DNA from: an uncultured Clostridium sp.
GTDB taxonomy: Bacteria > Bacillota > Clostridia > Lachnospirales > Lachnospiraceae
Assembly: GCA_947644195.1 (NCBI GenBank)
Contig: CANRZB010000015.1
Coordinates: 1-60,860, forward strand
Direction of reading: 5' to 3'
DNA: 60,860 bases
The notes beneath the pieces are model-generated. The model was not told where the DNA came from. It did not search any database and saw only the letters and a program-made list of their open reading frames with translations. Both the position numbers and the translations under genes were made by a program. Of this stretch, positions 1-60,860 are shown piece after piece (within the stretch, counting starts at the first letter, position 1; each line of letters starts with the position of its first letter).

Positions 1-30
1 TTTGTACACGTTTCTCTTTTTGTTTGCCAT
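1..30 (-). CDS. Start of a leftward gene, truncated by the window edge
   Basis: An ATG on the minus strand at 30 reads MANKKRNVYK before the window ends. It is preceded at nine bases by a strong AAGGAGG ribosome binding site (minus strand, 40-46), which is why I believe a real gene starts here. Ten residues are too few to identify the product. It lies downstream of the pullulanase on the same strand, in the roughly 115-base gap after the pullulanase stop codon, and may have its own promoter there. Confidence 0.55.
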   Translation of the reverse strand, partial: MANKKRNVYK

Positions 31-144
31 AGTAAAAGGCCTCCTTTGATATTTAAATTTTATCATAGAAGACCTTTTTGGTATATTCATTATTTACAGA
101 AATTTTTTCAAAGGCTCAAAAATTCTAAATCTGTCTCTCCTTCT

Positions 145-3100
145 TTATTTTACCACATATTTCCGAATGGTCTTTGTTATAACTCTCTTAGTCATTTTAT
201 CTTTGACAGATACATACAACGTGTACTTTCCAGAGTTCTTTGGGCGCCAGTTTACGGTTTTTTTAGAACTATAGTTACGGATGCCCTTAATTTTATTGGT
301 ACCAGTTTTTTTGTATCCAAACTTATACTGGTATTTTTTAGTTCCTCCCGATACCAATACAGTCAGTTTCACTTTTTTATTTGCTCTGGCTTTTTTACTG
401 GAAGGTATTGCCTTAAATCTGTTAATCTTTAATTTGTCATTTACTACATAATTAGAGATCGTCTTCTTTGCAATGTTTTCTTTGTCATCTTTTGCATATA
501 CGGTAATGCAATATGTTCCAGCTTTTTTAGGTTTCCATTTTGCAGACTTAGAAGTCGCCCAATTCTTAATTACAGTAGAAGAACCTTTCTTTACAAAGAA
601 GCGATAGTTAATAACTCCTACTCCGCCTGTTGATTTCACCGAAATAGAAATGTTATCACCAACTTGTGCTATGCCACTAGCTTTGCCTATGGTCACATTT
701 GTGATATTTAACTTCTTTACTGGTTCTTCTGCGGAAGGAGTTTTACCAGGCACTGATGGCTTATTGGTCGGCTCTGTCGGTTTATTAGTAGGCTCTGTTG
801 GTTCATTGGTAGGATCTGTCGGCTCGTTGGTCGGCTCTGTCGGTTCATTGGTCGGATCTGTCGGCTCGTTGGTCGGATCTGTCGGCTCGTTGGTCGGCTC
901 TGTCGGTTCATTGGTCGGATTTGTCGGCTCGTTGGTCGGCTCTGTCGGTTCATTGGTCGGATCTGTCGGCTCATTAGTTGGTGCTGTCGGCTCATTGGTC
1001 GGTGCTGTCGGTTCTTTGGTCGGCTCTATTGATTTTTCTAAAACAGTTATATTAACAATTTGTGTGGTAGTGATTTTTCCATCGTTTGCAGTCAGTGTCA
1101 TAGAATACTTGCCTGTAACCGGATTATCCCACGTAAATACTCCTGTACTTGTGTTAAAAGAAGCTCCGTTAGGAATACCAATTGCTTTCAGTATTACGGT
1201 ATCTCCGTCAGGATCTGAAGTTTCGGCCGTAAAGGAAAGACTTTCGCCAGCCGAAACACGGAAAGAAGAGTCACAGGTAATCGCGGGTGGGTTATTTTTC
1301 GAAACATTATTTTCATCAAAGGTATCTTTCGGTACTGCCACCATAACAGATTTTCCTGGTACCGTAATTTCAGGACCTGATTCATTAATTTTTTCCAGAC
1401 CTGCTTTCGTTCCATCCGCTATAATAACCCAATTGTTGGAATCTGTTAGATTAACGGTATTCTCAGAGGTTGCGTTGTTAATAAGTACCGCTATTTTATC
1501 CCATTCGCCAGTGACATTATTGGTTTCATAAAATGCCGTCATTCCAGATTCGTCTTTGCTAATCCATTCTATATTATTATTTGTCGGATTCCAATTATCC
1601 GTACCTCTTTGTAGAACGGAACGGAAACCGGAAAATGATTTACGGATAAGGATCATTCCCTTATAGTATGATTGAATGTCGGAATATGTAGTTACTCGGT
1701 TCCAATCAATTTTGTTAACGGAATCTGGAGAAGAACTACTGTTATCCTCTCCGTTTTTAGTTCGGGCAAATTCTTCTCCTGCCTGTATAAACACTCCTCC
1801 TTTGGACACTAGAAGAACACTTCCCGCAATTTTATTCATTCTTTTCATTCTATCATCTTCAGATGAAAAGTTTCGTTCGAATCCCTCTGTCAATTTATCC
1901 CAAAGTGTAAGGTTATCATGGGAAGAGACATAGCTTAAGCAACAGTTCGATGATTTTGACCAGAATGGCCGCCACATGCCCCATTCGCCAGAAGTATAAC
2001 CTACAGATCCCATGATACCACCGAACACATTATTCGGCCATTTTTCGCCTGGTTCAAGATAAGTTCCTTCAAAATAATTATCCTGCGCCAAACCGATCGT
2101 ACCATCAAACTTTTGTCCTCCTTTTAAGGCATCTCTTATCTGATCATTGTAGTATCCGATGCCATAATCTAATTTGGATTCATTTGCCTTATGTGCACTA
2201 TCCGAATCGTATGCGCCATTACCGGTCCAGCCTTCTCCATATAACACAATCGTATTTTTGCCAAACTTGCTGTCCAGTGCTTTTCGAATTTGATTCATGG
2301 TGGTTAGGTCGTGTATTCCCATCAGGTCAAAGTTGAAACCGTCCAAATTATATTCCTCTGCCCAGTATGAAACGGAATCTATCATAAACTTACGGAACAT
2401 GGCACTTTTACTTCTGGTGGCATTGCCATAGCCGGATTGGTCATTATATGTCAAGTCGCTGTTGGTCTTATAATAATAGTCCGGCATGATCTTATTAAAA
2501 TTAGAATCATTGGCATCACAGGTATAGCTGTAGGCAACATCCATAATTACCTTGATTCCTGCATCATGCAATGCCTGGATCATTTCTTTCATTTCTGTGA
2601 TACGAACATTTCCATCACATGGATCACTGGAATACGAGCCCTCCGGAACATTGTAATTCTTGGGGTCATAACCCCAACTGTAATTACTTCCAGGACTTGT
2701 GCTGACGTTTGCCTCGTCTACGGATGCATAATCATACATCGGAAGAATCTGTACATGTGTAACACCAAATTCTTTTAAATATTCCACACAAGAAGCCGTT
2801 CTTCCTTCTCCATTAATTGTAGTACTCTCTGTGAATGCTTTATATTTTCCACGATTTTGCTGTGACACACCTGAACTTACATCAATAGAAAAATCTCTAA
2901 TATGAATTTCCCATACAATGATATCGCTAAGCAGGGTTTCTTCTCTCTGGTAGTTTTTATCCCAATGATCTGGATCAGTACTGTCCAAATCTACTACCAT
3001 AGCCCTGTCACCATTTACGCCTGTTGCTTTAGCGTAGATATCAACGGCTTCTTCGGTGATTCCGTTGACGGTTACTTTATATGTATAATATGTATTTACG

Positions 3101-3453
3101 ATGTCTCCAGTAACTTCTGTGCTCCATACACCCTTTTCACCTTTGACCATTGGTGTTTCCCCTATGGCGCTGCCACCATTGCCTTTTTCATATCGGCAAA
3201 GCACAATCGAAGAGGCTTCTGGTGACCATACCTTAAATGTTGTTTTCTCAGGGGTATAAGTACATCCCAAATCGCCTCCATCATAAGAATTCTGTGAATC
3301 ATAATTGCTGTCAAAGGAACGTTTGGCATTTATTTTCTCTTCCTTAGTTTCTGCATCTATTCCTACAGACGGAATGGCACTTATCGTCGTAGTTGCTATT
3401 ACAACGGCAAGAAAGAAACTCAAAATTTTTCTATTATTACGATATTTTCTCAT
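145..3453 (-). CDS. Secreted type I pullulanase (GH13) with Pro-Thr linker and C-terminal repeat domains
   Basis: Endo-acting alpha-1,6 debranching enzyme for pullulan and branched starch, acting outside the cell. A Sec signal peptide covers about residues 1-34. A CBM48/pullulanase N-terminal domain starts near 63 (LGCTYTPEKTTFKVWSPEAS), followed by the signature YSWGYDPKNYN. GH13 catalytic residues are visible: nucleophile Asp376 in DGFNFDLMG, acid/base Glu407 in LYGEGW and Asp513 in SSHDN. After the barrel come an Ig-like domain, a linker of EPTxPTN repeats, and two copies of a Y_Y_Y-like domain ending in NYVV and KYVV. At 1102 residues it is longer than minimal pullulanases because of these extras. 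There is no LPXTG anchor, so wall association would depend on the C-terminal domains. Start chosen at the ATG followed by a basic, hydrophobic signal sequence. Confidence 0.9.
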   Translation of the reverse strand: MRKYRNNRKILSFFLAVVIATTTISAIPSVGIDAETKEEKINAKRSFDSNYDSQNSYDGGDLGCTYTPEKTTFKVWSPEASSIVLCRYEKGNGGSAIGETPMVKGEKGVWSTEVTGDIVNTYYTYKVTVNGITEEAVDIYAKATGVNGDRAMVVDLDSTDPDHWDKNYQREETLLSDIIVWEIHIRDFSIDVSSGVSQQNRGKYKAFTESTTINGEGRTASCVEYLKEFGVTHVQILPMYDYASVDEANVSTSPGSNYSWGYDPKNYNVPEGSYSSDPCDGNVRITEMKEMIQALHDAGIKVIMDVAYSYTCDANDSNFNKIMPDYYYKTNSDLTYNDQSGYGNATRSKSAMFRKFMIDSVSYWAEEYNLDGFNFDLMGIHDLTTMNQIRKALDSKFGKNTIVLYGEGWTGNGAYDSDSAHKANESKLDYGIGYYNDQIRDALKGGQKFDGTIGLAQDNYFEGTYLEPGEKWPNNVFGGIMGSVGYTSGEWGMWRPFWSKSSNCCLSYVSSHDNLTLWDKLTEGFERNFSSEDDRMKRMNKIAGSVLLVSKGGVFIQAGEEFARTKNGEDNSSSSPDSVNKIDWNRVTTYSDIQSYYKGMILIRKSFSGFRSVLQRGTDNWNPTNNNIEWISKDESGMTAFYETNNVTGEWDKIAVLINNATSENTVNLTDSNNWVIIADGTKAGLEKINESGPEITVPGKSVMVAVPKDTFDENNVSKNNPPAITCDSSFRVSAGESLSFTAETSDPDGDTVILKAIGIPNGASFNTSTGVFTWDNPVTGKYSMTLTANDGKITTTQIVNITVLEKSIEPTKEPTAPTNEPTAPTNEPTDPTNEPTEPTNEPTNPTNEPTEPTNEPTDPTNEPTDPTNEPTEPTNEPTDPTNEPTEPTNKPTEPTNKPSVPGKTPSAEEPVKKLNITNVTIGKASGIAQVGDNISISVKSTGGVGVINYRFFVKKGSSTVIKNWATSKSAKWKPKKAGTYCITVYAKDDKENIAKKTISNYVVNDKLKINRFKAIPSSKKARANKKVKLTVLVSGGTKKYQYKFGYKKTGTNKIKGIRNYSSKKTVNWRPKNSGKYTLYVSVKDKMTKRVITKTIRKYVVK
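758..1029 (-). repeat. 21-bp tandem repeats encoding the EPTxPTN linker of the pullulanase
   Basis: About twelve copies of a seven-residue EPTxPTN unit (x = A, D, E or N) lie between the Ig-like and the C-terminal domains. At DNA level the units are 21 bp and nearly identical, so copy number can change by slippage or recombination. The linker is rich in Pro, Thr, Glu and Asn and is probably extended; it likely separates the catalytic part from C-terminal surface-binding domains. Confidence 0.85.
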
Positions 3454-3647
3454 GATACATTTCCCTTCTATTTATAATTCATATATTTCTTGTCCTTTGT
3501 TTTCTGCTGTACGTTTTTTATTGTATAATACATGAGCATTGATTGCAAATGAATTTCTCTTCTACTTCCCCAGAGAAAACGCAGGGTTCGAATTGCTAAT
3601 AAAAAGTTGGTAAAGTGGAATATAGGAAGGGGAACGGAGACAAAAGC

Positions 3648-3669
3648 AGGCCCAGCTGCAGCTGGGCCT
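3648..3669 (-). terminator. Perfect 22-bp palindrome, terminator of the sigma/anti-sigma operon
   Basis: AGGCCCAGCTGCAGCTGGGCCT is a perfect inverted repeat 50 bases downstream of the anti-sigma stop codon on the minus strand. Read leftward it is followed by a short T-containing stretch (TGCTTTTGT). The U tract is weak, but the stem is very GC-rich. It separates the operon from the pullulanase promoter region. Confidence 0.6.
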
Positions 3670-3718
3670 ACTTCATGATTTTACCAAACCAGAGTTTACT
3701 AAAGCAGTATTCTCTGGA

Positions 3719-4357
3719 TTATTTCTTTTCTAAATCAACCGAGTATTCCGTTACAGTACCTTTCACACAGTATTGGTAGTCTCTCCCCTCGATCGGTACG
3801 GTCCCTTTTGCTTCGCCATCTGCATAATCCTTGGTAATGTCAACCTGGACTGGTTTTTCAGAGATTCCTTCCAGAATGAGATAGATGGTATCGTTTATCT
3901 GTTTCAAAGAAGTTTTTATCTCTTCCTGTGCGGTGGAAGAAGATGGGTCACTTATCTTTTCTGTATTTTTGGATTCATCGATTTCTACTCTTGCTGAGGA
4001 GTCTTTGTTATCATCGATAGATACCCGAAATTGGGTATTTCCATTTTTATCTTTTGATTTGCTGATCTTGGAAACAGGATAAGGTTTACCATTTACGTAA
4101 ACAGAGACATGTTCTGCAACCTGTTCGATCAATGTACTACCGGTAGCGGCATAAGCAATTCCGTTCGCAGATAGCAAAACGATAGCGCATGCTGCCAGCG
4201 ATACAGCGACACGGAATCCAATGCGTTTTTTGTTCTGGTGGTTAAATTGAATCATAGTGTTTTCCTCCATATTTCTAATTTGGCGATATCCCTCGTCAGA
4301 AAGTTTAATCTGATCAAAAATATCTCGATAGCGTTGTCTGTTAGTTTGTTTCTTCAT
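3719..4357 (-). CDS. Membrane anti-sigma factor (single-pass)
   Basis: A 212-residue protein with a basic cytoplasmic N-terminus of about 47 residues, one transmembrane segment near 48-70 (FRVAVSLAACAIVLLSANG) and an extracytoplasmic domain. This is the usual layout of anti-sigma factors encoded with ECF sigma factors. The gene overlaps the sigma gene upstream by 17 bases, implying translational coupling and 1:1 partnership. The N-terminal segment (FDQIKLSDEGYRQI) would bind the sigma factor; the outer domain may sense an envelope signal. It is assigned mainly by context and topology. No zinc HxxxCxxC motif is visible, so it is not a ZAS-type anti-sigma factor. Confidence 0.75.
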   Translation of the reverse strand: MKKQTNRQRYRDIFDQIKLSDEGYRQIRNMEENTMIQFNHQNKKRIGFRVAVSLAACAIVLLSANGIAYAATGSTLIEQVAEHVSVYVNGKPYPVSKISKSKDKNGNTQFRVSIDDNKDSSARVEIDESKNTEKISDPSSSTAQEEIKTSLKQINDTIYLILEGISEKPVQVDITKDYADGEAKGTVPIEGRDYQYCVKGTVTEYSVDLEKK

Positions 4358-4844
4358 CGCTCCAATCCTCCTTTAACATGGTTCCCAGTTTTTTGCGCGC
4401 CCGCATTAGTTGTGTTTGAATCGTGGTTTCTTTGCGCTTTAGTATTTCCGAGATTTCCTGTATGGAATAGTCTTCGTAGTAATATAGATGAATGACAATC
4501 CGATATTTGGGTGGGAGTGTCATGACCGCATCATATAAATCACTTTCTTCCTGATGCGAAAAAGCTCCTTCACTAACCATGCTGCTTTCAGAATCTTCCA
4601 GCGGAACAATGCGTTTCTTCCAAAAGGAAGTACATAGATTTTTGGATTCATTGGCGGCTACCCGGATCAGCCACTTTCGCATGTGTTCCCGATCTTGGAA
4701 TTCCGTATTCGATTGTAAAAGTTTGAGAAACACATTTTGTGTAATGTCCTGAGCATCGCAGGGATGCTTGCAGTAGCTGTAGGCGATGCGGTATACCATA
4801 TTGGCATATTCATCCACCGCCGCAATGTAATCTTGGTTTTCCAT
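4341..4844 (-). CDS. ECF RNA polymerase sigma factor (SigV/SigW-like)
   Basis: A 167-residue sigma-70 family protein with only regions 2 and 4. Region 2 contains AYSYCKHPCDAQDITQNVFL; region 4 contains LPPKYRIVIHLYYYEDYSIQ followed by an EISEILKRKETTIQ helix-turn-helix. It recruits RNA polymerase to a dedicated regulon, probably in response to envelope stress through the overlapping membrane anti-sigma gene. An AGGAGG site lies ten bases upstream of the ATG. Such operons are often autoregulated, but I could not assign the promoter with confidence. Confidence 0.9.
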   Translation of the reverse strand: MENQDYIAAVDEYANMVYRIAYSYCKHPCDAQDITQNVFLKLLQSNTEFQDREHMRKWLIRVAANESKNLCTSFWKKRIVPLEDSESSMVSEGAFSHQEESDLYDAVMTLPPKYRIVIHLYYYEDYSIQEISEILKRKETTIQTQLMRARKKLGTMLKEDWSDEETN

Positions 4845-5000
4845 GGTATTTTTCCTCCTGGTTTGAAAGGCCTTTCTACTATAATGACAAATGGGAAAGC
4901 GCTGAAATCACATGGACACAAAATATTCAAAATATCAAGCGAACCTTTTTGGAATCTGATATACTATAGAATAGATGACAGCATGAAAAGGGGCGAGAAC

Positions 5001-5522
5001 ATGAATTTACAGTTGGTCCGTTTATCGGACAAGTATCGCACACAGCTTATAGACATGATGGATGAGTGGACTCGGGCTGGTGAAAAAATAATTCCCTATG
5101 CCATTCGAAAAAATGATTACCACGATTTTGACCGTTATCTGGCGGGTCTTTATCAGGCAGAAGAAGGAGATATGCCGGACGTCACCTATTTTTGCCTGGA
5201 TGTGGATCGGGATATTTTTGTGGGTGCTGTCAATATTTGTCCTATCTGGAATGATGGACTGCTGGAATCTGGCGGGAATATTGGAGATGGCGTCCGGCCG
5301 TCTGAGAGATGGCGGGGCGTTGCTACACAGATGATTTCCCTGGCGTTGGAACAGTGCAGAGAACTGGGTATTGCGAAAGTTCTCATGATCTGCGCCCGGG
5401 ATAATATCGGATCTGCCAAAAGTATCCGAAATAACGGTGGGATATTGGAAAAAGAAATAGAAATGGATGGGGAGATCGTGCAAATGTATTGGATTGATGT
5501 CAGGAAATTACACCACAGGTAG
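5001..5522 (+). CDS. GNAT family N-acetyltransferase
   Basis: A 173-residue acyl-CoA-dependent acetyltransferase. The GNAT core is visible: a beta-4 segment (IFVGAVNICPIWNDG), then a GDGVRPSERWRGVATQMISL segment corresponding to the acetyl-CoA-binding motif A (R/QxxGxG/A), and a C-terminal NIGSAKSIRNNGGILE, the usual N-x-x-S-x-x-x-x-x-x-x-G motif. Substrate unknown. The start at 5001 is preferred over upstream in-frame ATGs because AGGGGCGAG sits just ahead of it. The gene is divergent from the sigma-factor operon. Confidence 0.82.
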   Translation: MNLQLVRLSDKYRTQLIDMMDEWTRAGEKIIPYAIRKNDYHDFDRYLAGLYQAEEGDMPDVTYFCLDVDRDIFVGAVNICPIWNDGLLESGGNIGDGVRPSERWRGVATQMISLALEQCRELGIAKVLMICARDNIGSAKSIRNNGGILEKEIEMDGEIVQMYWIDVRKLHHR

Positions 5523-5720
5523 AATGACAAATTTTGGATATTGTGTTAAACTATGTACTAGTTTTAGACCAGTCCCATGTTGGGGACAGGAGATAATGAT
5601 AAATAATATCAATATATTTCTATACATTCTTTGCACCCCATTAGGAAAAGCGCAACAGTAGATGGCAAAATGATTGGGAGTGTACACAATTCAGGCAGTT
5701 GCCGGAAAGGAAGAACGACT

Positions 5721-5855
5721 ATGACAGCAAATACAGTTTTTATCTTTGATTTTATCGTCGCAAAACAGGATCATGCCTTGGTCGGTTCCCACCAGGGGAT
5801 TTCCCGTGGATGGTCAGGGCGAGATAAAGCGAAAGAAAAGACTGTATGGGTATGA
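5721..5855 (+). CDS. Possible 44-residue small protein
   Basis: A short ORF, MTANTVFIFDFIVAKQ..., preceded by AAAGGAAG at a suitable distance and followed about 35 bases later by a terminator-like hairpin. I recognise no family. It is the only plausible coding content in the 470-base stretch between the acetyltransferase and the XRE gene. The rest of that stretch (5523-5720) shows only a small hairpin (GTCCC/GGGAC near 5571) and no recognisable RNA family. It could equally be an untranslated RNA. Confidence 0.25.
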   Translation: MTANTVFIFDFIVAKQDHALVGSHQGISRGWSGRDKAKEKTVWV

Positions 5856-5888
5856 TTTACATAAAATCATATACTTTAGTTCATGACC

Positions 5889-5925
5889 GCTGATCTCGTT
5901 GTAGGAAAATGAGATTAGCGTTTTT
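5889..5925 (+). terminator. Intrinsic terminator
   Basis: GCTGATCTC (5889-5897) pairs with GAGATTAGC (5911-5919) with one G-U pair, followed by GTTTTTCTTTT. It would end a transcript from the otherwise unassigned 5.5-5.9 kb stretch, which suggests that something there is transcribed. Confidence 0.65.
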
Positions 5926-6008
5926 CTTTTCTTCAAATTTATTTTTCTCAATGGAAATTCTGATCAAAGGGATAGAGTGAAAGGCAGCAATGATTGGAGG
6001 TGCTTACC

Positions 6009-6275
6009 ATGATACCATTACCTATGATTGATATGGTGGAAACTGGCAGGAATATTACAAGATTACGAAAGCAGAATGGATTATCGGTGAAAGATTTGCA
6101 GGACATCTTTGCATTTTCTACACCCAATGCGATCTATAAATGGCAGAGGGGAAATGCTGTGCCTACGTTGGATAATCTGGTTGTATTGGCTGCGGTGTTT
6201 CATGTCACTGTGGATGATATATTGGCAATTGATATTCCGGGGGATCAAAAGAAAGTATCCAACGCGCGCTCATAG
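6009..6275 (+). CDS. Small XRE/HTH_3 family transcriptional regulator
   Basis: An 88-residue protein that is almost entirely one Cro/CI-type helix-turn-helix: NITRLRKQNGLSVKDLQDIF, then FSTPNAIYKWQRGNAVPTLD as turn plus recognition helix, then NLVVLAAVFHVTVDDIL. The start at 6009 follows GGAGG by eight bases; a TTG at 5994 is less likely. It precedes a long inverted repeat and the blaI promoter and may act on one of them, but no target is proven. Confidence 0.8.
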   Translation: MIPLPMIDMVETGRNITRLRKQNGLSVKDLQDIFAFSTPNAIYKWQRGNAVPTLDNLVVLAAVFHVTVDDILAIDIPGDQKKVSNARS

Positions 6276-6284
6276 ATAGAAAGG

Positions 6285-6361
6285 ACATGGAAATCAATTT
6301 TCAAATGTAATCATTTACCGATAATTTCTGACAGGTAACATTTGAAAATTGATTTCTGTGT
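6285..6361. repeat. Long inverted repeat between the XRE gene and blaI
   Basis: A perfect 19-base arm (6290-6308, GAAATCAATTTTCAAATGT) is complementary to 6338-6356, separated by 29 bases and extendable outward with G-U pairs to about 6285/6361. No T run follows, so it is not a standard terminator. It could be an operator for the XRE protein, an RNA hairpin or a small mobile-element relic. Confidence 0.7.
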
Positions 6362-6376
6362 AGAAAGGAAGACATA

Positions 6377-6435
6377 GGTTGACATATGCTTACCAAATTG
6401 GTATACTTGTAACAAGAGGTAGGCATATGTCAACC
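6377..6435 (+). promoter_or_regulatory. blaI promoter inside an 18-bp inverted repeat (probable BlaI operator)
   Basis: A consensus -35 TTGACA (6379-6384) and -10 TATACT (6402-6407) are spaced by 17 bp. The -35 lies inside the left arm of an inverted repeat: GGTTGACATATGCTTACC (6377-6394) against GGTAGGCATATGTCAACC (6418-6435), 17 of 18 positions complementary. A smaller dyad, TACCAAATTGGTA, lies between. Repressor bound here would cover the promoter, as expected for an autoregulated BlaI/MecI system. Confidence 0.8.
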
Positions 6436-6477
6436 TTTTTGCACGCTAGAACGATGCATTGCGATAAGGAGGGGTGT

Positions 6478-6855
6478 ATGAAATTATCAGACGGCGAATG
6501 GAAGATTATGCAGTTATTGTGGCAGGAATCGCCACAGACAATGACACAGCTTACAAAGGCGCTGGCGACAGATACGGGTTGGACAAAACATACCGTCATT
6601 TCCTATCTGAAACGGATGGAAGAAAAAGGTGCGGTCAGGTATCAGATGAATGGTCGGGCAAAACAGTTTTATCCATCCATAGAGGAGAGGGATGCCGAGT
6701 TACAGGAGACTAAACAATTTTTGGAAAAAGTATTTCAGGGAAAACTGGGGCTTTTATTACATACGATGGTGCAGCAGCAAAGTTTTACGGATGCGGAGTT
6801 CAGGGAATTACAAGAAATACTGGACCGTGCAAAAGAATTAAAAGAGCATCAATAG
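6478..6855 (+). CDS. blaI: BlaI/MecI/CopY family transcriptional repressor
   Basis: A 125-residue winged-helix repressor: LSDGEWKIMQLLWQESPQTM at the N-terminus, GWTKHTVISYLKRMEEKGAV as recognition helix, and a C-terminal dimerisation helix region. Members bind as dimers to dyads over their own promoter and are inactivated by proteolysis triggered by a BlaR1/MecR1 membrane protease. Here that partner follows 70 bases downstream. The start at 6478 has AAGGAGGGG upstream; an upstream in-frame extension would overlap the operator. No beta-lactamase or PBP2a gene is in the window, so the regulated stress is unknown. Confidence 0.88.
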   Translation: MKLSDGEWKIMQLLWQESPQTMTQLTKALATDTGWTKHTVISYLKRMEEKGAVRYQMNGRAKQFYPSIEERDAELQETKQFLEKVFQGKLGLLLHTMVQQQSFTDAEFRELQEILDRAKELKEHQ

Positions 6856-6925
6856 AATAAAAGAACGCCAAAAGAATTCTAAGTAATGGATGCGTAGAAA
6901 GACTGTAACGAAAAGGGGGAGGATT

Positions 6926-9133
6926 ATGGTTGGAAATATTATGGGTATTACAATATTACTTCTGTTGTTTCTGGGGATACGAAGAGTGATTGATGGAAAA
7001 ATTTCAGCGAGACTGCAATATGCACTCTGGCTTTTGATCGGGGTGCGCTTACTGATGGTATGGCTTCCCTTGCCAGGGAGTCGTTTTTCTGTGATGAACC
7101 TGATTCCTACGATGCAGGAACTTGTCCAGGAAGTGCAACAAAATGTTACTGAGAAGCAGGAGAGGGAAACGGATCACAGTCTTGGTCAGCCGTTCTCTGG
7201 TTTACAGGAGAACAAGGTTTCAACACAGGAAAGTGATCGTTTTCAGGTGGAAAATGATTCGCATCCGGGGGTAGAAGCAAAGCAAAATGATAGATTGCCT
7301 TCCGATGCGGGATTTTTCCAGAAAGAGGGAAAGAGGGAGATTACCCTATTTATTTATGGAATCGGAGTCGTTGCAATGCTGGTGTGGATTTTGGGAAGGA
7401 ACCTGTGGTTCTGGCGTGGAATACGCAGGAGAAGGATTCCGTATGAAGGGGGATTGCCAGACGTTTCTCTTCCGGGCAGACTATATCTTTTAGAAGAACT
7501 GAAATCTCCATTTTTGTTTGGTAGAAACATTTATGTTTCCCCGGAAATGGTATGTGATGAATCCAGATTACATCATATTCTGATACATGAAACTTCGCAT
7601 TGGAACCAGGGTGATTTTCTGTGGTCTCTGGTACGAAATCTGTGTTTGGTTATGTACTGGTACCATCCGCTGGTTTGGGTTGGAGCGCATTTATCCATCG
7701 TAGATGAAGAATTGGCATGTGACGAGAGAGCAATTCGTATTTTGGGAGATGGGAATCGTTTAGAATATGGAGAAACCCTGCTGGAGTTTATTCGGGAACA
7801 GGCTGGTTTCCTGGATTGTATTGGGATTTCTACACAAATGTCCGGCAGCAAGAGGGAGACTAGGAAAAGATTAGAGCGGATTGCGATCACAAAGAAACGG
7901 ACCGCAGGAAGGATATTGTTTTTGGCAGTGAGTATGCTGATCTTGTGCCTAATTACACTGCCAGGGAAAGAAACAAAGACGGCGATTTCACCAAATGCCT
8001 GGTGGGAAAGAGTGGAACAGGAGGGATACCCCTGTATTGTCCTGGATGACCAGGGAAATTTGGTGGGAACCCGCAGGGGAGAACTGCTGACGAAAGTTTG
8101 TCTGGATTCTTCTGTAATGCCATGGATAGATGGAATATCGCCACAACCTTATCAGATTCAGGCGAATGCTTTTTCGGAATGTCGAAATCTTAAGACATTA
8201 ATATTGCGTTATCCTGTTCTTTATCATGAAAATGAATTTGTTGATTATATTAAATATATTGATGCGGATGCATTTCGGGGCTGTCCAGAAGATCTGACAG
8301 TGTATTGTGAGAAAGGATGCTATGCCTGGGAAAGGTTGCAGGAATTGGGGCTCCGGGTAAAAGAATATCGGGAGACGAAAAACGGATGGTCGCGGTGGTT
8401 GACGTTAGGAGAAGATGAGGCTGCCTTAAAGAAAATCATGGAGAAAGCAGATCCAGAACAGGATGATACGTTACAGCTTGATCTGCTGACAGATCAGGAA
8501 ATGCTACAGATCTATGGGGAGCCGTATTTTTGGATGACGGAGTCTGGGCAGCAGTTACAGCAGATGAATAATGTTATGTGGAGCTGGACGAACCGGAAAC
8601 TATGTATTCCGACGGATGCTCGTGGGTTTGCAGGAACTTTTGTGCAGTGTGGAGAGACGGATTTGTCATTGACGATTCCCAAAAATATAGAAGAGATAGG
8701 CGAGGACAGTTTTTTTACATGTCAGTTCAAGGAGGTCCGGTTTGAGGAGGGGAGCGGGTTACAGAAAATTGGCGACAGGGCTTTTATGGATGGAGTAAAG
8801 GGGAAAGTTCAGCTGCCGGAGGGGGTATTGGAAATCGGAAAAAGCGCATTTGAAATGTGCGGGGATCTGCAGGAGATCACCATTCCAAAATCTGTCCGTA
8901 TTCTGGGCGCCCGTTGTTTTATAGGGTGCAATTCCCTGGAGCGGGTTGAAATCCTGAATCCTGATATTACGTTAGAATTAGAAGATGAGATCTTCGATCA
9001 AGAACTCCTTAATGAAGATTTGGAAGCAGTGCCGAATGAGAAGCTGCACATCGTCTGCCATCGGGGAAGTAATGCAGAGAAATATGCCAGGGAGCATCAC
9101 TTGCAGGTGGAATATCTGCCGTCAGGAGAGTAA
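6926..9133 (+). CDS. BlaR1-like M56 membrane metalloprotease with C-terminal BspA-type leucine-rich repeats
   Basis: About 735 residues. The N-terminal half resembles BlaR1/MecR1: hydrophobic segments at the start and near residues 135-155, then the zinc protease motif HETSH (His221, Glu222, His225) and downstream EELACDERAI. A further transmembrane segment (RILFLAVSMLILCLITLPG) follows. The C-terminal half is not a penicillin-binding sensor. It carries LRR_5-like units such as FSECRNLKTLIL, IGEDSFFTCQFKEVRF, IGDRAFMDG and IGKSAFEMCGDLQEITI. By family knowledge it should cleave or trigger loss of the adjacent repressor. The ligand sensed by the repeat domain is unknown. Start chosen at 6926 behind GGGGGAGG; 6890 is the alternative. 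Confidence 0.85.
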   Translation: MVGNIMGITILLLLFLGIRRVIDGKISARLQYALWLLIGVRLLMVWLPLPGSRFSVMNLIPTMQELVQEVQQNVTEKQERETDHSLGQPFSGLQENKVSTQESDRFQVENDSHPGVEAKQNDRLPSDAGFFQKEGKREITLFIYGIGVVAMLVWILGRNLWFWRGIRRRRIPYEGGLPDVSLPGRLYLLEELKSPFLFGRNIYVSPEMVCDESRLHHILIHETSHWNQGDFLWSLVRNLCLVMYWYHPLVWVGAHLSIVDEELACDERAIRILGDGNRLEYGETLLEFIREQAGFLDCIGISTQMSGSKRETRKRLERIAITKKRTAGRILFLAVSMLILCLITLPGKETKTAISPNAWWERVEQEGYPCIVLDDQGNLVGTRRGELLTKVCLDSSVMPWIDGISPQPYQIQANAFSECRNLKTLILRYPVLYHENEFVDYIKYIDADAFRGCPEDLTVYCEKGCYAWERLQELGLRVKEYRETKNGWSRWLTLGEDEAALKKIMEKADPEQDDTLQLDLLTDQEMLQIYGEPYFWMTESGQQLQQMNNVMWSWTNRKLCIPTDARGFAGTFVQCGETDLSLTIPKNIEEIGEDSFFTCQFKEVRFEEGSGLQKIGDRAFMDGVKGKVQLPEGVLEIGKSAFEMCGDLQEITIPKSVRILGARCFIGCNSLERVEILNPDITLELEDEIFDQELLNEDLEAVPNEKLHIVCHRGSNAEKYAREHHLQVEYLPSGE

Positions 9134-9138
9134 GTTAC

Positions 9139-9171
9139 GCCGGAGGAGGCTGCCCCGTCAGATCCTCCGGC
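9139..9171. terminator. GC-rich hairpin between convergent genes
   Basis: GCCGGAGGA (9139-9147) pairs perfectly with TCCTCCGGC (9163-9171) just after the BlaR1-like stop codon. The right arm lies inside the last codons of the convergent methyltransferase gene. No T run follows, so termination is only probable. Confidence 0.4.
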
Positions 9172-10090
9172 TATTCCGTTCCCAGAATACATGATCCCGA
9201 TATCCCTGGATGGAAGGGTCTGTGTCAGCCATTTCCAGTCTCTTTTGTGCCCAGGCCCCATACAATTCATTCTGTTCAATAACAAGATACTTACGGTTTA
9301 GTTTTTTGGCCGTTACTGCGGTGGTGCCGGATCCGGCGAATGGATCAAAGACCAGATCCCCTGGATTACTGCTGGCCAGGATTAGTTTCGCCAGCAGTTT
9401 TTCCGGCTTCTGGGTAGGATGTCCGGTGTTTTCCGGCATAGACCAGTACGGGATTGAAATATCATCCCAAAAGTTGGAAGGACAGGTATTTCTGTAATTT
9501 CCGGATTTGGTTTCTTCCCAGTCTTTTGGCTTCCCCTGTTCCCGATAGGGAGCGACCACTTTTTTTCGGATTTTGACGTCTTCCAGGTGAAACGTATAAT
9601 CCGTCCCCATGGTTGCAAACCAAATATCTTCCATGCCATTTTTCCAATTTGTCTTCGCACCTCTGCCTTTTTCCCGTTGCCAGGTAATTCGATTTCGGAC
9701 ATGCAGGTATTCATAGAGGACGTCGCCGATGACCAGACTAGACTGCCAGTCGCAGCAAACATAGACGGAGGCAGTTTCTTTGAGCAGGGGTAGGGTCTTT
9801 TCCAGCCAATGGACCGTATATTGGCGGTAGTCTTCCCGGCTTTGCCGGTTGAATTTGTTCCCGTGATATTCTTTGGCTAAATTATAGGGGGGATCCACGA
9901 TCAGAAGATCCACAAATTTCTCGGGCAGTCGTTCCATGACTTCCAGACAGTCTCCGAGAATAAACTGGTTCCGATAGTCGAAATTTTTTGGAAGATCGTC
10001 AAAATGGATGCATGACGGGAGATATTTTTTTCCTTCTTCGGATTCTATTGTGAAATCAATTGTTTTATTTCGATCAGATTTTTGCTTCAT
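9158..10090 (-). CDS. Orphan DNA methyltransferase (amino-N4/N6, beta-type motif order)
   Basis: A 310-residue site-specific DNA methylase that transfers methyl from S-adenosylmethionine to an exocyclic amino group of A or C. The catalytic motif DPPY is near the N-terminus (Asp66, LIVDPPYNLAKEY). The AdoMet-binding FDPFAGSGTT is near the C-terminus (about 248-257), preceded by HPTQKPEKLLAKLI. That order defines the beta class. No restriction endonuclease gene lies beside it. The neighbours are a BlaR1-like protein and a two-component system, so it is an orphan, possibly epigenetic or phage-protective. The target site cannot be read from sequence. Confidence 0.88.
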   Translation of the reverse strand: MKQKSDRNKTIDFTIESEEGKKYLPSCIHFDDLPKNFDYRNQFILGDCLEVMERLPEKFVDLLIVDPPYNLAKEYHGNKFNRQSREDYRQYTVHWLEKTLPLLKETASVYVCCDWQSSLVIGDVLYEYLHVRNRITWQREKGRGAKTNWKNGMEDIWFATMGTDYTFHLEDVKIRKKVVAPYREQGKPKDWEETKSGNYRNTCPSNFWDDISIPYWSMPENTGHPTQKPEKLLAKLILASSNPGDLVFDPFAGSGTTAVTAKKLNRKYLVIEQNELYGAWAQKRLEMADTDPSIQGYRDHVFWERNSRRI

Positions 10091-10313
10091 GAGTTATCTT
10101 TCCTTATCCATGTAAAAAGTTGCCTTTGATTCCGTTTTCTTAGTAAAACTGTTTTGTACATCTGCGGTACTGGTTTCTGGTGTAATAGTATAACATGTTT
10201 TGGAATTGGTTGCAATTGCTAGGTCCCGGATGCTATAATGGGCGCATGAAAAAGATGAATTTATAGAAAGACAGGGATAGGGATGGTATGACATCGGAAT
10301 CCTATGAGGGGAC

Positions 10314-10988
10314 ATGATGCAAGTGATCTATGTGGTTGAAGATGATGCAAATATCCGTGAGATTGAGATGTTTGCGTTGAAAAACAGTGGCTATGAGACC
10401 GAAGGGTTTGTCTGTGCCGCCGATTTCTGGCAGGCGGTTCGTACCCAAAAACCGGCTCTGATTCTGCTGGATATTATGCTTCCCGATGAGAACGGTATCG
10501 TGCTGTTAGAAAGGTTACGCTCGGATCCTGTTACCAAAGCGCTTCCTGTCATTCTGGTGACGGCAAAGACTACAGAGATTGATAAGGTTCGGGGTTTGGA
10601 CCTTGGAGCGGACGATTATATAACCAAGCCCTTCGGTGTGATGGAACTGATTTCACGGGTAAAAGCATTGCTTCGGAGAACCGAAATGAGTCGGGGGATG
10701 GATACCTTTGTGCTGGATGAAATTGTGTTATCCATGGTAAACCGATCCTGTATGGTGTCGGGGGTTCCGGTAGAACTGACGTATAAAGAATTTGAATTGT
10801 TGGCGCTTTTGGTTCGCAATACCGGGAATGTTTTGACCAGGGACTGCCTGATGGAAAAGATCTGGGGATTTGATTTTAAGGGGGAATCCAGAACATTGGA
10901 TGTTCATATCAAGACACTTCGGAAAAAGTTAGGGGAGGCCGGGAGGCATATTAAAACCAAACGGAATGTAGGTTATCTGGCAGAATAA
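10314..10988 (+). CDS. OmpR/PhoB family response regulator (PhoP-like)
   Basis: A 224-residue regulator with a receiver domain (acidic cluster VVEDDAN, phospho-acceptor Asp53 in LLDIMLPDENG, conserved Lys in DDYITKPFG) and a winged-helix DNA-binding domain (ELTYKEFELLALLVRNTG, RTLDVHIKTLRKKL, KTKRNVGYL). The kinase gene follows 13 bases downstream, so the two are cotranscribed. Position next to a convergent Na/phosphate cotransporter with tandem-repeat boxes suggests a phosphate-starvation role, but this is inference. It is divergent from the methyltransferase. Confidence 0.88.
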   Translation: MMQVIYVVEDDANIREIEMFALKNSGYETEGFVCAADFWQAVRTQKPALILLDIMLPDENGIVLLERLRSDPVTKALPVILVTAKTTEIDKVRGLDLGADDYITKPFGVMELISRVKALLRRTEMSRGMDTFVLDEIVLSMVNRSCMVSGVPVELTYKEFELLALLVRNTGNVLTRDCLMEKIWGFDFKGESRTLDVHIKTLRKKLGEAGRHIKTKRNVGYLAE

Positions 10989-11001
10989 AAAGGAGACAGG
11001 C

Positions 11002-12321
11002 ATGGCAAAGAAAATTAATTTAAATTTTATGTTAGTGATTGGCGTTTCTGTGCTTCTGTCCGTGTTTTTGACCACCATGGTGTCCTATCGTCTGTTTCGG
11101 CAGGAAGTTTTTTCGGATCTTTCCGCTTTTGCAAAAATGATAGAGGATCTTGATTTTCTGAAACAGATGAAAGATGTGGATTTTACAAAGCCAGAGGATC
11201 CCTTGCGGATTACCTGGATTGATGATACCGGTGCGGTTCTGTTTGACAGCTATACACATGATTCAGATTTGGGGAATCATGGAGACCGGCCGGAGGTTAA
11301 GCAGGCAAAACGCAAAGGGGAAGGATTCTGCATCCGCAAATCCCGGACGATGGATCGGAATCTCTTTTTTTATGCCAGGAGGTCAGGAGATGGCAAGGTG
11401 ATACGTATTGCAAAGGAAACAGGTAGTATCTGGAATGTTTACCGCAGTACCCTGCCGGTCACTCTGTGCGTGGTGGTCTTTTCCTTTTTAATTTCCCTGT
11501 GGCTTGCCCGTTATCTAACTAAACTGTTTATTAAGCCACTGGAACAGATGGCGGCAGATATGGATTATCTGGAAGAGGTTCCTACTTATCCTGAGATTAT
11601 GCCGCTGATCGAACAGATCCGGTCACAGCATCAGGAAATGATGCAGGCAGCCAGAGTGAAGGAGGAATTTACTGCAAATGTCAGCCATGAGTTAAAAACT
11701 CCGCTGACCTCCATTTCCGGCTACTCGGAACTGATTGCCAGCGGGATGGCTTCGAAAAAAGAAGGGCGTCATTTTGCCGAAGAGATTCACAGAAATGCAC
11801 AGAGGTTATTGGCACTAATCAATGATATCTTGCAGTTATCGGAACTGGATGCGCTGCCAGAACGTAGATCCAATTATGTTTCCGTCGATCTCTATGAGAC
11901 TGCCGCCCGTTGTATGGATGTACTTCAGCCTGTGGCAGAGAAACAGCAAGTGCAGCTTTCCCTGAAAGGAGCTTCTCTGCAGATCCAGGCGGATCCGGAG
12001 CTTGTGGAGGAACTGATTTATAATCTCTGCGATAATGCACTGCGTTATAACAGACCGGGAGGGCATGTGTGGATTACCGTGACGGATCGACTTATTGTGC
12101 AGGATGATGGCATAGGGATTCCCAAAAAATTCCAGAAACGAATATTTGAGCGCTTTTTCCGGGTGGACAAAAGCCGTTCTAAAAAGACAGGCGGTACCGG
12201 GCTGGGTCTGGCGATCGTCAAACATATTGCAGAAGCGCATCATGCAGTCGTTTCTCTGGACAGTGACGAGGGAATCGGAACAACCATCAGCGTTAGCTTC
12301 CCACCACATTCTTCGGAATAA
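11002..12321 (+). CDS. Sensor histidine kinase (PhoR-like)
   Basis: A 439-residue membrane kinase. Transmembrane helix near 8-28, an extracytoplasmic sensor of about 120 residues containing ITWIDDTGAVLFDSY, a second helix near 152-172, then a HisKA domain with phospho-acceptor His229 in NVSHELKTPLTS. A HATPase_c domain shows N-box LIYNLCDNALRYN, G1 VQDDGIGIP and G2 TGGTGLGLAIVKHI. The sensor fold matches the type seen in PhoR/WalK kinases that detect envelope or phosphate signals. It pairs with the regulator just upstream and ends 65 bases from the convergent phosphate cotransporter. Confidence 0.87.
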   Translation: MAKKINLNFMLVIGVSVLLSVFLTTMVSYRLFRQEVFSDLSAFAKMIEDLDFLKQMKDVDFTKPEDPLRITWIDDTGAVLFDSYTHDSDLGNHGDRPEVKQAKRKGEGFCIRKSRTMDRNLFFYARRSGDGKVIRIAKETGSIWNVYRSTLPVTLCVVVFSFLISLWLARYLTKLFIKPLEQMAADMDYLEEVPTYPEIMPLIEQIRSQHQEMMQAARVKEEFTANVSHELKTPLTSISGYSELIASGMASKKEGRHFAEEIHRNAQRLLALINDILQLSELDALPERRSNYVSVDLYETAARCMDVLQPVAEKQQVQLSLKGASLQIQADPELVEELIYNLCDNALRYNRPGGHVWITVTDRLIVQDDGIGIPKKFQKRIFERFFRVDKSRSKKTGGTGLGLAIVKHIAEAHHAVVSLDSDEGIGTTISVSFPPHSSE

Positions 12322-12386
12322 ATGGGAGAATGTGGGTGTGCCATTTCGAGATATGGGAGAACAACTTTTTCCATCTGCGATGGCTG

Positions 12387-14042
12387 TTACTGTGCCATGA
12401 TTTGGAGATTGTGTTCTGCGACTTTCTGGAATCCTGTTAGGAGATCTGATAGGACAAAGCCCATATCCACACTGCATTTCCCTTTTTTTAGCCGCTTTTT
12501 ATGGTCTTTGAGAATCCGTTTTTCAATCCGTTTTAATTCATTGGCCAATTGATATGCTTCCCCTATTGTGACAGGGTCTGGATTTTCCCAGTAAGTCTTG
12601 GTATCGTGGATCAGTGCTTGCAGAATATCACGGTATTGTTCCAAATCCTTGCGGGCATCTTTTGAGAAATGCAACTTCTTCTTTTGCATTTTACCGGCGC
12701 TTTTGGCTATGCCCATGGAATAGTCTGCAATCCGCTCTATATTACCCACCTGATGTTGCAGCAGAGAGAGCTCTTTGGAGTCGGCTTCTGGCAGAACGGT
12801 CAGGCTGATTTTGAACATATAATCATTGATTTCTTCCTCATAACGGTCTACATAGTTCTCCAAATCTTCAATATATACTGCTTTTTCCACCTGATAATCT
12901 AACATCAGGGAAAGAGCTTCATTTGCTGCTTCCTGCGCCAGATATAGCATCGCTCCGGTAGTTTTCTTACACTGCATCAGTGCAAACGATGGATTGTCCA
13001 GGAATCGTTTGTCCATTCCGGCTAAGGCAGCTAATTGTGCAGGAGCTTTTTGTGTTTGTTCCTCCTCTTTTGCTTTGACAGAAATGGTTGCGAGCCTGAC
13101 CAGCGGATAGGAAAATGGCAGCAGGATTACGGTTGCAGCGATATTGAAACAGGAATGGATGAAAGCGATCCCTGCTGGTGTGGCGAACTCCTCCAGAAAT
13201 GGAAATGAGATAAAGGCATGGAGAATATAAAATCCTATGGTGAAGATCGCAGTTCCAATGACATTAAAATATAAATGGATAAAGGCGGCGCGTTTGGCAT
13301 TGGTGGAAGCCCCAATGGAAGAGAGCAGTGCCGTGATACAGGTGCCTATATTTTGGCCCATGATAATCGGTAATACCGCAGAGTATGGAATGGCACCGGT
13401 TAGGCATAAAGCCTGCAGGATGCCGACAGACGCTGATGAGCTCTGGATGATTGCTGTGAGTATGGTTCCTGCGATCATTCCGAAAAATGGATTGGAAAAG
13501 GTTAGGAATAACTTGGTAAACGCAGGAATATCTTTTAAAGGTTTCATTGCAGCGCTCATGGTATCCATCCCGATCATCAGAATGGCAAATCCCAAAAGAA
13601 TAGTCCCCACATCCTTTTTTCGTTCCGTTTTGCCGGACATAATCAATATCACGCCAATGATTGCCAGGATGGGTGCAAATGCCTGTGGCTTAAACAGTAA
13701 AACCAGGAAATTGTCGCTCTCAATCCCGGACAGGCTCAAGATCCAGGAGGTTATGGTTGTCCCCACATTAGCGCCCATAATGATACCTACCGCCTGGTTT
13801 AACTGCATGATTCCTGAGTTGACAAAGCCGACAACCATGACGGTGGTTGCCGAGGAGGACTGAATTACGGCAGTTGCTCCGGCTCCTAACAGCACTCCTT
13901 TGATTGGGTTGTCCGTCATTTTGGACAGAATGGCTTCCATTTTGCCTCCGGAAAGTTTGGAAAGGCTTTCGCCTAAAAGGTTCATTCCGTATAGAAAGAG
14001 TGCCAGTCCTCCGATTAATGTAAAAATATTCATGATATTCAT
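12387..14042 (-). CDS. Na/Pi cotransporter family protein with C-terminal PhoU-like domain
   Basis: A 551-residue NptA/PNaS family membrane protein. The N-terminal half carries the two inverted Na_Pi_cotrans repeats with the paired signatures GATAVIQSSSATTVMVVGFV and LTAIIQSSSASVGILQAL (QSSS motifs bind Na and phosphate). The last 200 residues are a PhoU-like helical domain (MLDYQVEKAVYIEDLENYVD... HQVGNIERIADYSMGIAK). It likely takes up phosphate, or exports it in some relatives, with the PhoU part regulating flux. Start at the ATG after GAGGATG. Convergent with the PhoR-like kinase, and with Pho-box-like repeats about 70-100 bases upstream. Confidence 0.9.
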   Translation of the reverse strand: MNIMNIFTLIGGLALFLYGMNLLGESLSKLSGGKMEAILSKMTDNPIKGVLLGAGATAVIQSSSATTVMVVGFVNSGIMQLNQAVGIIMGANVGTTITSWILSLSGIESDNFLVLLFKPQAFAPILAIIGVILIMSGKTERKKDVGTILLGFAILMIGMDTMSAAMKPLKDIPAFTKLFLTFSNPFFGMIAGTILTAIIQSSSASVGILQALCLTGAIPYSAVLPIIMGQNIGTCITALLSSIGASTNAKRAAFIHLYFNVIGTAIFTIGFYILHAFISFPFLEEFATPAGIAFIHSCFNIAATVILLPFSYPLVRLATISVKAKEEEQTQKAPAQLAALAGMDKRFLDNPSFALMQCKKTTGAMLYLAQEAANEALSLMLDYQVEKAVYIEDLENYVDRYEEEINDYMFKISLTVLPEADSKELSLLQHQVGNIERIADYSMGIAKSAGKMQKKKLHFSKDARKDLEQYRDILQALIHDTKTYWENPDPVTIGEAYQLANELKRIEKRILKDHKKRLKKGKCSVDMGFVLSDLLTGFQKVAEHNLQIMAQ

Positions 14043-14108
14043 CGGTCATCCTCGCTTTCGATTCTGGTTCGTTTCGTAATATGTTCCGATTCCCACGGTA
14101 TCACATCC

Positions 14109-14148
14109 CTGTAAAGAAAAAGAGAGTTTTATGTAAAGTATATGTAAA
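14109..14148 (-). promoter_or_regulatory. Direct TTTACAT repeats at 11-bp spacing upstream of the phosphate cotransporter (Pho-box-like)
   Basis: On the minus strand TTTACAT occurs at 14148-14142 and 14137-14131, exactly 11 bp apart. A partial copy (TTTACAG, 14115-14109) lies a further 22 bp along. Tandem half-sites spaced one helical turn are the binding pattern of OmpR/PhoB-type regulators. The neighbouring PhoP-like regulator is the obvious candidate. A -10 element could not be placed with confidence. Confidence 0.5.
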
Positions 14149-14202
14149 ATTTGCAAAATCTATCTTGTTGTGGTTGCCAAAAAGTGGTAAACTGTGAAAC
14201 AG

Positions 14203-14297
14203 TATTAGGGAGTAGCTTGCATGCAGCGACATGTCATGTGTTTCGTCAGTACGGGATAGACATTCCCCGGAGCACATGCTAAGAAGCGAGACTTTTA
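14203..14297 (+). promoter_or_regulatory. yybP-ykoY (manganese) riboswitch
   Basis: The stretch shows the conserved blocks of this aptamer: TTAGGGAGTAGC at the 5' side, CGTCAGTACGG in the middle, CCCCGGAGC, and AGCGAGACTTTT at the 3' side. The family binds Mn2+ and turns on exporters of the metal. The 3' block GCGAGAC also forms the left arm of a terminator, so metal binding would compete with terminator formation. It sits 76 bases upstream of a CaCA cation exchanger. Identified by eye; no covariance score was run. Confidence 0.78.
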
Positions 14298-14329
14298 CTG
14301 CTTTTTTGCAGTAGAAGTCTCGCTTTTTT
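14286..14329 (+). terminator. Riboswitch-controlled intrinsic terminator
   Basis: GCGAGACTTTTACTGC (14286-14301) pairs with GCAGTAGAAGTCTCGC (14308-14323) over 16 bp with one G-U pair, followed by six T. The left arm overlaps the 3' end of the manganese aptamer, giving a transcriptional off-switch when metal is low. Confidence 0.88.
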
Positions 14330-14373
14330 ATTTTGAGGTTTTATGTATTTGCAGTCACGAAAGGAGGCAGAAA

Positions 14374-15351
14374 ATGTTTGTATTGTTTGTATTGTTGTTG
14401 GTCACAGGATTTGTGGTGTTACTCTGGGGAGCGGATCGTTTTGTGGATGGAAGCGCAGGTCTGGCCGTAAATTTTAAAGTGCCGGGAGTGCTCATTGGAT
14501 TGACGATCGTTGCTTTGGGAACCAGTGCACCGGAATTGGCGGTAAGTACCTCGGCTGCTTTGCAGGGCTCCAATGAGATTGCACTGAGCAATGTGGTGGG
14601 TTCCAATCTCTTTAATTTGCTTGGCGTACTGGGAATCTGTGCCATGATCCATTCCCTTCCGGTAGACCGGGGGATTCTCCGACGAGATTTTCCAGTCTCT
14701 ATCGGGACAACGGTTCTGGTCCTGGTATTTGCTGCGGCTGGTGCAGTTTGGACGGGGCGGTTTCCAGGAGGAAAAATGGAGGAAACGGTCTGTTATGTCA
14801 CCAGAATCACTGGAATTGTGCTGCTGGTTCTCTTTGCGGCATATATTTTCGCTTTGATCCAGGATGCCAGAAAGCATCCAGTACAGGAGGAGGTACGGGA
14901 ATGTTTGCCCCTGTCGAAATGTTTTCTTCTGATGCTGGGAGGATTACTATTGATTATCTGTGGAGGGCAGGCAGTGGTTTATGGCGCCAGGGGCATTGCC
15001 AGGACGATGGGAATGTCGGAGACACTGATTGGTCTGACCATTGTTGCTGTGGGGACTTCCCTACCGGAACTGGTGACTTCCGTAGTGGCAGCCCGAAAAG
15101 GAGAAACGGGTCTGGCGGTCGGAAACGTGGTGGGTTCCAATATCTTTAACCTAATGTTTATTCTGGGAATTTCTGCAGCAATTCATCCAGTTGGCGTCAA
15201 TGTGGCGTCCGTCTGGGATATGATGATCTTAGTGCTAATCAGCATAGTGGTGTATCTGTTTTCCCTAAGTAAGCGAAGCATCCATCGAATGGAGGGAATG
15301 GTAATGATCCTTCTCTATCTGTTAGATATGATCTATGCGGTTCTCCGGTGA
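14374..15351 (+). CDS. CaCA family Na+/Ca2+ (or Mn2+) exchanger
   Basis: A 325-residue inner-membrane antiporter made of two homologous halves, each with the alpha-repeat signature: ALGTSAPELAVS with NVVGSNLFNLLG in the first, AVGTSLPELVTS with NVVGSNIFNLMF in the second. About ten transmembrane helices. Family members exchange cations for Na+ or H+. An upstream yybP-ykoY riboswitch suggests that the physiological substrate here includes Mn2+ and that it serves detoxification. AAAGGAGG precedes the ATG by eight bases. Confidence 0.9.
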   Translation: MFVLFVLLLVTGFVVLLWGADRFVDGSAGLAVNFKVPGVLIGLTIVALGTSAPELAVSTSAALQGSNEIALSNVVGSNLFNLLGVLGICAMIHSLPVDRGILRRDFPVSIGTTVLVLVFAAAGAVWTGRFPGGKMEETVCYVTRITGIVLLVLFAAYIFALIQDARKHPVQEEVRECLPLSKCFLLMLGGLLLIICGGQAVVYGARGIARTMGMSETLIGLTIVAVGTSLPELVTSVVAARKGETGLAVGNVVGSNIFNLMFILGISAAIHPVGVNVASVWDMMILVLISIVVYLFSLSKRSIHRMEGMVMILLYLLDMIYAVLR

Positions 15352-15522
15352 TGGAAATATCAGAAAAAAGTTAGGATTTTCCGGCTGATCTATGGTAGAC
15401 TAAATCCTAGATGGATGGAGAAAGGGAAGCGGCGTTCTGTTGACGGTGCAGGCAGTCGAGTACAGTCAGGCATGACAGAAAAACCACAGTTGGCAGAATG
15501 GAAATCAGGCGGGGAGATCGTG

Positions 15523-16230
15523 ATGAGAAAAGAGACTATTTTAATTGTTGATGATGAAAAAGAGATTACCGATTTATTAGAGGTATACCTGGTGAATGAG
15601 GGATTCCATGTAATAAAGTTCTATGAGGCAAAGAATGTGCTGTCCTGTATTCAGGACAATACCATTGACCTGGCAATTTTAGATGTCATGCTGCCTGATA
15701 TGGACGGCTTTACTTTGTGCAGAACCATTCGGGAACAATGTTTTTTTCCCATTATTATGCTGACGGCGAAGGTGGAAGACCTGGATAAAATTACAGGGCT
15801 TACGATGGGAGCGGATGATTATATCACAAAGCCGTTTAATCCTCTGGAGGTTGTGGCGAGAGTACGGGGGCAGCTGCGCAGGGTACAGACATACAATCGT
15901 TCTATGGGGGGAGCGGCGGAACAGGAGGAAGGTTATTATAATGTCCGTGGTCTGGAACTGTCGGAACATAACCATTCTTGTATTTTATATGGGGAGGAGA
16001 TTACCGTGACTCCCATCGAATTTGCGATCCTGTCTTATCTGTGCCAAAATATGGACAGAGTGGTTCCCTCCGAGGAACTCTTTGAAGCGGTCTGGGGCGA
16101 GAAGTACCTTAACAGTAATAATACCGTTATGGCGCATGTTGCCAGAATCCGTGAGAAACTTCATGAAAATGCAAGGTCTCCCAAATTTATCAAAACAGTG
16201 TGGGGAGTAGGCTACAAGATAGAACGCTGA
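15523..16230 (+). CDS. VanR-like response regulator
   Basis: A 235-residue OmpR-family regulator: receiver with ILIVDDEKEI, phospho-acceptor Asp54 in AILDVMLPDMDG and DDYITKPFNPLEVVARV, then a winged helix (VTPIEFAILSYLCQN, NNTVMAHVARIREKL, IKTVWGVGYKIER). The wording of the receiver and output domains is VanR-like. Start at 15523 has GGGGAG nearby; in-frame upstream codons lack conserved sequence. The kinase gene follows after 13 bases. No vanHAX-type resistance genes are present, so it is an orphan pair with an unknown, perhaps wall-related, regulon. Confidence 0.86.
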   Translation: MRKETILIVDDEKEITDLLEVYLVNEGFHVIKFYEAKNVLSCIQDNTIDLAILDVMLPDMDGFTLCRTIREQCFFPIIMLTAKVEDLDKITGLTMGADDYITKPFNPLEVVARVRGQLRRVQTYNRSMGGAAEQEEGYYNVRGLELSEHNHSCILYGEEITVTPIEFAILSYLCQNMDRVVPSEELFEAVWGEKYLNSNNTVMAHVARIREKLHENARSPKFIKTVWGVGYKIER

Positions 16231-16243
16231 ATGGAGGAAGCTT

Positions 16244-17323
16244 ATGAATAACGCGGTCCGGCAGGAAGTAAGCAAGCAATTGGTCAAACGTTTTCTGTTG
16301 CAGATTCTTTTCTATACAATGTTTGTCACCGTTGTCTCTGTTGTGGGATATCTGGTATGTGACCGCCGCGTCTGGTATGCTACCGATCCCTGGTATCCGG
16401 TGTTACATGTATTGCATCGCCATTGGATGGCTGCGTTTTTCTTTGTGCTGCTCTTTGGATGTGTGGTAATTAGCTGCTTCCATTTTTACCAGATTGCCAG
16501 GATGATGGAACAGGTGGTGCAGGCGGTGGACGATATGTCTACCGGACGGGTCAACTCTGTGGGATTGCCGGTAACGCTTCATGAGGTAGAAAAGAAAATG
16601 AATCAGATTTTGAACCATATGCAGCAAAGTGAATTTCATGCAAAGGAAGCAGAACAGCGAAAAAATGAGATGATCGTCTATATGGCGCACGATTTGAAAA
16701 CGCCGTTGACTTCCGTCATTGGTTATCTGACATTGCTAAAAGATGAGGCTGAGATTCCGGAACATCTGCGCCAGAAATATCTGGATGTGGCATGGAATAA
16801 AGCGGGACGCCTCGAAGAACTGGTCAATGAATTTTTTGAGGTTACCAGACTGAATTTTGCACATATGACTTTGGAGTATTCTATGGTAAATATGTCTGTG
16901 ATGCTGGCGCAGATCCTATATGAATTTAAACCGTTATTTCAGCAAAAGGGATTGGAATATCGTTTGGAGGCAGAACCCGATCTGATGGTATCCTGCGACA
17001 TTGAGAAAATGGAGCGTGTCTTTGACAATCTGATAAAAAATGCCATTAATTATAGCTATGAAAATACGGAAATTGTTGTGTCCCTCAAAGGACATGGGGA
17101 ACAGGGTATGGAGATGACCGTCAAAAACCAGGGGAAAACCATTCCGAAAGAGAAGCTGGAAGTTCTATTTGAGCAATTTTTCCGGCTGGATACGGCAAGG
17201 GATTCCCGGTCAGGCGGTACAGGGTTAGGGCTGGCAATTGCCAGACAGATTATGGAGCTGCATCATGGCAGCATCCGGTGTATGAGTGAAAACGAGACAA
17301 TTACGTTTCAGCTTCTCTTGTAA
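16244..17323 (+). CDS. VanS-like sensor histidine kinase
   Basis: A 359-residue kinase with two transmembrane helices (about 18-40 and 63-85) enclosing a very short outer loop of about 25 residues, as in VanS. A HAMP-like linker follows, then HisKA with His149 in VYMAHDLKTPLTSVIGYLTL. HATPase_c shows NLIKNAINYSY and SGGTGLGLAIARQI, but the G1 region reads VKNQGKTIP with Asn-Gln in place of the usual Asp-x-Gly; this is typical of VanS relatives. With so small an outer loop it may sense ligands at or in the membrane. Cotranscribed with the VanR-like regulator. Confidence 0.86.
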   Translation: MNNAVRQEVSKQLVKRFLLQILFYTMFVTVVSVVGYLVCDRRVWYATDPWYPVLHVLHRHWMAAFFFVLLFGCVVISCFHFYQIARMMEQVVQAVDDMSTGRVNSVGLPVTLHEVEKKMNQILNHMQQSEFHAKEAEQRKNEMIVYMAHDLKTPLTSVIGYLTLLKDEAEIPEHLRQKYLDVAWNKAGRLEELVNEFFEVTRLNFAHMTLEYSMVNMSVMLAQILYEFKPLFQQKGLEYRLEAEPDLMVSCDIEKMERVFDNLIKNAINYSYENTEIVVSLKGHGEQGMEMTVKNQGKTIPKEKLEVLFEQFFRLDTARDSRSGGTGLGLAIARQIMELHHGSIRCMSENETITFQLLL

Positions 17324-17478
17324 AATAACCTCTAATCGAGTAAAAGAATCCTGATATAGAGTATATCTTTTGCTTCCTTGAATTATAATTCACAAATCGT
17401 TAAAATATATTCCGGAATGAAATCAAAACGAACTCGGATACGATGGACAACATGCAAGCTACAACGTAGGAGACTGGA

Positions 17479-18156
17479 ATGGTAATTGCAATTTGTGATG
17501 ACAGCAGGGAACAGGTGGAAGAGGAATATCGGTTATGTCGTGAATTGGGAGGAGGGAAAGATACCATTATTAAGTTTTATCATGGGGCAGAACTGTTAAA
17601 ATATCGGGGAGTGATCGACCTGGTTATTCTGGATATTGAACTGCCCGATATGAATGGCATTGTACTGAAAGAAAAAATGCAACGATACCGAAAAGACACC
17701 CTCATTGTGTTTGTGACAAATTACAGCGAGTTTGCCATGGATGCTTTTGGGGTCAATGTGTTGGGCTTCATTGAAAAACACAGGTTGAAAACGCAATTGC
17801 CCGTTATGCTGAGAACCGCTTATCAGATGTTTGCAAAGTATATTTTTATGGATGATATGATCAACAGCCGTAACATTGTTTATATCAAATCTGAGCATAA
17901 TTATGGAAGACTGATTTTATCGGATGGAAGTACCTATCTGATCAGAACCAGTATGAGAGAACTGGAAAAGAAGTTGGCGGAATATGATTTTTTGCGGATC
18001 CACAGGGAATTTCTCGTAAATATGATGTGGATTGAGAAAATGAAGCCGGACAGTGTACAAATTCTTGATGATACTCTGCCGATCTCCACCAGGATGCGCG
18101 GAAAAGCGAAGCAAGAATACCGAGAGTTTTGTAAAAACAATGCAAGATATTGCTGA
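17479..18156 (+). CDS. LytTR family response regulator
   Basis: A 225-residue regulator with an N-terminal receiver (AICDDSREQ, phospho-acceptor Asp52 in VILDIELPDMNG) and a C-terminal LytTR DNA-binding domain (VYIKSEHNYGRLIL, MRELEKKL, FLRIHREFLVNMMWIEKM). This AgrA/PlnC type commonly controls bacteriocin, peptide-signalling and surface genes. No cognate kinase is adjacent. The next gene encodes a membrane protein with a matching direct-repeat operator upstream of it, and the secreted-protein/ABC cluster lies about 4 kb downstream. Confidence 0.87.
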   Translation: MVIAICDDSREQVEEEYRLCRELGGGKDTIIKFYHGAELLKYRGVIDLVILDIELPDMNGIVLKEKMQRYRKDTLIVFVTNYSEFAMDAFGVNVLGFIEKHRLKTQLPVMLRTAYQMFAKYIFMDDMINSRNIVYIKSEHNYGRLILSDGSTYLIRTSMRELEKKLAEYDFLRIHREFLVNMMWIEKMKPDSVQILDDTLPISTRMRGKAKQEYREFCKNNARYC

Positions 18157-18173
18157 GGAATCCCAAAACGATT

Positions 18174-18241
18174 GCGCTTAGCCCAAAAACACGGCGTTTA
18201 GCACATAATGCTTGAAAAATGTCGAATTATGTGAGGATAAT
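18174..18241 (+). promoter_or_regulatory. Candidate LytTR operator and promoter of the 18.3 kb membrane-protein gene
   Basis: Two 12-bp direct repeats, GCGCTTAGCCCA (18174-18185) and GCGTTTAGCACA (18194-18205), match at 10 of 12 positions with a 20-bp period. They resemble the CGTTNAG-type half-sites of LytTR regulators. Six bases downstream lies TTGAAA (18212-18217), an 18-bp spacer and GATAAT (18236-18241). The repeats sit where an activator would bind. The LytTR gene ends just upstream. Confidence 0.45.
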
Positions 18242-18290
18242 AATTTAGAGATATTTATGTGCGATGAAGTGTAGTATGGGAGTGATCAAA

Positions 18291-19001
18291 ATGTATTTGA
18301 AGAAAACGATGGTAACGGTGTTTACGGTTCTTTGCTTTGGTATCTGCTGGATTGTCTTACATTGGGAAACACCGGGGTATCTTTCCTCTGCAACACGAAA
18401 GATATATTTCGATCACGGTGGGGAAGGCGGATATTTTTCGCTGTGGACTTTTCTGCTACTGGATACTGTTGCCTTATTGTTTTATGTCGTTATGAGGATG
18501 CAGGATGATACGATGCATATCGTGATTCGGTATCTGGACCGTGAAGAAATTTGGAAATATAAGATTCTTAAAATGTTTCAATTGATCTTGCAGTTTACTG
18601 TCATTCAATTTGGAGTCGATCTGGGGATGATGTTATTGGAATATCCTGTCCGTGATTTGATCCAAAGCCGGATTATATCCTATCTGGCGTTGTTCTTTCC
18701 CAATGTATTTTTCTATTATGTCTTTTTTATCTGTGTGTTTTTCATGTGTCAGACGATCGTCACGACCTGGAAAGCATTTCTGTGTACCATGGGTTTGGCG
18801 GTTTTCATCTATCTAATTCTGCTTTTTGGTATTTTTTCTTCCTGGAATCCACTCTTTTTTCTATCTCTTTTAAATATACAGATCTGCCATGGAGTCAATG
18901 AGGCGGATCTTCTTTTGTCTTATATCAATATTTTATCCATTGACGTGGTTGCCGTTTTCATGGGACTGAAACGGTATCAGGGCAAGGACTTCATACTGTA
19001 A
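18291..19001 (+). CDS. Polytopic membrane protein of unknown function
   Basis: A 236-residue protein with about six hydrophobic helices: near 5-25, 55-75, 95-120, 130-155, 165-190 and 205-228. I recognise no family signature. Size and topology resemble the small permease partners of bacteriocin immunity ABC systems, but there is no ATPase beside it, so this is only a suggestion. A GGGAGTG site at 18278 fits the ATG at 18291 better than earlier ATGs. It lies directly after the LytTR regulator and behind a candidate LytTR operator, so it is probably its target. Confidence 0.65.
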   Translation: MYLKKTMVTVFTVLCFGICWIVLHWETPGYLSSATRKIYFDHGGEGGYFSLWTFLLLDTVALLFYVVMRMQDDTMHIVIRYLDREEIWKYKILKMFQLILQFTVIQFGVDLGMMLLEYPVRDLIQSRIISYLALFFPNVFFYYVFFICVFFMCQTIVTTWKAFLCTMGLAVFIYLILLFGIFSSWNPLFFLSLLNIQICHGVNEADLLLSYINILSIDVVAVFMGLKRYQGKDFIL

Positions 19002-19067
19002 ACCATATGAATTGTGTCAAAAATGGTAAAAAAATGTGTTAAAAAGATGTTAAAAGCATGTTTTTTG

Positions 19068-19076
19068 TGTTATACT
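19068..19076 (+). promoter_or_regulatory. Extended -10 promoter of the licD pair
   Basis: TGTTATACT gives an extended -10 (TG-n-TATACT) 44 bases before the first licD ATG. A weak GTTAAA lies about 17 bp upstream. The region just ahead has a repeated GTTAAAA motif, possibly regulatory. Confidence 0.5.
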
Positions 19077-19120
19077 TTTAAATTAACGGAGTTACAGATG
19101 GGATTGAAGGAGATATTGAA

Positions 19121-20728
19121 ATGAATGTAACACAGAAACATTTGATGAAGCTGGTTCTGGAGATAGATGAAATTTGCAAGAAATATGATATAGAATATTT
19201 CATTGATTATGGCACAACGCTGGGGGCGATCCGTCACGAGGGTTTTATCCCATGGGACGACGATCTGGATATTATGCTGACCGAGGAAAATTACGACAAA
19301 TGGGTCAAGGCGTGTGAGCAGGAGTTGGACCCAACTAGGCGTGTTTACAGCGACGTCCGGCTGGATCGCGAATTCCCTACCGTATTTGGGCGTTATAATG
19401 ATGTAGAGACCGCCCGCGTGGGAGAGCGGAGTGAGTTCTGGAAACCAATTTGCGGACAGTGCATTGATGTGTTTTATTTATTGGAGCTGCCCGGGGACCC
19501 GGTTCGAAAGCAGAAGGCGATTGATTACTACTTTGCCTATGATGAATACTCGAATTCCAGTTACCGCCATTATCGGATGAAGACGGAAAATTGGATGAAG
19601 TTGTACAAACGGTTTTGTTTCTGGGAGAAAATTTTTGGCAAGGAACGGGTACTACGGCATATTGAAAAGAAGATTTTCCACAAACACTACGAGGACTGTG
19701 ATACCTATATCTGTACTTCTGCGAGAAAGAAAGGCCCGTCTTCTATCGTGCCAAAGGAATGTTATGACACGGTATACATGGCGAATTTTGAAGGGCACAA
19801 ACTGCCGATTGCCGGGAAATATATGGAATTGTTGAATGTATATTACGAAGATACCTATTGTATGATACCGGAACATAAAAAGGGGCATAGTAAAATGTCC
19901 CATACCGGGATAGGATGTCGGGAATATGTTTCAGATTATATGCGTCTGATTGATAAGGACGCTATGTTGCAGGAACGTCAGGAGTTTAAACACATTGCGG
20001 TGGAAGAAGGCTACCGCATGACAAATTTGAGCCGGGAACTGTTTGACAAACTTGGATATTGTGAGATTCTTAAAATCCATAAAAAGATTCGTGAGAAACA
20101 GATCCGCATGGAGGATTACCTGGTGGCGGGCGACCGGGACAAGCTTCAGGTATTAGATGAAATTTTTTCGGATTATTATGACAAACAAATGAATACCAGT
20201 GTGCGTGCCTGGGACTGCTATTTTCCACTGGAAGATGATCTCGTATATGCCGCGTTATTTACCTTGATCTATTACAGAAATGATTATTATACGGCAGCCA
20301 AAATCCTGAATCTGCGAGAGTTGAATGATATCCCTATGACACCGCAGTTGGATGAGATTATGGATGTCATTCAAACGACCAGGAAAATCAAAGCGGCTAC
20401 GGTCTATGGTAAGTATGAAGAAGCACGTCAGTATCTGCAACATGGGATGGAGCATTATGGTTCATGCCGTGAAATTCGGATCTGTCAGTTGGCATTAGAC
20501 GTGCTGGAAGCAAAAGACGAAACTGGTTATGCCGCCTGTGAAAAACGGGCGCAGGAACTATTGAAAGAATATCCAGAGGACGATCAGTGTATGAAAGCGC
20601 TGGGAGATATTGCTTTTGCCAGGGGAAATCACGAGGAAGCGAAAAAGTATTATGACTGGGTTATGAAACATTCGATCAACGGTATGCTGCATATGGATAT
20701 CAAAAAGAAGACGGGAGTAAAACAATGA
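19121..20728 (+). CDS. LicD family phosphotransferase with C-terminal helical (TPR-like) domain
   Basis: A 535-residue protein. The N-terminal LicD nucleotidyltransferase-like domain has the family signature near residues 29-52: DYGTTLGAIRHEGFIPWDDD followed by LDIML, whose acidic residues bind the metal, and CGQCIDVFYLLELPGD later. LicD proteins transfer phosphocholine or another phospho-alcohol to teichoic acids, capsules or glycans. The last 200 residues are alpha-helical with TPR-like units (YGKYEEARQYLQ, AFARGNHEEAKKYYDWVM). The stop codon overlaps the start of the next gene by four bases (ATGA), so the two are translationally coupled. Substrate unknown; probably a surface polymer. Confidence 0.85.
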   Translation: MNVTQKHLMKLVLEIDEICKKYDIEYFIDYGTTLGAIRHEGFIPWDDDLDIMLTEENYDKWVKACEQELDPTRRVYSDVRLDREFPTVFGRYNDVETARVGERSEFWKPICGQCIDVFYLLELPGDPVRKQKAIDYYFAYDEYSNSSYRHYRMKTENWMKLYKRFCFWEKIFGKERVLRHIEKKIFHKHYEDCDTYICTSARKKGPSSIVPKECYDTVYMANFEGHKLPIAGKYMELLNVYYEDTYCMIPEHKKGHSKMSHTGIGCREYVSDYMRLIDKDAMLQERQEFKHIAVEEGYRMTNLSRELFDKLGYCEILKIHKKIREKQIRMEDYLVAGDRDKLQVLDEIFSDYYDKQMNTSVRAWDCYFPLEDDLVYAALFTLIYYRNDYYTAAKILNLRELNDIPMTPQLDEIMDVIQTTRKIKAATVYGKYEEARQYLQHGMEHYGSCREIRICQLALDVLEAKDETGYAACEKRAQELLKEYPEDDQCMKALGDIAFARGNHEEAKKYYDWVMKHSINGMLHMDIKKKTGVKQ

Positions 20729-21993
20729 CAGAGGTACAGGAAAGAATCATGGTTTTGATGGATGAGATTAATCTTATCTGTGAAAAGGAATCCCTGCATT
20801 ATGTGCTGATTAATGATACAGCGGTCAGGGCCAGAAAGAAACATGCTTTTGTGGATGCCAGATTTGAGTTTAAGCTGTTGATGCCGATGGAAGATATCGC
20901 CAAACTGCAGGCGTATGTAGCGGCTCATTTTGCGGAAAACCGCGCCATCGAGTCATGGGAGAATAACGGTGCGCTGTATGCGATGGTCTTTCGGTATGTG
21001 GATAAGAACAGCCTGTTGATTGATGGTCCGGCTGGCCGATATCTAAAGATGCCGGGAATTGCTGTGACCATTTATCCGGCTAGGTGTGGAAAACCCGCTG
21101 ACCGTGTTGTGGGGGCAGAACAGTATCTGCAGCAGATTAATAACCATGCTGGAAATCGTTGGAAGAACACCTTAATATTCTTAAAGCTGCGGGCCCGTCG
21201 GGCGAAAAAATATAAAAAAGCGACACAGTATCATGCGGAGCATATGTTTGCCGGCAGAGTACAATATCTTCTGGGAGGCAGGGACAGGCTGGCACGGTGG
21301 ATTATGGCACGTCAGAATAGACAGGGGACAGGCCATGCTGATGGATACTGGTATATGAAGAAAAACAGCCAGATGATCCGTCTGCCGGATAACATGTTTA
21401 CTGAGGTGGAATGGATTCCCTTTGAGGGACGTCAGGTTTGTATTCCGGAGAAATCCGAAAACTATTGGACGGATAAGGACCCAAATGAGAGAACGGGAAT
21501 GTCTACCGCCATCCGTGTGATTTGTGAATGTGATCTGCCCTACGAGGAATATCTGGAATTCCTGCAGGATAAGCCGGGGCCATCCCTGAAAACACTGATG
21601 CAGCATTATCGGGAGTATTCCCAGTGGATGGGGAGCGTGTATACTCCGATGGAGGAAAAGGTCAATCATACTTTTCTAGGAGTACGGCGTTCTGTGGATC
21701 GGATCGATGTCTGGCATGCATTGCGTGGGAAGCGGGAGGCGATCCGGGAAGCGTATCAGCAGAAGGACATTGCACAGCTTGAAAAACTGCTAAAGACATA
21801 TCTGGAAAAGACGGATCTCTATCTGAAAGAGAAAATCGGTTTTTATATTGACGAGGAATTGTTTGAGAGTGCGAAATTAGTCTGGGAAAGCCGTGGCAAA
21901 AAGAAATATGCGGATAGAGTATATAAACTGGTGCCGGATCTCTACAAGAAAGAAAGCGTGGAGGACACTCTGGCAAATGGGCGAAACCAATAG
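20725..21993 (+). CDS. Degenerate LicD-like protein, probably catalytically inactive partner
   Basis: A 422-residue protein that begins like the upstream LicD protein (VQERIMVLMDEINLICEKESLHYVLIND...). The signature is lost: where the active protein has GTTLGAIRHEGFIPWDDDLD, this one has DTAVRARKKHAFVDARFEFK, so the metal-binding acidic triplet is absent. The C-terminus is helical (KQRL-type helices around 330-410). Coupled by ATGA overlap to the active LicD gene, it may form a heterocomplex or act as a scaffold. Alternatively it is a diverged enzyme with another activity. A terminator overlaps its last codon. Confidence 0.65.
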   Translation: MTEVQERIMVLMDEINLICEKESLHYVLINDTAVRARKKHAFVDARFEFKLLMPMEDIAKLQAYVAAHFAENRAIESWENNGALYAMVFRYVDKNSLLIDGPAGRYLKMPGIAVTIYPARCGKPADRVVGAEQYLQQINNHAGNRWKNTLIFLKLRARRAKKYKKATQYHAEHMFAGRVQYLLGGRDRLARWIMARQNRQGTGHADGYWYMKKNSQMIRLPDNMFTEVEWIPFEGRQVCIPEKSENYWTDKDPNERTGMSTAIRVICECDLPYEEYLEFLQDKPGPSLKTLMQHYREYSQWMGSVYTPMEEKVNHTFLGVRRSVDRIDVWHALRGKREAIREAYQQKDIAQLEKLLKTYLEKTDLYLKEKIGFYIDEELFESAKLVWESRGKKKYADRVYKLVPDLYKKESVEDTLANGRNQ

Positions 21994-22008
21994 GGGTTTC
22001 GCTCTTTT
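21981..22008 (+). terminator. Intrinsic terminator of the licD operon
   Basis: GCGAAACC (21981-21988) pairs perfectly with GGTTTCGC (21995-22002), followed by TCTTTT. The stop codon of the second licD gene lies in the loop, so the hairpin starts within the coding sequence. Confidence 0.75.
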
Positions 22009-22141
22009 GCTTGATGGGAAAGTTTACCCCGTCAATTTGAATTTGCCTTTTTATTTTAAATTTTCTATACTTGTTATTAATTTCTAAAAAAGTTTGTTTT
22101 TCGCTTGATAAATAAGAACATATCATTACAAAATATTTCAC

Positions 22142-22170
22142 TTGACATAGAAAAATACTTAGTTTATAAT
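22142..22170 (+). promoter_or_regulatory. Perfect-consensus sigma-A promoter of the secreted-protein operon
   Basis: TTGACA (22142-22147), a 17-bp spacer and TATAAT (22165-22170) match the consensus exactly. The leader to the next start codon is about 130 bases and includes a small hairpin (GGAAAT/ATTTCC, 22273-22289) next to the AAGGAG site. So strong a core promoter suggests high expression or tight repression by a factor not identified. Confidence 0.85.
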
Positions 22171-22306
22171 TAGTTTGTTGATCAATATATAGGGTGTAAT
22201 GGATTGGATACAATCTTTTCTGTTATGGCCCTGACTGTAGCGCTGCATACGTTACTGAAAACAAGTTTGTAAGGAAATGATAAATTTCCGAAAAGGAGAC
22301 TAGATT

Positions 22307-22690
22307 ATGATAAGAAAAAGAGTAGTTGCAGGTGTATTGGCACTATCTTTGGCATGCATCCCTGTGGGCGCCAGTGCGATGTCCTATCGGGGGAAGGGGT
22401 ACTGTATCAAAACATTCAAAACTTCAGGAGGTCAGGTAACGGCGAGTGTCAGTTATGCGAAAAATACGAAACTGCTCAAAGATACCGTTCAATGTATTGC
22501 TCATACTTCGGGAAACATTGGAATAACAGCGAAATGTTACTATAATGAAAAATTGTACAAGAAAAAAACCTTGGTAGGCAAAGCTTCCCTGACTGAAGGG
22601 GAAACGAAAAGAGATGTTTCCAGCACCTATTGCTATGGTAAGCTGTCATTATCGGGCGATATAAAGAATACATTATATGCGGATGAGTAA
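22307..22690 (+). CDS. Small secreted cysteine-containing protein (bacteriocin-like or signalling candidate)
   Basis: 127 residues with a classical Sec signal peptide (MIRKRVVAGVLALSLACIPV, cleavage likely after GASA at 24), leaving about 103 residues. The mature part is basic, rich in Lys, Thr, Ser and Tyr, probably beta-rich, and has four cysteines (YCIKTF, VQCIAH, KCYYNE, TYCYGK) that could form two disulfides. I recognise no family. Its general features recall lactococcin 972-type secreted bacteriocins, which are encoded next to MacB-like ABC transporters, but there is no clear sequence match. It has its own strong promoter and AAGGAG site, and precedes three permeases and an ATPase. Confidence 0.75.
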   Translation: MIRKRVVAGVLALSLACIPVGASAMSYRGKGYCIKTFKTSGGQVTASVSYAKNTKLLKDTVQCIAHTSGNIGITAKCYYNEKLYKKKTLVGKASLTEGETKRDVSSTYCYGKLSLSGDIKNTLYADE

Positions 22691-22720
22691 TTTGTAATTT
22701 ATCTGTGGAGGGTATGATTT

Positions 22721-22825
22721 ATGGGTTCCATGGGGAAAGAAGGTACGGATCTTTTCCCTATGGAATTCCTGGATAGAAAGGGGAAGGATGAAATATTTTT
22801 TTTCAAATGTATTAATCGGGGTTGA
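22721..22825 (+). CDS. Possible 34-residue peptide overlapping the first permease start
   Basis: An ORF with a good GGAGGG site eight bases upstream reads MGSMGKEGTDLFPMEFLDRK... and ends 35 bases inside the permease gene in another frame. It may be a real small peptide or only serve translational coupling. No family recognised; coding status is uncertain. Confidence 0.25.
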   Translation: MGSMGKEGTDLFPMEFLDRKGKDEIFFFKCINRG

Positions 22826-24089
22826 CTTGATGATTTACAGATGGAGGAGAACCTTGGTTACTATGCTGCTGTTCCTGGCAGGTTTTGTATTAGCGGGTAT
22901 GACACTAATCTGTGTGAATATCACAGAATATGACCGGATTGAGTATAACAAACGTTGTGACATTACCAGGACAGGCTGTATGTTAAATGACAATGTGGGG
23001 GGATTTGAGCCAGATACCTCTGGAATTACTGATTATGAGAAAAAAATAGATATGTTACTAAGAGAACAGCCGTTCCAAAGGTTCTATAACCGCTTGAAAA
23101 AGAGTGGACTGGTTGAAAAATGTGCGCAGTATTCCATTTTGGGGAATCCGGAGGTAGATGAGGATATTGTCAGATTTCAGCAAGGACACCAGATTAACAA
23201 CTATGCAAAGTCAGACTGCGTGGAAGTGACCCATGTACAGAAGGATCTTTTTGACCTGTATGATATTAAAGTAGAGTCTAAGGTGGACCGGGACGATTGG
23301 TGTACAGATGGCATCATTTTGGGATACCGATTCAAAGAAAAATATGAGGACATAGAATATATTAACTTTCTAGGAAAAAAATGCAAGCTTCTTGGTTTTT
23401 TGAAAGAAAATCAGAAACTCTCGTTTGAGGAAGTTGCGCATAAGGATGGGATCGCATTGACAGGATTATACAACCTGGATTATGCTTTTTTTCATCTGTA
23501 TCCTGAGGATGCCTATACGGGAGTTGAGCTTCATTTTCGGCTTGCGCAGGGCGTAACCAGGGAGGAGTTTCGGAAGAAAGCCAAAGAAATGGCGAAAGAA
23601 GAAGAGGCAACCATTGAAACATTATATTTTATGGATGAACACTTGTCTGAACTGAAGAAGGGCAATATAGACATTTTGGGATATATCAATGAGTTTGCGG
23701 TTGGATTGTTACTTGGTGTTACTTTGATCTGTATATTTTTCAAAGTACATTCTATTCTTAGAAATAAAAAAATATATGGAATTTTCTATTCTTCCGGTTT
23801 GTCAACCCACCAGATTAACGCTCTGTTTGTCATTGAGAATGTGATTATTTTATTTATTTCACTGATTATGGCTTATCTCTGTTTGTATCATGGAATCTTT
23901 TATTTTTGTGAATTTTTTGGGTCAGTGCCGCATTTAATTGTGGATGTCGTGAAAAGTGTTTTGGTTTCCAAAGTATTTGTACAGGAGTTTCTGCTTTGCT
24001 GTGCTATGATTATCGTGACGTCTGGAATACCGATATTGCTCTTTTCCAGGCTTTCGCCTCTTTCCATGATGAGAGATTTTTATGAATAG
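22788..24089 (+). CDS. MacB-topology ABC transporter permease (first of two paralogues)
   Basis: A 433-residue membrane protein with one N-terminal transmembrane helix (about 20-42), a large extracytoplasmic domain (about 45-295) and three C-terminal helices (about 298-320, 345-370 and 400-425). That is the MacB/FtsX fold, in which the permease transmits force to extracytoplasmic partners instead of forming a channel. The outer domain contains DLFDLYDIKVESKVDRDDWC, KCKLLGFLKENQKLSFE and FHLYPEDAYTGVELHFRLAQ. It is about 60 percent similar by eye to the next gene, with an identical 3' end at DNA level. An ATPase gene follows the pair. Confidence 0.8.
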   Translation: MKYFFSNVLIGVDLMIYRWRRTLVTMLLFLAGFVLAGMTLICVNITEYDRIEYNKRCDITRTGCMLNDNVGGFEPDTSGITDYEKKIDMLLREQPFQRFYNRLKKSGLVEKCAQYSILGNPEVDEDIVRFQQGHQINNYAKSDCVEVTHVQKDLFDLYDIKVESKVDRDDWCTDGIILGYRFKEKYEDIEYINFLGKKCKLLGFLKENQKLSFEEVAHKDGIALTGLYNLDYAFFHLYPEDAYTGVELHFRLAQGVTREEFRKKAKEMAKEEEATIETLYFMDEHLSELKKGNIDILGYINEFAVGLLLGVTLICIFFKVHSILRNKKIYGIFYSSGLSTHQINALFVIENVIILFISLIMAYLCLYHGIFYFCEFFGSVPHLIVDVVKSVLVSKVFVQEFLLCCAMIIVTSGIPILLFSRLSPLSMMRDFYE

Positions 24090-24116
24090 CCCCGAATATT
24101 GTAATAGAGGACAGGT
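23965..24116 (+). repeat. Direct repeat copy 1: 128-bp identical tract at the permease 3' end
   Basis: Positions 23965-24092 are identical to 25332-25459 at every base. After one mismatch, a further 24 bases also match. The tract covers the last 42 codons of each permease plus the start of the intergenic region. The remainder of the two genes is clearly diverged at DNA level, which points to recent gene conversion or recombination between tandem copies. Confidence 0.9.
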
Positions 24117-24136
24117 TATGGATCGAGAGGAAAACG

Positions 24137-25456
24137 ATGAAATCTTTGTTGGCGAATATTTTAATGACGGTTGATTTGATGAGCTGCCGCTTGATTAAGA
24201 CCTTTGTTACGGTGCTGTTATATATTGTGGGTTTTGTCTTGGCGGGAATGACGCTGCTCTGTGTGAATATCTCCCAATATGATCGGATTGAGTATGGGAA
24301 ACGGTGTGAGATTACCAGAACGGGTTGTATGTTTAATTTAGATATGCCCGACGAAAATGGAGAGGAACTCATCTTGGATACATCCGGGATCACGGACTTT
24401 GAGGAAAAAGTTGACCTGGCGTTACGGCAGCAGCCCTACCAGCGTTTCTACAATCAACTGAAACAAAGCGGGTTGGTGGAAAAATGTGCACAGTATACTG
24501 CTTTGGCAAACTCAGATGTAGACCAGGACATTGTGAAAGTCCAGGAGAAAAACCAGGCACAGGAATATTTGGGAAGCGGAGATGTGGAGTATATCAATGT
24601 ACAGAAGGATCTGTTTGACCTCTATGATATCAAGGTGGAAGCCAAGGTAGATCCGAAGGACTGGTGCGAAGACGGCATTATTCTGGGCAGTCAGTTTAAG
24701 GAAAAGTATCATGATGCTGAGGAAATTTATTTTAAGGGAAAGCAGTGTAAACTGCTGGGGTTCCTGGAACAGGGGCAGAAGCTTTCCTTCGAGGATATTG
24801 CTCACGAAGGAGATATGACACTGACGAGTTTGTATAACCTGGACTATGCGTTTATGCGTTTATTTCCTGAAGACGCATATCAGGGTACAGAGATTCATTT
24901 CCGACTGGCAGAGGGGGTGACCCGAGAGGAATTTCGGGAGAAAGCAGCCGAAATGGCAAAAGCGGAGCGCGCCACGATTGAGTCGATGTATTTTATTGAT
25001 GAGCACCTGGACAGGCTGGAGAAAAGCAATAGGGAGATCCTTGGCCATATCAAAGATTATGGTATCGCTTTATTAGTGGGGGTTGCCGTTGTCTGCATTT
25101 TGGTAAAAATATATTCCATCCTGGGGAAAAAGAGATTATACGGAATTTTCTATTCCTCCGGGTTATCAACGAGCCAGATTAACTCCTTGTTTGTGATTGA
25201 GAATATGATTCTCCTGTTTTTTTCCTTACTGGTGGCGTTTCTATGCCTGTACCAGGGACTAAACTATTTTTGTTCGGTGATTGGAACTCAACAGTCGTAT
25301 CTGGTCATTGATGTAGTCAGAAGTGTTCTGATTTCCAAAGTATTTGTACAGGAGTTTCTGCTTTGCTGTGCTATGATTATCGTGACGTCTGGAATACCGA
25401 TATTGCTCTTTTCCAGGCTTTCGCCTCTTTCCATGATGAGAGATTTTTATGAATAG
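24137..25456 (+). CDS. MacB-topology ABC transporter permease (second paralogue)
   Basis: A 439-residue paralogue of the preceding permease with the same 1 + 3 helix topology and outer domain (DLFDLYDIKVEAKVDPKDWC, QCKLLGFLEQGQKLSFEDIA, FMRLFPEDAYQGTEIHFRLA). It has a small insertion near residue 65 relative to its neighbour (MPDENGEELILDTSG). The two probably form a heterodimer served by the one ATPase downstream. Start at 24137 after GAGAGG. The final 42 codons are identical at DNA level to those of the first permease. Confidence 0.8.
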   Translation: MKSLLANILMTVDLMSCRLIKTFVTVLLYIVGFVLAGMTLLCVNISQYDRIEYGKRCEITRTGCMFNLDMPDENGEELILDTSGITDFEEKVDLALRQQPYQRFYNQLKQSGLVEKCAQYTALANSDVDQDIVKVQEKNQAQEYLGSGDVEYINVQKDLFDLYDIKVEAKVDPKDWCEDGIILGSQFKEKYHDAEEIYFKGKQCKLLGFLEQGQKLSFEDIAHEGDMTLTSLYNLDYAFMRLFPEDAYQGTEIHFRLAEGVTREEFREKAAEMAKAERATIESMYFIDEHLDRLEKSNREILGHIKDYGIALLVGVAVVCILVKIYSILGKKRLYGIFYSSGLSTSQINSLFVIENMILLFFSLLVAFLCLYQGLNYFCSVIGTQQSYLVIDVVRSVLISKVFVQEFLLCCAMIIVTSGIPILLFSRLSPLSMMRDFYE

Positions 25457-25484
25457 CCCTGAATATTGTAATAGAGGACAGGTT
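25332..25484 (+). repeat. Direct repeat copy 2: 128-bp identical tract
   Basis: Second copy of the tract described at 23965-24116; 25332-25459 is identical, then 25461-25484 matches after one substitution. Confidence 0.9.
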
Positions 25485-25554
25485 GTGGATGGCAGAAAGT
25501 GAAATGAGGGAACAGAACGAAGAAGTATTTGTTTGCCAAATAGAAAGGATGACT

Positions 25555-26202
25555 ATGATTAAATTAACAAACCTTACAAAAGAATATAAAAAACCCCATA
25601 AAATTATATTGAATGAGGTTTCTCTGACGATTGATGACAATGAATTAGTGGCAATCATGGGAAAATCCGGGGCGGGAAAATCCACGCTGCTTAATATTCT
25701 GGGCTGTATCGACGATGCCAGTGGCGGAGAGTACCAATACGATGATACGCTGGTATCCGGTCTGACAAAAAAAGAAACGCATTTATTTCGGAAACAGCAT
25801 TTTAGCTATGTGTTTCAAAATTTCGAATTGATCCCGCAGTATACCGTGTATGAGAATGTGGAGCTTCCTCTGTTAGCTAGGGGGATCAGCAATAAAAAAG
25901 AAAAAATATTAAAAGCACTGGATGCTGTTGGAATCCTGGAGCATAAGCGGAAAAAAATTAATAAATTATCGGGTGGCGAGCAGCAGAGGTGTGCGATTGC
26001 GAGAGCGATTGTTGCAGAAACGGATGTGATTCTTGCCGATGAACCAACGGGTGCCCTGGATGAACAGACATCCGCTGAGATTATGGATCTGTTAAAGGAA
26101 CTACATAAAAAGGGCAAAACGATTATCATAGTAACCCATGATAAGGACATTGCAGATCAATGTGAGCGATGCATCACCATCAAAGACGGAAAGATCCTGT
26201 AA
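25555..26202 (+). CDS. ABC transporter ATP-binding protein (MacB/LolD type)
   Basis: A 215-residue ATPase: Walker A GKSGAGKST (about 37-45), Q-loop FQNFELIPQYTVYENVELPL, signature LSGGEQQRC, Walker B VILADEPTGALDE and H-loop IIVTHDKDIA. The P-T-x-x-x-N-V-x-L-P-L and ADEPTGALD wording is that of the MacB/LolD/BceA branch, which drives force-transmitting permeases; in lactococcin 972-like clusters a similar ATPase sits beside the bacteriocin gene. Start at 25555 after AAAGGA. It is encoded right after the two paralogous permeases and before a third. Confidence 0.9.
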   Translation: MIKLTNLTKEYKKPHKIILNEVSLTIDDNELVAIMGKSGAGKSTLLNILGCIDDASGGEYQYDDTLVSGLTKKETHLFRKQHFSYVFQNFELIPQYTVYENVELPLLARGISNKKEKILKALDAVGILEHKRKKINKLSGGEQQRCAIARAIVAETDVILADEPTGALDEQTSAEIMDLLKELHKKGKTIIIVTHDKDIADQCERCITIKDGKIL

Positions 26203-26317
26203 AGAGTCCGTTCCCTGGTGCGACGAATATGAAATTTCTTTCTGTTGCACCCGAAATATCCCCGAACAGGGGAGTGGAGATTGGACTTAATCATAGAAAG
26301 GAATAGCGGAGTAAAAG

Positions 26318-27151
26318 ATGAAAAAAGACTGGAAAGCACATCCTGTATCGAATGGAATTACATTTGCAGGTATCTTGTTATCGTTGTTTATGATTTCATA
26401 TTGTATGCTTTTTGGAGAACGGTATCGTTCCTTTGATGAAAAACAGAAGGAAGCATACCGCCTGAACGTAAATATTCAAACGGTGGAACAGGATCTCACG
26501 GAGGATCAGGCAATTAACATACTACAGGGATTTGGAGGACTGGTAAGGGATCATTCGCTGACCTATGCCGTCATTGAGGATTTGGAGGAGCAAAAAATAT
26601 TGACGTTCCATGACAGGGGACCGGGCATGGATCAGATCACGCAGAAGGACGTCAAACATGTCTGCACATTGATTAATACAGGTGCGCTGTGTTTTGTGAT
26701 GCATGATAATAAGCCGCTGCAGGACGTGTATCGGGAATTAACAGAACTTTGCAGCCAGCAGGGGATGGAAATTTTTATCAATGACCATAAGGAGCGGAAC
26801 GAAAGAAAAACAGTCGTTGTCGAGAAGATGCTCTATGTCTCCATTCGAGCTGCTTCCATCATTTTTTCCACCTTATTTCTATTGTTTTCTATTTATTTGT
26901 GGTTTGATCTTCGGAAGCACGAGTGGTTTATCCGAAACATTTGCGGACAGTCGGTCAAAGAATTGCTCCTGGAATCCGTCAAAATTTTTTTGATATTTAT
27001 TGGGCTTGCTTACCTGGTAGCGGTGTTATCCCTGTCCATAGCCAAACCGACCTCGGCGTTCCATATCATGCAGTATGGATTCCTTGGAGTAGCAGAAGCG
27101 GTTGTTTGTGTGGGGGTACTCAGTATCAAATACTCAAATGTGAAACGGTAA
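26318..27151 (+). CDS. Third small MacB-like permease or accessory membrane protein
   Basis: 277 residues with one N-terminal helix (about 12-32), an outer domain of about 130 residues and three C-terminal helices (about 176-200, 215-240 and 245-268). The topology matches a shortened MacB permease, but I see no sequence identity with the two larger ones. Outer-domain sequence includes LTEDQAINILQGFGG and YAVIEDLEEQKILTFHDRGP. It lies 115 bases after the ATPase and is the last gene of the cluster; the trp promoter follows. Possible role: immunity or an alternative permease half. Confidence 0.65.
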   Translation: MKKDWKAHPVSNGITFAGILLSLFMISYCMLFGERYRSFDEKQKEAYRLNVNIQTVEQDLTEDQAINILQGFGGLVRDHSLTYAVIEDLEEQKILTFHDRGPGMDQITQKDVKHVCTLINTGALCFVMHDNKPLQDVYRELTELCSQQGMEIFINDHKERNERKTVVVEKMLYVSIRAASIIFSTLFLLFSIYLWFDLRKHEWFIRNICGQSVKELLLESVKIFLIFIGLAYLVAVLSLSIAKPTSAFHIMQYGFLGVAEAVVCVGVLSIKYSNVKR

Positions 27152-27242
27152 ATAACCTCGAAGGAGAGCATGGTTCAGGGATCTGTCAAATGGGAGCATG
27201 CTGGAAAATAAAATGATTTGTAAAAAAATCACAATGCCAGGG

Positions 27243-27270
27243 TTGACATTTAACGGGAATGGCGTATAAT
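27243..27270 (+). promoter_or_regulatory. Promoter of the trp operon
   Basis: TTGACA (27243-27248), a 16-bp spacer and TATAAT (27265-27270). Transcription would start near 27277 and run through a T-box leader of about 295 bases before trpE. Confidence 0.88.
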
Positions 27271-27277
27271 AAAATAC

Positions 27278-27571
27278 ATTCAATTGAATATCAAACAAAC
27301 CGATGAGGCGGAGATAACGGTAAAATATGCGCTTCCAGAGAGTGGGGGATGGTGAGAACCCCATAGAGATGCAGTTTATCAAATGGACCGCTGAGGGCAT
27401 GGTCAAAGGATGTGGATCCGAGTATTCCATGACGTGGGGGCATACGTCAGTTGCCGGGAATATTATTGTATTTCGCTAAGAGTGTGGTTTTCCATGAAAC
27501 AAGGTGGCACCGCGGTAAATTATAATTCACCGTCCTTGGATTAATATTTTATATTAATCCAAGGATTTTTT
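27278..27571 (+). promoter_or_regulatory. Tryptophan-specific T-box riboswitch leader
   Basis: Stem I features are visible (AGAGAGTGGGGGATGGTGAG, then AACCCC). The specifier codon TGG is at 27384-27386 within ATCAAATGGACC, which pairs with the tRNA-Trp anticodon. The hallmark T-box sequence AAGGTGGCACCGCGG lies at 27501-27515 and binds the uncharged tRNA acceptor end. Uncharged tRNA-Trp would stabilise the antiterminator and allow transcription of trpEGDCFBA. The Trp specifier agrees with the genes downstream. Confidence 0.95.
27533..27571 (+). terminator. T-box terminator hairpin
   Basis: TCCTTGGATTAATAT (27533-27547) pairs perfectly with ATATTAATCCAAGGA (27551-27565), followed by six T. 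Part of the left arm would otherwise pair in the antiterminator. Confidence 0.92.
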
Positions 27572-27640
27572 AATGGAAAAAGTAATGTGTATCTATTGAG
27601 AACACTCCTCCGGCGAAGCAACAGAAAAGGAGGCAGTCAG

Positions 27641-29107
27641 ATGATAACATTAGAGGAAGCAAAGAAGTTGGCACAGGGTTATCAGGTTGTGCCAATCAGT
27701 ATGGAAATTTTGTCGGACAGCAAGACGCCGATAGAAGTGCTGCGGATCCTGAAAGGGGCCAGCAGACATTGCTATATGCTGGAAAGCGTAGAGAATCAGG
27801 AAAAGTGGGGACGTTATACCTTTCTGGGTTACGATCCCCGTATGGAAGTTACCTGTACCAATGGTAATATGACGATCCGTAATGGATCGGTGGAGGAACA
27901 GCAGGTAACGCATCCCCGGAAACGGATCCAGGAGATTTTATCCGATTACTCCAGTCCAAAAGTACCGGGACTGCCGAGCTTTACCGGGGGATTTGTAGGT
28001 TATTTTTCTTATGATTATTTGAAATATAGTGAACCGGGACTGGATCTGGATGCGGATGACCAGGAAGGGTTCAAAGATGTCGATTTGATGTTGTTTGACC
28101 GGGTCATCGCCTTTGATAATTTGAGACAGAAGATCATTGTTATTGCCAATGCCCGTGTTGCGCAGCTGGAAGAGGAGTACCAGCGATGTATCCGGGAAAT
28201 TCAGGAGATACTTGATCTGATTCGGTACGGAAAGCCAGCCGAAATCGAACCGGGGTGCATTACTTCAGAATTTCGGGCACTGTTTTCGGAATCGGAATAT
28301 TGTGCCATGGTAGAGAAGGCAAAACGGTATATCCGGGAAGGAGATATCTTTCAGGTAGTCCTGTCTAATCGCCTGGAGGCGGACTATCAGGGCAGCCTGC
28401 TCAATGCGTACCGTATGCTGCGCACGATCAATCCATCCCCCTATATGTTTTATTTCAGCAGTGATGACATGGAAGTAGCTGGGGCATCCCCGGAAACGCT
28501 GGTCAAACTGGAAGATGGTATTCTGCATACCTTTCCTCTGGCTGGCACGAAACCGAGGGGACAGACCGAGGCGGAAGACCGGGAGTTTGGCAATGCCCTG
28601 CTGCATGATGAAAAGGAGTGTGCCGAACATAATATGCTGGTTGACCTGGGACGGAACGATCTGGGGAAGATCAGTCAGTTCGGCAGTGTAGAGGTTGAAA
28701 AATACATGGAAATTCAGCGATTTTCCCATGTGATGCATATCGGTTCTACGGTTCGTGGCAGGATCCGGGAAGATCAATGCAGTTTGGATGCGGTAGATGC
28801 CGTCCTTCCAGCGGGAACTCTGTCAGGAGCGCCGAAAATCCGTGCTATGGAGATTATCAATGAATTAGAGAATAACAAAAGAGGCATCTATGGAGGTGCG
28901 ATCGGCTATCTCGATTTTACCGGAAATCTGGATACCTGCATTGCGATTCGGACGGTATTCAAGAAAAACGGAAAAATTTTTATCCGGTCGGGAGCAGGTA
29001 TTGTAGCGGACAGTGAGCCGGCCAGGGAATACTGTGAGTGCATTAATAAGGCGAAAGCTGTAATGTATGCGGTACAGAGTGCACAGGATCTGGAAAGGGG
29101 GAGGTAA
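27641..29107 (+). CDS. trpE: Anthranilate synthase component I
   Basis: A 488-residue enzyme that converts chorismate to anthranilate using ammonia from TrpG; first committed step of tryptophan synthesis in the cytosol. The feedback-binding element appears as MLESVENQEKWGRYTFLGYD. The chorismate-binding domain has GDIFQVVLSNRL, SPETLVKLEDG, AGTKPRGQTEAED, DEKECAEHNMLVDLGRNDLG and GTLSGAPKIRAMEI. Full length. Start at 27641, nine bases after AAGGAGG. First gene of the T-box controlled trp operon, two bases from trpG. Confidence 0.97.
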   Translation: MITLEEAKKLAQGYQVVPISMEILSDSKTPIEVLRILKGASRHCYMLESVENQEKWGRYTFLGYDPRMEVTCTNGNMTIRNGSVEEQQVTHPRKRIQEILSDYSSPKVPGLPSFTGGFVGYFSYDYLKYSEPGLDLDADDQEGFKDVDLMLFDRVIAFDNLRQKIIVIANARVAQLEEEYQRCIREIQEILDLIRYGKPAEIEPGCITSEFRALFSESEYCAMVEKAKRYIREGDIFQVVLSNRLEADYQGSLLNAYRMLRTINPSPYMFYFSSDDMEVAGASPETLVKLEDGILHTFPLAGTKPRGQTEAEDREFGNALLHDEKECAEHNMLVDLGRNDLGKISQFGSVEVEKYMEIQRFSHVMHIGSTVRGRIREDQCSLDAVDAVLPAGTLSGAPKIRAMEIINELENNKRGIYGGAIGYLDFTGNLDTCIAIRTVFKKNGKIFIRSGAGIVADSEPAREYCECINKAKAVMYAVQSAQDLERGR

Positions 29108-29109
29108 GT

Positions 29110-29694
29110 ATGGTATTACTGATAGATAATTATGACAGCTTTTCCTATAATCTGGTGCAGTTGGCAGGTACGATTCAACCGGATATCCGAGTGATCCGCA
29201 ATGATGAATTGTCCTTGTCAGAGATTGAGGCGCTCGCGCCGACGCATATCATAATTTCGCCAGGACCGGGCAGACCGGATGATACGGGAGTTTGTCAAGA
29301 TCTCATACGGCAGATGGGTAGGTATACACCGATTTTGGGTGTGTGTCTGGGACATCAGGCCATCTGCGAGGTTTATGGGGCGACGGTAACATATGCCAAA
29401 CAGTTGATGCATGGAAAGATGTCAGTGATACGGTTGCTGAACAGTCCTTTATTCCGAGGGTTGGAGGATACAGCCGAGGTTGCCAGATATCATTCCCTGA
29501 TCGCATTGCGGGAAACCATTCCATCCTGCCTGCAGATTACAGCAGAGACAGAGGAGGGAGAAGTGATGGCGGTACAGCATGTTGAATATCCCGTCTATGG
29601 GGTGCAGTTTCATCCGGAATCCATATTGACGCCGGCTGGGGCTGCCATGTTGCAGAATTTTTTACAACTTAGTAAGGAGGGTTATCATGATTAA
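29110..29694 (+). CDS. trpG: Anthranilate synthase component II (glutamine amidotransferase)
   Basis: A 194-residue class I glutaminase subunit that supplies ammonia to TrpE. The catalytic triad is visible: nucleophile Cys79 in [11 protein letters not shown], and His/Glu in YGVQFHPES. The oxyanion segment is [11 protein letters not shown]. Two bases after trpE, and overlapping trpD by eight bases, so translation of the three is coupled. In some species TrpG also serves folate synthesis (PabA); no pab gene lies near. Confidence 0.96.
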
Positions 29695-30694
29695 AGAAGC
29701 GATAAATAGATTAGTAGCGGGTAAAGATTTAAGCCAGGAAATGATGGAGCAGGTCATGACAGAAATGATGGAGGGAGATGCGGCAGATTCCCAAAAGGCT
29801 GCATTTTTGACCGCGTTGGCTGCAAAAGGGGAAACCATTGAGGAAATTACATCTGCTGCCCGGGTCATGCGTAGTCATTGCGCACCGTTCCACAACGCAA
29901 ATGAAGTATTGGAGATTGTGGGAACGGGTGGTGATGGTGCTAATACGTTTAATATTTCGACGTGCTCCTTTCTGGTTACTGCCGCTGCAGGTTACCGGGT
30001 GGCAAAGCATGGCAACCGTGCCGCTTCCAGTCAGTGTGGTACAGCGGATTGTCTGGAGGCATTGGGTGTCAAGATTGACGCAGATACGGCGGTCAGTGAA
30101 AAAATGTTGGAAGAAGAGAATATGTGTTTCCTGTTTGCTCAGAAATACCATCCAGCAATGCGGTTCGTGGGAGGGGTGCGAAAAGAAATTGGCATCCGTA
30201 CCTTATTTAATATTTTGGGCCCGATTGCGAATCCAGCTGGAATCTCACAGATTTTATTGGGGGTATACGATGAATCCCTGGTAGAGCCCTTGGCACATGT
30301 GATGAGCAATCTGGGAGTCAAGCGTGCCATGGTGGTTTATGGAACGGACCGGATGGATGAGATTTCGATGAGTGCACCGACGAAAGTGTGCGAGGTAAAT
30401 CACGGAACCTTTCAAACTTATGAGATGACGCCGGAGGAGTATGGCTTCAAGACCTGTGAAAAGCAAGAACTGATCGGAGGGAAACCGACGGATAATGCGA
30501 AAATTCTCCGGAGAGTTCTACGTGGTATCGAAGGCCCTATGCTGGATGCAGTGCTCTTCAATGCAGGTGCCGCCATTCATGTGGCAGATGGGCGCCTCAG
30601 TATTCGGGAAGGGATTGAAAAGGCTCGTCAGGTTATACGGAGCGGCGCTGCCACAGCGCAATTGGAAAAAATGATCGCATGTACGAATGGATAA
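29687..30694 (+). CDS. trpD: Anthranilate phosphoribosyltransferase
   Basis: A 335-residue enzyme that joins anthranilate to PRPP to give phosphoribosyl-anthranilate. Conserved motifs: [17 protein letters not shown] (PRPP loop), [40 protein letters not shown] and LGPIANPA. Standard length, separate from TrpG (no fusion). It starts inside the last codons of trpG with a GGAGG site in the trpG coding sequence. About 100 bases separate it from trpC; I see no gene or terminator in that gap. Confidence 0.96.
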
Positions 30695-30793
30695 GAGGGC
30701 CTGAGGCAGAATGTTTTCCAAGGAAAAGCAGTAGTTTCATGGACTGCACCTGAGGAAAGAGGGAAAAGGCATGGATAGTAAGGAGGATCCTGG

Positions 30794-31618
30794 ATGAATT
30801 TATTAGAAGAAATTGCAGCAAAAACAGTGGAACGTGTGGCGGAGGCAAAGAAGGCAGTACCATTGGAGGAGATGCAGAAAAGAGCATGGGATATGGTGCG
30901 GGAGGAACAAGACGCGGGTCATCCTGTGCCATCGCCAGAGGAAGCCGCCTTTTTCCGGGCAGTTTATGAGGGGGATTTGTCTTTCATCTGTGAGGTCAAG
31001 AAAGCTTCTCCTTCAAAAGGGTTGATCGCACCGGATTTCCCCTATCTTTCCATTGCACAGGAATATGAGCGTGCGGGAGCGTCTGCGATTTCTGTCCTGA
31101 CGGAACCGTATTGGTTTCAGGGAGAGAATCGGTATCTGCAAGAGATCCGTCAAAAGGTATCCGTGCCGATCCTGCGAAAAGATTTTACTGTGGATGAATA
31201 CATGATTTATGAGGCCAAGGTGATCGGGGCAGACGCCGTACTTTTGATTTGTGCCATCCTGAATGAAGAACAGCTTACCGCATACCGTGAGATAGCAGAA
31301 TCTCTAGGAATGACTGCATTGGTGGAGGCTCATGACCAGGAAGAGGTTGACCGGGCAGCAGCGTCCGGCGCTCATCTGATCGGGGTAAATAATCGTGACC
31401 TTCGGACGTTTACCGTTGATATCCATAACAGTATCCGGTATCGTCAGTCCGTAGATCCCCGAATTGGTTTTGTCTCAGAAAGCGGAATCCGCACGGCGGA
31501 AGACATTGCAGAGCTCGCAGAAAACCATGTGAACGGGGTGTTGATCGGGGAGACTTTGATGAGGGCACCGGACCGTGAGGCAGCGTTGCGGGAACTGATG
31601 AGGGGAACCGGATTGTAA
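30794..31618 (+). CDS. trpC: Indole-3-glycerol phosphate synthase
   Basis: A 274-residue TIM-barrel enzyme that decarboxylates and closes the ring of carboxyphenylamino-deoxyribulose phosphate. Motifs: FICEVKKASPSKGLIAPDF (catalytic Lys), ISVLTEPYWFQG, PILRKDFTVDEYMIYEAKVI, LIGVNNRDLRTF and FVSESGIRTAEDI. AAGGAGG precedes the start. Separate from trpF, unlike the fused enterobacterial enzyme. Confidence 0.96.
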   Translation: MNLLEEIAAKTVERVAEAKKAVPLEEMQKRAWDMVREEQDAGHPVPSPEEAAFFRAVYEGDLSFICEVKKASPSKGLIAPDFPYLSIAQEYERAGASAISVLTEPYWFQGENRYLQEIRQKVSVPILRKDFTVDEYMIYEAKVIGADAVLLICAILNEEQLTAYREIAESLGMTALVEAHDQEEVDRAAASGAHLIGVNNRDLRTFTVDIHNSIRYRQSVDPRIGFVSESGIRTAEDIAELAENHVNGVLIGETLMRAPDREAALRELMRGTGL

Positions 31619-31681
31619 CATGTGGTTATGGTAAAAAACGGTTTGCCAGATATCAACGAGACAAGACACTAGGAGAGATCT

Positions 31682-32323
31682 ATGGCAGAGAAAACAAAAA
31701 TTAAGATCTGTGGCCTTCGTCGGCAACAGGATGTAGATTATGTCAACCGCTGGAAGCCTGATTTTATAGGTTTTATTTTAGCAGAAGGATTTCGAAGACA
31801 AATTACGCCGGAACAGGCTGCAAAACTTGCTGACAGGCTGAATCCCCAGATTCAGCGGGTGGGTGTGTTTGTCAACCAGCCGGCAGAGTGGGTGGCGGGT
31901 CTTTTGGCGGTGGGGATTCTGGACTGGGCACAGCTCCATGGAGAAGAGGATGCAGAATATATTCATTCCCTGCGGGAGAACTGCCGCGACAAGGGATGTG
32001 AGGCCCGTATCATTCAGGCAGTTCGGGTCCATTCTGCAGAAAATATCATACAGGCGAAAGATTCTCCCGCAGATCTGTTATTGCTGGATGCCTGGTCTGC
32101 CAAAAGTGTGGGGGGCAGCGGAGAAACTTTTGACTGGTCTTTGATTCAGAATCTGCGTCGCCCGTTCCTGCTGGCTGGCGGTCTGGGAGCGGACAATGCA
32201 GCGGAGGCAATACGGTGTGTTCATCCCTATGGTGTCGATGCCAGCAGCAGCCTGGAGACAGAGGGGAATAAAGATCCTGTCAAAATCCAAAGATTTGTGG
32301 AAGTGGTAAGGGGAGGCGGATAG
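31682..32323 (+). CDS. trpF: Phosphoribosylanthranilate isomerase
   Basis: A 213-residue TIM-barrel isomerase producing carboxyphenylamino-deoxyribulose phosphate. Catalytic Cys lies in [17 protein letters not shown]; the C-terminal phosphate sites read [19 protein letters not shown] and [16 protein letters not shown] with [12 protein letters not shown]. Some Lachnospiraceae homologues share this slightly longer form. It follows trpC by 63 bases; start after TAGGAGAG. Confidence 0.95.
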
Positions 32324-32411
32324 CAAATTAGTGCCGCCGGTCATGACAGTATCAAAGCATCCTGACCGAGCAGGATATTCATATAAGTTCAAAAAACAGG
32401 AGGTTACGATA

Positions 32412-33596
32412 ATGAGTAATGGAAGATTTGGGAAACATGGTGGACAGTATATTCCTGAAACATTAATGAATGAAATCCATCGTCTGGAAACGGAATATGA
32501 GCGGTATCGGTCTGATCTTGAATTTCAGTCGGAATTAAATACGCTGCTGCGGGAATATGCGGGAAGACCGTCCCTGCTGTACTTTGCAGAAAAGATGACT
32601 AGGGATTTAGGCGGTGCTAGAATTTATTTCAAGAGAGAAGATCTGAATCATACCGGTTCCCACAAAATCAATAATGTTTTGGGGCAGGCTTTGTTGGCAA
32701 AAAAAATGGGCAAGACAAGGATAATTGCCGAGACTGGTGCAGGACAGCACGGTGTTGCAACGGCGACGGCTGCTGCACTGTTGGATCTGGAATGTGAGAT
32801 CTATATGGGAAAAGAGGATACCGTGCGTCAGGCGTTGAATGTGTACCGTATGGAATTGCTGGGCGCCAAGGTACATCCTGTGGAAACGGGCACGATGACA
32901 TTGAAAGATGCCGTGAATGAATGTATGCGGGAATGGGTCAGCCGGGTAGATGATACATTGTATGTACTGGGATCGGTGATGGGGCCACATCCCTTTCCTA
33001 CTATCGTCAGAGACTTTCAAAGCGTGATTAGCAGAGAGGCAAAAGCGCAGATCCTGGAAAAAGAGGGGAAGCTGCCGGATGTCGTTATGGCATGTGTCGG
33101 CGGCGGAAGCAATTCCATGGGAATGTTTTATGAATTCATAGAGGATAAAGAGGTTCGTCTGATTGGATGTGAAGCGGCAGGTCTTGGTGTAGATACAGAC
33201 CGTACTGCAGCAACGATGGCAACCGGGACAGAGGGGATTTTTCATGGGATGAAATCTTATTTCTGTCAGGATGAGTATGGGCAGATAGCACCCGTATACT
33301 CCATATCGGCGGGGTTGGATTATCCGGGAGTGGGACCGGAGCACGCTTATCTCAAAGACATTGGCAGGGCGGAATATGTTCCGGTCACTGACGAGGAAGC
33401 GGTGCAGGCATTCGAATATATTGCCAGGCAGGAAGGAATTATAGCAGCAATTGAGAGTTCCCATGCTGTGGCGCATCTCATGAAAATTGCGCCGGAGATG
33501 GATCCAGACCAGGTTATTATCTGTTGTCTGTCGGGACGCGGTGACAAAGACGTGGCAGCGATTGCCAGATATAGGGGGATTGATCTACATGAATAG
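32412..33596 (+). CDS. trpB: Tryptophan synthase beta chain
   Basis: A 394-residue PLP enzyme that condenses indole with serine. Pyridoxal phosphate Lys85 is in HTGSHKINN. Other motifs: [53 protein letters not shown] (phosphate-binding Gly-rich loop) and [14 protein letters not shown]. It is the TrpB1 type, working with TrpA. Start at 32412, following AGGAGGT. The last eight bases overlap trpA. Confidence 0.97.
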
Positions 33597-34356
33597 AATA
33601 AAAAACGCATTTGACAAAAAGGCATTTATTGGGTTTGTGACCGCTGGGGATCCCAACTTGGACAAAACCCAGGAGTTTGTGTTGGAAATGGAGCGGGCAG
33701 GTGCCTCTCTGGTGGAACTGGGGATTCCTTTTTCAGATCCGATTGCAGAAGGGCCGGTGATTCAGAATGCGAATATCCGGGCATTATCGGCGGGCTGTAC
33801 GACGGACAAAATCTTTACCATGGTCAAAGAACTCCGTGCAAAAACACAGATCCCTTTAGTATTTATGGCATATGCCAATACTTTGTATAAATATGGCTAC
33901 GAAAAGTTCTGTAACCGTTGCCAAGAGGTGGGGATTGATGGTATGATAATACCGGATATGCCATTTGAGGAGAAAGATGAATTGGCAACGATTGCGGAGA
34001 AATATGGTGTGGCTTTGATTTCAATGATCGCCCCGACCTCAGAAAAGAGAATACGGGAGATTGCCCAAGATGCGGAAGGATTTCTGTATTTAGTTTCTTC
34101 GCTGGGAGTAACGGGGGTCAGAAAAGAGATTACTACAGATGTAGAACAAATTGTCAGTGCCATTCGTACGGTAACGGATATTCCGATTTCTGTTGGTTTT
34201 GGGATTAATTCCAGGGAACAGGTACATCATTATACGTCGATTGCGGATGGAGCGATCGTTGGCAGTGCAATCGTTAAGATTATAGAACAATACCAGGAAG
34301 ATGCTGCACCAAAGATTTATCAATATGTTTCAGAAATGGTGGCAGGTCTGGCATAA
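33589..34356 (+). CDS. trpA: Tryptophan synthase alpha chain
   Basis: A 255-residue TIM-barrel subunit that cleaves indole-3-glycerol phosphate and channels indole to TrpB. Catalytic Glu and Asp are in [40 protein letters not shown] and [14 protein letters not shown] are also present. The start at 33589 lies in trpB and is preceded by AGGGGG. Last biosynthetic gene of the operon; a diguanylate cyclase gene follows after only 20 bases with no terminator between. Confidence 0.96.
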
Positions 34357-34376
34357 GGTGAGAAGGGAACTGCACT

Positions 34377-36230
34377 ATGAAAGTATTGAAAAAGTGGATC
34401 ACGATTGAAATTATTGGCTTTTTATTGATTGCACTTACGGCTGCCACAGTGTTTAGCGCCTGTTATCAGGTGCGTCTGGATGTGTTAAAGATGTCCGGGG
34501 ATGTTATTAATCGGGCCATCGACAGTAATGTATATACTTATGGAAAATTGACGAAGCAGTTTTTCTCCGGTCGGATTGGAGAGATGGAAAACCTGGCTTC
34601 CTATATCAGTCATTGCAATCCCGATGATCCGAGCCAGGTTAGCTGGATTCTGATGGGTCATAATGACGAGTTTGAAAATATGGGCGTGGTAGACATGTCA
34701 GGGAATCCTGTCGCAGGAAATCGCTTTAAACTTCCTGATTATTTTTACAAAGATTATTTTGAGGATTTAACGGATGGAAAAGCGATAGTGGCGTCCAATA
34801 TTTTTAAGGATGGCGTGGGTGAAAGTATTTTCTACTTTTTTGCGGCTGCGGAGCAGGATGGTAAAAAATTGATTTTAGTAGCGACTGTGTTTACGGATAC
34901 GTTGAAAAACAACTTTGATTCCGTGGATTTTATCGGGAATGGATGTCTGTGTATTATTAACCATGGAGGGGATTATCTGGTGGGAGATTCTGCGTTTCCA
35001 GAACTTTTGGAGAATAAGGAGTCTAATCATTTCTCCCATATTGATGGAGCTGTTGCGGAACAGTTGGAGCAGAGCTTGAAGAAGTCGGAGAAGAAAAGAT
35101 TGAATTATGCTTATGCTGGCGTTCGCTATGATGCGTATTATGCACCATTAAAGGTCCAGGATTGGTATCTGGTGGCGACCATTCCGGAGCGGCAGGACGG
35201 TGTGCGCAATAAAATTCTATCGGTTCCTTCTAGAATTAGATTGTATGCGTCAGGTGTGATGCTGCTTGTGTCAGTACTCTATTTTATCAGAATGGGTCTG
35301 TTTATTCGCAAATCCCGTCGGGAGAATATCCGTAATAATTTATTGCAGCAGTGTGACCGTGCCGTTTCTTTTGAGTTAAGCTTCAAACCGCATGTCCTGC
35401 AGTTTTATGGCGATGTGAAAGGAATGATTGGCACGGATCCGGGAGTATTACGTGGAGAAGCCGTTTACGATATCTATGACTGGATTCATGAGGATGATGC
35501 TTCCTTCCGTGGGCGTGTGCATCAGTTCTTTGACAGCGGTAAAGACAGTTTTTCCACGGAACTTCGTATTCGTAATATTAAAGGCTCCTATGGTTGGTAT
35601 CGCATTGTAGGGATTATGCAAAAGGACAGTCTCAGCGGGAAAAACTTATGGTTTGTGGGCAAGGTCATTAATGTGGATGAACAGATGCAGGAAGAAAAAG
35701 ATCTGATGCAGAGAGCGGAGAATGATCTGCTGACAGGGGTATTGAATAAGAAAACCATGGAGAAACGGATCTCTCTGATGCTGCATAAGCGGGAAAATAA
35801 TTATGTCATTTTCTACATGGTGGATCTGGATAACTTCAAAAATGTCAATGATACCCTGGGCCATATCTATGGAGACCAGGCAATTGTTGAGACAGCTCAG
35901 GCGCTCAATAAGGTTTTTGCAGATCAGGATTGCATTGGCAGGCTGGGTGGAGATGAATTTGCGGTCTGCGTGATGTACCAGGCATTTGACGAACAGTCTC
36001 TGCGGGATTTCATCAGCAAAAAAGCAGAAAAAATCTGTCAGGTAAACCGGAGAACCTATTCTGACGGCGCTTCGGAAGTATCTATCAGCAGCAGTGTCGG
36101 AATTTCCTATGCGCCGGATATGGGCTGTAGCTTTGAGGAATTATATACCAAAGCGGATGCTGCATTGTATTATTCCAAAGAGCATGGGAAAAATCAGTTT
36201 CATATCTATACGGATGCAGATGCCAGATAG
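34377..36230 (+). CDS. Membrane diguanylate cyclase (extracytoplasmic sensor, PAS, GGDEF)
   Basis: 617 residues: transmembrane helix near 11-30, an extracytoplasmic dCache-like sensor (about 35-280), a second helix near 285-305, a PAS-like domain (about 318-440) and a GGDEF domain with the intact motif GGDEF at 524-528. It should make cyclic di-GMP from two GTP. The inhibitory I-site RxxD, expected nine residues before GGDEF, reads ADQD, so product inhibition is probably lost. No EAL or HD-GYP domain. It starts 20 bases after trpA with no visible terminator or promoter, so it probably shares the Trp-controlled transcript. Confidence 0.9.
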   Translation: MKVLKKWITIEIIGFLLIALTAATVFSACYQVRLDVLKMSGDVINRAIDSNVYTYGKLTKQFFSGRIGEMENLASYISHCNPDDPSQVSWILMGHNDEFENMGVVDMSGNPVAGNRFKLPDYFYKDYFEDLTDGKAIVASNIFKDGVGESIFYFFAAAEQDGKKLILVATVFTDTLKNNFDSVDFIGNGCLCIINHGGDYLVGDSAFPELLENKESNHFSHIDGAVAEQLEQSLKKSEKKRLNYAYAGVRYDAYYAPLKVQDWYLVATIPERQDGVRNKILSVPSRIRLYASGVMLLVSVLYFIRMGLFIRKSRRENIRNNLLQQCDRAVSFELSFKPHVLQFYGDVKGMIGTDPGVLRGEAVYDIYDWIHEDDASFRGRVHQFFDSGKDSFSTELRIRNIKGSYGWYRIVGIMQKDSLSGKNLWFVGKVINVDEQMQEEKDLMQRAENDLLTGVLNKKTMEKRISLMLHKRENNYVIFYMVDLDNFKNVNDTLGHIYGDQAIVETAQALNKVFADQDCIGRLGGDEFAVCVMYQAFDEQSLRDFISKKAEKICQVNRRTYSDGASEVSISSSVGISYAPDMGCSFEELYTKADAALYYSKEHGKNQFHIYTDADAR

Positions 36231-36268
36231 ATTGGGAGGTAAATGGGCAGGTATCTCGTAAATGACTA

Positions 36269-36297
36269 TTGCGCTACGGCAGGGCAAGTTGTATTAT
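36269..36297 (+). promoter_or_regulatory. Probable promoter of the aldolase/kinase genes
   Basis: TTGCGC (36269-36274), a 17-bp spacer and TATTAT (36292-36297), followed by an overlapping TATACTATA. The leader to the aldolase ATG is about 65 bases. Confidence 0.5.
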
Positions 36298-36368
36298 ACT
36301 ATAAGACAGTGGCAGAATTTGCCAGAACGGGTATTCTAATTTAACGACCGAAGGAGGAATAGGAAATC

Positions 36369-37061
36369 ATGGAATTAAGTTATATGGAGTTACGGGAGGA
36401 AATTTGTGATATTTGCCATAAGATGTGGCAGTTAGGCTGGGTGGCAGCGAATGATGGTAATGTATCGGCGAAATTGCCGGATGGTACTTTTTTGGCGACG
36501 CCGACTGGGATCAGTAAGAGTTTTATCACACCGGAGAAACTGGTACATATCGACAGCACAGGCAAGATTCTGGATGCTTTAGAAGGATACCGTCCATCCT
36601 CTGAGATCAAAATGCACCTGAAATGCTATGCCGAGCGAGAGGACGTAGGCGGTGTACTCCATGCGCATCCACCGGTAGCAACTGGCTATGCAGTGGCAAA
36701 TAAGCCTTTGGATGAATATTCCATGATTGAAACGGTTATCGCGATCGGCTCTGTTCCGGTAACACCATATGGAACGCCAAGTACGGATGAAGTGCCAAAG
36801 GCGATTGAGCCATACCTGCAGGAGCATGATGTTATGTTATTACAGAATCATGGAGCTTTGGCAGTGGGATCGGATGTCCTGACAGCATATTACCGCATGG
36901 AAACATTGGAGCTGTTTGCCAAAATCAGTCTCAACGCGCATCTGTTAGGCGGGGCAGAAGAATTATCCCGTGAAAATATTGACCGTCTGATCGGAATGAG
37001 GGAACAGTATAAGGTTACTGGCAAACATCCGGGATACAAGAAATATTCCACGGAAGAATAA
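36369..37061 (+). CDS. fucA: Class II aldolase (L-fuculose-phosphate or rhamnulose-phosphate aldolase family)
   Basis: A 230-residue zinc aldolase that splits a 1-phospho-deoxyketose into dihydroxyacetone phosphate and L-lactaldehyde. Conserved parts: NDGNVSAKLPDGTFLATPTG, SSEIKMHLKCYAERED, the zinc site VLHAHPPVATGYAV, and LLQNHGALAVGSDVLTAYYR. Length and wording fit FucA-type enzymes. With the FGGY kinase downstream it makes a two-step route for fucose or rhamnose; the isomerase and transporters are not in the window. The symbol is tentative between fuculose and rhamnulose phosphate use. Confidence 0.82.
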   Translation: MELSYMELREEICDICHKMWQLGWVAANDGNVSAKLPDGTFLATPTGISKSFITPEKLVHIDSTGKILDALEGYRPSSEIKMHLKCYAEREDVGGVLHAHPPVATGYAVANKPLDEYSMIETVIAIGSVPVTPYGTPSTDEVPKAIEPYLQEHDVMLLQNHGALAVGSDVLTAYYRMETLELFAKISLNAHLLGGAEELSRENIDRLIGMREQYKVTGKHPGYKKYSTEE

Positions 37062-37198
37062 GAGAAAACAGCCGGACAGTGCTAGCCGGAGTTTATTTCG
37101 GAGAGGACTGCCGGAGATAGAAACCCTGTGTGCGTTTTGCAAAGCCTTGCGGAATGTGCCGGGGTTCTTTTGGATCTTTTGGAAAGGATGGAGGGAGC

Positions 37199-38728
37199 AT
37201 GGCGACGAAAAATGTATTGGCATTTGATTTGGGAGCCAGCAGCGGAAGAGGGATGCTGGCACATTTTGACGGGAACCGGATCACGTTGGAAGAAGTACAT
37301 CGTTTTGAACATAATTTCAGTATGTTAAATGGACATGCATACTGGAATATTTTATTTTTGATGGATGCAATGAAAGAAGGCATGCGCAAATGCCGGGAAC
37401 CGTTATCTGGTGTTGGTTTTGACACCTGGGGGGTAGATTTTGGGATCTTGAACCGCCAGGGAGATTTGGTGGGGATGCCGGGGAGCTATCGGGATCCGGC
37501 GCTGGATGAAGATAATATGCGGAATGTCTTGTTAGCACTCAGTGATTTGCACCAGGGAGCGGAGGTCGGAAACAGTACGGCTGCCGCGATGGAACAGGCT
37601 GTGGCAAACGGAGAGCGGTATGCTTTTGAGCAGACGGGCATTGCGAGTTTGGAGTATAATACCCTGTATAAAATCTGCTATATGCAGCGCTGCATGCCGT
37701 CTATGCTGACACAGGCAGATCGAATTCTGCTGCTGCCTAATCTGATTGAATATTTCTTCTCCGGGGAAAAGCATACGGAATATTCCATTGCATCCACTAC
37801 GCAGTTATATAACATGCGTGATAAATGCTGGGCGGAACCTTTGATGCAGAAGCTGGGGATCTGCAGGGAATGGTTTACGGATGTGGATCTGGCAGGAAAG
37901 GATCTGGGGCCGATGCGGCAGGATGTGGCAAAGGAGGTAGGGCAGGACGGCCTTCATATCCTATCTGCGCCAGGACACGATACTGCTTGTGCGGTAGCGG
38001 CGGTGCCCGCGCAGGAGGATCAGTTTACCTTTTTATCCTGTGGTACCTGGTCCTTGATGGGGGTATCTTCCCGAAATATGCTGACTGGGCCGGAAATCAT
38101 CCGGGATAAAATTTCAAACGAGGGAACCTGGGACGGTGGTTACCGGCCGACCGTGAATATTATTGGATTATGGATTCAGAATGAGATCCGGCGGAATTTA
38201 GCGGCGGCAGGGAAGAAGTATAGTTTTCAGGAATTAACCGTTTTGGCAGAACAGGCAGATCCGCTGCAATCCTTTATCCGGCCAGAGGATTTCATGCAAT
38301 CTGGCGACTATCCTGCACGGATCCGGGAATACTGTAAAAAGACTGGGCAGCCGGTTCCTGAAAGCGATGGCGGATTGATTCGTTGCGTTTTGGAAAGTCT
38401 GGCATTAAAATACCGTCAGGTCTATCTGTCCCTGAAACCGTATATTACTTGGGAAGAAAAGATATATATGGTAGGAGGGGGTGTGCAGAATCCCCTGCTG
38501 AGACAATATACTGCAAATGCCCTGGGGATTCCTGTTATTACAGGGACCACGGAGGCGACAGCGGTAGGCAATATTATGACCCAGCTGCGCTCTCTGGGCT
38601 GCTATGAAACGGTACAGGATAAATGTGATATTCTGGGAGCATCCTTTGAAACCAGGGAAATTCTGCCGGAACATACCGACGACTGGCGTGAGGCGTATGG
38701 AAGGTTTGAAAAGCTTTACGAGGAGTGA
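37199..38728 (+). CDS. rhaB: FGGY family carbohydrate kinase (rhamnulokinase-like)
   Basis: A 509-residue kinase with the actin-like ATPase fold: N-terminal AFDLGASSGRGMLAHFDG phosphate loop, GFDTWGVDFGILNRQGDLVG, PGHDTACAVAAVPA, FLSCGTWSLMGVSS and a C-terminal MVGGGVQNPLLRQYTANALG. This pattern is that of RhaB, which phosphorylates L-rhamnulose; in gut Lachnospiraceae similar proteins also act in fucose use. Start at 37199 after GGAGGG. It is about 140 bases after the aldolase gene on the same strand. Confidence 0.85.
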   Translation: MATKNVLAFDLGASSGRGMLAHFDGNRITLEEVHRFEHNFSMLNGHAYWNILFLMDAMKEGMRKCREPLSGVGFDTWGVDFGILNRQGDLVGMPGSYRDPALDEDNMRNVLLALSDLHQGAEVGNSTAAAMEQAVANGERYAFEQTGIASLEYNTLYKICYMQRCMPSMLTQADRILLLPNLIEYFFSGEKHTEYSIASTTQLYNMRDKCWAEPLMQKLGICREWFTDVDLAGKDLGPMRQDVAKEVGQDGLHILSAPGHDTACAVAAVPAQEDQFTFLSCGTWSLMGVSSRNMLTGPEIIRDKISNEGTWDGGYRPTVNIIGLWIQNEIRRNLAAAGKKYSFQELTVLAEQADPLQSFIRPEDFMQSGDYPARIREYCKKTGQPVPESDGGLIRCVLESLALKYRQVYLSLKPYITWEEKIYMVGGGVQNPLLRQYTANALGIPVITGTTEATAVGNIMTQLRSLGCYETVQDKCDILGASFETREILPEHTDDWREAYGRFEKLYEE

Positions 38729-38739
38729 TTCATTTTCTT

Positions 38740-38770
38740 AGGGATTTGTGTGGAAGCGTCACAAATTCCT
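38740..38770 (+). terminator. Weak terminator-like hairpin after the kinase
   Basis: AGGGATTTGTG (38740-38750) pairs with CACAAATTCCT (38760-38770) with one G-U pair, followed by only TTGG. A second hairpin (GCAGGTA/TGCCTGC) follows. Both could serve as a terminator or as processing structures. Confidence 0.4.
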
Positions 38771-38852
38771 TTGGCTGCAGGTAAGAAATTTCTTTTGCCT
38801 GCCATATAAGAAGTATTAGCCGAAACGCTTCGGAATGGAGGATATATAATCT

Positions 38853-41810
38853 ATGGCATCAAAAATCAAGACATTGGATGAGGTGACAATACCGGAGGCA
38901 TATGCCTTGGAGAAGTCAGATACGATCAAGGAGTTATCAAGTTTTGCCTTATTGCTGCGGCATAAACGGAGTGGGGCCAGGGTGCTGGTTCTGAGCAATG
39001 ATGACGATAATAAAGTATTCAGTATAGGATTTCGAACACCCCCGCAGGATTGCACCGGAGTGCCTCATATCATTGAGCACACGGTTTTGTGCGGCTCCAG
39101 AGCATTTCCAGCAAAAGATCCATTTGTGGAACTGGTCAAGGGTTCCCTGAATACTTTTCTCAATGCAACGACTTATCCGGATAAGACGCTGTATCCGGTG
39201 GCGAGCTGTAACGAACAGGATTTTAAGAATCTGATGCATGTCTATATGGATGCGGTGCTCTACCCGAATATTTATAAATATGAAGAGATTTTCAAGCAGG
39301 AGGGATGGCATTACGAACTGGATTCTCCAGAAGATCCTATTACCTACAACGGCGTAGTATACAATGAAATGAAAGGGGCTTTTTCTTCGGAGGAAAGCGT
39401 TCTGGAACGGTTTATTATGAACAGTCTGTTTCCAGATACGACCTATGGTTATGAGTCTGGCGGAGATCCCCGTGACATTCCGAATCTGACCTATGAGGAT
39501 TACCTGAACTTCCACCGCAGATATTACCATCCGTCCAACAGCTACATTTATCTCTATGGGGATATGGATATAGAAGAGCGTTTGCAATGGATGGATACCG
39601 AATATTTAAAGGATTTTCCTGCGATGGAACCAAATTCCGGGATTGGGTTGCAGAAACCGTTTGAGAAAATGAAGTATCTGGATAAGAAATATGCGGTAGC
39701 GCAGGATGCGGACTGTAGCGAGAAGACCTATTATGCCTATGGTACGGCAATGGATATTACCTTGGATTCCTGCGTATGCCGCGCCTTTGAACTGTTATCT
39801 TATGTGTTGGCAGAACAGCCGGGAGCGCCTTTGAAACAGGCGCTTTTGGATGCAGGGATAGGAACCGACGTGGAGGTAGATTTCTGCGATATCCTGCGAC
39901 AGAGTATGTTCTCCATTTCAACCAAAAATGCGAAACCGGGCCTGCGGGAGAAGTTTTACCAGACGATCCGGGAAACATTAGAGAAGGTAGTCAAAGAGGG
40001 GATCAACCGCAAAGACCTGGAAGCGGCGATCAATGGCACAGAATTCCGGGAGAGAGAGTCGGATTATGGTTCCTATCCAAAAGGATTGCTCTATGGAATG
40101 AAATTAATGAAAACCTGGCTGTATGATGACGGGATGCCATACGATGCGCTGGAATATGAGGAATGTTATCAATTCCTGCGGGAGCAGCTTGCAACGGATT
40201 ATTATGAACAGTTGGTACAGAAATACCTGTTGGATAATCCACATGCCGTATTGATTGAAATGGTACCGGAGCCGGGGATGGCTTTGCGGGTAGAGCAGGA
40301 GACAGCAAAACAGCTTGCCGAATATAAGGAATCTTTAAGTGCGGAAGAAATTGATCGCCTGGTTGCGGATACCAGGGCACTGAAAGAGTACCAGGAGGAA
40401 CCGTCCGCCCAGGAAGACTTAGCAAAGATACCGATGCTTTCACGATCTGATATTCGAAAGCAGATCCAGCCTTTGTATAACCAGGAAAAGGAGATTGACA
40501 GCGTCAAGGTAATACACCATGAAGTGCCGACCAACGATATTGTCTATCTGCGTTTCCTCTATGATGTGGATGGATTAGAAGATTATGTACCGCAGATGAG
40601 TTTTCTGTCTACCTTGTTGGGGTATATGGATACGAAACAGCATGGGTATCGGGAATTTGATACCGAAATGAATTTCTATACCGGCGGGATTTCTTCCGAT
40701 GTGAATATCTTTTGTGAGATGGGAAACAGTGACCGGTATCAGCTCAAATTTGAGGTGGGAACCAAAGTACTGCGCAGCCGTGTCAAAGAGGCGCTAGGTC
40801 TGATGGCAGAGATGATGTTTGAGACAGTATTTACTGATGAAAAACATCTGCGGGAGGTTGTCGCAGAGAGCCGTTCCCGCTTAAAGGTGCGTCTGATGTC
40901 AGCAGGCCATCAGGCATCAGCGGGAAGGGCATTGGCTACTGTATCCCGTAGTGCATGGATGAATGACCGTTCTGTAGGAATGGGGTATTATGATTATTTG
41001 GTTCGTCTGGACGAACATTTTGAGGAGGAAAAGGAACGTCTGCGACAAGGATGTGAATATTTGGTGCACCAGATGTTTCGACAGGACCGCATGTTGATTT
41101 CCTGTACGGGAAGCGAGGAAGATTATCAGGCGTTTGCGCAGGAAATGCCGACATTTCTTGAAAAACTGGCGGCATTTGAAGCTGAAACTGTCCCAGAACC
41201 AGGACTGACAGACTATGTACCTGCACCGGAGCCGATGGGAGAAGGCTTTACCACGCCGGCAGAGATCCAGTATGTGGCTGTAGCGGGCAAATTTGACCAG
41301 GTGCCGAACGTGAACTATGGAGCGCTTAATGTAACCAGACATTTGCTGAATTATGATTTTTTGTGGAGCCAGGTGCGTGTCAAGGGCGGGGCTTATGGAG
41401 TAGGCTGCCGTTTTAACCGGGAACAGGAGGGATATTTTGCATCCTACCGTGACCCGGCGCTGGGGGGCACCTTGCAGGTATACCGGCAGGCAGCAGATTA
41501 TCTGGCAAATTTTGAGGCAGAGGAGCGTGAAGTCACAAAGACCATCATCGGGACGATCAGTGGAATGGATACACCGCTCACGCCGGCTATGAAAGGGAAA
41601 CGCTCGCTGTCGGCCTATCTGTGCGGTATACCGGAAACCGTTCTGCAGAAAGAGCGCAGCCAGGTGTTATCGTGTACGGCAGAGGATATTCGCCAGACGG
41701 CAGAAGTCATTCGTGCAGTGGCAGAGAATGGGTCGGTCTGTGTCATTGGAAATGAGCAGCATTTAAAGGATGAAAAAGAATTATTTGATGTCATCCGTCC
41801 ATTATCTTAG
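38853..41810 (+). CDS. M16C insulinase-family metalloprotease (PreP/Cym1-like)
   Basis: A 985-residue peptidase of four homologous domains forming a closed chamber that degrades small peptides. The inverted zinc motif HxxEH is HIIEH (His72, Glu75, His76) in GVPHIIEHTVLCGSRAF; the distal Glu lies in VVYNEMKGAFSSEE. Other hallmarks are DPFVELVKGSLNTFLNATTY near the start and RVKGGAYGVGC in the last domain. No signal peptide, so it acts in the cytosol. In Clostridia it is commonly encoded near era/recO, as here. Confidence 0.93.
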   Translation: MASKIKTLDEVTIPEAYALEKSDTIKELSSFALLLRHKRSGARVLVLSNDDDNKVFSIGFRTPPQDCTGVPHIIEHTVLCGSRAFPAKDPFVELVKGSLNTFLNATTYPDKTLYPVASCNEQDFKNLMHVYMDAVLYPNIYKYEEIFKQEGWHYELDSPEDPITYNGVVYNEMKGAFSSEESVLERFIMNSLFPDTTYGYESGGDPRDIPNLTYEDYLNFHRRYYHPSNSYIYLYGDMDIEERLQWMDTEYLKDFPAMEPNSGIGLQKPFEKMKYLDKKYAVAQDADCSEKTYYAYGTAMDITLDSCVCRAFELLSYVLAEQPGAPLKQALLDAGIGTDVEVDFCDILRQSMFSISTKNAKPGLREKFYQTIRETLEKVVKEGINRKDLEAAINGTEFRERESDYGSYPKGLLYGMKLMKTWLYDDGMPYDALEYEECYQFLREQLATDYYEQLVQKYLLDNPHAVLIEMVPEPGMALRVEQETAKQLAEYKESLSAEEIDRLVADTRALKEYQEEPSAQEDLAKIPMLSRSDIRKQIQPLYNQEKEIDSVKVIHHEVPTNDIVYLRFLYDVDGLEDYVPQMSFLSTLLGYMDTKQHGYREFDTEMNFYTGGISSDVNIFCEMGNSDRYQLKFEVGTKVLRSRVKEALGLMAEMMFETVFTDEKHLREVVAESRSRLKVRLMSAGHQASAGRALATVSRSAWMNDRSVGMGYYDYLVRLDEHFEEEKERLRQGCEYLVHQMFRQDRMLISCTGSEEDYQAFAQEMPTFLEKLAAFEAETVPEPGLTDYVPAPEPMGEGFTTPAEIQYVAVAGKFDQVPNVNYGALNVTRHLLNYDFLWSQVRVKGGAYGVGCRFNREQEGYFASYRDPALGGTLQVYRQAADYLANFEAEEREVTKTIIGTISGMDTPLTPAMKGKRSLSAYLCGIPETVLQKERSQVLSCTAEDIRQTAEVIRAVAENGSVCVIGNEQHLKDEKELFDVIRPLS

Positions 41811-41863
41811 TTCGGTATGGGATGAAATTGTCATAGTAGCGATACGCAAAGGAGATTCGCAGG

Positions 41864-42778
41864 ATGAATACAGATAGAAAACAATACAAATCGGGGTTTG
41901 TGACATTGATTGGCAGGCCAAATGTGGGGAAATCCACACTCATGAACCGTTTGATCGGTCAGAAAATTGCCATCACTTCGAACAAACCGCAGACAACCAG
42001 AAACCGAATCCAGACGGTATATACCAGGGAAGAGGGGCAAATTATTTTCCTGGATACACCGGGAATCCATAAGGCTAAGAATAAATTAGGCGAATATATG
42101 GTCTCGGTGGCAGAGCGGACATTACAGGAAGTTGATTTGATTCTGTGGCTGGTGGAACCGTCCACGTTCATTGGGGCAGGGGAGCGCCATATTGCGGAAC
42201 AATTAGCCAGGAGCCGGACGCCGGTGTTTCTGATTATCAACAAGATTGATACCGTGGGTAAGGCAGAAATCCTTACTTATATTGATGCGTATAAGGACAT
42301 TTTGGATTTTGCAGAGATCATTCCGGTCTCTGCCTTGAAGGGAGAGAATACCGACGAGCTGATTCAGAATATGTTCCAGTATTTGCCGGAGGGACCACAG
42401 TTTTATGACGGTGATACGATTACAGACCAGCCGGAGCGTCAGATCGTGGCAGAAATGGTCCGGGAAAAGGCACTGCGAAATCTCAATGAGGAAATTCCCC
42501 ATGGAATTGCAGTTGCGGTTGACCGCATGCGGGAACGCTCCCAGGGAGGGCTGATTGATATTGATGCCACGATTGTATGTGAGAAGGATTCCCACAAAGG
42601 GATCATTATCGGGAAACAGGGTGGCATGCTGAAAAAAATTGGCAGTCAGGCCAGACGGGATATCGAAAATCTTTTGGACTGTAAGGTCAACCTCAAACTA
42701 TGGGTTAAGGTCAAGAAAGACTGGCGGGACAGCGATTTTCTGATCAAAAATTTTGGTTACCGTTCCATGGATGACTAA
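41864..42778 (+). CDS. era: GTPase Era
   Basis: A 304-residue GTPase for 16S rRNA maturation and 30S assembly. G1 GRPNVGKST, G2 around TRNRIQTVYT, G3 DTPGIHKAKN, G4 NKID and G5 SALKGENTDEL are all present. A C-terminal KH domain contains IIGKQGGMLKKIGSQAR and binds the 3' end of 16S rRNA. AAAGGAG precedes the start. Upstream of a small gene and recO, the standard Firmicutes order. Confidence 0.97.
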   Translation: MNTDRKQYKSGFVTLIGRPNVGKSTLMNRLIGQKIAITSNKPQTTRNRIQTVYTREEGQIIFLDTPGIHKAKNKLGEYMVSVAERTLQEVDLILWLVEPSTFIGAGERHIAEQLARSRTPVFLIINKIDTVGKAEILTYIDAYKDILDFAEIIPVSALKGENTDELIQNMFQYLPEGPQFYDGDTITDQPERQIVAEMVREKALRNLNEEIPHGIAVAVDRMRERSQGGLIDIDATIVCEKDSHKGIIIGKQGGMLKKIGSQARRDIENLLDCKVNLKLWVKVKKDWRDSDFLIKNFGYRSMDD

Positions 42779-42910
42779 ATGTTACCAGCATAAATTTCTG
42801 TCTGTCCATCCATGCTATTGTCAGTCACAATTTCTTAGAAATGATGGTTGTTGTGACAGCCCGGTCAGACTTTGTCTGGTACCATCGGGTAAATACAGGA
42901 AGGGCAGGGC

Positions 42911-43102
42911 ATGGATATGGATCAGGAAAAATACTGGAAACGATTTGCAAGTAGTGGGAGAGTGGAAGATTATCTGGCGTACCGGAATGTGTCCGGATGC
43001 GATGCACATAGACAGGATACCGACAGAGGCAGGGAAGAAGATGAGAGATACCGTGACAGTGACTGGGATGATCGTCCAGTCTTCACCAATAAAGGAGTTT
43101 GA
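42911..43102 (+). CDS. Small protein in the yqzL position between era and recO
   Basis: A 63-residue ORF beginning MDMDQEKYWKRFASSGRVED followed by YLAY. That pattern (W-x-x-F-x-x-[ST]-G-x-[VI]-x-x-Y-L) matches the YqzL-like family usually encoded between era and recO in Firmicutes. The tail is charged and overlaps the recO start in another frame. A purine-rich GGAAGGGCAGGG site precedes it. Function unknown in the family. The C-terminal extension might be untranslated or artefactual. Confidence 0.5.
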   Translation: MDMDQEKYWKRFASSGRVEDYLAYRNVSGCDAHRQDTDRGREEDERYRDSDWDDRPVFTNKGV

Positions 43103-43787
43103 CCGGCGGGTGGAACTGCTGACCAGGGAGGCCGGCAGGATTTCTGCATTTGCCAGAGGAGCCCGCAGGCCGAACAGCTCACTCTGTGCGTGTACAGTTC
43201 TGTTTACCTTTGGAGAATTCCAGCTCTATGAAGGGCGGGATTCTTATACATTAACAGCCGGCAGCATCAAAAATCAATTTGCTGCCTTGGCGGAAGATTA
43301 TGATGCTTTATGCTATTGTTCCTATTTTGCGGAGATGGCGAGATATTTTACCAGGGAAAATCTGGAAGCGCCCCAGGAGTTATTGCTTATGTATGTGACG
43401 ATCCGGGCGGTAATGGCGGGGAAGCAGCCGCTTCCATTGATCCGTATGACATATGAATTGCGCATGATGCAGATTCAGGGGGAAATGCTAGAGTTATTTC
43501 AATGCCTGGAATGTGGCGATACTGGAGCCCGGACAGTATATCTGTCTGCGGGCGGCCTGGTCTGTGATTCCTGTGCAGCAAAAAACTCCTTGTTGGAGAA
43601 GAGTATACCAATCTGTTTGAGTGGAGATGCGCTCTATACGGTTCAATATATCTTGACGGCAGAATTGGAGCGTTTGTATGCATTTCAAATATCGGATGCG
43701 GTATTTCAGGAGCTTGGAAACTTTCGTACACGCTACCTGAAACGTTATCTCCCCCACCAGTTTACTACCCTGGATTTCATACAGTAA
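43041..43787 (+). CDS. recO: DNA repair protein RecO
   Basis: A 248-residue recombination mediator that loads RecA with RecR and anneals single strands. N-terminal OB fold: VTGMIVQSSPIKEFDRRVEL, FARGARRPNSS. Helical core CYCSYFAEMARYF, and a C-terminal zinc site CLECGDTG...LVCDSCA (two C-x2-C pairs). The start at 43041 is chosen because RecO homologues begin here, just after GGGAAG. Further upstream in-frame sequence has no conservation with the family. It overlaps the small yqzL-position gene. Confidence 0.92.
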   Translation: MRDTVTVTGMIVQSSPIKEFDRRVELLTREAGRISAFARGARRPNSSLCACTVLFTFGEFQLYEGRDSYTLTAGSIKNQFAALAEDYDALCYCSYFAEMARYFTRENLEAPQELLLMYVTIRAVMAGKQPLPLIRMTYELRMMQIQGEMLELFQCLECGDTGARTVYLSAGGLVCDSCAAKNSLLEKSIPICLSGDALYTVQYILTAELERLYAFQISDAVFQELGNFRTRYLKRYLPHQFTTLDFIQ

Positions 43788-43876
43788 TCATTTTCATAAC
43801 GGAAAAGTATTCCATCACATAGTCGGCAGTATCAGGGCGTATGAATTACAAAAAGGGCAAATTTTCCAGGAAAAAT

Positions 43877-43905
43877 TTGCAATCTGTGTCATATCATGGT
43901 ATATT
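43877..43905 (+). promoter_or_regulatory. Promoter of the glycyl-tRNA synthetase gene
   Basis: TTGCAA (43877-43882), a 17-bp spacer and TATATT (43900-43905), with the ATG 35 bases on. The leader is too short for a T-box, so the gene is not controlled in that way. Confidence 0.65.
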
Positions 43906-43940
43906 GTTGGATTAGAGTGAGAGAATGGAGGGATGCTAGT

Positions 43941-45338
43941 ATGGAAAAGACGATGGAAAAGATCGTTGCCTTGGCAAAAGCCAGGGGATTTATCTATCCG
44001 GGATCAGAAATTTATGGTGGATTGGCGAATACCTGGGATTATGGAAACCTGGGTGTCGAGTTGAAAAATAATGTGAAACAAGCATGGTGGCAGAAGTTTA
44101 TTCGGGAAAATCCATATAATGTGGGATTGGATTGTGCAATTTTGATGAATCCGCAGACATGGGTAGCGTCCGGGCATCTGGGCAGCTTCTCCGATCCTTT
44201 GATGGATTGCAAGGACTGCCATGAACGTTTCCGTGCAGATAAAGTAATTGAAGATTATATGGCCGAGAATGGCATTGCGATCGAAGGCAGTGTAGACGCC
44301 TGGTCCAATGAAGAGATGGAGCAATATATTAAAGAGAAAGAGATTTGCTGTCCAAGCTGTGGAAAACATAATTTTACGGAAATCCGGCAGTTTAATTTGA
44401 TGTTTAAGACGTTCCAGGGTGTGACGGAGGATGCCAAAAATACGGTGTACCTGCGTCCGGAAACGGCACAGGGAATCTTTGTGAATTTCAAGAATGTACA
44501 GAGAACTTCCCGCAAGAAGATCCCGTTTGGAATCGGGCAGATCGGAAAATCATTCCGCAATGAGATTACACCGGGGAATTTTACGTTCCGTACCAGAGAG
44601 TTTGAACAGATGGAATTGGAATTTTTCTGTGAACCGGATACGGATTTGGAATGGTTTGCTTATTGGAAGGAATTTTGTATCAACTGGTTAAAATCCCTCG
44701 GCATGAAAGAAGAAGAGATGCGTGTCCGCGACCATGAGAAGGAAGAACTTTCCTTCTACAGTAAGGCAACGACAGATATTGAGTATCTGTTTCCGTTTGG
44801 CTGGGGCGAGTTGTGGGGCATTGCAGACCGAACCGATTATGACCTGACACAGCATCAGGAAGTATCCGGGGAGGATATGGCATATTTTGACGATGGAAAA
44901 AATGAAAAATATATTCCATATGTGATTGAACCGTCGCTTGGGGCTGACCGTGTGGTATTGGCATTTTTATGCGGGGCCTATGACGAGGAAAACATTGGCA
45001 CGGAGGAGAAGCCGGATATGCGTACCGTATTGCATTTCCATCCTGCGCTGGCTCCGGTAAAAATTGGTGTCCTGCCATTATCCAAGAAATTGGCAGAGCC
45101 GGCAAATGAGATTTATCAGCAGCTCTCCAAATGCTATTACTGTGAATATGATGACCGTGGAAATATTGGCAAGCGTTACCGCCGCCAGGATGAGATTGGT
45201 ACACCATATTGTATTACGTATGATTTTGATTCAGAAGAAGACGGTGCAGTCACGGTCAGGGATCGTGATACCATGGAGCAGGAGAGAATCAAGATCTCAG
45301 ATCTGTCTGCATATTTTGCAGATAAATTCACATTCTAA
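43941..45338 (+). CDS. glyQS: Glycine--tRNA ligase, single-chain dimeric type
   Basis: A 465-residue class II synthetase that charges tRNA-Gly. Early [20 protein letters not shown], zinc-binding [11 protein letters not shown] and [12 protein letters not shown], motif 2 region [12 protein letters not shown] and [19 protein letters not shown], motif 3 [14 protein letters not shown], then a C-terminal anticodon-binding domain ([39 protein letters not shown]). This is the alpha2 form and not the GlyQ/GlyS tetramer. Start at 43941 after GGAGGG. The promoter lies directly upstream. Confidence 0.96.
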
Positions 45339-45403
45339 TCGTGATAGAGTGAAAGGTTTCCGGCAAATGAAGGAAATTCTATTGATCTCTTTACAGGACG
45401 GGG

Positions 45404-45433
45404 TTGACACGGTAGAACCCGAAATGCTATAGT
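45404..45433 (+). promoter_or_regulatory. Promoter of the GT2/TagF-like gene
   Basis: TTGACA (45404-45409), an 18-bp spacer and TATAGT (45428-45433). Transcription would begin near 45440, which excludes the most upstream ATG of the reading frame and supports the GTG start at 45497. Confidence 0.7.
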
Positions 45434-45496
45434 TAAAAAATGATATTTTGCCGTTATATGGCATTTAGAGGGTTTGAGACCGAGGAGGATATATTT

Positions 45497-48139
45497 GTGA
45501 GTGGCTATAAATATAAAGTGACAATGATTGTCCCTATATATAATATGCAGAACTTTCTGGCAGAATGTTTGGATTCTCTGGCAGAGCAGACGATAGAGCA
45601 GGGACAGATGGAAGTGCTGTTAATTGATGATGGTTCCGTGGATGACAGCATGACGATCATGAAAAAATATGCGGAAAAGTACCCTTATATGAAAATTTTC
45701 CATAAGGAAAATGAAGGTCTGTCCATGACGAGAAATTACGGGATTGCCAGGGCTCAGGGTAAGTACATTATGTATATTGATGCAGATGATACGATTTCCC
45801 CGGAGACAGTCAAAAGCGTTGCCAAGTTTTTTGATGAACACTATGATGAGGTGGACCTGGTTACGTATAAGGAGATCCCGATCAAAAACGGTATGCCGGT
45901 AAAACCGCATTTTCGATACAATACGCTGCATCATTCGGGTGTGTATGACCTGTCGGAGCTGCAGAATGCATTTATTACCCAGACCCGGGTCAATATCTGT
46001 GTGAAGAACAAAGGGAAACAGAATATACTGTTTGATACCAACCGGGAGTTCCGTCATGAGGACCAGAAATATTGTACGCAGATCCTGCAGGAAAAGATGA
46101 AGATCGGTTACTGCAATAAAGGGATGTATTACTATCTGCATCAGCCGGAGAGTATTGTCCGCACATTTTTTTATGCCTATTATATTTTTGAGAGCACGAT
46201 GAAGTACTGGGAGGATCTGTTCGCTGATTACGATGGACGGGAGATTCCCAAATATATCCAGGCGCTGTATCTGCATGATGTGAGTTGGAAAACCCGCAGT
46301 GATATCCTGTTGCCTTATCACTATGGTGAGGAGGAATTTAACCATGCAAAGCAACGAATTTTGCGTCTGTTAAATAAAGTAGACGATGATGTGATTCTGT
46401 TGCATCCGGGCGTAGATAATTTCCACCGCCATTATTTTATTAATCTCAAGGACAATAATGATATTACTATGTTGTCCGGGCCGAATAATATTGCAATTAC
46501 AAACCACGGATCGTTAGTGTATACGGCAAAGCGCATAGAAATTATTATTCGTTATTTCAAAGTAAAAAATGGGAAACTCCGTATCATTGCTTTTATCAAA
46601 TCAGCACTGTTTAGTTATATGGACCAGCCAAGGCTCTATATGATTAAGAACAAAAAGTATGACCATGCAGAGGAAATTGATCTGAGAGATGCTTCCTGGA
46701 ATTACTACCGGGCAAAAACGGAGACCAATCATTTCTTTCTGTTTGAAATTGAGCAGGATCTGAAGAATCTTAAATCTCTGGAATTTGAGATTGAGATTAA
46801 CGAGAACCGTTACAACACATTTTTTTACTTTATGCCGTGGACTCCGTTCCGCAACAAGATAAAAAAGAAAGAGTATTATAAAGATGGTAAGCATTTTGAA
46901 TTTGGTACCGGCATTCTATATATTGATAATGAGAAGACACTGGAAAAAAAGCAATATCTCAAAAAAATCCGACAGCGATTCCGAAAAACAAACAAGCGAA
47001 AATGGTTGATTCGCAATATCTGTTCTCGTCGGATCAAGCGGTATGAGAATGTTTGGTTGTATTATGACTGCAAAGGTGTGAAACGGGATAATGGATACTA
47101 TCAATTTATCCATGATTTTGATAAACATGATGGCGTCCGCCGTTACTATGTAGTCAATGACGATTTGTATAAGGTAAGGAAACTGTTCAATTTCTGGCAG
47201 CGGAAACGTCTGGTGCGTTTTGGCAGCCTGAAACATAAGTTCCTGTTCTTGAAAGCCCAGAAAATCATTACTGCTTTTATTGAGTTGAATAATTATTCTC
47301 CGTTTACCAATAAGCAGTTTATGCAGTATTCAGATATCAGTAATCATCCGGATCTGATCTATTTGCAGCATGGCGTATTGCATTGCCATGTGCCGTGGAA
47401 ATATTCTCTGGATCGTCTGGGTGTTGACAAAGAGGTCATTTCTACGCCGTTTGAGCGGGAGAACCTGATCAATAATTATCGCTTTACAGACAAGCATTTG
47501 ATCCCTTGTGGTATGCCTCGTTATGATTTTATCAACGTGGATGAGCAGCCAGTCAACCGAATTTTGTTTGCACCGTCCTGGAGAAAATATCTCGTCGGGA
47601 TGGAAGGGACAGAATGGGTCACGGTTGAGAGTAAATTCATTGGGTCCAAATTTTTTGAGGAGACCAGTAAGTTTCTTAATAGCCAGCAACTGCACGATCT
47701 CCTGGAGAAGCATGATTTTTATCTGGATTTCAAGCTACATCCGATCCTGGAGCGCTACCAGCATCTCTATGAGATCAAAAATGACCGGGTAACCATGGCG
47801 GAAAGTGTGATTTCAGAGACTTCTTACAAGATCTTCATGACGGACTTTTCTTCGTTTGTGTTTGATTTTGTCTATCTGGAAAAACCGATCGTATATTTCC
47901 TGCCGGACAATGATATGTTCCGCGCGGGGCTGAATGATTACCGTGATGTGGATATTCCTTTAGAGGATGCTTTTGGTGATCTGGCGCTGACGGCAGAGGA
48001 AGCCGTTGAAGCGTTGCAGCGGATTTTTGCAAATGACTGTAAGCCGTTGCCAAAATATGCAGAAAAAATGGATGGTTTCTTCTACTACAAAGACAACCAT
48101 CAGATGGATCGTCTGTATGATGCATTAATGGAAGATTGA
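45497..48139 (+). CDS. Bifunctional GT2 glycosyltransferase / CDP-glycerol glycerophosphotransferase (TagB/TagF-like)
   Basis: 880 residues. The N-terminal GT-A domain has VTMIVPIYNMQNFLAECLDS, LLIDDGSVDD and YIDADDT (nucleotide-sugar and metal site). A middle segment of unclear fold follows (about 330-510). The C-terminal part is a CDP-glycerol:polyglycerol-phosphate transferase with YLQHGVLHCHVPWKYS, FAPSWRKYL, FKLHP and TDFSSFVFDFVYLEKPIVYF. It probably builds a teichoic-acid-like or capsule polymer at the inner membrane face. The GTG start is chosen because GAGGAGG lies eight bases upstream and the promoter would start transcription too close to earlier ATGs. Confidence 0.87.
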   Translation: MSGYKYKVTMIVPIYNMQNFLAECLDSLAEQTIEQGQMEVLLIDDGSVDDSMTIMKKYAEKYPYMKIFHKENEGLSMTRNYGIARAQGKYIMYIDADDTISPETVKSVAKFFDEHYDEVDLVTYKEIPIKNGMPVKPHFRYNTLHHSGVYDLSELQNAFITQTRVNICVKNKGKQNILFDTNREFRHEDQKYCTQILQEKMKIGYCNKGMYYYLHQPESIVRTFFYAYYIFESTMKYWEDLFADYDGREIPKYIQALYLHDVSWKTRSDILLPYHYGEEEFNHAKQRILRLLNKVDDDVILLHPGVDNFHRHYFINLKDNNDITMLSGPNNIAITNHGSLVYTAKRIEIIIRYFKVKNGKLRIIAFIKSALFSYMDQPRLYMIKNKKYDHAEEIDLRDASWNYYRAKTETNHFFLFEIEQDLKNLKSLEFEIEINENRYNTFFYFMPWTPFRNKIKKKEYYKDGKHFEFGTGILYIDNEKTLEKKQYLKKIRQRFRKTNKRKWLIRNICSRRIKRYENVWLYYDCKGVKRDNGYYQFIHDFDKHDGVRRYYVVNDDLYKVRKLFNFWQRKRLVRFGSLKHKFLFLKAQKIITAFIELNNYSPFTNKQFMQYSDISNHPDLIYLQHGVLHCHVPWKYSLDRLGVDKEVISTPFERENLINNYRFTDKHLIPCGMPRYDFINVDEQPVNRILFAPSWRKYLVGMEGTEWVTVESKFIGSKFFEETSKFLNSQQLHDLLEKHDFYLDFKLHPILERYQHLYEIKNDRVTMAESVISETSYKIFMTDFSSFVFDFVYLEKPIVYFLPDNDMFRAGLNDYRDVDIPLEDAFGDLALTAEEAVEALQRIFANDCKPLPKYAEKMDGFFYYKDNHQMDRLYDALMED

Positions 48140-48149
48140 AATTAAAAAC

Positions 48150-48198
48150 CCCCTGGTTTGGTATCGGGAAACGTGCTTTCCTTTGCCAATCCCAGGGG
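48150..48198. terminator. Bidirectional terminator between convergent genes
   Basis: CCCCTGGTTTGG (48150-48161) pairs with CC-AAT-CCCAGGGG (48186-48198) around a loop. It is flanked by an A-rich stretch on the left and TTATTATTT on the right, so it could act on both strands. Confidence 0.65.
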
Positions 48199-48254
48199 AT
48201 TATTATTTGCTCAACGGCGGGTTCATTGAAAACCGTTGAACGGATACGGGCACA

Positions 48255-49163
48255 TCAATGATTCGTGGAATCCGGCAGGGAAATTTCAAAATCTTCACAG
48301 AGAGTACGGTTATAATCATGGATCAAATGATCCTCCGCATGGATGTTGGAAAGATCCGGTGCGGTTCCGTTCTGTAAAACATCTGCTGCCAGGGTTCCAA
48401 GCTGTTGTCCCAGGTTATAGTAGTCCAGAGTGACAATGGCCATGCTGGTATCGAAAAAATCCCGGTGGTCAGAGATTAATGGGATGCCAGCAGGCAAAAA
48501 GATATCTTCCAGTTTGGCTGCCTGCCCTACCGCCAGTGTATCGGCGGGGATATATGCGGCGTCACATTGATCACAGATATCATTTGCTCCAGAAGAAAAG
48601 GAAGTAATATCTGTGGCTGGATATTTCTTGTATGAAATCTGGTTCTTATCCAGGTACTGCATCATTTTCTCTGCTTTTGCTGAGGCAGAGGGACTTGATG
48701 AATGATATAAAATCCCTACCTGGCTGATATCCGGCAAAAGCTGGTGCAGTGTTTCTCCCACTTGTTCTGTGACATCATAGGTAGGTGTTTGGATGGTAGG
48801 AGTCTGAATGTTCGTGTTATCTAATGGAATGGCTCTGCCGGTATTGGCCAGAAATAATAGATCCAATCCGGCCCGGTCCAGCTCCAGACTTTGGCTGGCA
48901 AGGGTTTCACTGTTGTCAGCATTTTTCGTCAAAACGGTGATCTGTGCATTGGGAATGGATTTTTCCAAGGCGTCTTGAAATCCCTTTGTCAATTGATCAT
49001 CATATCCCTCGGTGCTACTTTGACAGATTCCGATGCGATAATGTACAGATGGTTTTTCTATCGTCTTCTCTGTAGGCGGGTCTGACGGATGGCTGCAAGC
49101 TGTCAGAAAGCATAGCAGCAGGGAAAAAAACAGAGATAGGTATCGTTTGTTTGTTCGTTTCAT
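48255..49163 (-). CDS. ABC transporter substrate-binding lipoprotein (COG2984/TrpX-like)
   Basis: A 302-residue lipoprotein with a type II signal peptide; the lipobox LTAC gives the lipidated Cys near residue 23. The rest is a two-lobed periplasmic-binding fold of the ABC_sub_bind family: IGICQSSTEGYDDQLTKGFQ, DLLFLANTGRAIPLDN, QVGILYHSSSPSASAKAEKM, CDAAYIPADTLAVGQAAKLE and PLISDHRDFFDTSMAIVTLD. Some relatives (TrpX) bind aromatic amino acids. No permease or ATPase gene is adjacent, so it is an orphan. ATG at 49163 follows AGGAGG by nine bases; a TTG three bases earlier is an alternative. Confidence 0.87.
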   Translation of the reverse strand: MKRTNKRYLSLFFSLLLCFLTACSHPSDPPTEKTIEKPSVHYRIGICQSSTEGYDDQLTKGFQDALEKSIPNAQITVLTKNADNSETLASQSLELDRAGLDLLFLANTGRAIPLDNTNIQTPTIQTPTYDVTEQVGETLHQLLPDISQVGILYHSSSPSASAKAEKMMQYLDKNQISYKKYPATDITSFSSGANDICDQCDAAYIPADTLAVGQAAKLEDIFLPAGIPLISDHRDFFDTSMAIVTLDYYNLGQQLGTLAADVLQNGTAPDLSNIHAEDHLIHDYNRTLCEDFEISLPDSTNH

Positions 49164-49314
49164 CAAGATATTCCTCCTATACTTTGTTTTAGATCCATTA
49201 CCATTCGCAAAACGGTATTCACAAATCAGATCAGTTTGTTATAAAAATCAATGTTACCTACACCAAAGAATGGAAAGGATGCAAGATTCTGATCTGATTT
49301 TAAAACACTATATA

Positions 49315-49342
49315 TTGTTTCTATGTCAAAATTATGTATAAT
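49315..49342 (+). promoter_or_regulatory. Probable promoter of the GH3 gene
   Basis: TTGTTT (49315-49320), a 16-bp spacer and TATAAT (49337-49342). The leader of about 155 bases to the GH3 start shows no recognised structure. The region 49164-49314 holds the divergent promoter of the lipoprotein gene but no further gene. Confidence 0.5.
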
Positions 49343-49501
49343 ATGATTATTAAGTTTCTTTTTGATTCCTTCGGATCTGTAAGTTCGTAGTAGAGTTTCC
49401 TATGATTTATTATATGGTTTGCATGCTTGGTTATAGAACGATTTCTTCTCCGTTGGCAGGGGAGTGGATCTGGCGGGAAACAAGAGAGAAAGGAGGGACC
49501 G

Positions 49502-52198
49502 ATGGACGAGTATTTACAGACGCCGCTATGGAATCCTTGTCTGGCGGCAGAGGAAAGACTGGAGTATCTGATTTCTCATTTGACGATAGAGGAAAAACTG
49601 CAGTGTTTGGGAACGGGATGTCCGGCCATTTCTCGTTTCGGGATACCGGCATTTAGTTTGGGCGGTGAGGGATCACATGGGGTTCAGGCAAGACACGATC
49701 AGAAATGGGACCAACAAAAGCCGGAAGATACGACGATTTTTCCGAATCCGATCGGGATGAGTGCGACCTGGGATCCTGATCTGGTACGGAGAGCCGGACA
49801 GGTCACAGGCATAGAGGCACGTGGATTGTATGCAGCCGGGCGGCATCGGAGTTTGAGTTTGTGGGCGCCAACGGTAGACATGGAGCGGGATCCCCGCTGG
49901 GGACGGACGGAAGAAGGTTATGGTGAGGATCCGGTACTGGCTGGGGAGATGGCAGGCGCTTATGTCGAGGGGATGCAGGGAACGGATACCGAACATTTGC
50001 TGACGGCGGCTACGGTCAAACATTTCTATGCCAATAATGTGGAGGAGGGCCGATGCTGGAAGTCTTCTGCAATAGATGAACGGAACCGGGAAGAATATTA
50101 TCTGGAACCATTTCGCCGTGTGATACAGGAACACGGTGCAGATGGGTTGATGACAGCTTATAACGAGGTAAACGGGATTCCCTGTATCGTCAATACGGAA
50201 GTGCGGACAAGGGCTAAAGAGCAGTGGGGATTGCACCATGTGGTCTGTGATGGCGGCGATGCATCACAAACAGTGGAGTTACATCATTATTTTACCGACC
50301 ACGCTGAGACAATTGCGGGGGGATTGCAGGCAGGGATTGACTGCTTTACCGATGATATTGCATTGGTCTACGAGGCTGCAAAGCGGGCTTTAGAGCAGGG
50401 GATGATTACAGAGGAACAGGTGGATGAGGCGATGTACCATCATTTTGGAGTGATGCTGCGTCTGGGGCTTTTTGATCCACCGGGGACAAACCCCTTTGAA
50501 CGGATTGGGATTCAGGATGTGGGAACAGCCGAGCACCATTTGCTTGCCAGGACGTTGGCGGCAGATAGTGTCGTATTATTACAAAATGATGGAATTTTGC
50601 CTTTGGCGTCTGATGCGTCAGTGGCAGTGATCGGCCCGTTGGCAGATGTGTGGTATCAGGACTGGTATTCTGGAATTCCACCATATCATGTGACACCTGT
50701 GGAGGGGTTGCAGGAAGCGTTGGGTGAGCGTGCCAGTGTGGTAGAGAATGGTATGGAAATTGTCAGAATACGTCTGGACAGGAATTCAGGAGCTTCTTTG
50801 GAAAAAAATTATCTGGGTCTAAATGTAGCGGATGGAACACTGTGTGCGTCAACCCGTGAACAGGCAGAGCTTTTTCGGATAGAGTATTGGGGGGAGGGCA
50901 GGGTGACCCTCCGTGCCTGTAGTAATGGTAAATTCCTGAGAACCGAAGATGCGGCGGATAAAGGAGAAACCGGTCTGATCCGGGCAGCATCTGACGAAGC
51001 TTTTGGTTGGTTTGTGAAGGAAGTATATCAATTATACCGAAAGGCAGAACGGTATGATGGAATTGTCAGGAAGCTGGAACGAGAGAACAGGCAGCCGGAA
51101 TCTGCGGCGGGCACTTTGGTTCCTCCGGAAAAATCGGATCGAAGGTCGAGTGATAATCCGGTCGATTTGCGCAAAGATCCGGGAGTACTGGATGTATATG
51201 CCTGGAATGGAGCGGAAATTCGATTTGACGATCGGGGACGCTGTTGCGTGGATGTGGATTCTGCTGATTCAGGAGAGAATTCGCACAAGGATGTGGATGC
51301 CGCTGATTCAGGGGAAAATTCGCGCGAGAATAGAAGGACAGGAACATTGGGGATCCATTTGGAGATGGTCCGAGATGGCATCGCAGAGGCAGTGCACGCG
51401 GCGTCACAGGCAGACAGGGTGGTTTTGTATCTGGGCGCGCATCCTATGATTACCTGCAAAGAGGAAGTGGACCGGACAACGCTGGATCTGCCGCCGTTTC
51501 AGCAGGCGATGCTGGAGGCGGTTTACCAGGCAAATCCCAAGACAATTTTGGCGTTGATCAGTAGTGTACCGTTTGCAATTGGCTGGGCGAAACAGCATCT
51601 TCCGGCGATCCTCGTGACTGCCACGGGAGGGATGGAATTGGGACATGGAATTGCTGATGTGATGACAGGAGTGGTATCGCCTGCGGCAAGACTGCCGATG
51701 ACCTGGTATCGGACAGAGCAGGATTTGCCGCCGATGGATGACTATGATATTATCCAGGGGGAACGCACCTATCAGTATTTTACAGGGGAGGTCTTGTATC
51801 CGTTTGGACATGGACTATCCTATGGGTCGTTTCATTATGATGATTTAAAAATCCAATGGGTTGAAGATCCTGAAATGGATGGGAATGGTTTTGGGCTACT
51901 TCTGGTTAGTGTAAAAATTCAAAATGTTTCAGAAGTCACTGCAGATGAGGTGATGCAGATTTATGGCAGGAAAGTCGGTTCTGTGGTTAAACGGCCACAA
52001 AAAACACTTATGGCCTTTCGACGGGAAAAGCAAATAGCCGGTGGGGAAATCAGAGAAATAACCTTTCAGATTTCCTTGTACGATTTGAGCTACTATTCCG
52101 TGGAAAAGGGACGGCGGATTTTGGAACCCGGGCGATATGAAATCCTGGCCGGGGCATCCAGTAAAGATCTTCGGCAAAGGATGGAATTTGAGGTGTAG
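49502..52198 (+). CDS. Glycoside hydrolase family 3 (beta-glycosidase) with beta-trefoil-like insert
   Basis: 898 residues, cytosolic (no signal peptide). N-terminal GH3 barrel: GEGSHGVQARHD, LWAPTVDMERDPRWGRTEEG, ATVKHFYANN, and nucleophile Asp250 in HHVVCDGGDASQT. The C-terminal alpha/beta domain is split: VVLLQNDGILPLASDASVAV before and VLYLGAHPMITCKEEVDRTT after an insert of about 200 residues. That insert contains VTLRACSNGKFLRTEDAAD, like a fascin/ricin-type trefoil, and a duplicated acidic linker. A fibronectin III-like end follows (PFGHGLSYGSFHYDDL). It likely removes glucose or xylose from plant oligosaccharides. Start at 49502 after AAAGGAGGG. Confidence 0.9.
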   Translation: MDEYLQTPLWNPCLAAEERLEYLISHLTIEEKLQCLGTGCPAISRFGIPAFSLGGEGSHGVQARHDQKWDQQKPEDTTIFPNPIGMSATWDPDLVRRAGQVTGIEARGLYAAGRHRSLSLWAPTVDMERDPRWGRTEEGYGEDPVLAGEMAGAYVEGMQGTDTEHLLTAATVKHFYANNVEEGRCWKSSAIDERNREEYYLEPFRRVIQEHGADGLMTAYNEVNGIPCIVNTEVRTRAKEQWGLHHVVCDGGDASQTVELHHYFTDHAETIAGGLQAGIDCFTDDIALVYEAAKRALEQGMITEEQVDEAMYHHFGVMLRLGLFDPPGTNPFERIGIQDVGTAEHHLLARTLAADSVVLLQNDGILPLASDASVAVIGPLADVWYQDWYSGIPPYHVTPVEGLQEALGERASVVENGMEIVRIRLDRNSGASLEKNYLGLNVADGTLCASTREQAELFRIEYWGEGRVTLRACSNGKFLRTEDAADKGETGLIRAASDEAFGWFVKEVYQLYRKAERYDGIVRKLERENRQPESAAGTLVPPEKSDRRSSDNPVDLRKDPGVLDVYAWNGAEIRFDDRGRCCVDVDSADSGENSHKDVDAADSGENSRENRRTGTLGIHLEMVRDGIAEAVHAASQADRVVLYLGAHPMITCKEEVDRTTLDLPPFQQAMLEAVYQANPKTILALISSVPFAIGWAKQHLPAILVTATGGMELGHGIADVMTGVVSPAARLPMTWYRTEQDLPPMDDYDIIQGERTYQYFTGEVLYPFGHGLSYGSFHYDDLKIQWVEDPEMDGNGFGLLLVSVKIQNVSEVTADEVMQIYGRKVGSVVKRPQKTLMAFRREKQIAGGEIREITFQISLYDLSYYSVEKGRRILEPGRYEILAGASSKDLRQRMEFEV
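51251..51328 (+). repeat. Two tandem 39-bp units in the GH3 insert
   Basis: 51251-51289 and 51290-51328 encode DVDSADSGENSHK and DVDAADSGENSRE, a recent in-frame duplication in an acidic linker of the C-terminal domain insert. Confidence 0.85.
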
Positions 52199-52346
52199 CG
52201 GGTCTGTAGGAACATGGGTTTTGACGTGCACCGATGTCCTTTTCTTTTGTGAAGAATTATGGTAGGATTACTGTGATTAACTTGGATTTAAGAAACGATA
52301 AAACACGGGAAGCAGTGCAATGGCTGGCTTCGGAATGGAGGAAATC

Positions 52347-52727
52347 ATGGAAGGGAATCAATATGTTTGGAAAGAGAGAAAGCGTCTTTGGTGCCGTCTG
52401 CCATGGACATTTACGAAATATGCGTTATCGGAGGACCGTCTGTTTGTCACGTCTGGTCTGTTTAAGACGGTGGAAAATGAGGTGCGTTTGTACCGGGTGT
52501 TGGATTTATCGTTGTCCCGGACTTTGCTTCAGAAAATATTTCGATTGGGGACGATTCGGGTCTCCTCTTCCGACAAAACACTTGGCAACTTTGAATTAGT
52601 GAATATCCCTAATTCAGCGCAGATTAAGGAACAGATTTCTGAACTGGTCGAAGAAAACCGTGATAGGAAACGGGTTACCAGCCGGGAGTTCATGGGCGAT
52701 GATTTGGAGATGGAAGATGACGACTGA
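52347..52727 (+). CDS. Small PH-domain-like protein (bPH_2 type)
   Basis: A 126-residue protein with a bacterial pleckstrin-homology-like core: WCRLPWTFTKYALSEDRLFV, TVENEVRLYRVLDLSLSRTL, FRLGTIRVSSSDKTLGNFEL and VNIPNSAQIKEQISELVEEN, then a charged tail ending in acidic residues. Unlike YdbS/YdbT proteins it has no transmembrane helix. Function unknown. GGAGG at 52337-52341 fits the ATG at 52347. It lies between the GH3 gene and ppdK. Confidence 0.65.
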   Translation: MEGNQYVWKERKRLWCRLPWTFTKYALSEDRLFVTSGLFKTVENEVRLYRVLDLSLSRTLLQKIFRLGTIRVSSSDKTLGNFELVNIPNSAQIKEQISELVEENRDRKRVTSREFMGDDLEMEDDD

Positions 52728-52898
52728 TCGACCACTACTGCGAAATAAGAATGTGTCTGGGAAGCATAGTCTGATGATTTTTGGATACGCTCCATGGTGA
52801 AATCAATTTCTCACGGAGAGATTTTGTTTTGAAAGAAAAGTATTTCATTTTGAAATTCTTCGCATATGGTTACAGTTTTTGTCAAATTCCTGGTAATT

Positions 52899-52942
52899 TT
52901 ATGAAAAAAGGCTTTTCATAAAGACTGTACTTGTGGTATACT
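52899..52942 (+). promoter_or_regulatory. ppdK promoter with an inverted repeat over the -35
   Basis: An extended -10, TGGTATACT (TATACT 52937-52942), with a weak -35 near 52913 (TTTTCA). A perfect 9-bp inverted repeat, TTATGAAAA (52899-52907) and TTTTCATAA (52913-52921), overlaps that -35, so it could be an operator. The 108-base leader contains hairpins GTGGG/CCCAC and GCGATA/TATCGC before AGGAGG. Confidence 0.55.
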
Positions 52943-53050
52943 TGTGTTTAGCGACGTGGCAAGCCGTGGGGATTCTATGCCCACCTATCTGCCAGTGTCA
53001 AAACGAGCGATACAGTATCGCGACAATATATCTTAGGAGGTAATGATTCA

Positions 53051-55678
53051 ATGGCAAACAAATGGGTTTATTTGTTCAAAGAAGGTAACGCTGACATGCG
53101 TGAGCTTTTGGGCGGTAAAGGTGCAAACCTGGCTGAGATGACCAGTTTAGGTCTTCCGGTGCCACAGGGATTCACAATTACAACAGAGGCTTGTACACAG
53201 TATTATGAGGATGGCCGTGAGATCAATGATGAGATCCAGGGACAGATTAATGAGTATATCGTAAAGATGGAAGAGATTACCGGCAAAAAGTTCGGTGACA
53301 AGGAGAATCCACTGCTTGTATCTGTTCGTTCTGGTGCCCGCGCATCTATGCCTGGTATGATGGATACCATTCTGAACCTCGGTTTAAATGAGACCGTAGT
53401 AAATACAATTGCTGAGAAATCCGGAAATGCTCGTTGGGCATGGGATTGCTACCGCCGTTTCATTCAGATGTATTCTGATGTTGTTATGGAAGTTGGCAAG
53501 AAATATTTCGAAGAACTGATTGATAAAATGAAAGCAGACAGAGGCGTTACACAGGACGTTGACCTGACTGCAGATGATTTGAAGGAACTGGCATCTCAGT
53601 TTAAGGCTGAGTACAAAGAGAAGATCGGCTCAGACTTCCCGGATGATCCAAAGGAACAGCTGATGGGAGCAGTTAAGGCGGTATTCCGTTCCTGGGACAA
53701 CCCTCGCGCCAATGTATATCGTCGTGATAATGATATCCCTTATTCTTGGGGTACTGCGGTAAACGTACAGTCCATGGCATTTGGTAACATGGGTGATAAC
53801 TGTGGTACTGGTGTGGCATTTACCCGTGACCCAGCTACCGGTGAGAAGAAGCTGATGGGTGAGTTCCTGAAGAATGCACAGGGCGAGGACGTGGTAGCCG
53901 GTGTTCGTACGCCGATGCCAATCGCACAGATGGAGCAGGAGTTCCCAGAGGCATACAAGCAGTTCACAGAGGTTTGTGCTACTTTAGAGAAGCACTATAG
54001 AGATATGCAGGATATGGAGTTTACTGTTGAAGACAGAAAGCTGTACATGCTGCAGACACGTAATGGTAAGAGAACGGCACAGGCTGCTTTGAAGATTGCC
54101 TGTGATTTAGTAGATGAGGGAATGAGAACAGAGGAAGAGGCAGTTGCAATGATTGATCCTCGTAACTTAGATACTCTGCTCCACCCACAGTTTGATGCTG
54201 CTGCATTAAAGGCTGCTACTCCGGTTGCGAAAGCGCTGGGTGCTTCCCCGGGAGCTGCTTGTGGTAAGGTTGTATTTACAGCAGATGATGCCGTTGAATG
54301 GGCTGCCCGTGGCGAGAAAGTAGTTCTGGTTCGTCTGGAAACTTCTCCAGAAGATATTACTGGTATGAAGAGTGCACAGGGTATTCTGACTGTTCGTGGT
54401 GGTATGACATCCCATGCAGCCGTCGTTGCTCGTGGTATGGGTACCTGCTGTGTATCCGGTTGTGGCGACATTACCATGGATGAGGAAAATAAGAAATTTG
54501 AGTTAGCTGGCAAGACTTATACCGAGGGATCTGAGATCTCTATTGATGGTACTACCGGTAATATTTATGATGGAATCATCCCAACCGTAGATGCTACGAT
54601 TGCTGGCGAGTTCGGCCGTATCATGGGATGGGCGGACAAGTATAGAACACTGAAGGTTCGTACCAATGCAGATACTCCGGCAGATGCGAAGAAAGCTCGC
54701 GAGCTGGGTGCAGAAGGAATCGGGTTATGCCGTACCGAGCATATGTTCTTTGAGGAAGACAGAATTGCTGCATTCCGCGAGATGATTTGTTCTGATACCG
54801 TAGAGGAGAGAGAAGAAGCTCTTTCTAAGATCCTGCCATATCAGCAGGGCGATTTCGAAGCTCTCTATGAGGCACTGGAAGGAAATCCGGTTACGATCCG
54901 TTTCCTGGATCCTCCATTGCATGAGTTCGTTCCTACAGAGGAAGCTGATATCAAGAAACTGGCTGATTCCAAGGGTAAGAGCGTAGAGGAAATCAAGGCG
55001 ATGATTGATTCTCTGCATGAGTTCAACCCAATGATGGGACACCGTGGATGCCGTCTGGCAGTAACTTATCCAGAGATTGCTAAGATGCAGACAACTGCTG
55101 TGATTCGTGCAGCAATCAATGTAAAGAAAGCACATCCAGACTGGAACGTAGAGCCAGAAATTATGATTCCGTTGATCGGCGATATCAAAGAGTTAAAAGT
55201 AGTTAAGAAAGTCGTGGTAGAGACCGCTGATGCTGAGATTGCAGCAGCAGGATCCGATATGAAGTATGAAGTAGGTACTATGATCGAGATTCCTCGTGCA
55301 GCATTGACTGCAGATGAAATCGCATCCGAGGCTGAGTTCTTCTGCTTTGGTACAAACGACCTGACACAGATGACCTTTGGTTTCTCCCGTGACGATGCTG
55401 GAAAGTTCCTGGATGCATATTATGATGCAAAGATCTTCGAGAGCGATCCATTCGCTAAGTTAGATCAGACCGGTGTTGGTCAGTTGATGGAGATGGCTGT
55501 AGAGAAAGGTAAGAAGGTTCGTTCTTCCCTGCACTGCGGTATCTGCGGTGAGCACGGTGGAGATCCATCTTCCGTAGAGTTCTGCCATAAGATTGGACTG
55601 GATTATGTGTCATGTTCTCCATTCCGTGTGCCGATTGCAAGACTGGCAGCAGCACAGGCAGCGATTGCTCAGAAGTGA
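53051..55678 (+). CDS. ppdK: Pyruvate, phosphate dikinase
   Basis: An 875-residue cytosolic enzyme that interconverts pyruvate, ATP and phosphate with PEP, AMP and pyrophosphate; central to PPi-linked glycolysis in anaerobes. N-terminal ATP-grasp domain (GGKGANLAEMTSLGLPVPQGF, SVRSGARASMPGMMDTILNL), the swivelling phospho-His domain with His455 in GGMTSHAAVVARGMG, and a C-terminal PEP-binding TIM barrel with GLCRTEHMFFEEDR, FGTNDLTQM and Cys832 in HCGICGEHGG. Codon use is strongly biased, as in highly expressed genes. AGGAGG precedes the ATG. Confidence 0.98.
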   Translation: MANKWVYLFKEGNADMRELLGGKGANLAEMTSLGLPVPQGFTITTEACTQYYEDGREINDEIQGQINEYIVKMEEITGKKFGDKENPLLVSVRSGARASMPGMMDTILNLGLNETVVNTIAEKSGNARWAWDCYRRFIQMYSDVVMEVGKKYFEELIDKMKADRGVTQDVDLTADDLKELASQFKAEYKEKIGSDFPDDPKEQLMGAVKAVFRSWDNPRANVYRRDNDIPYSWGTAVNVQSMAFGNMGDNCGTGVAFTRDPATGEKKLMGEFLKNAQGEDVVAGVRTPMPIAQMEQEFPEAYKQFTEVCATLEKHYRDMQDMEFTVEDRKLYMLQTRNGKRTAQAALKIACDLVDEGMRTEEEAVAMIDPRNLDTLLHPQFDAAALKAATPVAKALGASPGAACGKVVFTADDAVEWAARGEKVVLVRLETSPEDITGMKSAQGILTVRGGMTSHAAVVARGMGTCCVSGCGDITMDEENKKFELAGKTYTEGSEISIDGTTGNIYDGIIPTVDATIAGEFGRIMGWADKYRTLKVRTNADTPADAKKARELGAEGIGLCRTEHMFFEEDRIAAFREMICSDTVEEREEALSKILPYQQGDFEALYEALEGNPVTIRFLDPPLHEFVPTEEADIKKLADSKGKSVEEIKAMIDSLHEFNPMMGHRGCRLAVTYPEIAKMQTTAVIRAAINVKKAHPDWNVEPEIMIPLIGDIKELKVVKKVVVETADAEIAAAGSDMKYEVGTMIEIPRAALTADEIASEAEFFCFGTNDLTQMTFGFSRDDAGKFLDAYYDAKIFESDPFAKLDQTGVGQLMEMAVEKGKKVRSSLHCGICGEHGGDPSSVEFCHKIGLDYVSCSPFRVPIARLAAAQAAIAQK

Positions 55679-55770
55679 GCAATTCCTCATAAACAGAGGA
55701 ATCTGGAAAAGTCTGAATTTATGGGCTTTGAGGAATGTCTGATTTCCTGAAGCTGATATAAGAATGTATA

Positions 55771-55820
55771 AAACCCAGCCCATTCAGGGGGTAATCTCTG
55801 GATGGGCTGGGTTTGTTTTT
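55771..55820 (+). terminator. Strong terminator after ppdK
   Basis: AAACCCAGCCCATTCAG (55771-55787) pairs with CTGGATGGGCTGGGTTT (55798-55814) with one G-U pair, followed by GTTTTT. It marks the left limit of the accessory island. Confidence 0.88.
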
Positions 55821-55840
55821 CTCAGATTATGGAAAGATTT

Positions 55841-56958
55841 TCATTCTCCCTGCCAAGGCTGACCAGTGTCGTAGTGATAACAGCCTGTGAAAGGGAAGTT
55901 GGTAATGGCATGTTCAAGAGCTACACCGCCCTTGTCAAATGTGTAATCCTTATAATAAAGACCATGTCCCCAAAAACAATTGTCAACAATGTACTTAATA
56001 TGTAAGTCATTAATGCCATACGTATCTTTGTGAACGTAGGTTTTTTCGTGTTTTTTTGTTATTCTGCAACAGAAGATGAAATGTCCATTATAATTAATTA
56101 TAGCTTTTGCGATGTTCTCAAAATCTTCCACTGAGAATTTATTTTCATATCTCTTTGTTTCAGGGTATGGTGGGTCAACGAAAAGGAGATGCTTTTTTCT
56201 GTTATACTTTTTTATGATAGACAAGGCATCCTCGTAATGTATAACAATCTTTTTCCAGAGTGTTGGTAGTTCCAGAGGCAGTCCAGATATTTTTTTTGTT
56301 TTTCTGCGGCATATTTATTGCTTTCAGGTATATTATTTTCGTTTAATCCTCCCAGAGATTTGTTGCAATAGTTGATAAGTAAGTATTTGGCGGCAACGTC
56401 AGGAGGAATTTCATCCGTCGAAGAATTTTTATGTTTTTCTATAACAGCTTTTGTCTCATCGTAAGTTGCCTGGTCAGGTTTCAGGGAAAGACAGGCGGCT
56501 TTTAAGGCATTTGATTTTAAGAAGAATGACCGGAGGAAGTTTGCTTTGTGCCAGTAAATATCGTTTGTAATGATGCGCTTGAAACAGTCTTGTTTGCAGG
56601 CTTCTAAAGCAATGACACCACTTTCCGCACAAGGCTCAATAAAGGTGTCTACAGAAGCGGGAAGTGCCTGTTAGATTTCCCCCAGATTATTCAAAAACCA
56701 TTTTTTGTTGCCATGAACTTTGAGACCAGTATCGGATGTGATTATGGTTTTGTGGGGTGTTTTTATATCATAGCAGGAACGGGTGTGGATGGAGTCCTCT
56801 GGCAGTCTGAGGATATGGCGATTATAATATTCAGTTGCGTTTTTCCTGACCTGCTCCATATTGCTCTGCTGCTGCATTGCATAGTGAAGGGTTAGATGTT
56901 TTCGGAAGGCAGTCGTAAATTTATCTTCACCAGATAGCTTCAGGATAATATTTTTCAT
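55841..56958 (-). pseudogene. Broken Dam-like (D12 class) adenine DNA methyltransferase
   Basis: Read leftward from 56958, the frame contains KVHGNKKWFLNNLGEI, an in-frame TAA (56671-56673), then QALPASVDTFIEPCAESGVI, the AdoMet site, and continues to about 56290. There, a frameshift falls at an A8 run. The sequence then resumes in another frame as EDALSIIKKYNRKKHLLFVD followed by PPYPETKRY, the catalytic DPPY, and ends at GQPWQGE. Motif order (AdoMet site first, DPPY later) is that of alpha-class Dam enzymes. With one stop and one frameshift it should be inactive. Such genes are typical cargo of phages and integrative elements. Confidence 0.75.
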
Positions 56959-57157
56959 CCTCTCTCAGGTGTAGTTTAACATTCTTTGTTTTGCTTCTGT
57001 CATCTGGGGATGGAAATAGTATGGTAAGAAGTTCATCCATATGGCTCGTATTCTTCCATGGATTTGATGTCCGTTTTATCCCAAATTCTTTGAAAAGTAT
57101 AAGGAGGGCTGAAGGTGTCAAAGATGCTGGATTAATATCTAAAACAACCTTTTTCAT
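56927..57157 (-). CDS. Hypothetical protein upstream of the broken methylase
   Basis: A 76-residue ORF, MKKVVLDINPASLTPSALLI..., with GGAGG 12 bases upstream and a 32-base overlap with the methylase frame. Sequence is charged with no transmembrane segment; no family recognised. Probably a small gene of the same degraded mobile element. The neighbouring divergent gap (57160-57387) holds only a possible 10-codon leader ORF at 57205-57237 on the minus strand. Confidence 0.4.
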   Translation of the reverse strand: MKKVVLDINPASLTPSALLILFKEFGIKRTSNPWKNTSHMDELLTILFPSPDDRSKTKNVKLHLREDEKYYPEAIW

Positions 57158-57387
57158 ATTCGTGTTTTTACCTCCGTAGGCATCTGCAAGACCGATAGGT
57201 ACATTTACCGATGTTTTTTGCTATTTTCTTTTATCATAGTGATTCTCCTTTCAAATGTGGCATTTTGCCGTTTTTAGATACCTGAGATTTCTCTGCACAT
57301 GAAGTCGCAAAGAAAATCCATATAAGGGAATAAGAGGAATCACCTCGTACCTTTAAAAAATCTTTTCTGCATTACCCCCCTCTTTTT

Positions 57388-57726
57388 TTGACACATGGAA
57401 TAGAACCAGAACCTCAGTACCACGTTTTGGTGCTGTCGAAAGTTGCCCTTGAGCATGATGTCCCGCCTGATCAGTTCAGGGGGCTTTTGGATGAAGTCAG
57501 TGAAATGCCGTTCCCCGCCTATACGATGCATACTGGCTTTGGCAATGTCAAACGGGAAAAGACCGAGGGGAGGCTGGTTGCTTTGCAGGATGTCTTTGCT
57601 GGTCAACTGGGTCTGGGCGGTATCAGCATCCTCAGTATTGAGGATGACACCAGTTTGGCAGACTCAGGGGTATCAGGAGATGGAAATGAAAAGTTGTTGG
57701 AAGAGGATGCTGGTACATCGAAATAG
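57388..57726 (+). CDS. Hypothetical protein of the accessory island
   Basis: A 112-residue frame containing EPEPQYHVLVLSKVALEHDV, PPDQFRGLLDEVSEMPF and GLGGISILSIEDDTSLADSG. It is acidic with purine-rich codons, consistent with coding on the plus strand. There is no good ribosome binding site and the start (TTG at 57388) is doubtful, so it may be the remnant of a larger gene. No family recognised. The opposite strand is also open here, which lowers confidence. Confidence 0.3.
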   Translation: MTHGIEPEPQYHVLVLSKVALEHDVPPDQFRGLLDEVSEMPFPAYTMHTGFGNVKREKTEGRLVALQDVFAGQLGLGGISILSIEDDTSLADSGVSGDGNEKLLEEDAGTSK

Positions 57727-57838
57727 CGGAAAGGAGACAGGATGTTTCGAGTTAAGTTTGTCCCCATGTTATATGAGAATGCCTATGTTTTGTGCTTTTG
57801 TCTGGGGTACTTGGATATGGAAAACTGGAGAGGAAGAT

Positions 57839-58108
57839 ATGCGGAAGTATGATGAGCAGTTATTGAAGGATGTCAAAGAGGGCAGGGCTGAGACGATAGA
57901 GAAGATGGTATTGGAGGATGCGGATTACAGAAGGCTGGTGGAGAGGCAGAAGGAGGAGTGGCAGAAACTGGAAGTTATGGGGCTGTCAGCACAAGTGCTG
58001 GAGGCTTAAAGTGATTATACTGACTTGTGTGCATCCCAGACAGCTAAGTATTTTGATTTAATGTATGAGTTTGGGGTGCGGGATGGTCTGCATCTGGCAA
58101 AGATGTAA
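57839..58108 (+). pseudogene. Small helical protein gene interrupted by an in-frame TAA
   Basis: From an ATG after GGAGAGG the frame reads MRKYDEQLLKDVKEGRAETI ... SAQVLEA, stops at TAA (58007-58009), and continues in the same frame as SDYTDLCASQTAKYFDLMYE followed by FGVRDGLHLAKM. The joined product of about 89 residues resembles small helical proteins common on Lachnospiraceae mobile elements (DUF6809-like C-terminus with a FxxGxRxG pattern). The first 56 residues could still be made. A short overlapping ORF at 57742-57852 is of doubtful coding value. Confidence 0.5.
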
Positions 58109-58293
58109 ATCTGGCATAGTTTAGTTAGGGAGGCTCTGTTTCAGGGGTATTTCCCAGAAACGGGGCTTTTGTGTTTTGGGGTATCATATCAGATGGGTTT
58201 TTTATCAGAAAAGTTTTGGTTGCATAGTGGGCTGTCAATGGATTATAATAATAACAGTAAGATGCGCCTGTCAGGAGAATGGAGGTGCTTGGT

Positions 58294-58530
58294 ATGCTGG
58301 CATTGCAGGGGTATTACGATGGACAGAAGATACAGACATTAGAGGCGATTCAGGCGAAGAAGAACCAAAAGGTAATTATTACTGTGCTGGATGAGTTTGT
58401 TGAGGAGATGCCTGTCAGGAAAGAACATTCTGCCAGAGGTCTGCTTTCTGAGTATGCAGATACTGGATTGTGGGAAAAAGAAAAGACGGCATGGGAAAAG
58501 GCGGTGGCAGAGAAATATGCAGATGCTTGA
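58294..58530 (+). CDS. Antitoxin of a VapBC-like toxin-antitoxin pair
   Basis: A 78-residue protein: ALQGYYDGQKIQTLEAIQAK, KVIITVLDEFVEEM, then HSARGLLSEYADTGLWEKEK and an acidic helical tail. The layout (short DNA-binding N-terminus, flexible toxin-wrapping C-terminus) and overlap with a PIN-domain gene indicate an antitoxin. GGAGG lies eight bases before the ATG. It would neutralise the toxin and repress the operon. Confidence 0.75.
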   Translation: MLALQGYYDGQKIQTLEAIQAKKNQKVIITVLDEFVEEMPVRKEHSARGLLSEYADTGLWEKEKTAWEKAVAEKYADA

Positions 58531-58885
58531 TACAAATATGGTTCTTCGGTATCTTCTGAACGATAATGAGGAGATGGCAGAAGAGGCAGAGAGAATTATT
58601 AAAAAGGCTTCTGCTTTGCTGACAACAGAGGTAATTGCAGAAGTAGTTTATGTTCTAAAAGGGGTATATTCTATAGAACGTGGACAGATTGCATCCTGTT
58701 TGTTGGAATTTTTATCAGAAGTCAATATCCCTGAAGAACAGGTAGTAAGGTTGGGCTTGGAAACATATGCAGAACAAAATCTGGATTTTGTGGATTGTAT
58801 ATTATATGCTTATAACCGAGTAAAGGGGTATGAGGTTAAGACATTTGATAAGAAGCTTCAAAGACTGCTTGGGGCATCAAATTAA
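58517..58885 (+). CDS. PIN-domain toxin (VapC-like ribonuclease)
   Basis: A 122-residue PIN nuclease. The N-terminal MLDTNMVLRYLLNDNEEMAE supplies the first catalytic Asp; TTEVIAEVVYVL supplies Glu and NLDFVDCILYAY further acidic residues, ending with VKTFDKKLQRLL. VapC toxins cut specific tRNAs or rRNA when free of antitoxin. The start overlaps the antitoxin end by 14 bases (or 8, using the second ATG), typical of coupled pairs. A terminator follows at once. Confidence 0.82.
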   Translation: MQMLDTNMVLRYLLNDNEEMAEEAERIIKKASALLTTEVIAEVVYVLKGVYSIERGQIASCLLEFLSEVNIPEEQVVRLGLETYAEQNLDFVDCILYAYNRVKGYEVKTFDKKLQRLLGASN

Positions 58886-58900
58886 GTAAGAATGAAAAAA

Positions 58901-58941
58901 GAACCTGATTCTGGGGGTATTCAGAACCAGGTTCTTTTTTT
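58901..58941 (+). terminator. Terminator of the toxin-antitoxin operon
   Basis: GAACCTGATTCTG (58901-58913) pairs with CAGAACCAGGTTC (58922-58934) with one mismatch, followed by seven T. Confidence 0.85.
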
Positions 58942-58994
58942 GCCGTTTTGGGGGTATTGATAGTATAGAAAGAATGTACTTAGGCTAGAAAACT

Positions 58995-59047
58995 ACAAAA
59001 AACAGCGAAAGTCAACAATATGCAACAAAAAACAGCGGAAGATAACA
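58995..59047. repeat. Two 23-bp direct repeats with 30-bp period upstream of an XRE gene
   Basis: 58995-59017 and 59025-59047 share 20 of 23 bases around the core ACAAAAAACAGCG. They lie directly upstream of the -35 of the XRE promoter, one repeat per 30 bp, which suits a regulator binding site. Confidence 0.75.
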
Positions 59048-59055
59048 AAAATATG

Positions 59056-59084
59056 TTGACACGACAAAAGAAAAGATGTATTAT
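59056..59084 (+). promoter_or_regulatory. Promoter of the AT-rich cassette XRE gene
   Basis: TTGACA (59056-59061), a 17-bp spacer and TATTAT (59079-59084), followed by AGGAG and the ATG at 59108. The leader is only about 18 bases. Confidence 0.8.
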
Positions 59085-59107
59085 GTACTATATTAGGAGA
59101 AAATGTT

Positions 59108-59632
59108 ATGAATAATTTAAAGCTTATTAGAGAAGTGTATGGTATTACACAGGAAGAGATAGCAAGAGCAATTAATGTAAATAGAGCAACTGTTTCTAGT
59201 TGGGAGAATAATGATTCAAGAAGAGCGTCGAATTCCAGTTTAGAGAAATTGTCATTATTTTATGGAATTGGTCCAGAGTATTTTTATGAGAAAGTTCTCA
59301 ATGATAATGTTAAAGGGATGTTGATTGATAATGCTAAAAGACAAAAAGAACTTGAAGAAAAATCTGTTGGACAACCTACAAAAGCAGAGGCATTTAATAA
59401 AATGTTTACGTCTATTACATTCGATGAGGCAGTTGAACAGTATATGATAGCAATGAAGATGATGTTGGCAACAGCAGATAGTGGGTCGATAAAGAAATTA
59501 GAAACAGCTCTTTTGATTAACCAAAAAATGGGAACACGATTAAAAAGTGTATTAGATATTAGAAAGGAAGAAGAAGAGGGAGAAGAAATATCTTTAGGTA
59601 AATTGCTAGACAGTTTATCAGATGAAGATTAA
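59108..59632 (+). CDS. XRE family regulator of an AT-rich accessory cassette
   Basis: A 174-residue protein with an N-terminal Cro/CI helix-turn-helix (LKLIREVYGITQEEIARAIN, VNRATVSSWENNDSRRASNS, SLEKLSLFYGIGPEYFYE) and a C-terminal helical domain of about 100 residues rich in Met, Ala and Lys, ending in an acidic EEEEGEE tract. The C-terminal part may be a dimerisation or ligand domain. Base composition is clearly AT-richer than the chromosome to the left, a sign of transfer. It probably binds the direct repeats at its own promoter. Confidence 0.82.
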   Translation: MNNLKLIREVYGITQEEIARAINVNRATVSSWENNDSRRASNSSLEKLSLFYGIGPEYFYEKVLNDNVKGMLIDNAKRQKELEEKSVGQPTKAEAFNKMFTSITFDEAVEQYMIAMKMMLATADSGSIKKLETALLINQKMGTRLKSVLDIRKEEEEGEEISLGKLLDSLSDED

Positions 59633-59645
59633 CTAAGATAAAAGA

Positions 59646-59673
59646 AAAAGACCTTGAAAAATCAAGATCTTTT
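59646..59673. terminator. Terminator-like hairpin after the XRE gene
   Basis: AAAAGACCTTGA (59646-59657) pairs with TCAAGATCTTTT (59662-59673) with one mismatch. The A and T ends allow action on both strands. The next 185 bases to the following small gene show no clear promoter. Confidence 0.55.
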
Positions 59674-59858
59674 CGAAATCATTCGCTAAAATTAAGAGAA
59701 TAATTTCTAGCCAAAATCATATTACCTTGTTTTAGCACAAACGTCAAGTGATTTCGTCGATTTTAATGCTTGGAAAGGAGCGGTATGACAAAGTAAGTTC
59801 TTTTATTTTAGTTTTTTATAGAGAAACTAGACGACTATTGCAGAGAAACGAGGTTTTT

Positions 59859-60074
59859 ATGAGTTCATATTATTTAAATAAAAAAACGGATACAAATCCG
59901 GGAAACAATAATGAGATACATGTTGAGGGATGCAAAAGAATGCCATCCATTGAGAATCGAGTATATTTAGGTGTCTTTAACAATGGGGTAGAAGCAAAAA
60001 ATTATGCTAAATCTATTGGATACAGCAAAGCTGATGGATGTTATTTATGTTCACCTGAAGCACATGAGGAATAG
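59859..60074 (+). CDS. Small Cys-containing protein paired with a DUF2188 gene
   Basis: 71 residues: MSSYYLNKKTDTNPGNNNEI, then VEGCKRMP, YLGVFNNGVEAKNYAKSIGY and DGCYLCSPEAHEE. The pattern (N-terminal YYLNK, E-x-C, YLG-x-F, a helix, and C-x-x-C near the end) resembles small proteins I know from Firmicutes and Proteobacteria accessory regions with a possible zinc-binding Cys/His set. Function unknown. Weak ribosome binding site. It is followed 13 bases later by a DUF2188-like gene, and the two probably form an operon. Confidence 0.65.
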   Translation: MSSYYLNKKTDTNPGNNNEIHVEGCKRMPSIENRVYLGVFNNGVEAKNYAKSIGYSKADGCYLCSPEAHEE

Positions 60075-60087
60075 GAGGGCAAATATT

Positions 60088-60312
60088 ATGGGAAAAAATC
60101 AACATGTTACGCCACATCCTAATGGAGGGTGGCAGGTCAAAGGCGAAGGTAACAATAGAGCAACAGCAAGAACAGATACCCAAGCAGATGCTGTTAAAAT
60201 TGCTAGGACGATTTCTAGAAATCAGGAGTCTGAATTATTTATACATGGGAAGAATGGTCAGATTAGGGAACGAGATTCACATGGAAATGACCCATATCCT
60301 CCGCAAGGTTAA
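60088..60312 (+). CDS. DUF2188-like small protein
   Basis: 74 residues: QHVTPHPNGGWQVKGEGNNR followed by ATARTDTQADAVKIARTISR, then ESELFIHGKNGQIRERDSHG and NDPYPPQG. The HVTPHPNGGWQVK opening, a helix with spaced Ala, and the HGKNGQIRERDSHGND-P ending are the hallmarks of DUF2188. The fold is a small beta-alpha-beta unit; its role is unknown. AGGAGG precedes the start. The 250 bases after it (60313-60562) are AT-rich and contain no gene I can support. Confidence 0.78.
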   Translation: MGKNQHVTPHPNGGWQVKGEGNNRATARTDTQADAVKIARTISRNQESELFIHGKNGQIRERDSHGNDPYPPQG

Positions 60313-60562
60313 TAGTAAACCGAAATATATATTAAAGAAACAATTAAATGATTTTATTTGCTATATTTTGAGTAAATGAAAAATGAAGCAATGCATATTT
60401 TGTGTTGCCTTATTATGCTTGATATATAGTAAATATGTGAAATATAATAATTGCAGATTTTTGAAGGAGAAGATAAATGCATAAATAATATAGAAATAGG
60501 AAGGGTAATAAAGTATTATGAAATGGATAGTGTAGTTATTTAGATGTTGGAGAGGTGGATTT

Positions 60563-60860
60563 ATGGCAAATACATATAAGGTTATAGATGAAAAGGCATG
60601 GGAAAGGGCTATGCATTGTATGGTTTTTAGAAATAGTGTTGAGCCTGCATTTTGCGTAACTTTTGATGTAGACATCACAAAATTTCTGCAACAGATTAAA
60701 AGACAAAATTTTTCCTTTACACTTGCGTTTGTCTATGCGGTATGTAAATGTGCAAATGAGATTGAGGCATTTCGTTATCGTTTTTTAGATGGCAAAATCG
60801 TTTTATTTGATAAAATTGATACCGCTTTTACATACTTGAACAAAGATACAGAATTATTTA
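60563..60860 (+). CDS. Chloramphenicol acetyltransferase-like protein, truncated at window end
   Basis: The first 99 residues of a CAT-family protein: YKVIDEKAWERAMHCMVFRN, PAFCVTFDVDITKFLQQIKR, FTLAFVYAVCKCANEIEAFR and FDKIDTAFTYLNKDTELF. These match the N-terminal half of trimeric CatA-type enzymes, which acetylate chloramphenicol; many chromosomal homologues have other acceptors. The catalytic His lies in the missing C-terminal half, so resistance cannot be claimed. GGAGAGG precedes the start. Confidence 0.8.
   Translation, partial: MANTYKVIDEKAWERAMHCMVFRNSVEPAFCVTFDVDITKFLQQIKRQNFSFTLAFVYAVCKCANEIEAFRYRFLDGKIVLFDKIDTAFTYLNKDTELF

Follow-up and report, generated by a model that had tools for sequence, protein, structure and literature searches.

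A five-gene operon and its products

Within the window, i.e., the whole stretch of 60,860 nucleotides that was analysed, positions 22142 to 27151 of the forward strand hold one operon in which the gene of a secreted protein is followed by those of two class-A permeases (A1 and A2), a MacB-type ATPase and a short class-B permease, in the order secreted protein-A-A-ATPase-B. The five open reading frames announced by the original prediction were all found where it had placed them, on the same strand, with intergenic gaps of 47-115 nt and with Shine-Dalgarno-like sequences preceding the starts. The sigma-70-type promoter (22142..22170, forward strand) reads TTGACA-17-TATAAT and is indeed perfect, as had been claimed, with 12/12 consensus positions; allowing spacers of 15-19 nt, the 60.9 kb window contains two such sites against 0.23 expected from a Markov simulation. 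A terminator-like hairpin detected by a consensus scan 3′ of the upstream LicD-like gene (21979..22004, forward strand) is weak when taken alone, since three such sites were observed against 6.9 expected in shuffles. The operon is flanked by LicD-like genes and trp genes; in the nine genus members examined, both the operon and the LicD genes are absent from the roughly 7-8 kb upstream of trpE (9/9). The host, a gut bacterium, is of the same family as genome G008, which over the compared stretch is identical in sequence to a contig of [Lactobacillus] rogosae (Lachnospiraceae). None of the open reading frames of the operon encodes a MacA-like adaptor, and at gathering thresholds Rfam finds nothing in the window.

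The first gene (22307..22690, forward strand) encodes a protein of 127 aa whose residues 1-24, ending in ASA, were read by eye as a Sec signal peptide. With the cleavage site also read by eye, a mature protein of 103 aa (22379-22687, forward strand) is predicted, basic (pI 9.4) and with four Cys, in agreement with the small, exported, basic, four-cysteine protein proposed at the outset. Cys17 closes a stretch that loosely resembles a lipobox, but since the related proteins lack a cysteine at this position, cleavage after Ala24 is more likely. The protein has no match in Pfam, NCBIfam or PADLOC, nor with the lactococcin 972 models TIGR01653 and PF09683 or the mediterrocin model NF052268; its best E-values in PHROGs and the PDB are 0.14 and 0.97, and no relative was found in plasmids, phages or viral contigs. 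Profile searches thus place it in no known family, just as the original prediction had failed to recognise it, and judged from its sequence it is a member of an undescribed family.

Its two relatives, the secreted proteins of loci L022 and L216, were reached through gene position: one of 135 aa in the same genome (contig C34) and one of 145 aa in G264, a genome of the same genus. When profiles were built from two of these three sequences, the third was each time the best non-member among 4588 small open reading frames (E 0.0014, 0.065 and 0.0084). Most of the invariant residues fall in two patches, V...V.Y.K....LKD and Y.Y.KL. Cysteines are not among them: the two relatives have 0 and 1 Cys, and the cysteines of the window protein find no counterpart set there, which corrects the emphasis initially placed on them. 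Run against 338 family genomes, the three-sequence profile retrieved no additional credible member, which suggests that this branch is rare. Three candidate relatives were discarded, namely G094 (E 0.004, within a 1981-aa frame), G259 (E 0.014, within a multi-helix protein) and G173 (E 3e-5 with the three-sequence profile, with 3 stops and overlapping another gene in a different frame). A single-sequence AlphaFold2 model of the window protein shows strands only and is weak (pLDDT 39).

A1 (22788..24089, forward strand, 433 aa) scores 26.4 bits with the FtsX model PF02687 (cut-off 25.5), and its tandem duplicate A2 (24137..25456, forward strand, 439 aa) stays below the cut-off with 20.8 bits; they are the two paralogous permeases of 430-440 residues that had been described, 67% identical to each other (65.8% by blastp). 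Their last 40 residues are identical, and a 181-nt direct repeat, made of the 3′ end of each gene and 34 nt past it, is 96% identical between its two copies (23943..24123 and 25310..25490, both on the forward strand), which points to recombination or conversion in recent times. The third permease (26318..27151, forward strand) has 277 aa. By hydropathy, all three start with a single N-terminal helix, followed by an outer domain and a set of three helices, i.e., the common topology already proposed.

Between A2 and this last gene lies that of the ATPase (25555..26202, forward strand), 215 aa from an ATG or 239 aa if the alternative TTG at 25483 is used. PDB and NCBIfam matches bear out the MacB/LolD type initially assigned to it. 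Its best NCBIfam model is TIGR03608, with 235 bits against a cut-off of 254.85, which leaves it outside the lactococcin 972 ATPases as this model defines them; the 12 ATPases of comparable loci that were scanned all match MacB as well, and MacB gives the better best E-value. PADLOC matches of the window ATPase looked generic and were rejected.

Two permease classes and their spread

Permeases related to those of the window fall, in the same bacterial family, into two classes, A (about 400-460 aa; profile of 16 sequences) and B (about 350-400 aa; profile of 13 sequences). In all-against-all blastp comparisons the best matches remain inside each class, and the two classes are distantly homologous (hhalign 98.5%, E 1.6e-15). 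The 277-aa protein aligns with class B at 71.5% (E 3.6e-5) versus 2.6% with class A, and the class-B HMM gives it 26 bits; when it was profiled together with its two relatives from G264 and run against 338 genomes, the only locus retrieved apart from itself was an ordinary class-B gene (G092). On profile grounds it is, consequently, to be read as a shortened class-B permease.

All class-A members (16/16) match PF02687 with E-values no higher than 0.1, and both class profiles match chains of MacB, LolF, YtrF, BceB and FtsX of solved structure, the best MacB match having E 2.9e-8 for class A and 1.1e-9 for class B. FtsX-domain permeases with 1+3 helices and an outer domain, together with a MacB/LolD-type ATPase, are what defines a type VII system, and the operon encodes both. 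A structure model of A2 built from 6 sequences is weak (pLDDT 51) and aligns to type VII permeases; these alignments agree with the sequence results and are insufficient alone.

Two loci of G264 illuminate the history of the window operon. One, L216, carries a secreted protein, one A (416 aa), an ATPase (70% identical) and a short B (270 aa), and would show the unduplicated state; the other, L215, carries A, ATPase (70%) and short B (33% identical) without a secreted gene. Since A1 and A2 share 67% identity with each other and only 24-31% with the A proteins of G264, the duplication appears to be later than the split between both genomes. The original prediction had found three permeases for one ATPase unusual: three genes are certainly present, but they would make up a two-permease system, the puzzle being explained by the duplication of A and the shortening of B.

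The class-A profile matches 27/298 family genomes (E 1e-15), 4/28 genus members (E 1e-10), where its distribution is patchy, and 4/293 genomes of a class sample, the genome under study being included in each count. The usual plan in the family is one class-A permease, one class-B permease and one ATPase. Among the 45 loci examined (the window and L022-L065), 38 have an adjacent A/B pair, as do 25 of the 29 loci that gave no sequences to the profiles (L037-L065); B precedes A in 28/39 pairs and A precedes B in 11/39. Loci L034 and L063-L065 resemble other FtsX-type loci, and L039 has a good A with no neighbouring B detected. A contig scan based on the ATPase added, among the 80 loci listed, four that look like the A/B type by profiles and layout (L066, L067, L068 and L092); L066 is the same sequence as L054. 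The gene plan, whose conservation in other genomes had been proposed as a check, thus recurs. In the same genome, furthermore, contig C34 carries a related secreted gene and, behind it, a frame in which A and B are fused: the A frame continues into FRDKPSDLLMTIGF, which fits a class-B start, until the contig ends.

The secreted gene was counted by a strict rule (100-175 aa, a signal-like start with Shine-Dalgarno, no later helix, and a stop lying from 250 nt upstream of the first permease to 30 nt inside it). Such genes precede the permeases in 17 of 42 evaluable loci (3 were not evaluable) and precede 12 of 281 control genes, these being other genes of the same loci that share genomes with the test genes (Fisher p 6e-10), and the remaining 25/42 loci fail the rule. 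A selective list compiled by eye contains 25 secreted proteins, 24 from the 45 loci and one from L067, two of the 25 being near-identical (L055, L057); by this list, 16 of the 38 pairs stand without a secreted gene, including three (L043, L046, L053) that are located at contig ends.

None of these 25 proteins matches a bacteriocin model in the family libraries. The same libraries recognise the lactococcin 972-type proteins of three loci of the same bacterial family (L158, L163, L164), so that this absence counts against a bacteriocin. Weak family matches, each in 1-2 members, were distrusted as scattered; the best, to the BT3233 family, concerns a single protein (E 2.5e-4), the others being 0.006 or worse.

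The 25 proteins form small similarity groups that profiles mostly fail to unite. Compared by hhalign with one another and with lactococcin 972-like proteins, the groups mostly score no better than shuffles, with three exceptions for which 0/60 shuffles were as good (c1-c2 18.8, c3-lactococcin 17.7, c2-lactococcin 13.3; probabilities of at most 3.2%). Groups c2 and c3 are hence slightly closer to lactococcin 972-like proteins, while the group of the window is no nearer to them than shuffles (26/60 as good). Across 20 loci, the median normalised score is 0.054 for secreted proteins, 0.075 for class-A permeases and 0.513 for ATPases: the secreted proteins are much more diverged than the ATPases, and the class-A permeases nearly as diverged as the secreted proteins. 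In a Mantel test on 20 loci, secreted-protein similarity correlates weakly and unspecifically with class A (0.16, p 0.04) and with the ATPase (0.15, p 0.05); the former being no better than the latter, the test does not show a toxin-immunity pairing.

Kinship with lactococcin 972 clusters

Lactococcin 972-type clusters (lcn972-orf2-orf3, scbABC, mediterrocin) share with the window operon a small Sec-exported protein (its signal here read by eye) encoded together with FtsX-like membrane protein(s) and a MacB-type ATPase. They differ in that the permease of the window is split into separate genes, in the order A-A-ATPase-B, that its secreted protein falls outside the lactococcin 972 and mediterrocin models, and that its ATPase groups apart. 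In a tree of 63 rows rooted at midpoint only (37 A/B, 6 lactococcin 972-type and 20 others hand-picked from the ATPase-based contig scan), the lactococcin 972 ATPases form a separate group (100/99), and the window ATPase joins two ATPases of G264 (100/100) within a group of 30 A/B rows (91/45), 29 of which hold together at 97/88; seven A/B rows lie outside.

Loci of the lactococcin 972 kind exist in the same bacterial family: L158 and L163 each combine a DUF1430-type protein and an ATPase with a secreted protein that a lactococcin 972 or mediterrocin model recognises, and L159 has the same layout with a small protein that is not recognised. The DUF1430-type proteins used have 636-729 aa; L158 alone is above the TIGR01654 cut-off, and the assignment of L163 and L166 is based on weak matches. 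When an alignment of seven such proteins was cut at residue 345 of L158, the N-terminal half was nearest to class B (hhalign 92.2%, E 5.8e-7; class A 74.2%) and the C-terminal half to class A (94.6%, E 6.6e-8; class B 91.7%, E 7.8e-7), the margins between classes being modest. In L158, Pfam places a weak FtsX domain in the N-terminal half and DUF1430 at the C-terminal end. Because of this arrangement, which is also the commoner order in split operons, the DUF1430 protein looks like a B-A pair fused in one chain. TIGR01654, the model of a single 7-TM DUF1430 protein, matches none of A1, A2 and short B of the window, and weakly matches 2/13 class-B members (best E 0.0098). As far as sequences can tell, then, the window operon shares the plan of lactococcin 972 clusters and has permeases distantly homologous to theirs, and it lies outside the family as its models define it.

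DUF1430 has been listed next to MacB- and Bce-like families, but with doubts, in the excerpted text, as to whether it is a real ABC protein (PMC9408558). The split operons, where the genes of A, B and ATPase travel together, argue that it is. A search of the open-access literature returned no description of such operons. According to excerpts of a study of pneumococci, strains with scbBC only exist, to be compared with the A/B pair loci devoid of a secreted gene, and the single roles of the two immunity genes are there given as unverified in any such locus (PMC11796350).

A putative bacteriocin and its pump

We assign a probability of about 60% to the reading of the operon as a bacteriocin guarded by a heterodimeric ABC pump of the MacB/FtsX type, the layout being what suggests toxicity and immunity. 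The basic protein, with its predicted export by Sec, would be released and act on the envelope of competing bacteria, and the producer would be protected by a type VII mechanotransmission complex composed of a four-helix A, a four-helix B and an ATPase dimer. Pumps of this kind do mechanical work outside the membrane (excerpts of PMC5985334), and this one would not carry the secreted protein across it. Instead, ATP-driven motion of the outer domains could pull the secreted protein off its envelope target, similarly to the target protection proposed for BceAB-type modules (excerpts of PMC7038271 and PMC7438565); in a variant, the pump might release the protein from the surface of its own cell. 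With A duplicated, the window could form A1/B and A2/B complexes, or A1/A2 ones.

Self-protection is the most economical reading of a Sec-exported protein encoded with a pump, without an adaptor, given the pump-only loci, the patchiness and the diversity. It is supported by the recurrence of the A/B plan, the enrichment of secreted genes, the two halves of DUF1430 and the fused A-B locus of the same genome. Analogy adds to this: in the parts of the reports consulted, a plasmid-borne lcn972 cluster confers immunity in Lactococcus lactis, plasmids with lcn972 and orf2-orf3 raising the lactococcin 972 MIC from 12.5 to 800-1600 AU/ml (PMC4055356), and a gut commensal makes mediterrocin, an active bacteriocin whose cluster includes a DUF1430 and an ABC gene (PMC12345188). 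Against it weigh the missing bacteriocin-model matches, the 26/60 shuffles, the separate position of the ATPase, the unspecific Mantel correlations, the divergence of class A close to that of the secreted proteins, and the loci that fail the strict rule. The original suggestion of a bacteriocin and immunity system planned like lactococcin 972 clusters stands as the best-supported reading, the kinship being one of plan and not of membership.

The same complex might rather be a machine for the release or maturation, in the manner of LolCDE or FtsEX, of a secreted protein that is not toxic but structural, adhesive or other. MacB, LolCDE, FtsEX and YtrEF are, like the window system, type VII, with four-helix permeases bearing an outer domain and a MacB-type ATPase, and their action outside the membrane, the profile matches and the low-confidence A2 model all fit such a role, as does the first place of the secreted gene behind a perfect promoter. 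The window system is distinguished from them by its two permease classes, its cognate secreted protein and the want of a MacA-like gene; moreover, diversity and patchiness suit competition better than a basic cell function, and A/B loci devoid of a secreted gene are frequent. We thus hold this explanation to be unlikely.

Still less probable is a Bce-like module that senses and resists foreign peptides with the secreted protein as an accessory, close to the peptide-sensing stress module also raised by the original prediction. BceB and BceA do appear among the PDB matches of permeases and ATPase, and BceAB-type modules have in common with the window a type VII ATPase, an FtsX-like fold and the mechanism proposed above. 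But the window permeases have four predicted helices each, not the ten of BceB, and no two-component gene lies within 3 kb of the operon (the nearest ends at 18156, 4 kb before the promoter); near the other loci of the A/B survey, such a gene was found in 5/44 by tblastn, which undercounts, and a LytTR-like gene was seen by eye near L024. Mere chance neighbourhood of unrelated genes, which the failing loci and the poorly joined secreted groups would allow, is very improbable given the enrichment over control genes and the joint recurrence of a related secreted protein, A, ATPase and short B in L216.

The operon is, then, probably a previously unrecognised, putative bacteriocin system. More tentatively, and at somewhat less than even odds, it may stand for a wide class, as yet unannotated, of systems with protein bacteriocins in Lachnospiraceae and other Clostridia, their secreted proteins diverse beyond the reach of family models and each endowed with a heterodimeric type VII pump. 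If so, the branch of this class with fused permeases would be that of lactococcin 972 and mediterrocin, and the “immunity” protein of lactococcin 972 clusters could be addressed with a testable hypothesis, namely that it consists of two FtsX-like permeases fused together and acts jointly with the adjoining ATPase. In turn, the pump would serve as a bait, or handle, for rapidly diverging antibacterial proteins that escape sequence searches in gut Clostridia.

Repeat and overlapping frame at the tandem permease genes

The two tandem class-A permease genes, A1 (22788-24089) and A2 (24137-25456), share at their 3′ ends a direct repeat of 181 nt, whose copies (23943-24123 and 25310-25490) are 96% identical within the window and continue beyond the respective stop codons. 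This repeat points to a recent gene conversion or recombination. At the other end of A1, its start is overlapped in a different frame by a 34-codon ORF (22721-22825), which begins ATG GGT TCC and is preceded by GGAGG; this overlap may possibly reflect translational coupling.

Flanking regions

Upstream of the operon, a LytTR-like regulator gene (17479-18156) precedes that of a membrane protein (18264-19001) with a likeness to NF035952, the WxPxxD family, against whose model it scores 45 bits where the cut-off is 70. Downstream, a second perfect TTGACA/TATAAT consensus site with a 16-nt spacer (27243-27270) and a strong terminator-like hairpin (27532-27566) lie ahead of the trp genes, an arrangement that would be leader- or attenuator-like; scanning the window against Rfam at gathering thresholds gave no match for this region.

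Related loci and small adjoining proteins

The same genome carries a further, more diverged operon of similar layout (L165, contig C22, 831-5508). Besides an ATPase and two four-helix permeases, one of 348 aa and the other of 394 aa, it encodes a 364-aa exported-looking protein and a 142-aa protein, and it gives no match to the class-A and class-B permease profiles at E 1e-3. On contig C34, also of this genome (L227, 2150-4895), three mutually similar exported-looking proteins (254-279 aa) are encoded immediately upstream of the secreted gene of the second locus.

Elsewhere (L044, L060, L062, L218 and L219), small lipoprotein-like or anchored proteins adjoin the paired class-A/class-B permease or ATPase genes. 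They have in common, as judged by eye, a NEETEG/NEDTEG-like stretch, and could possibly constitute a second immunity factor.
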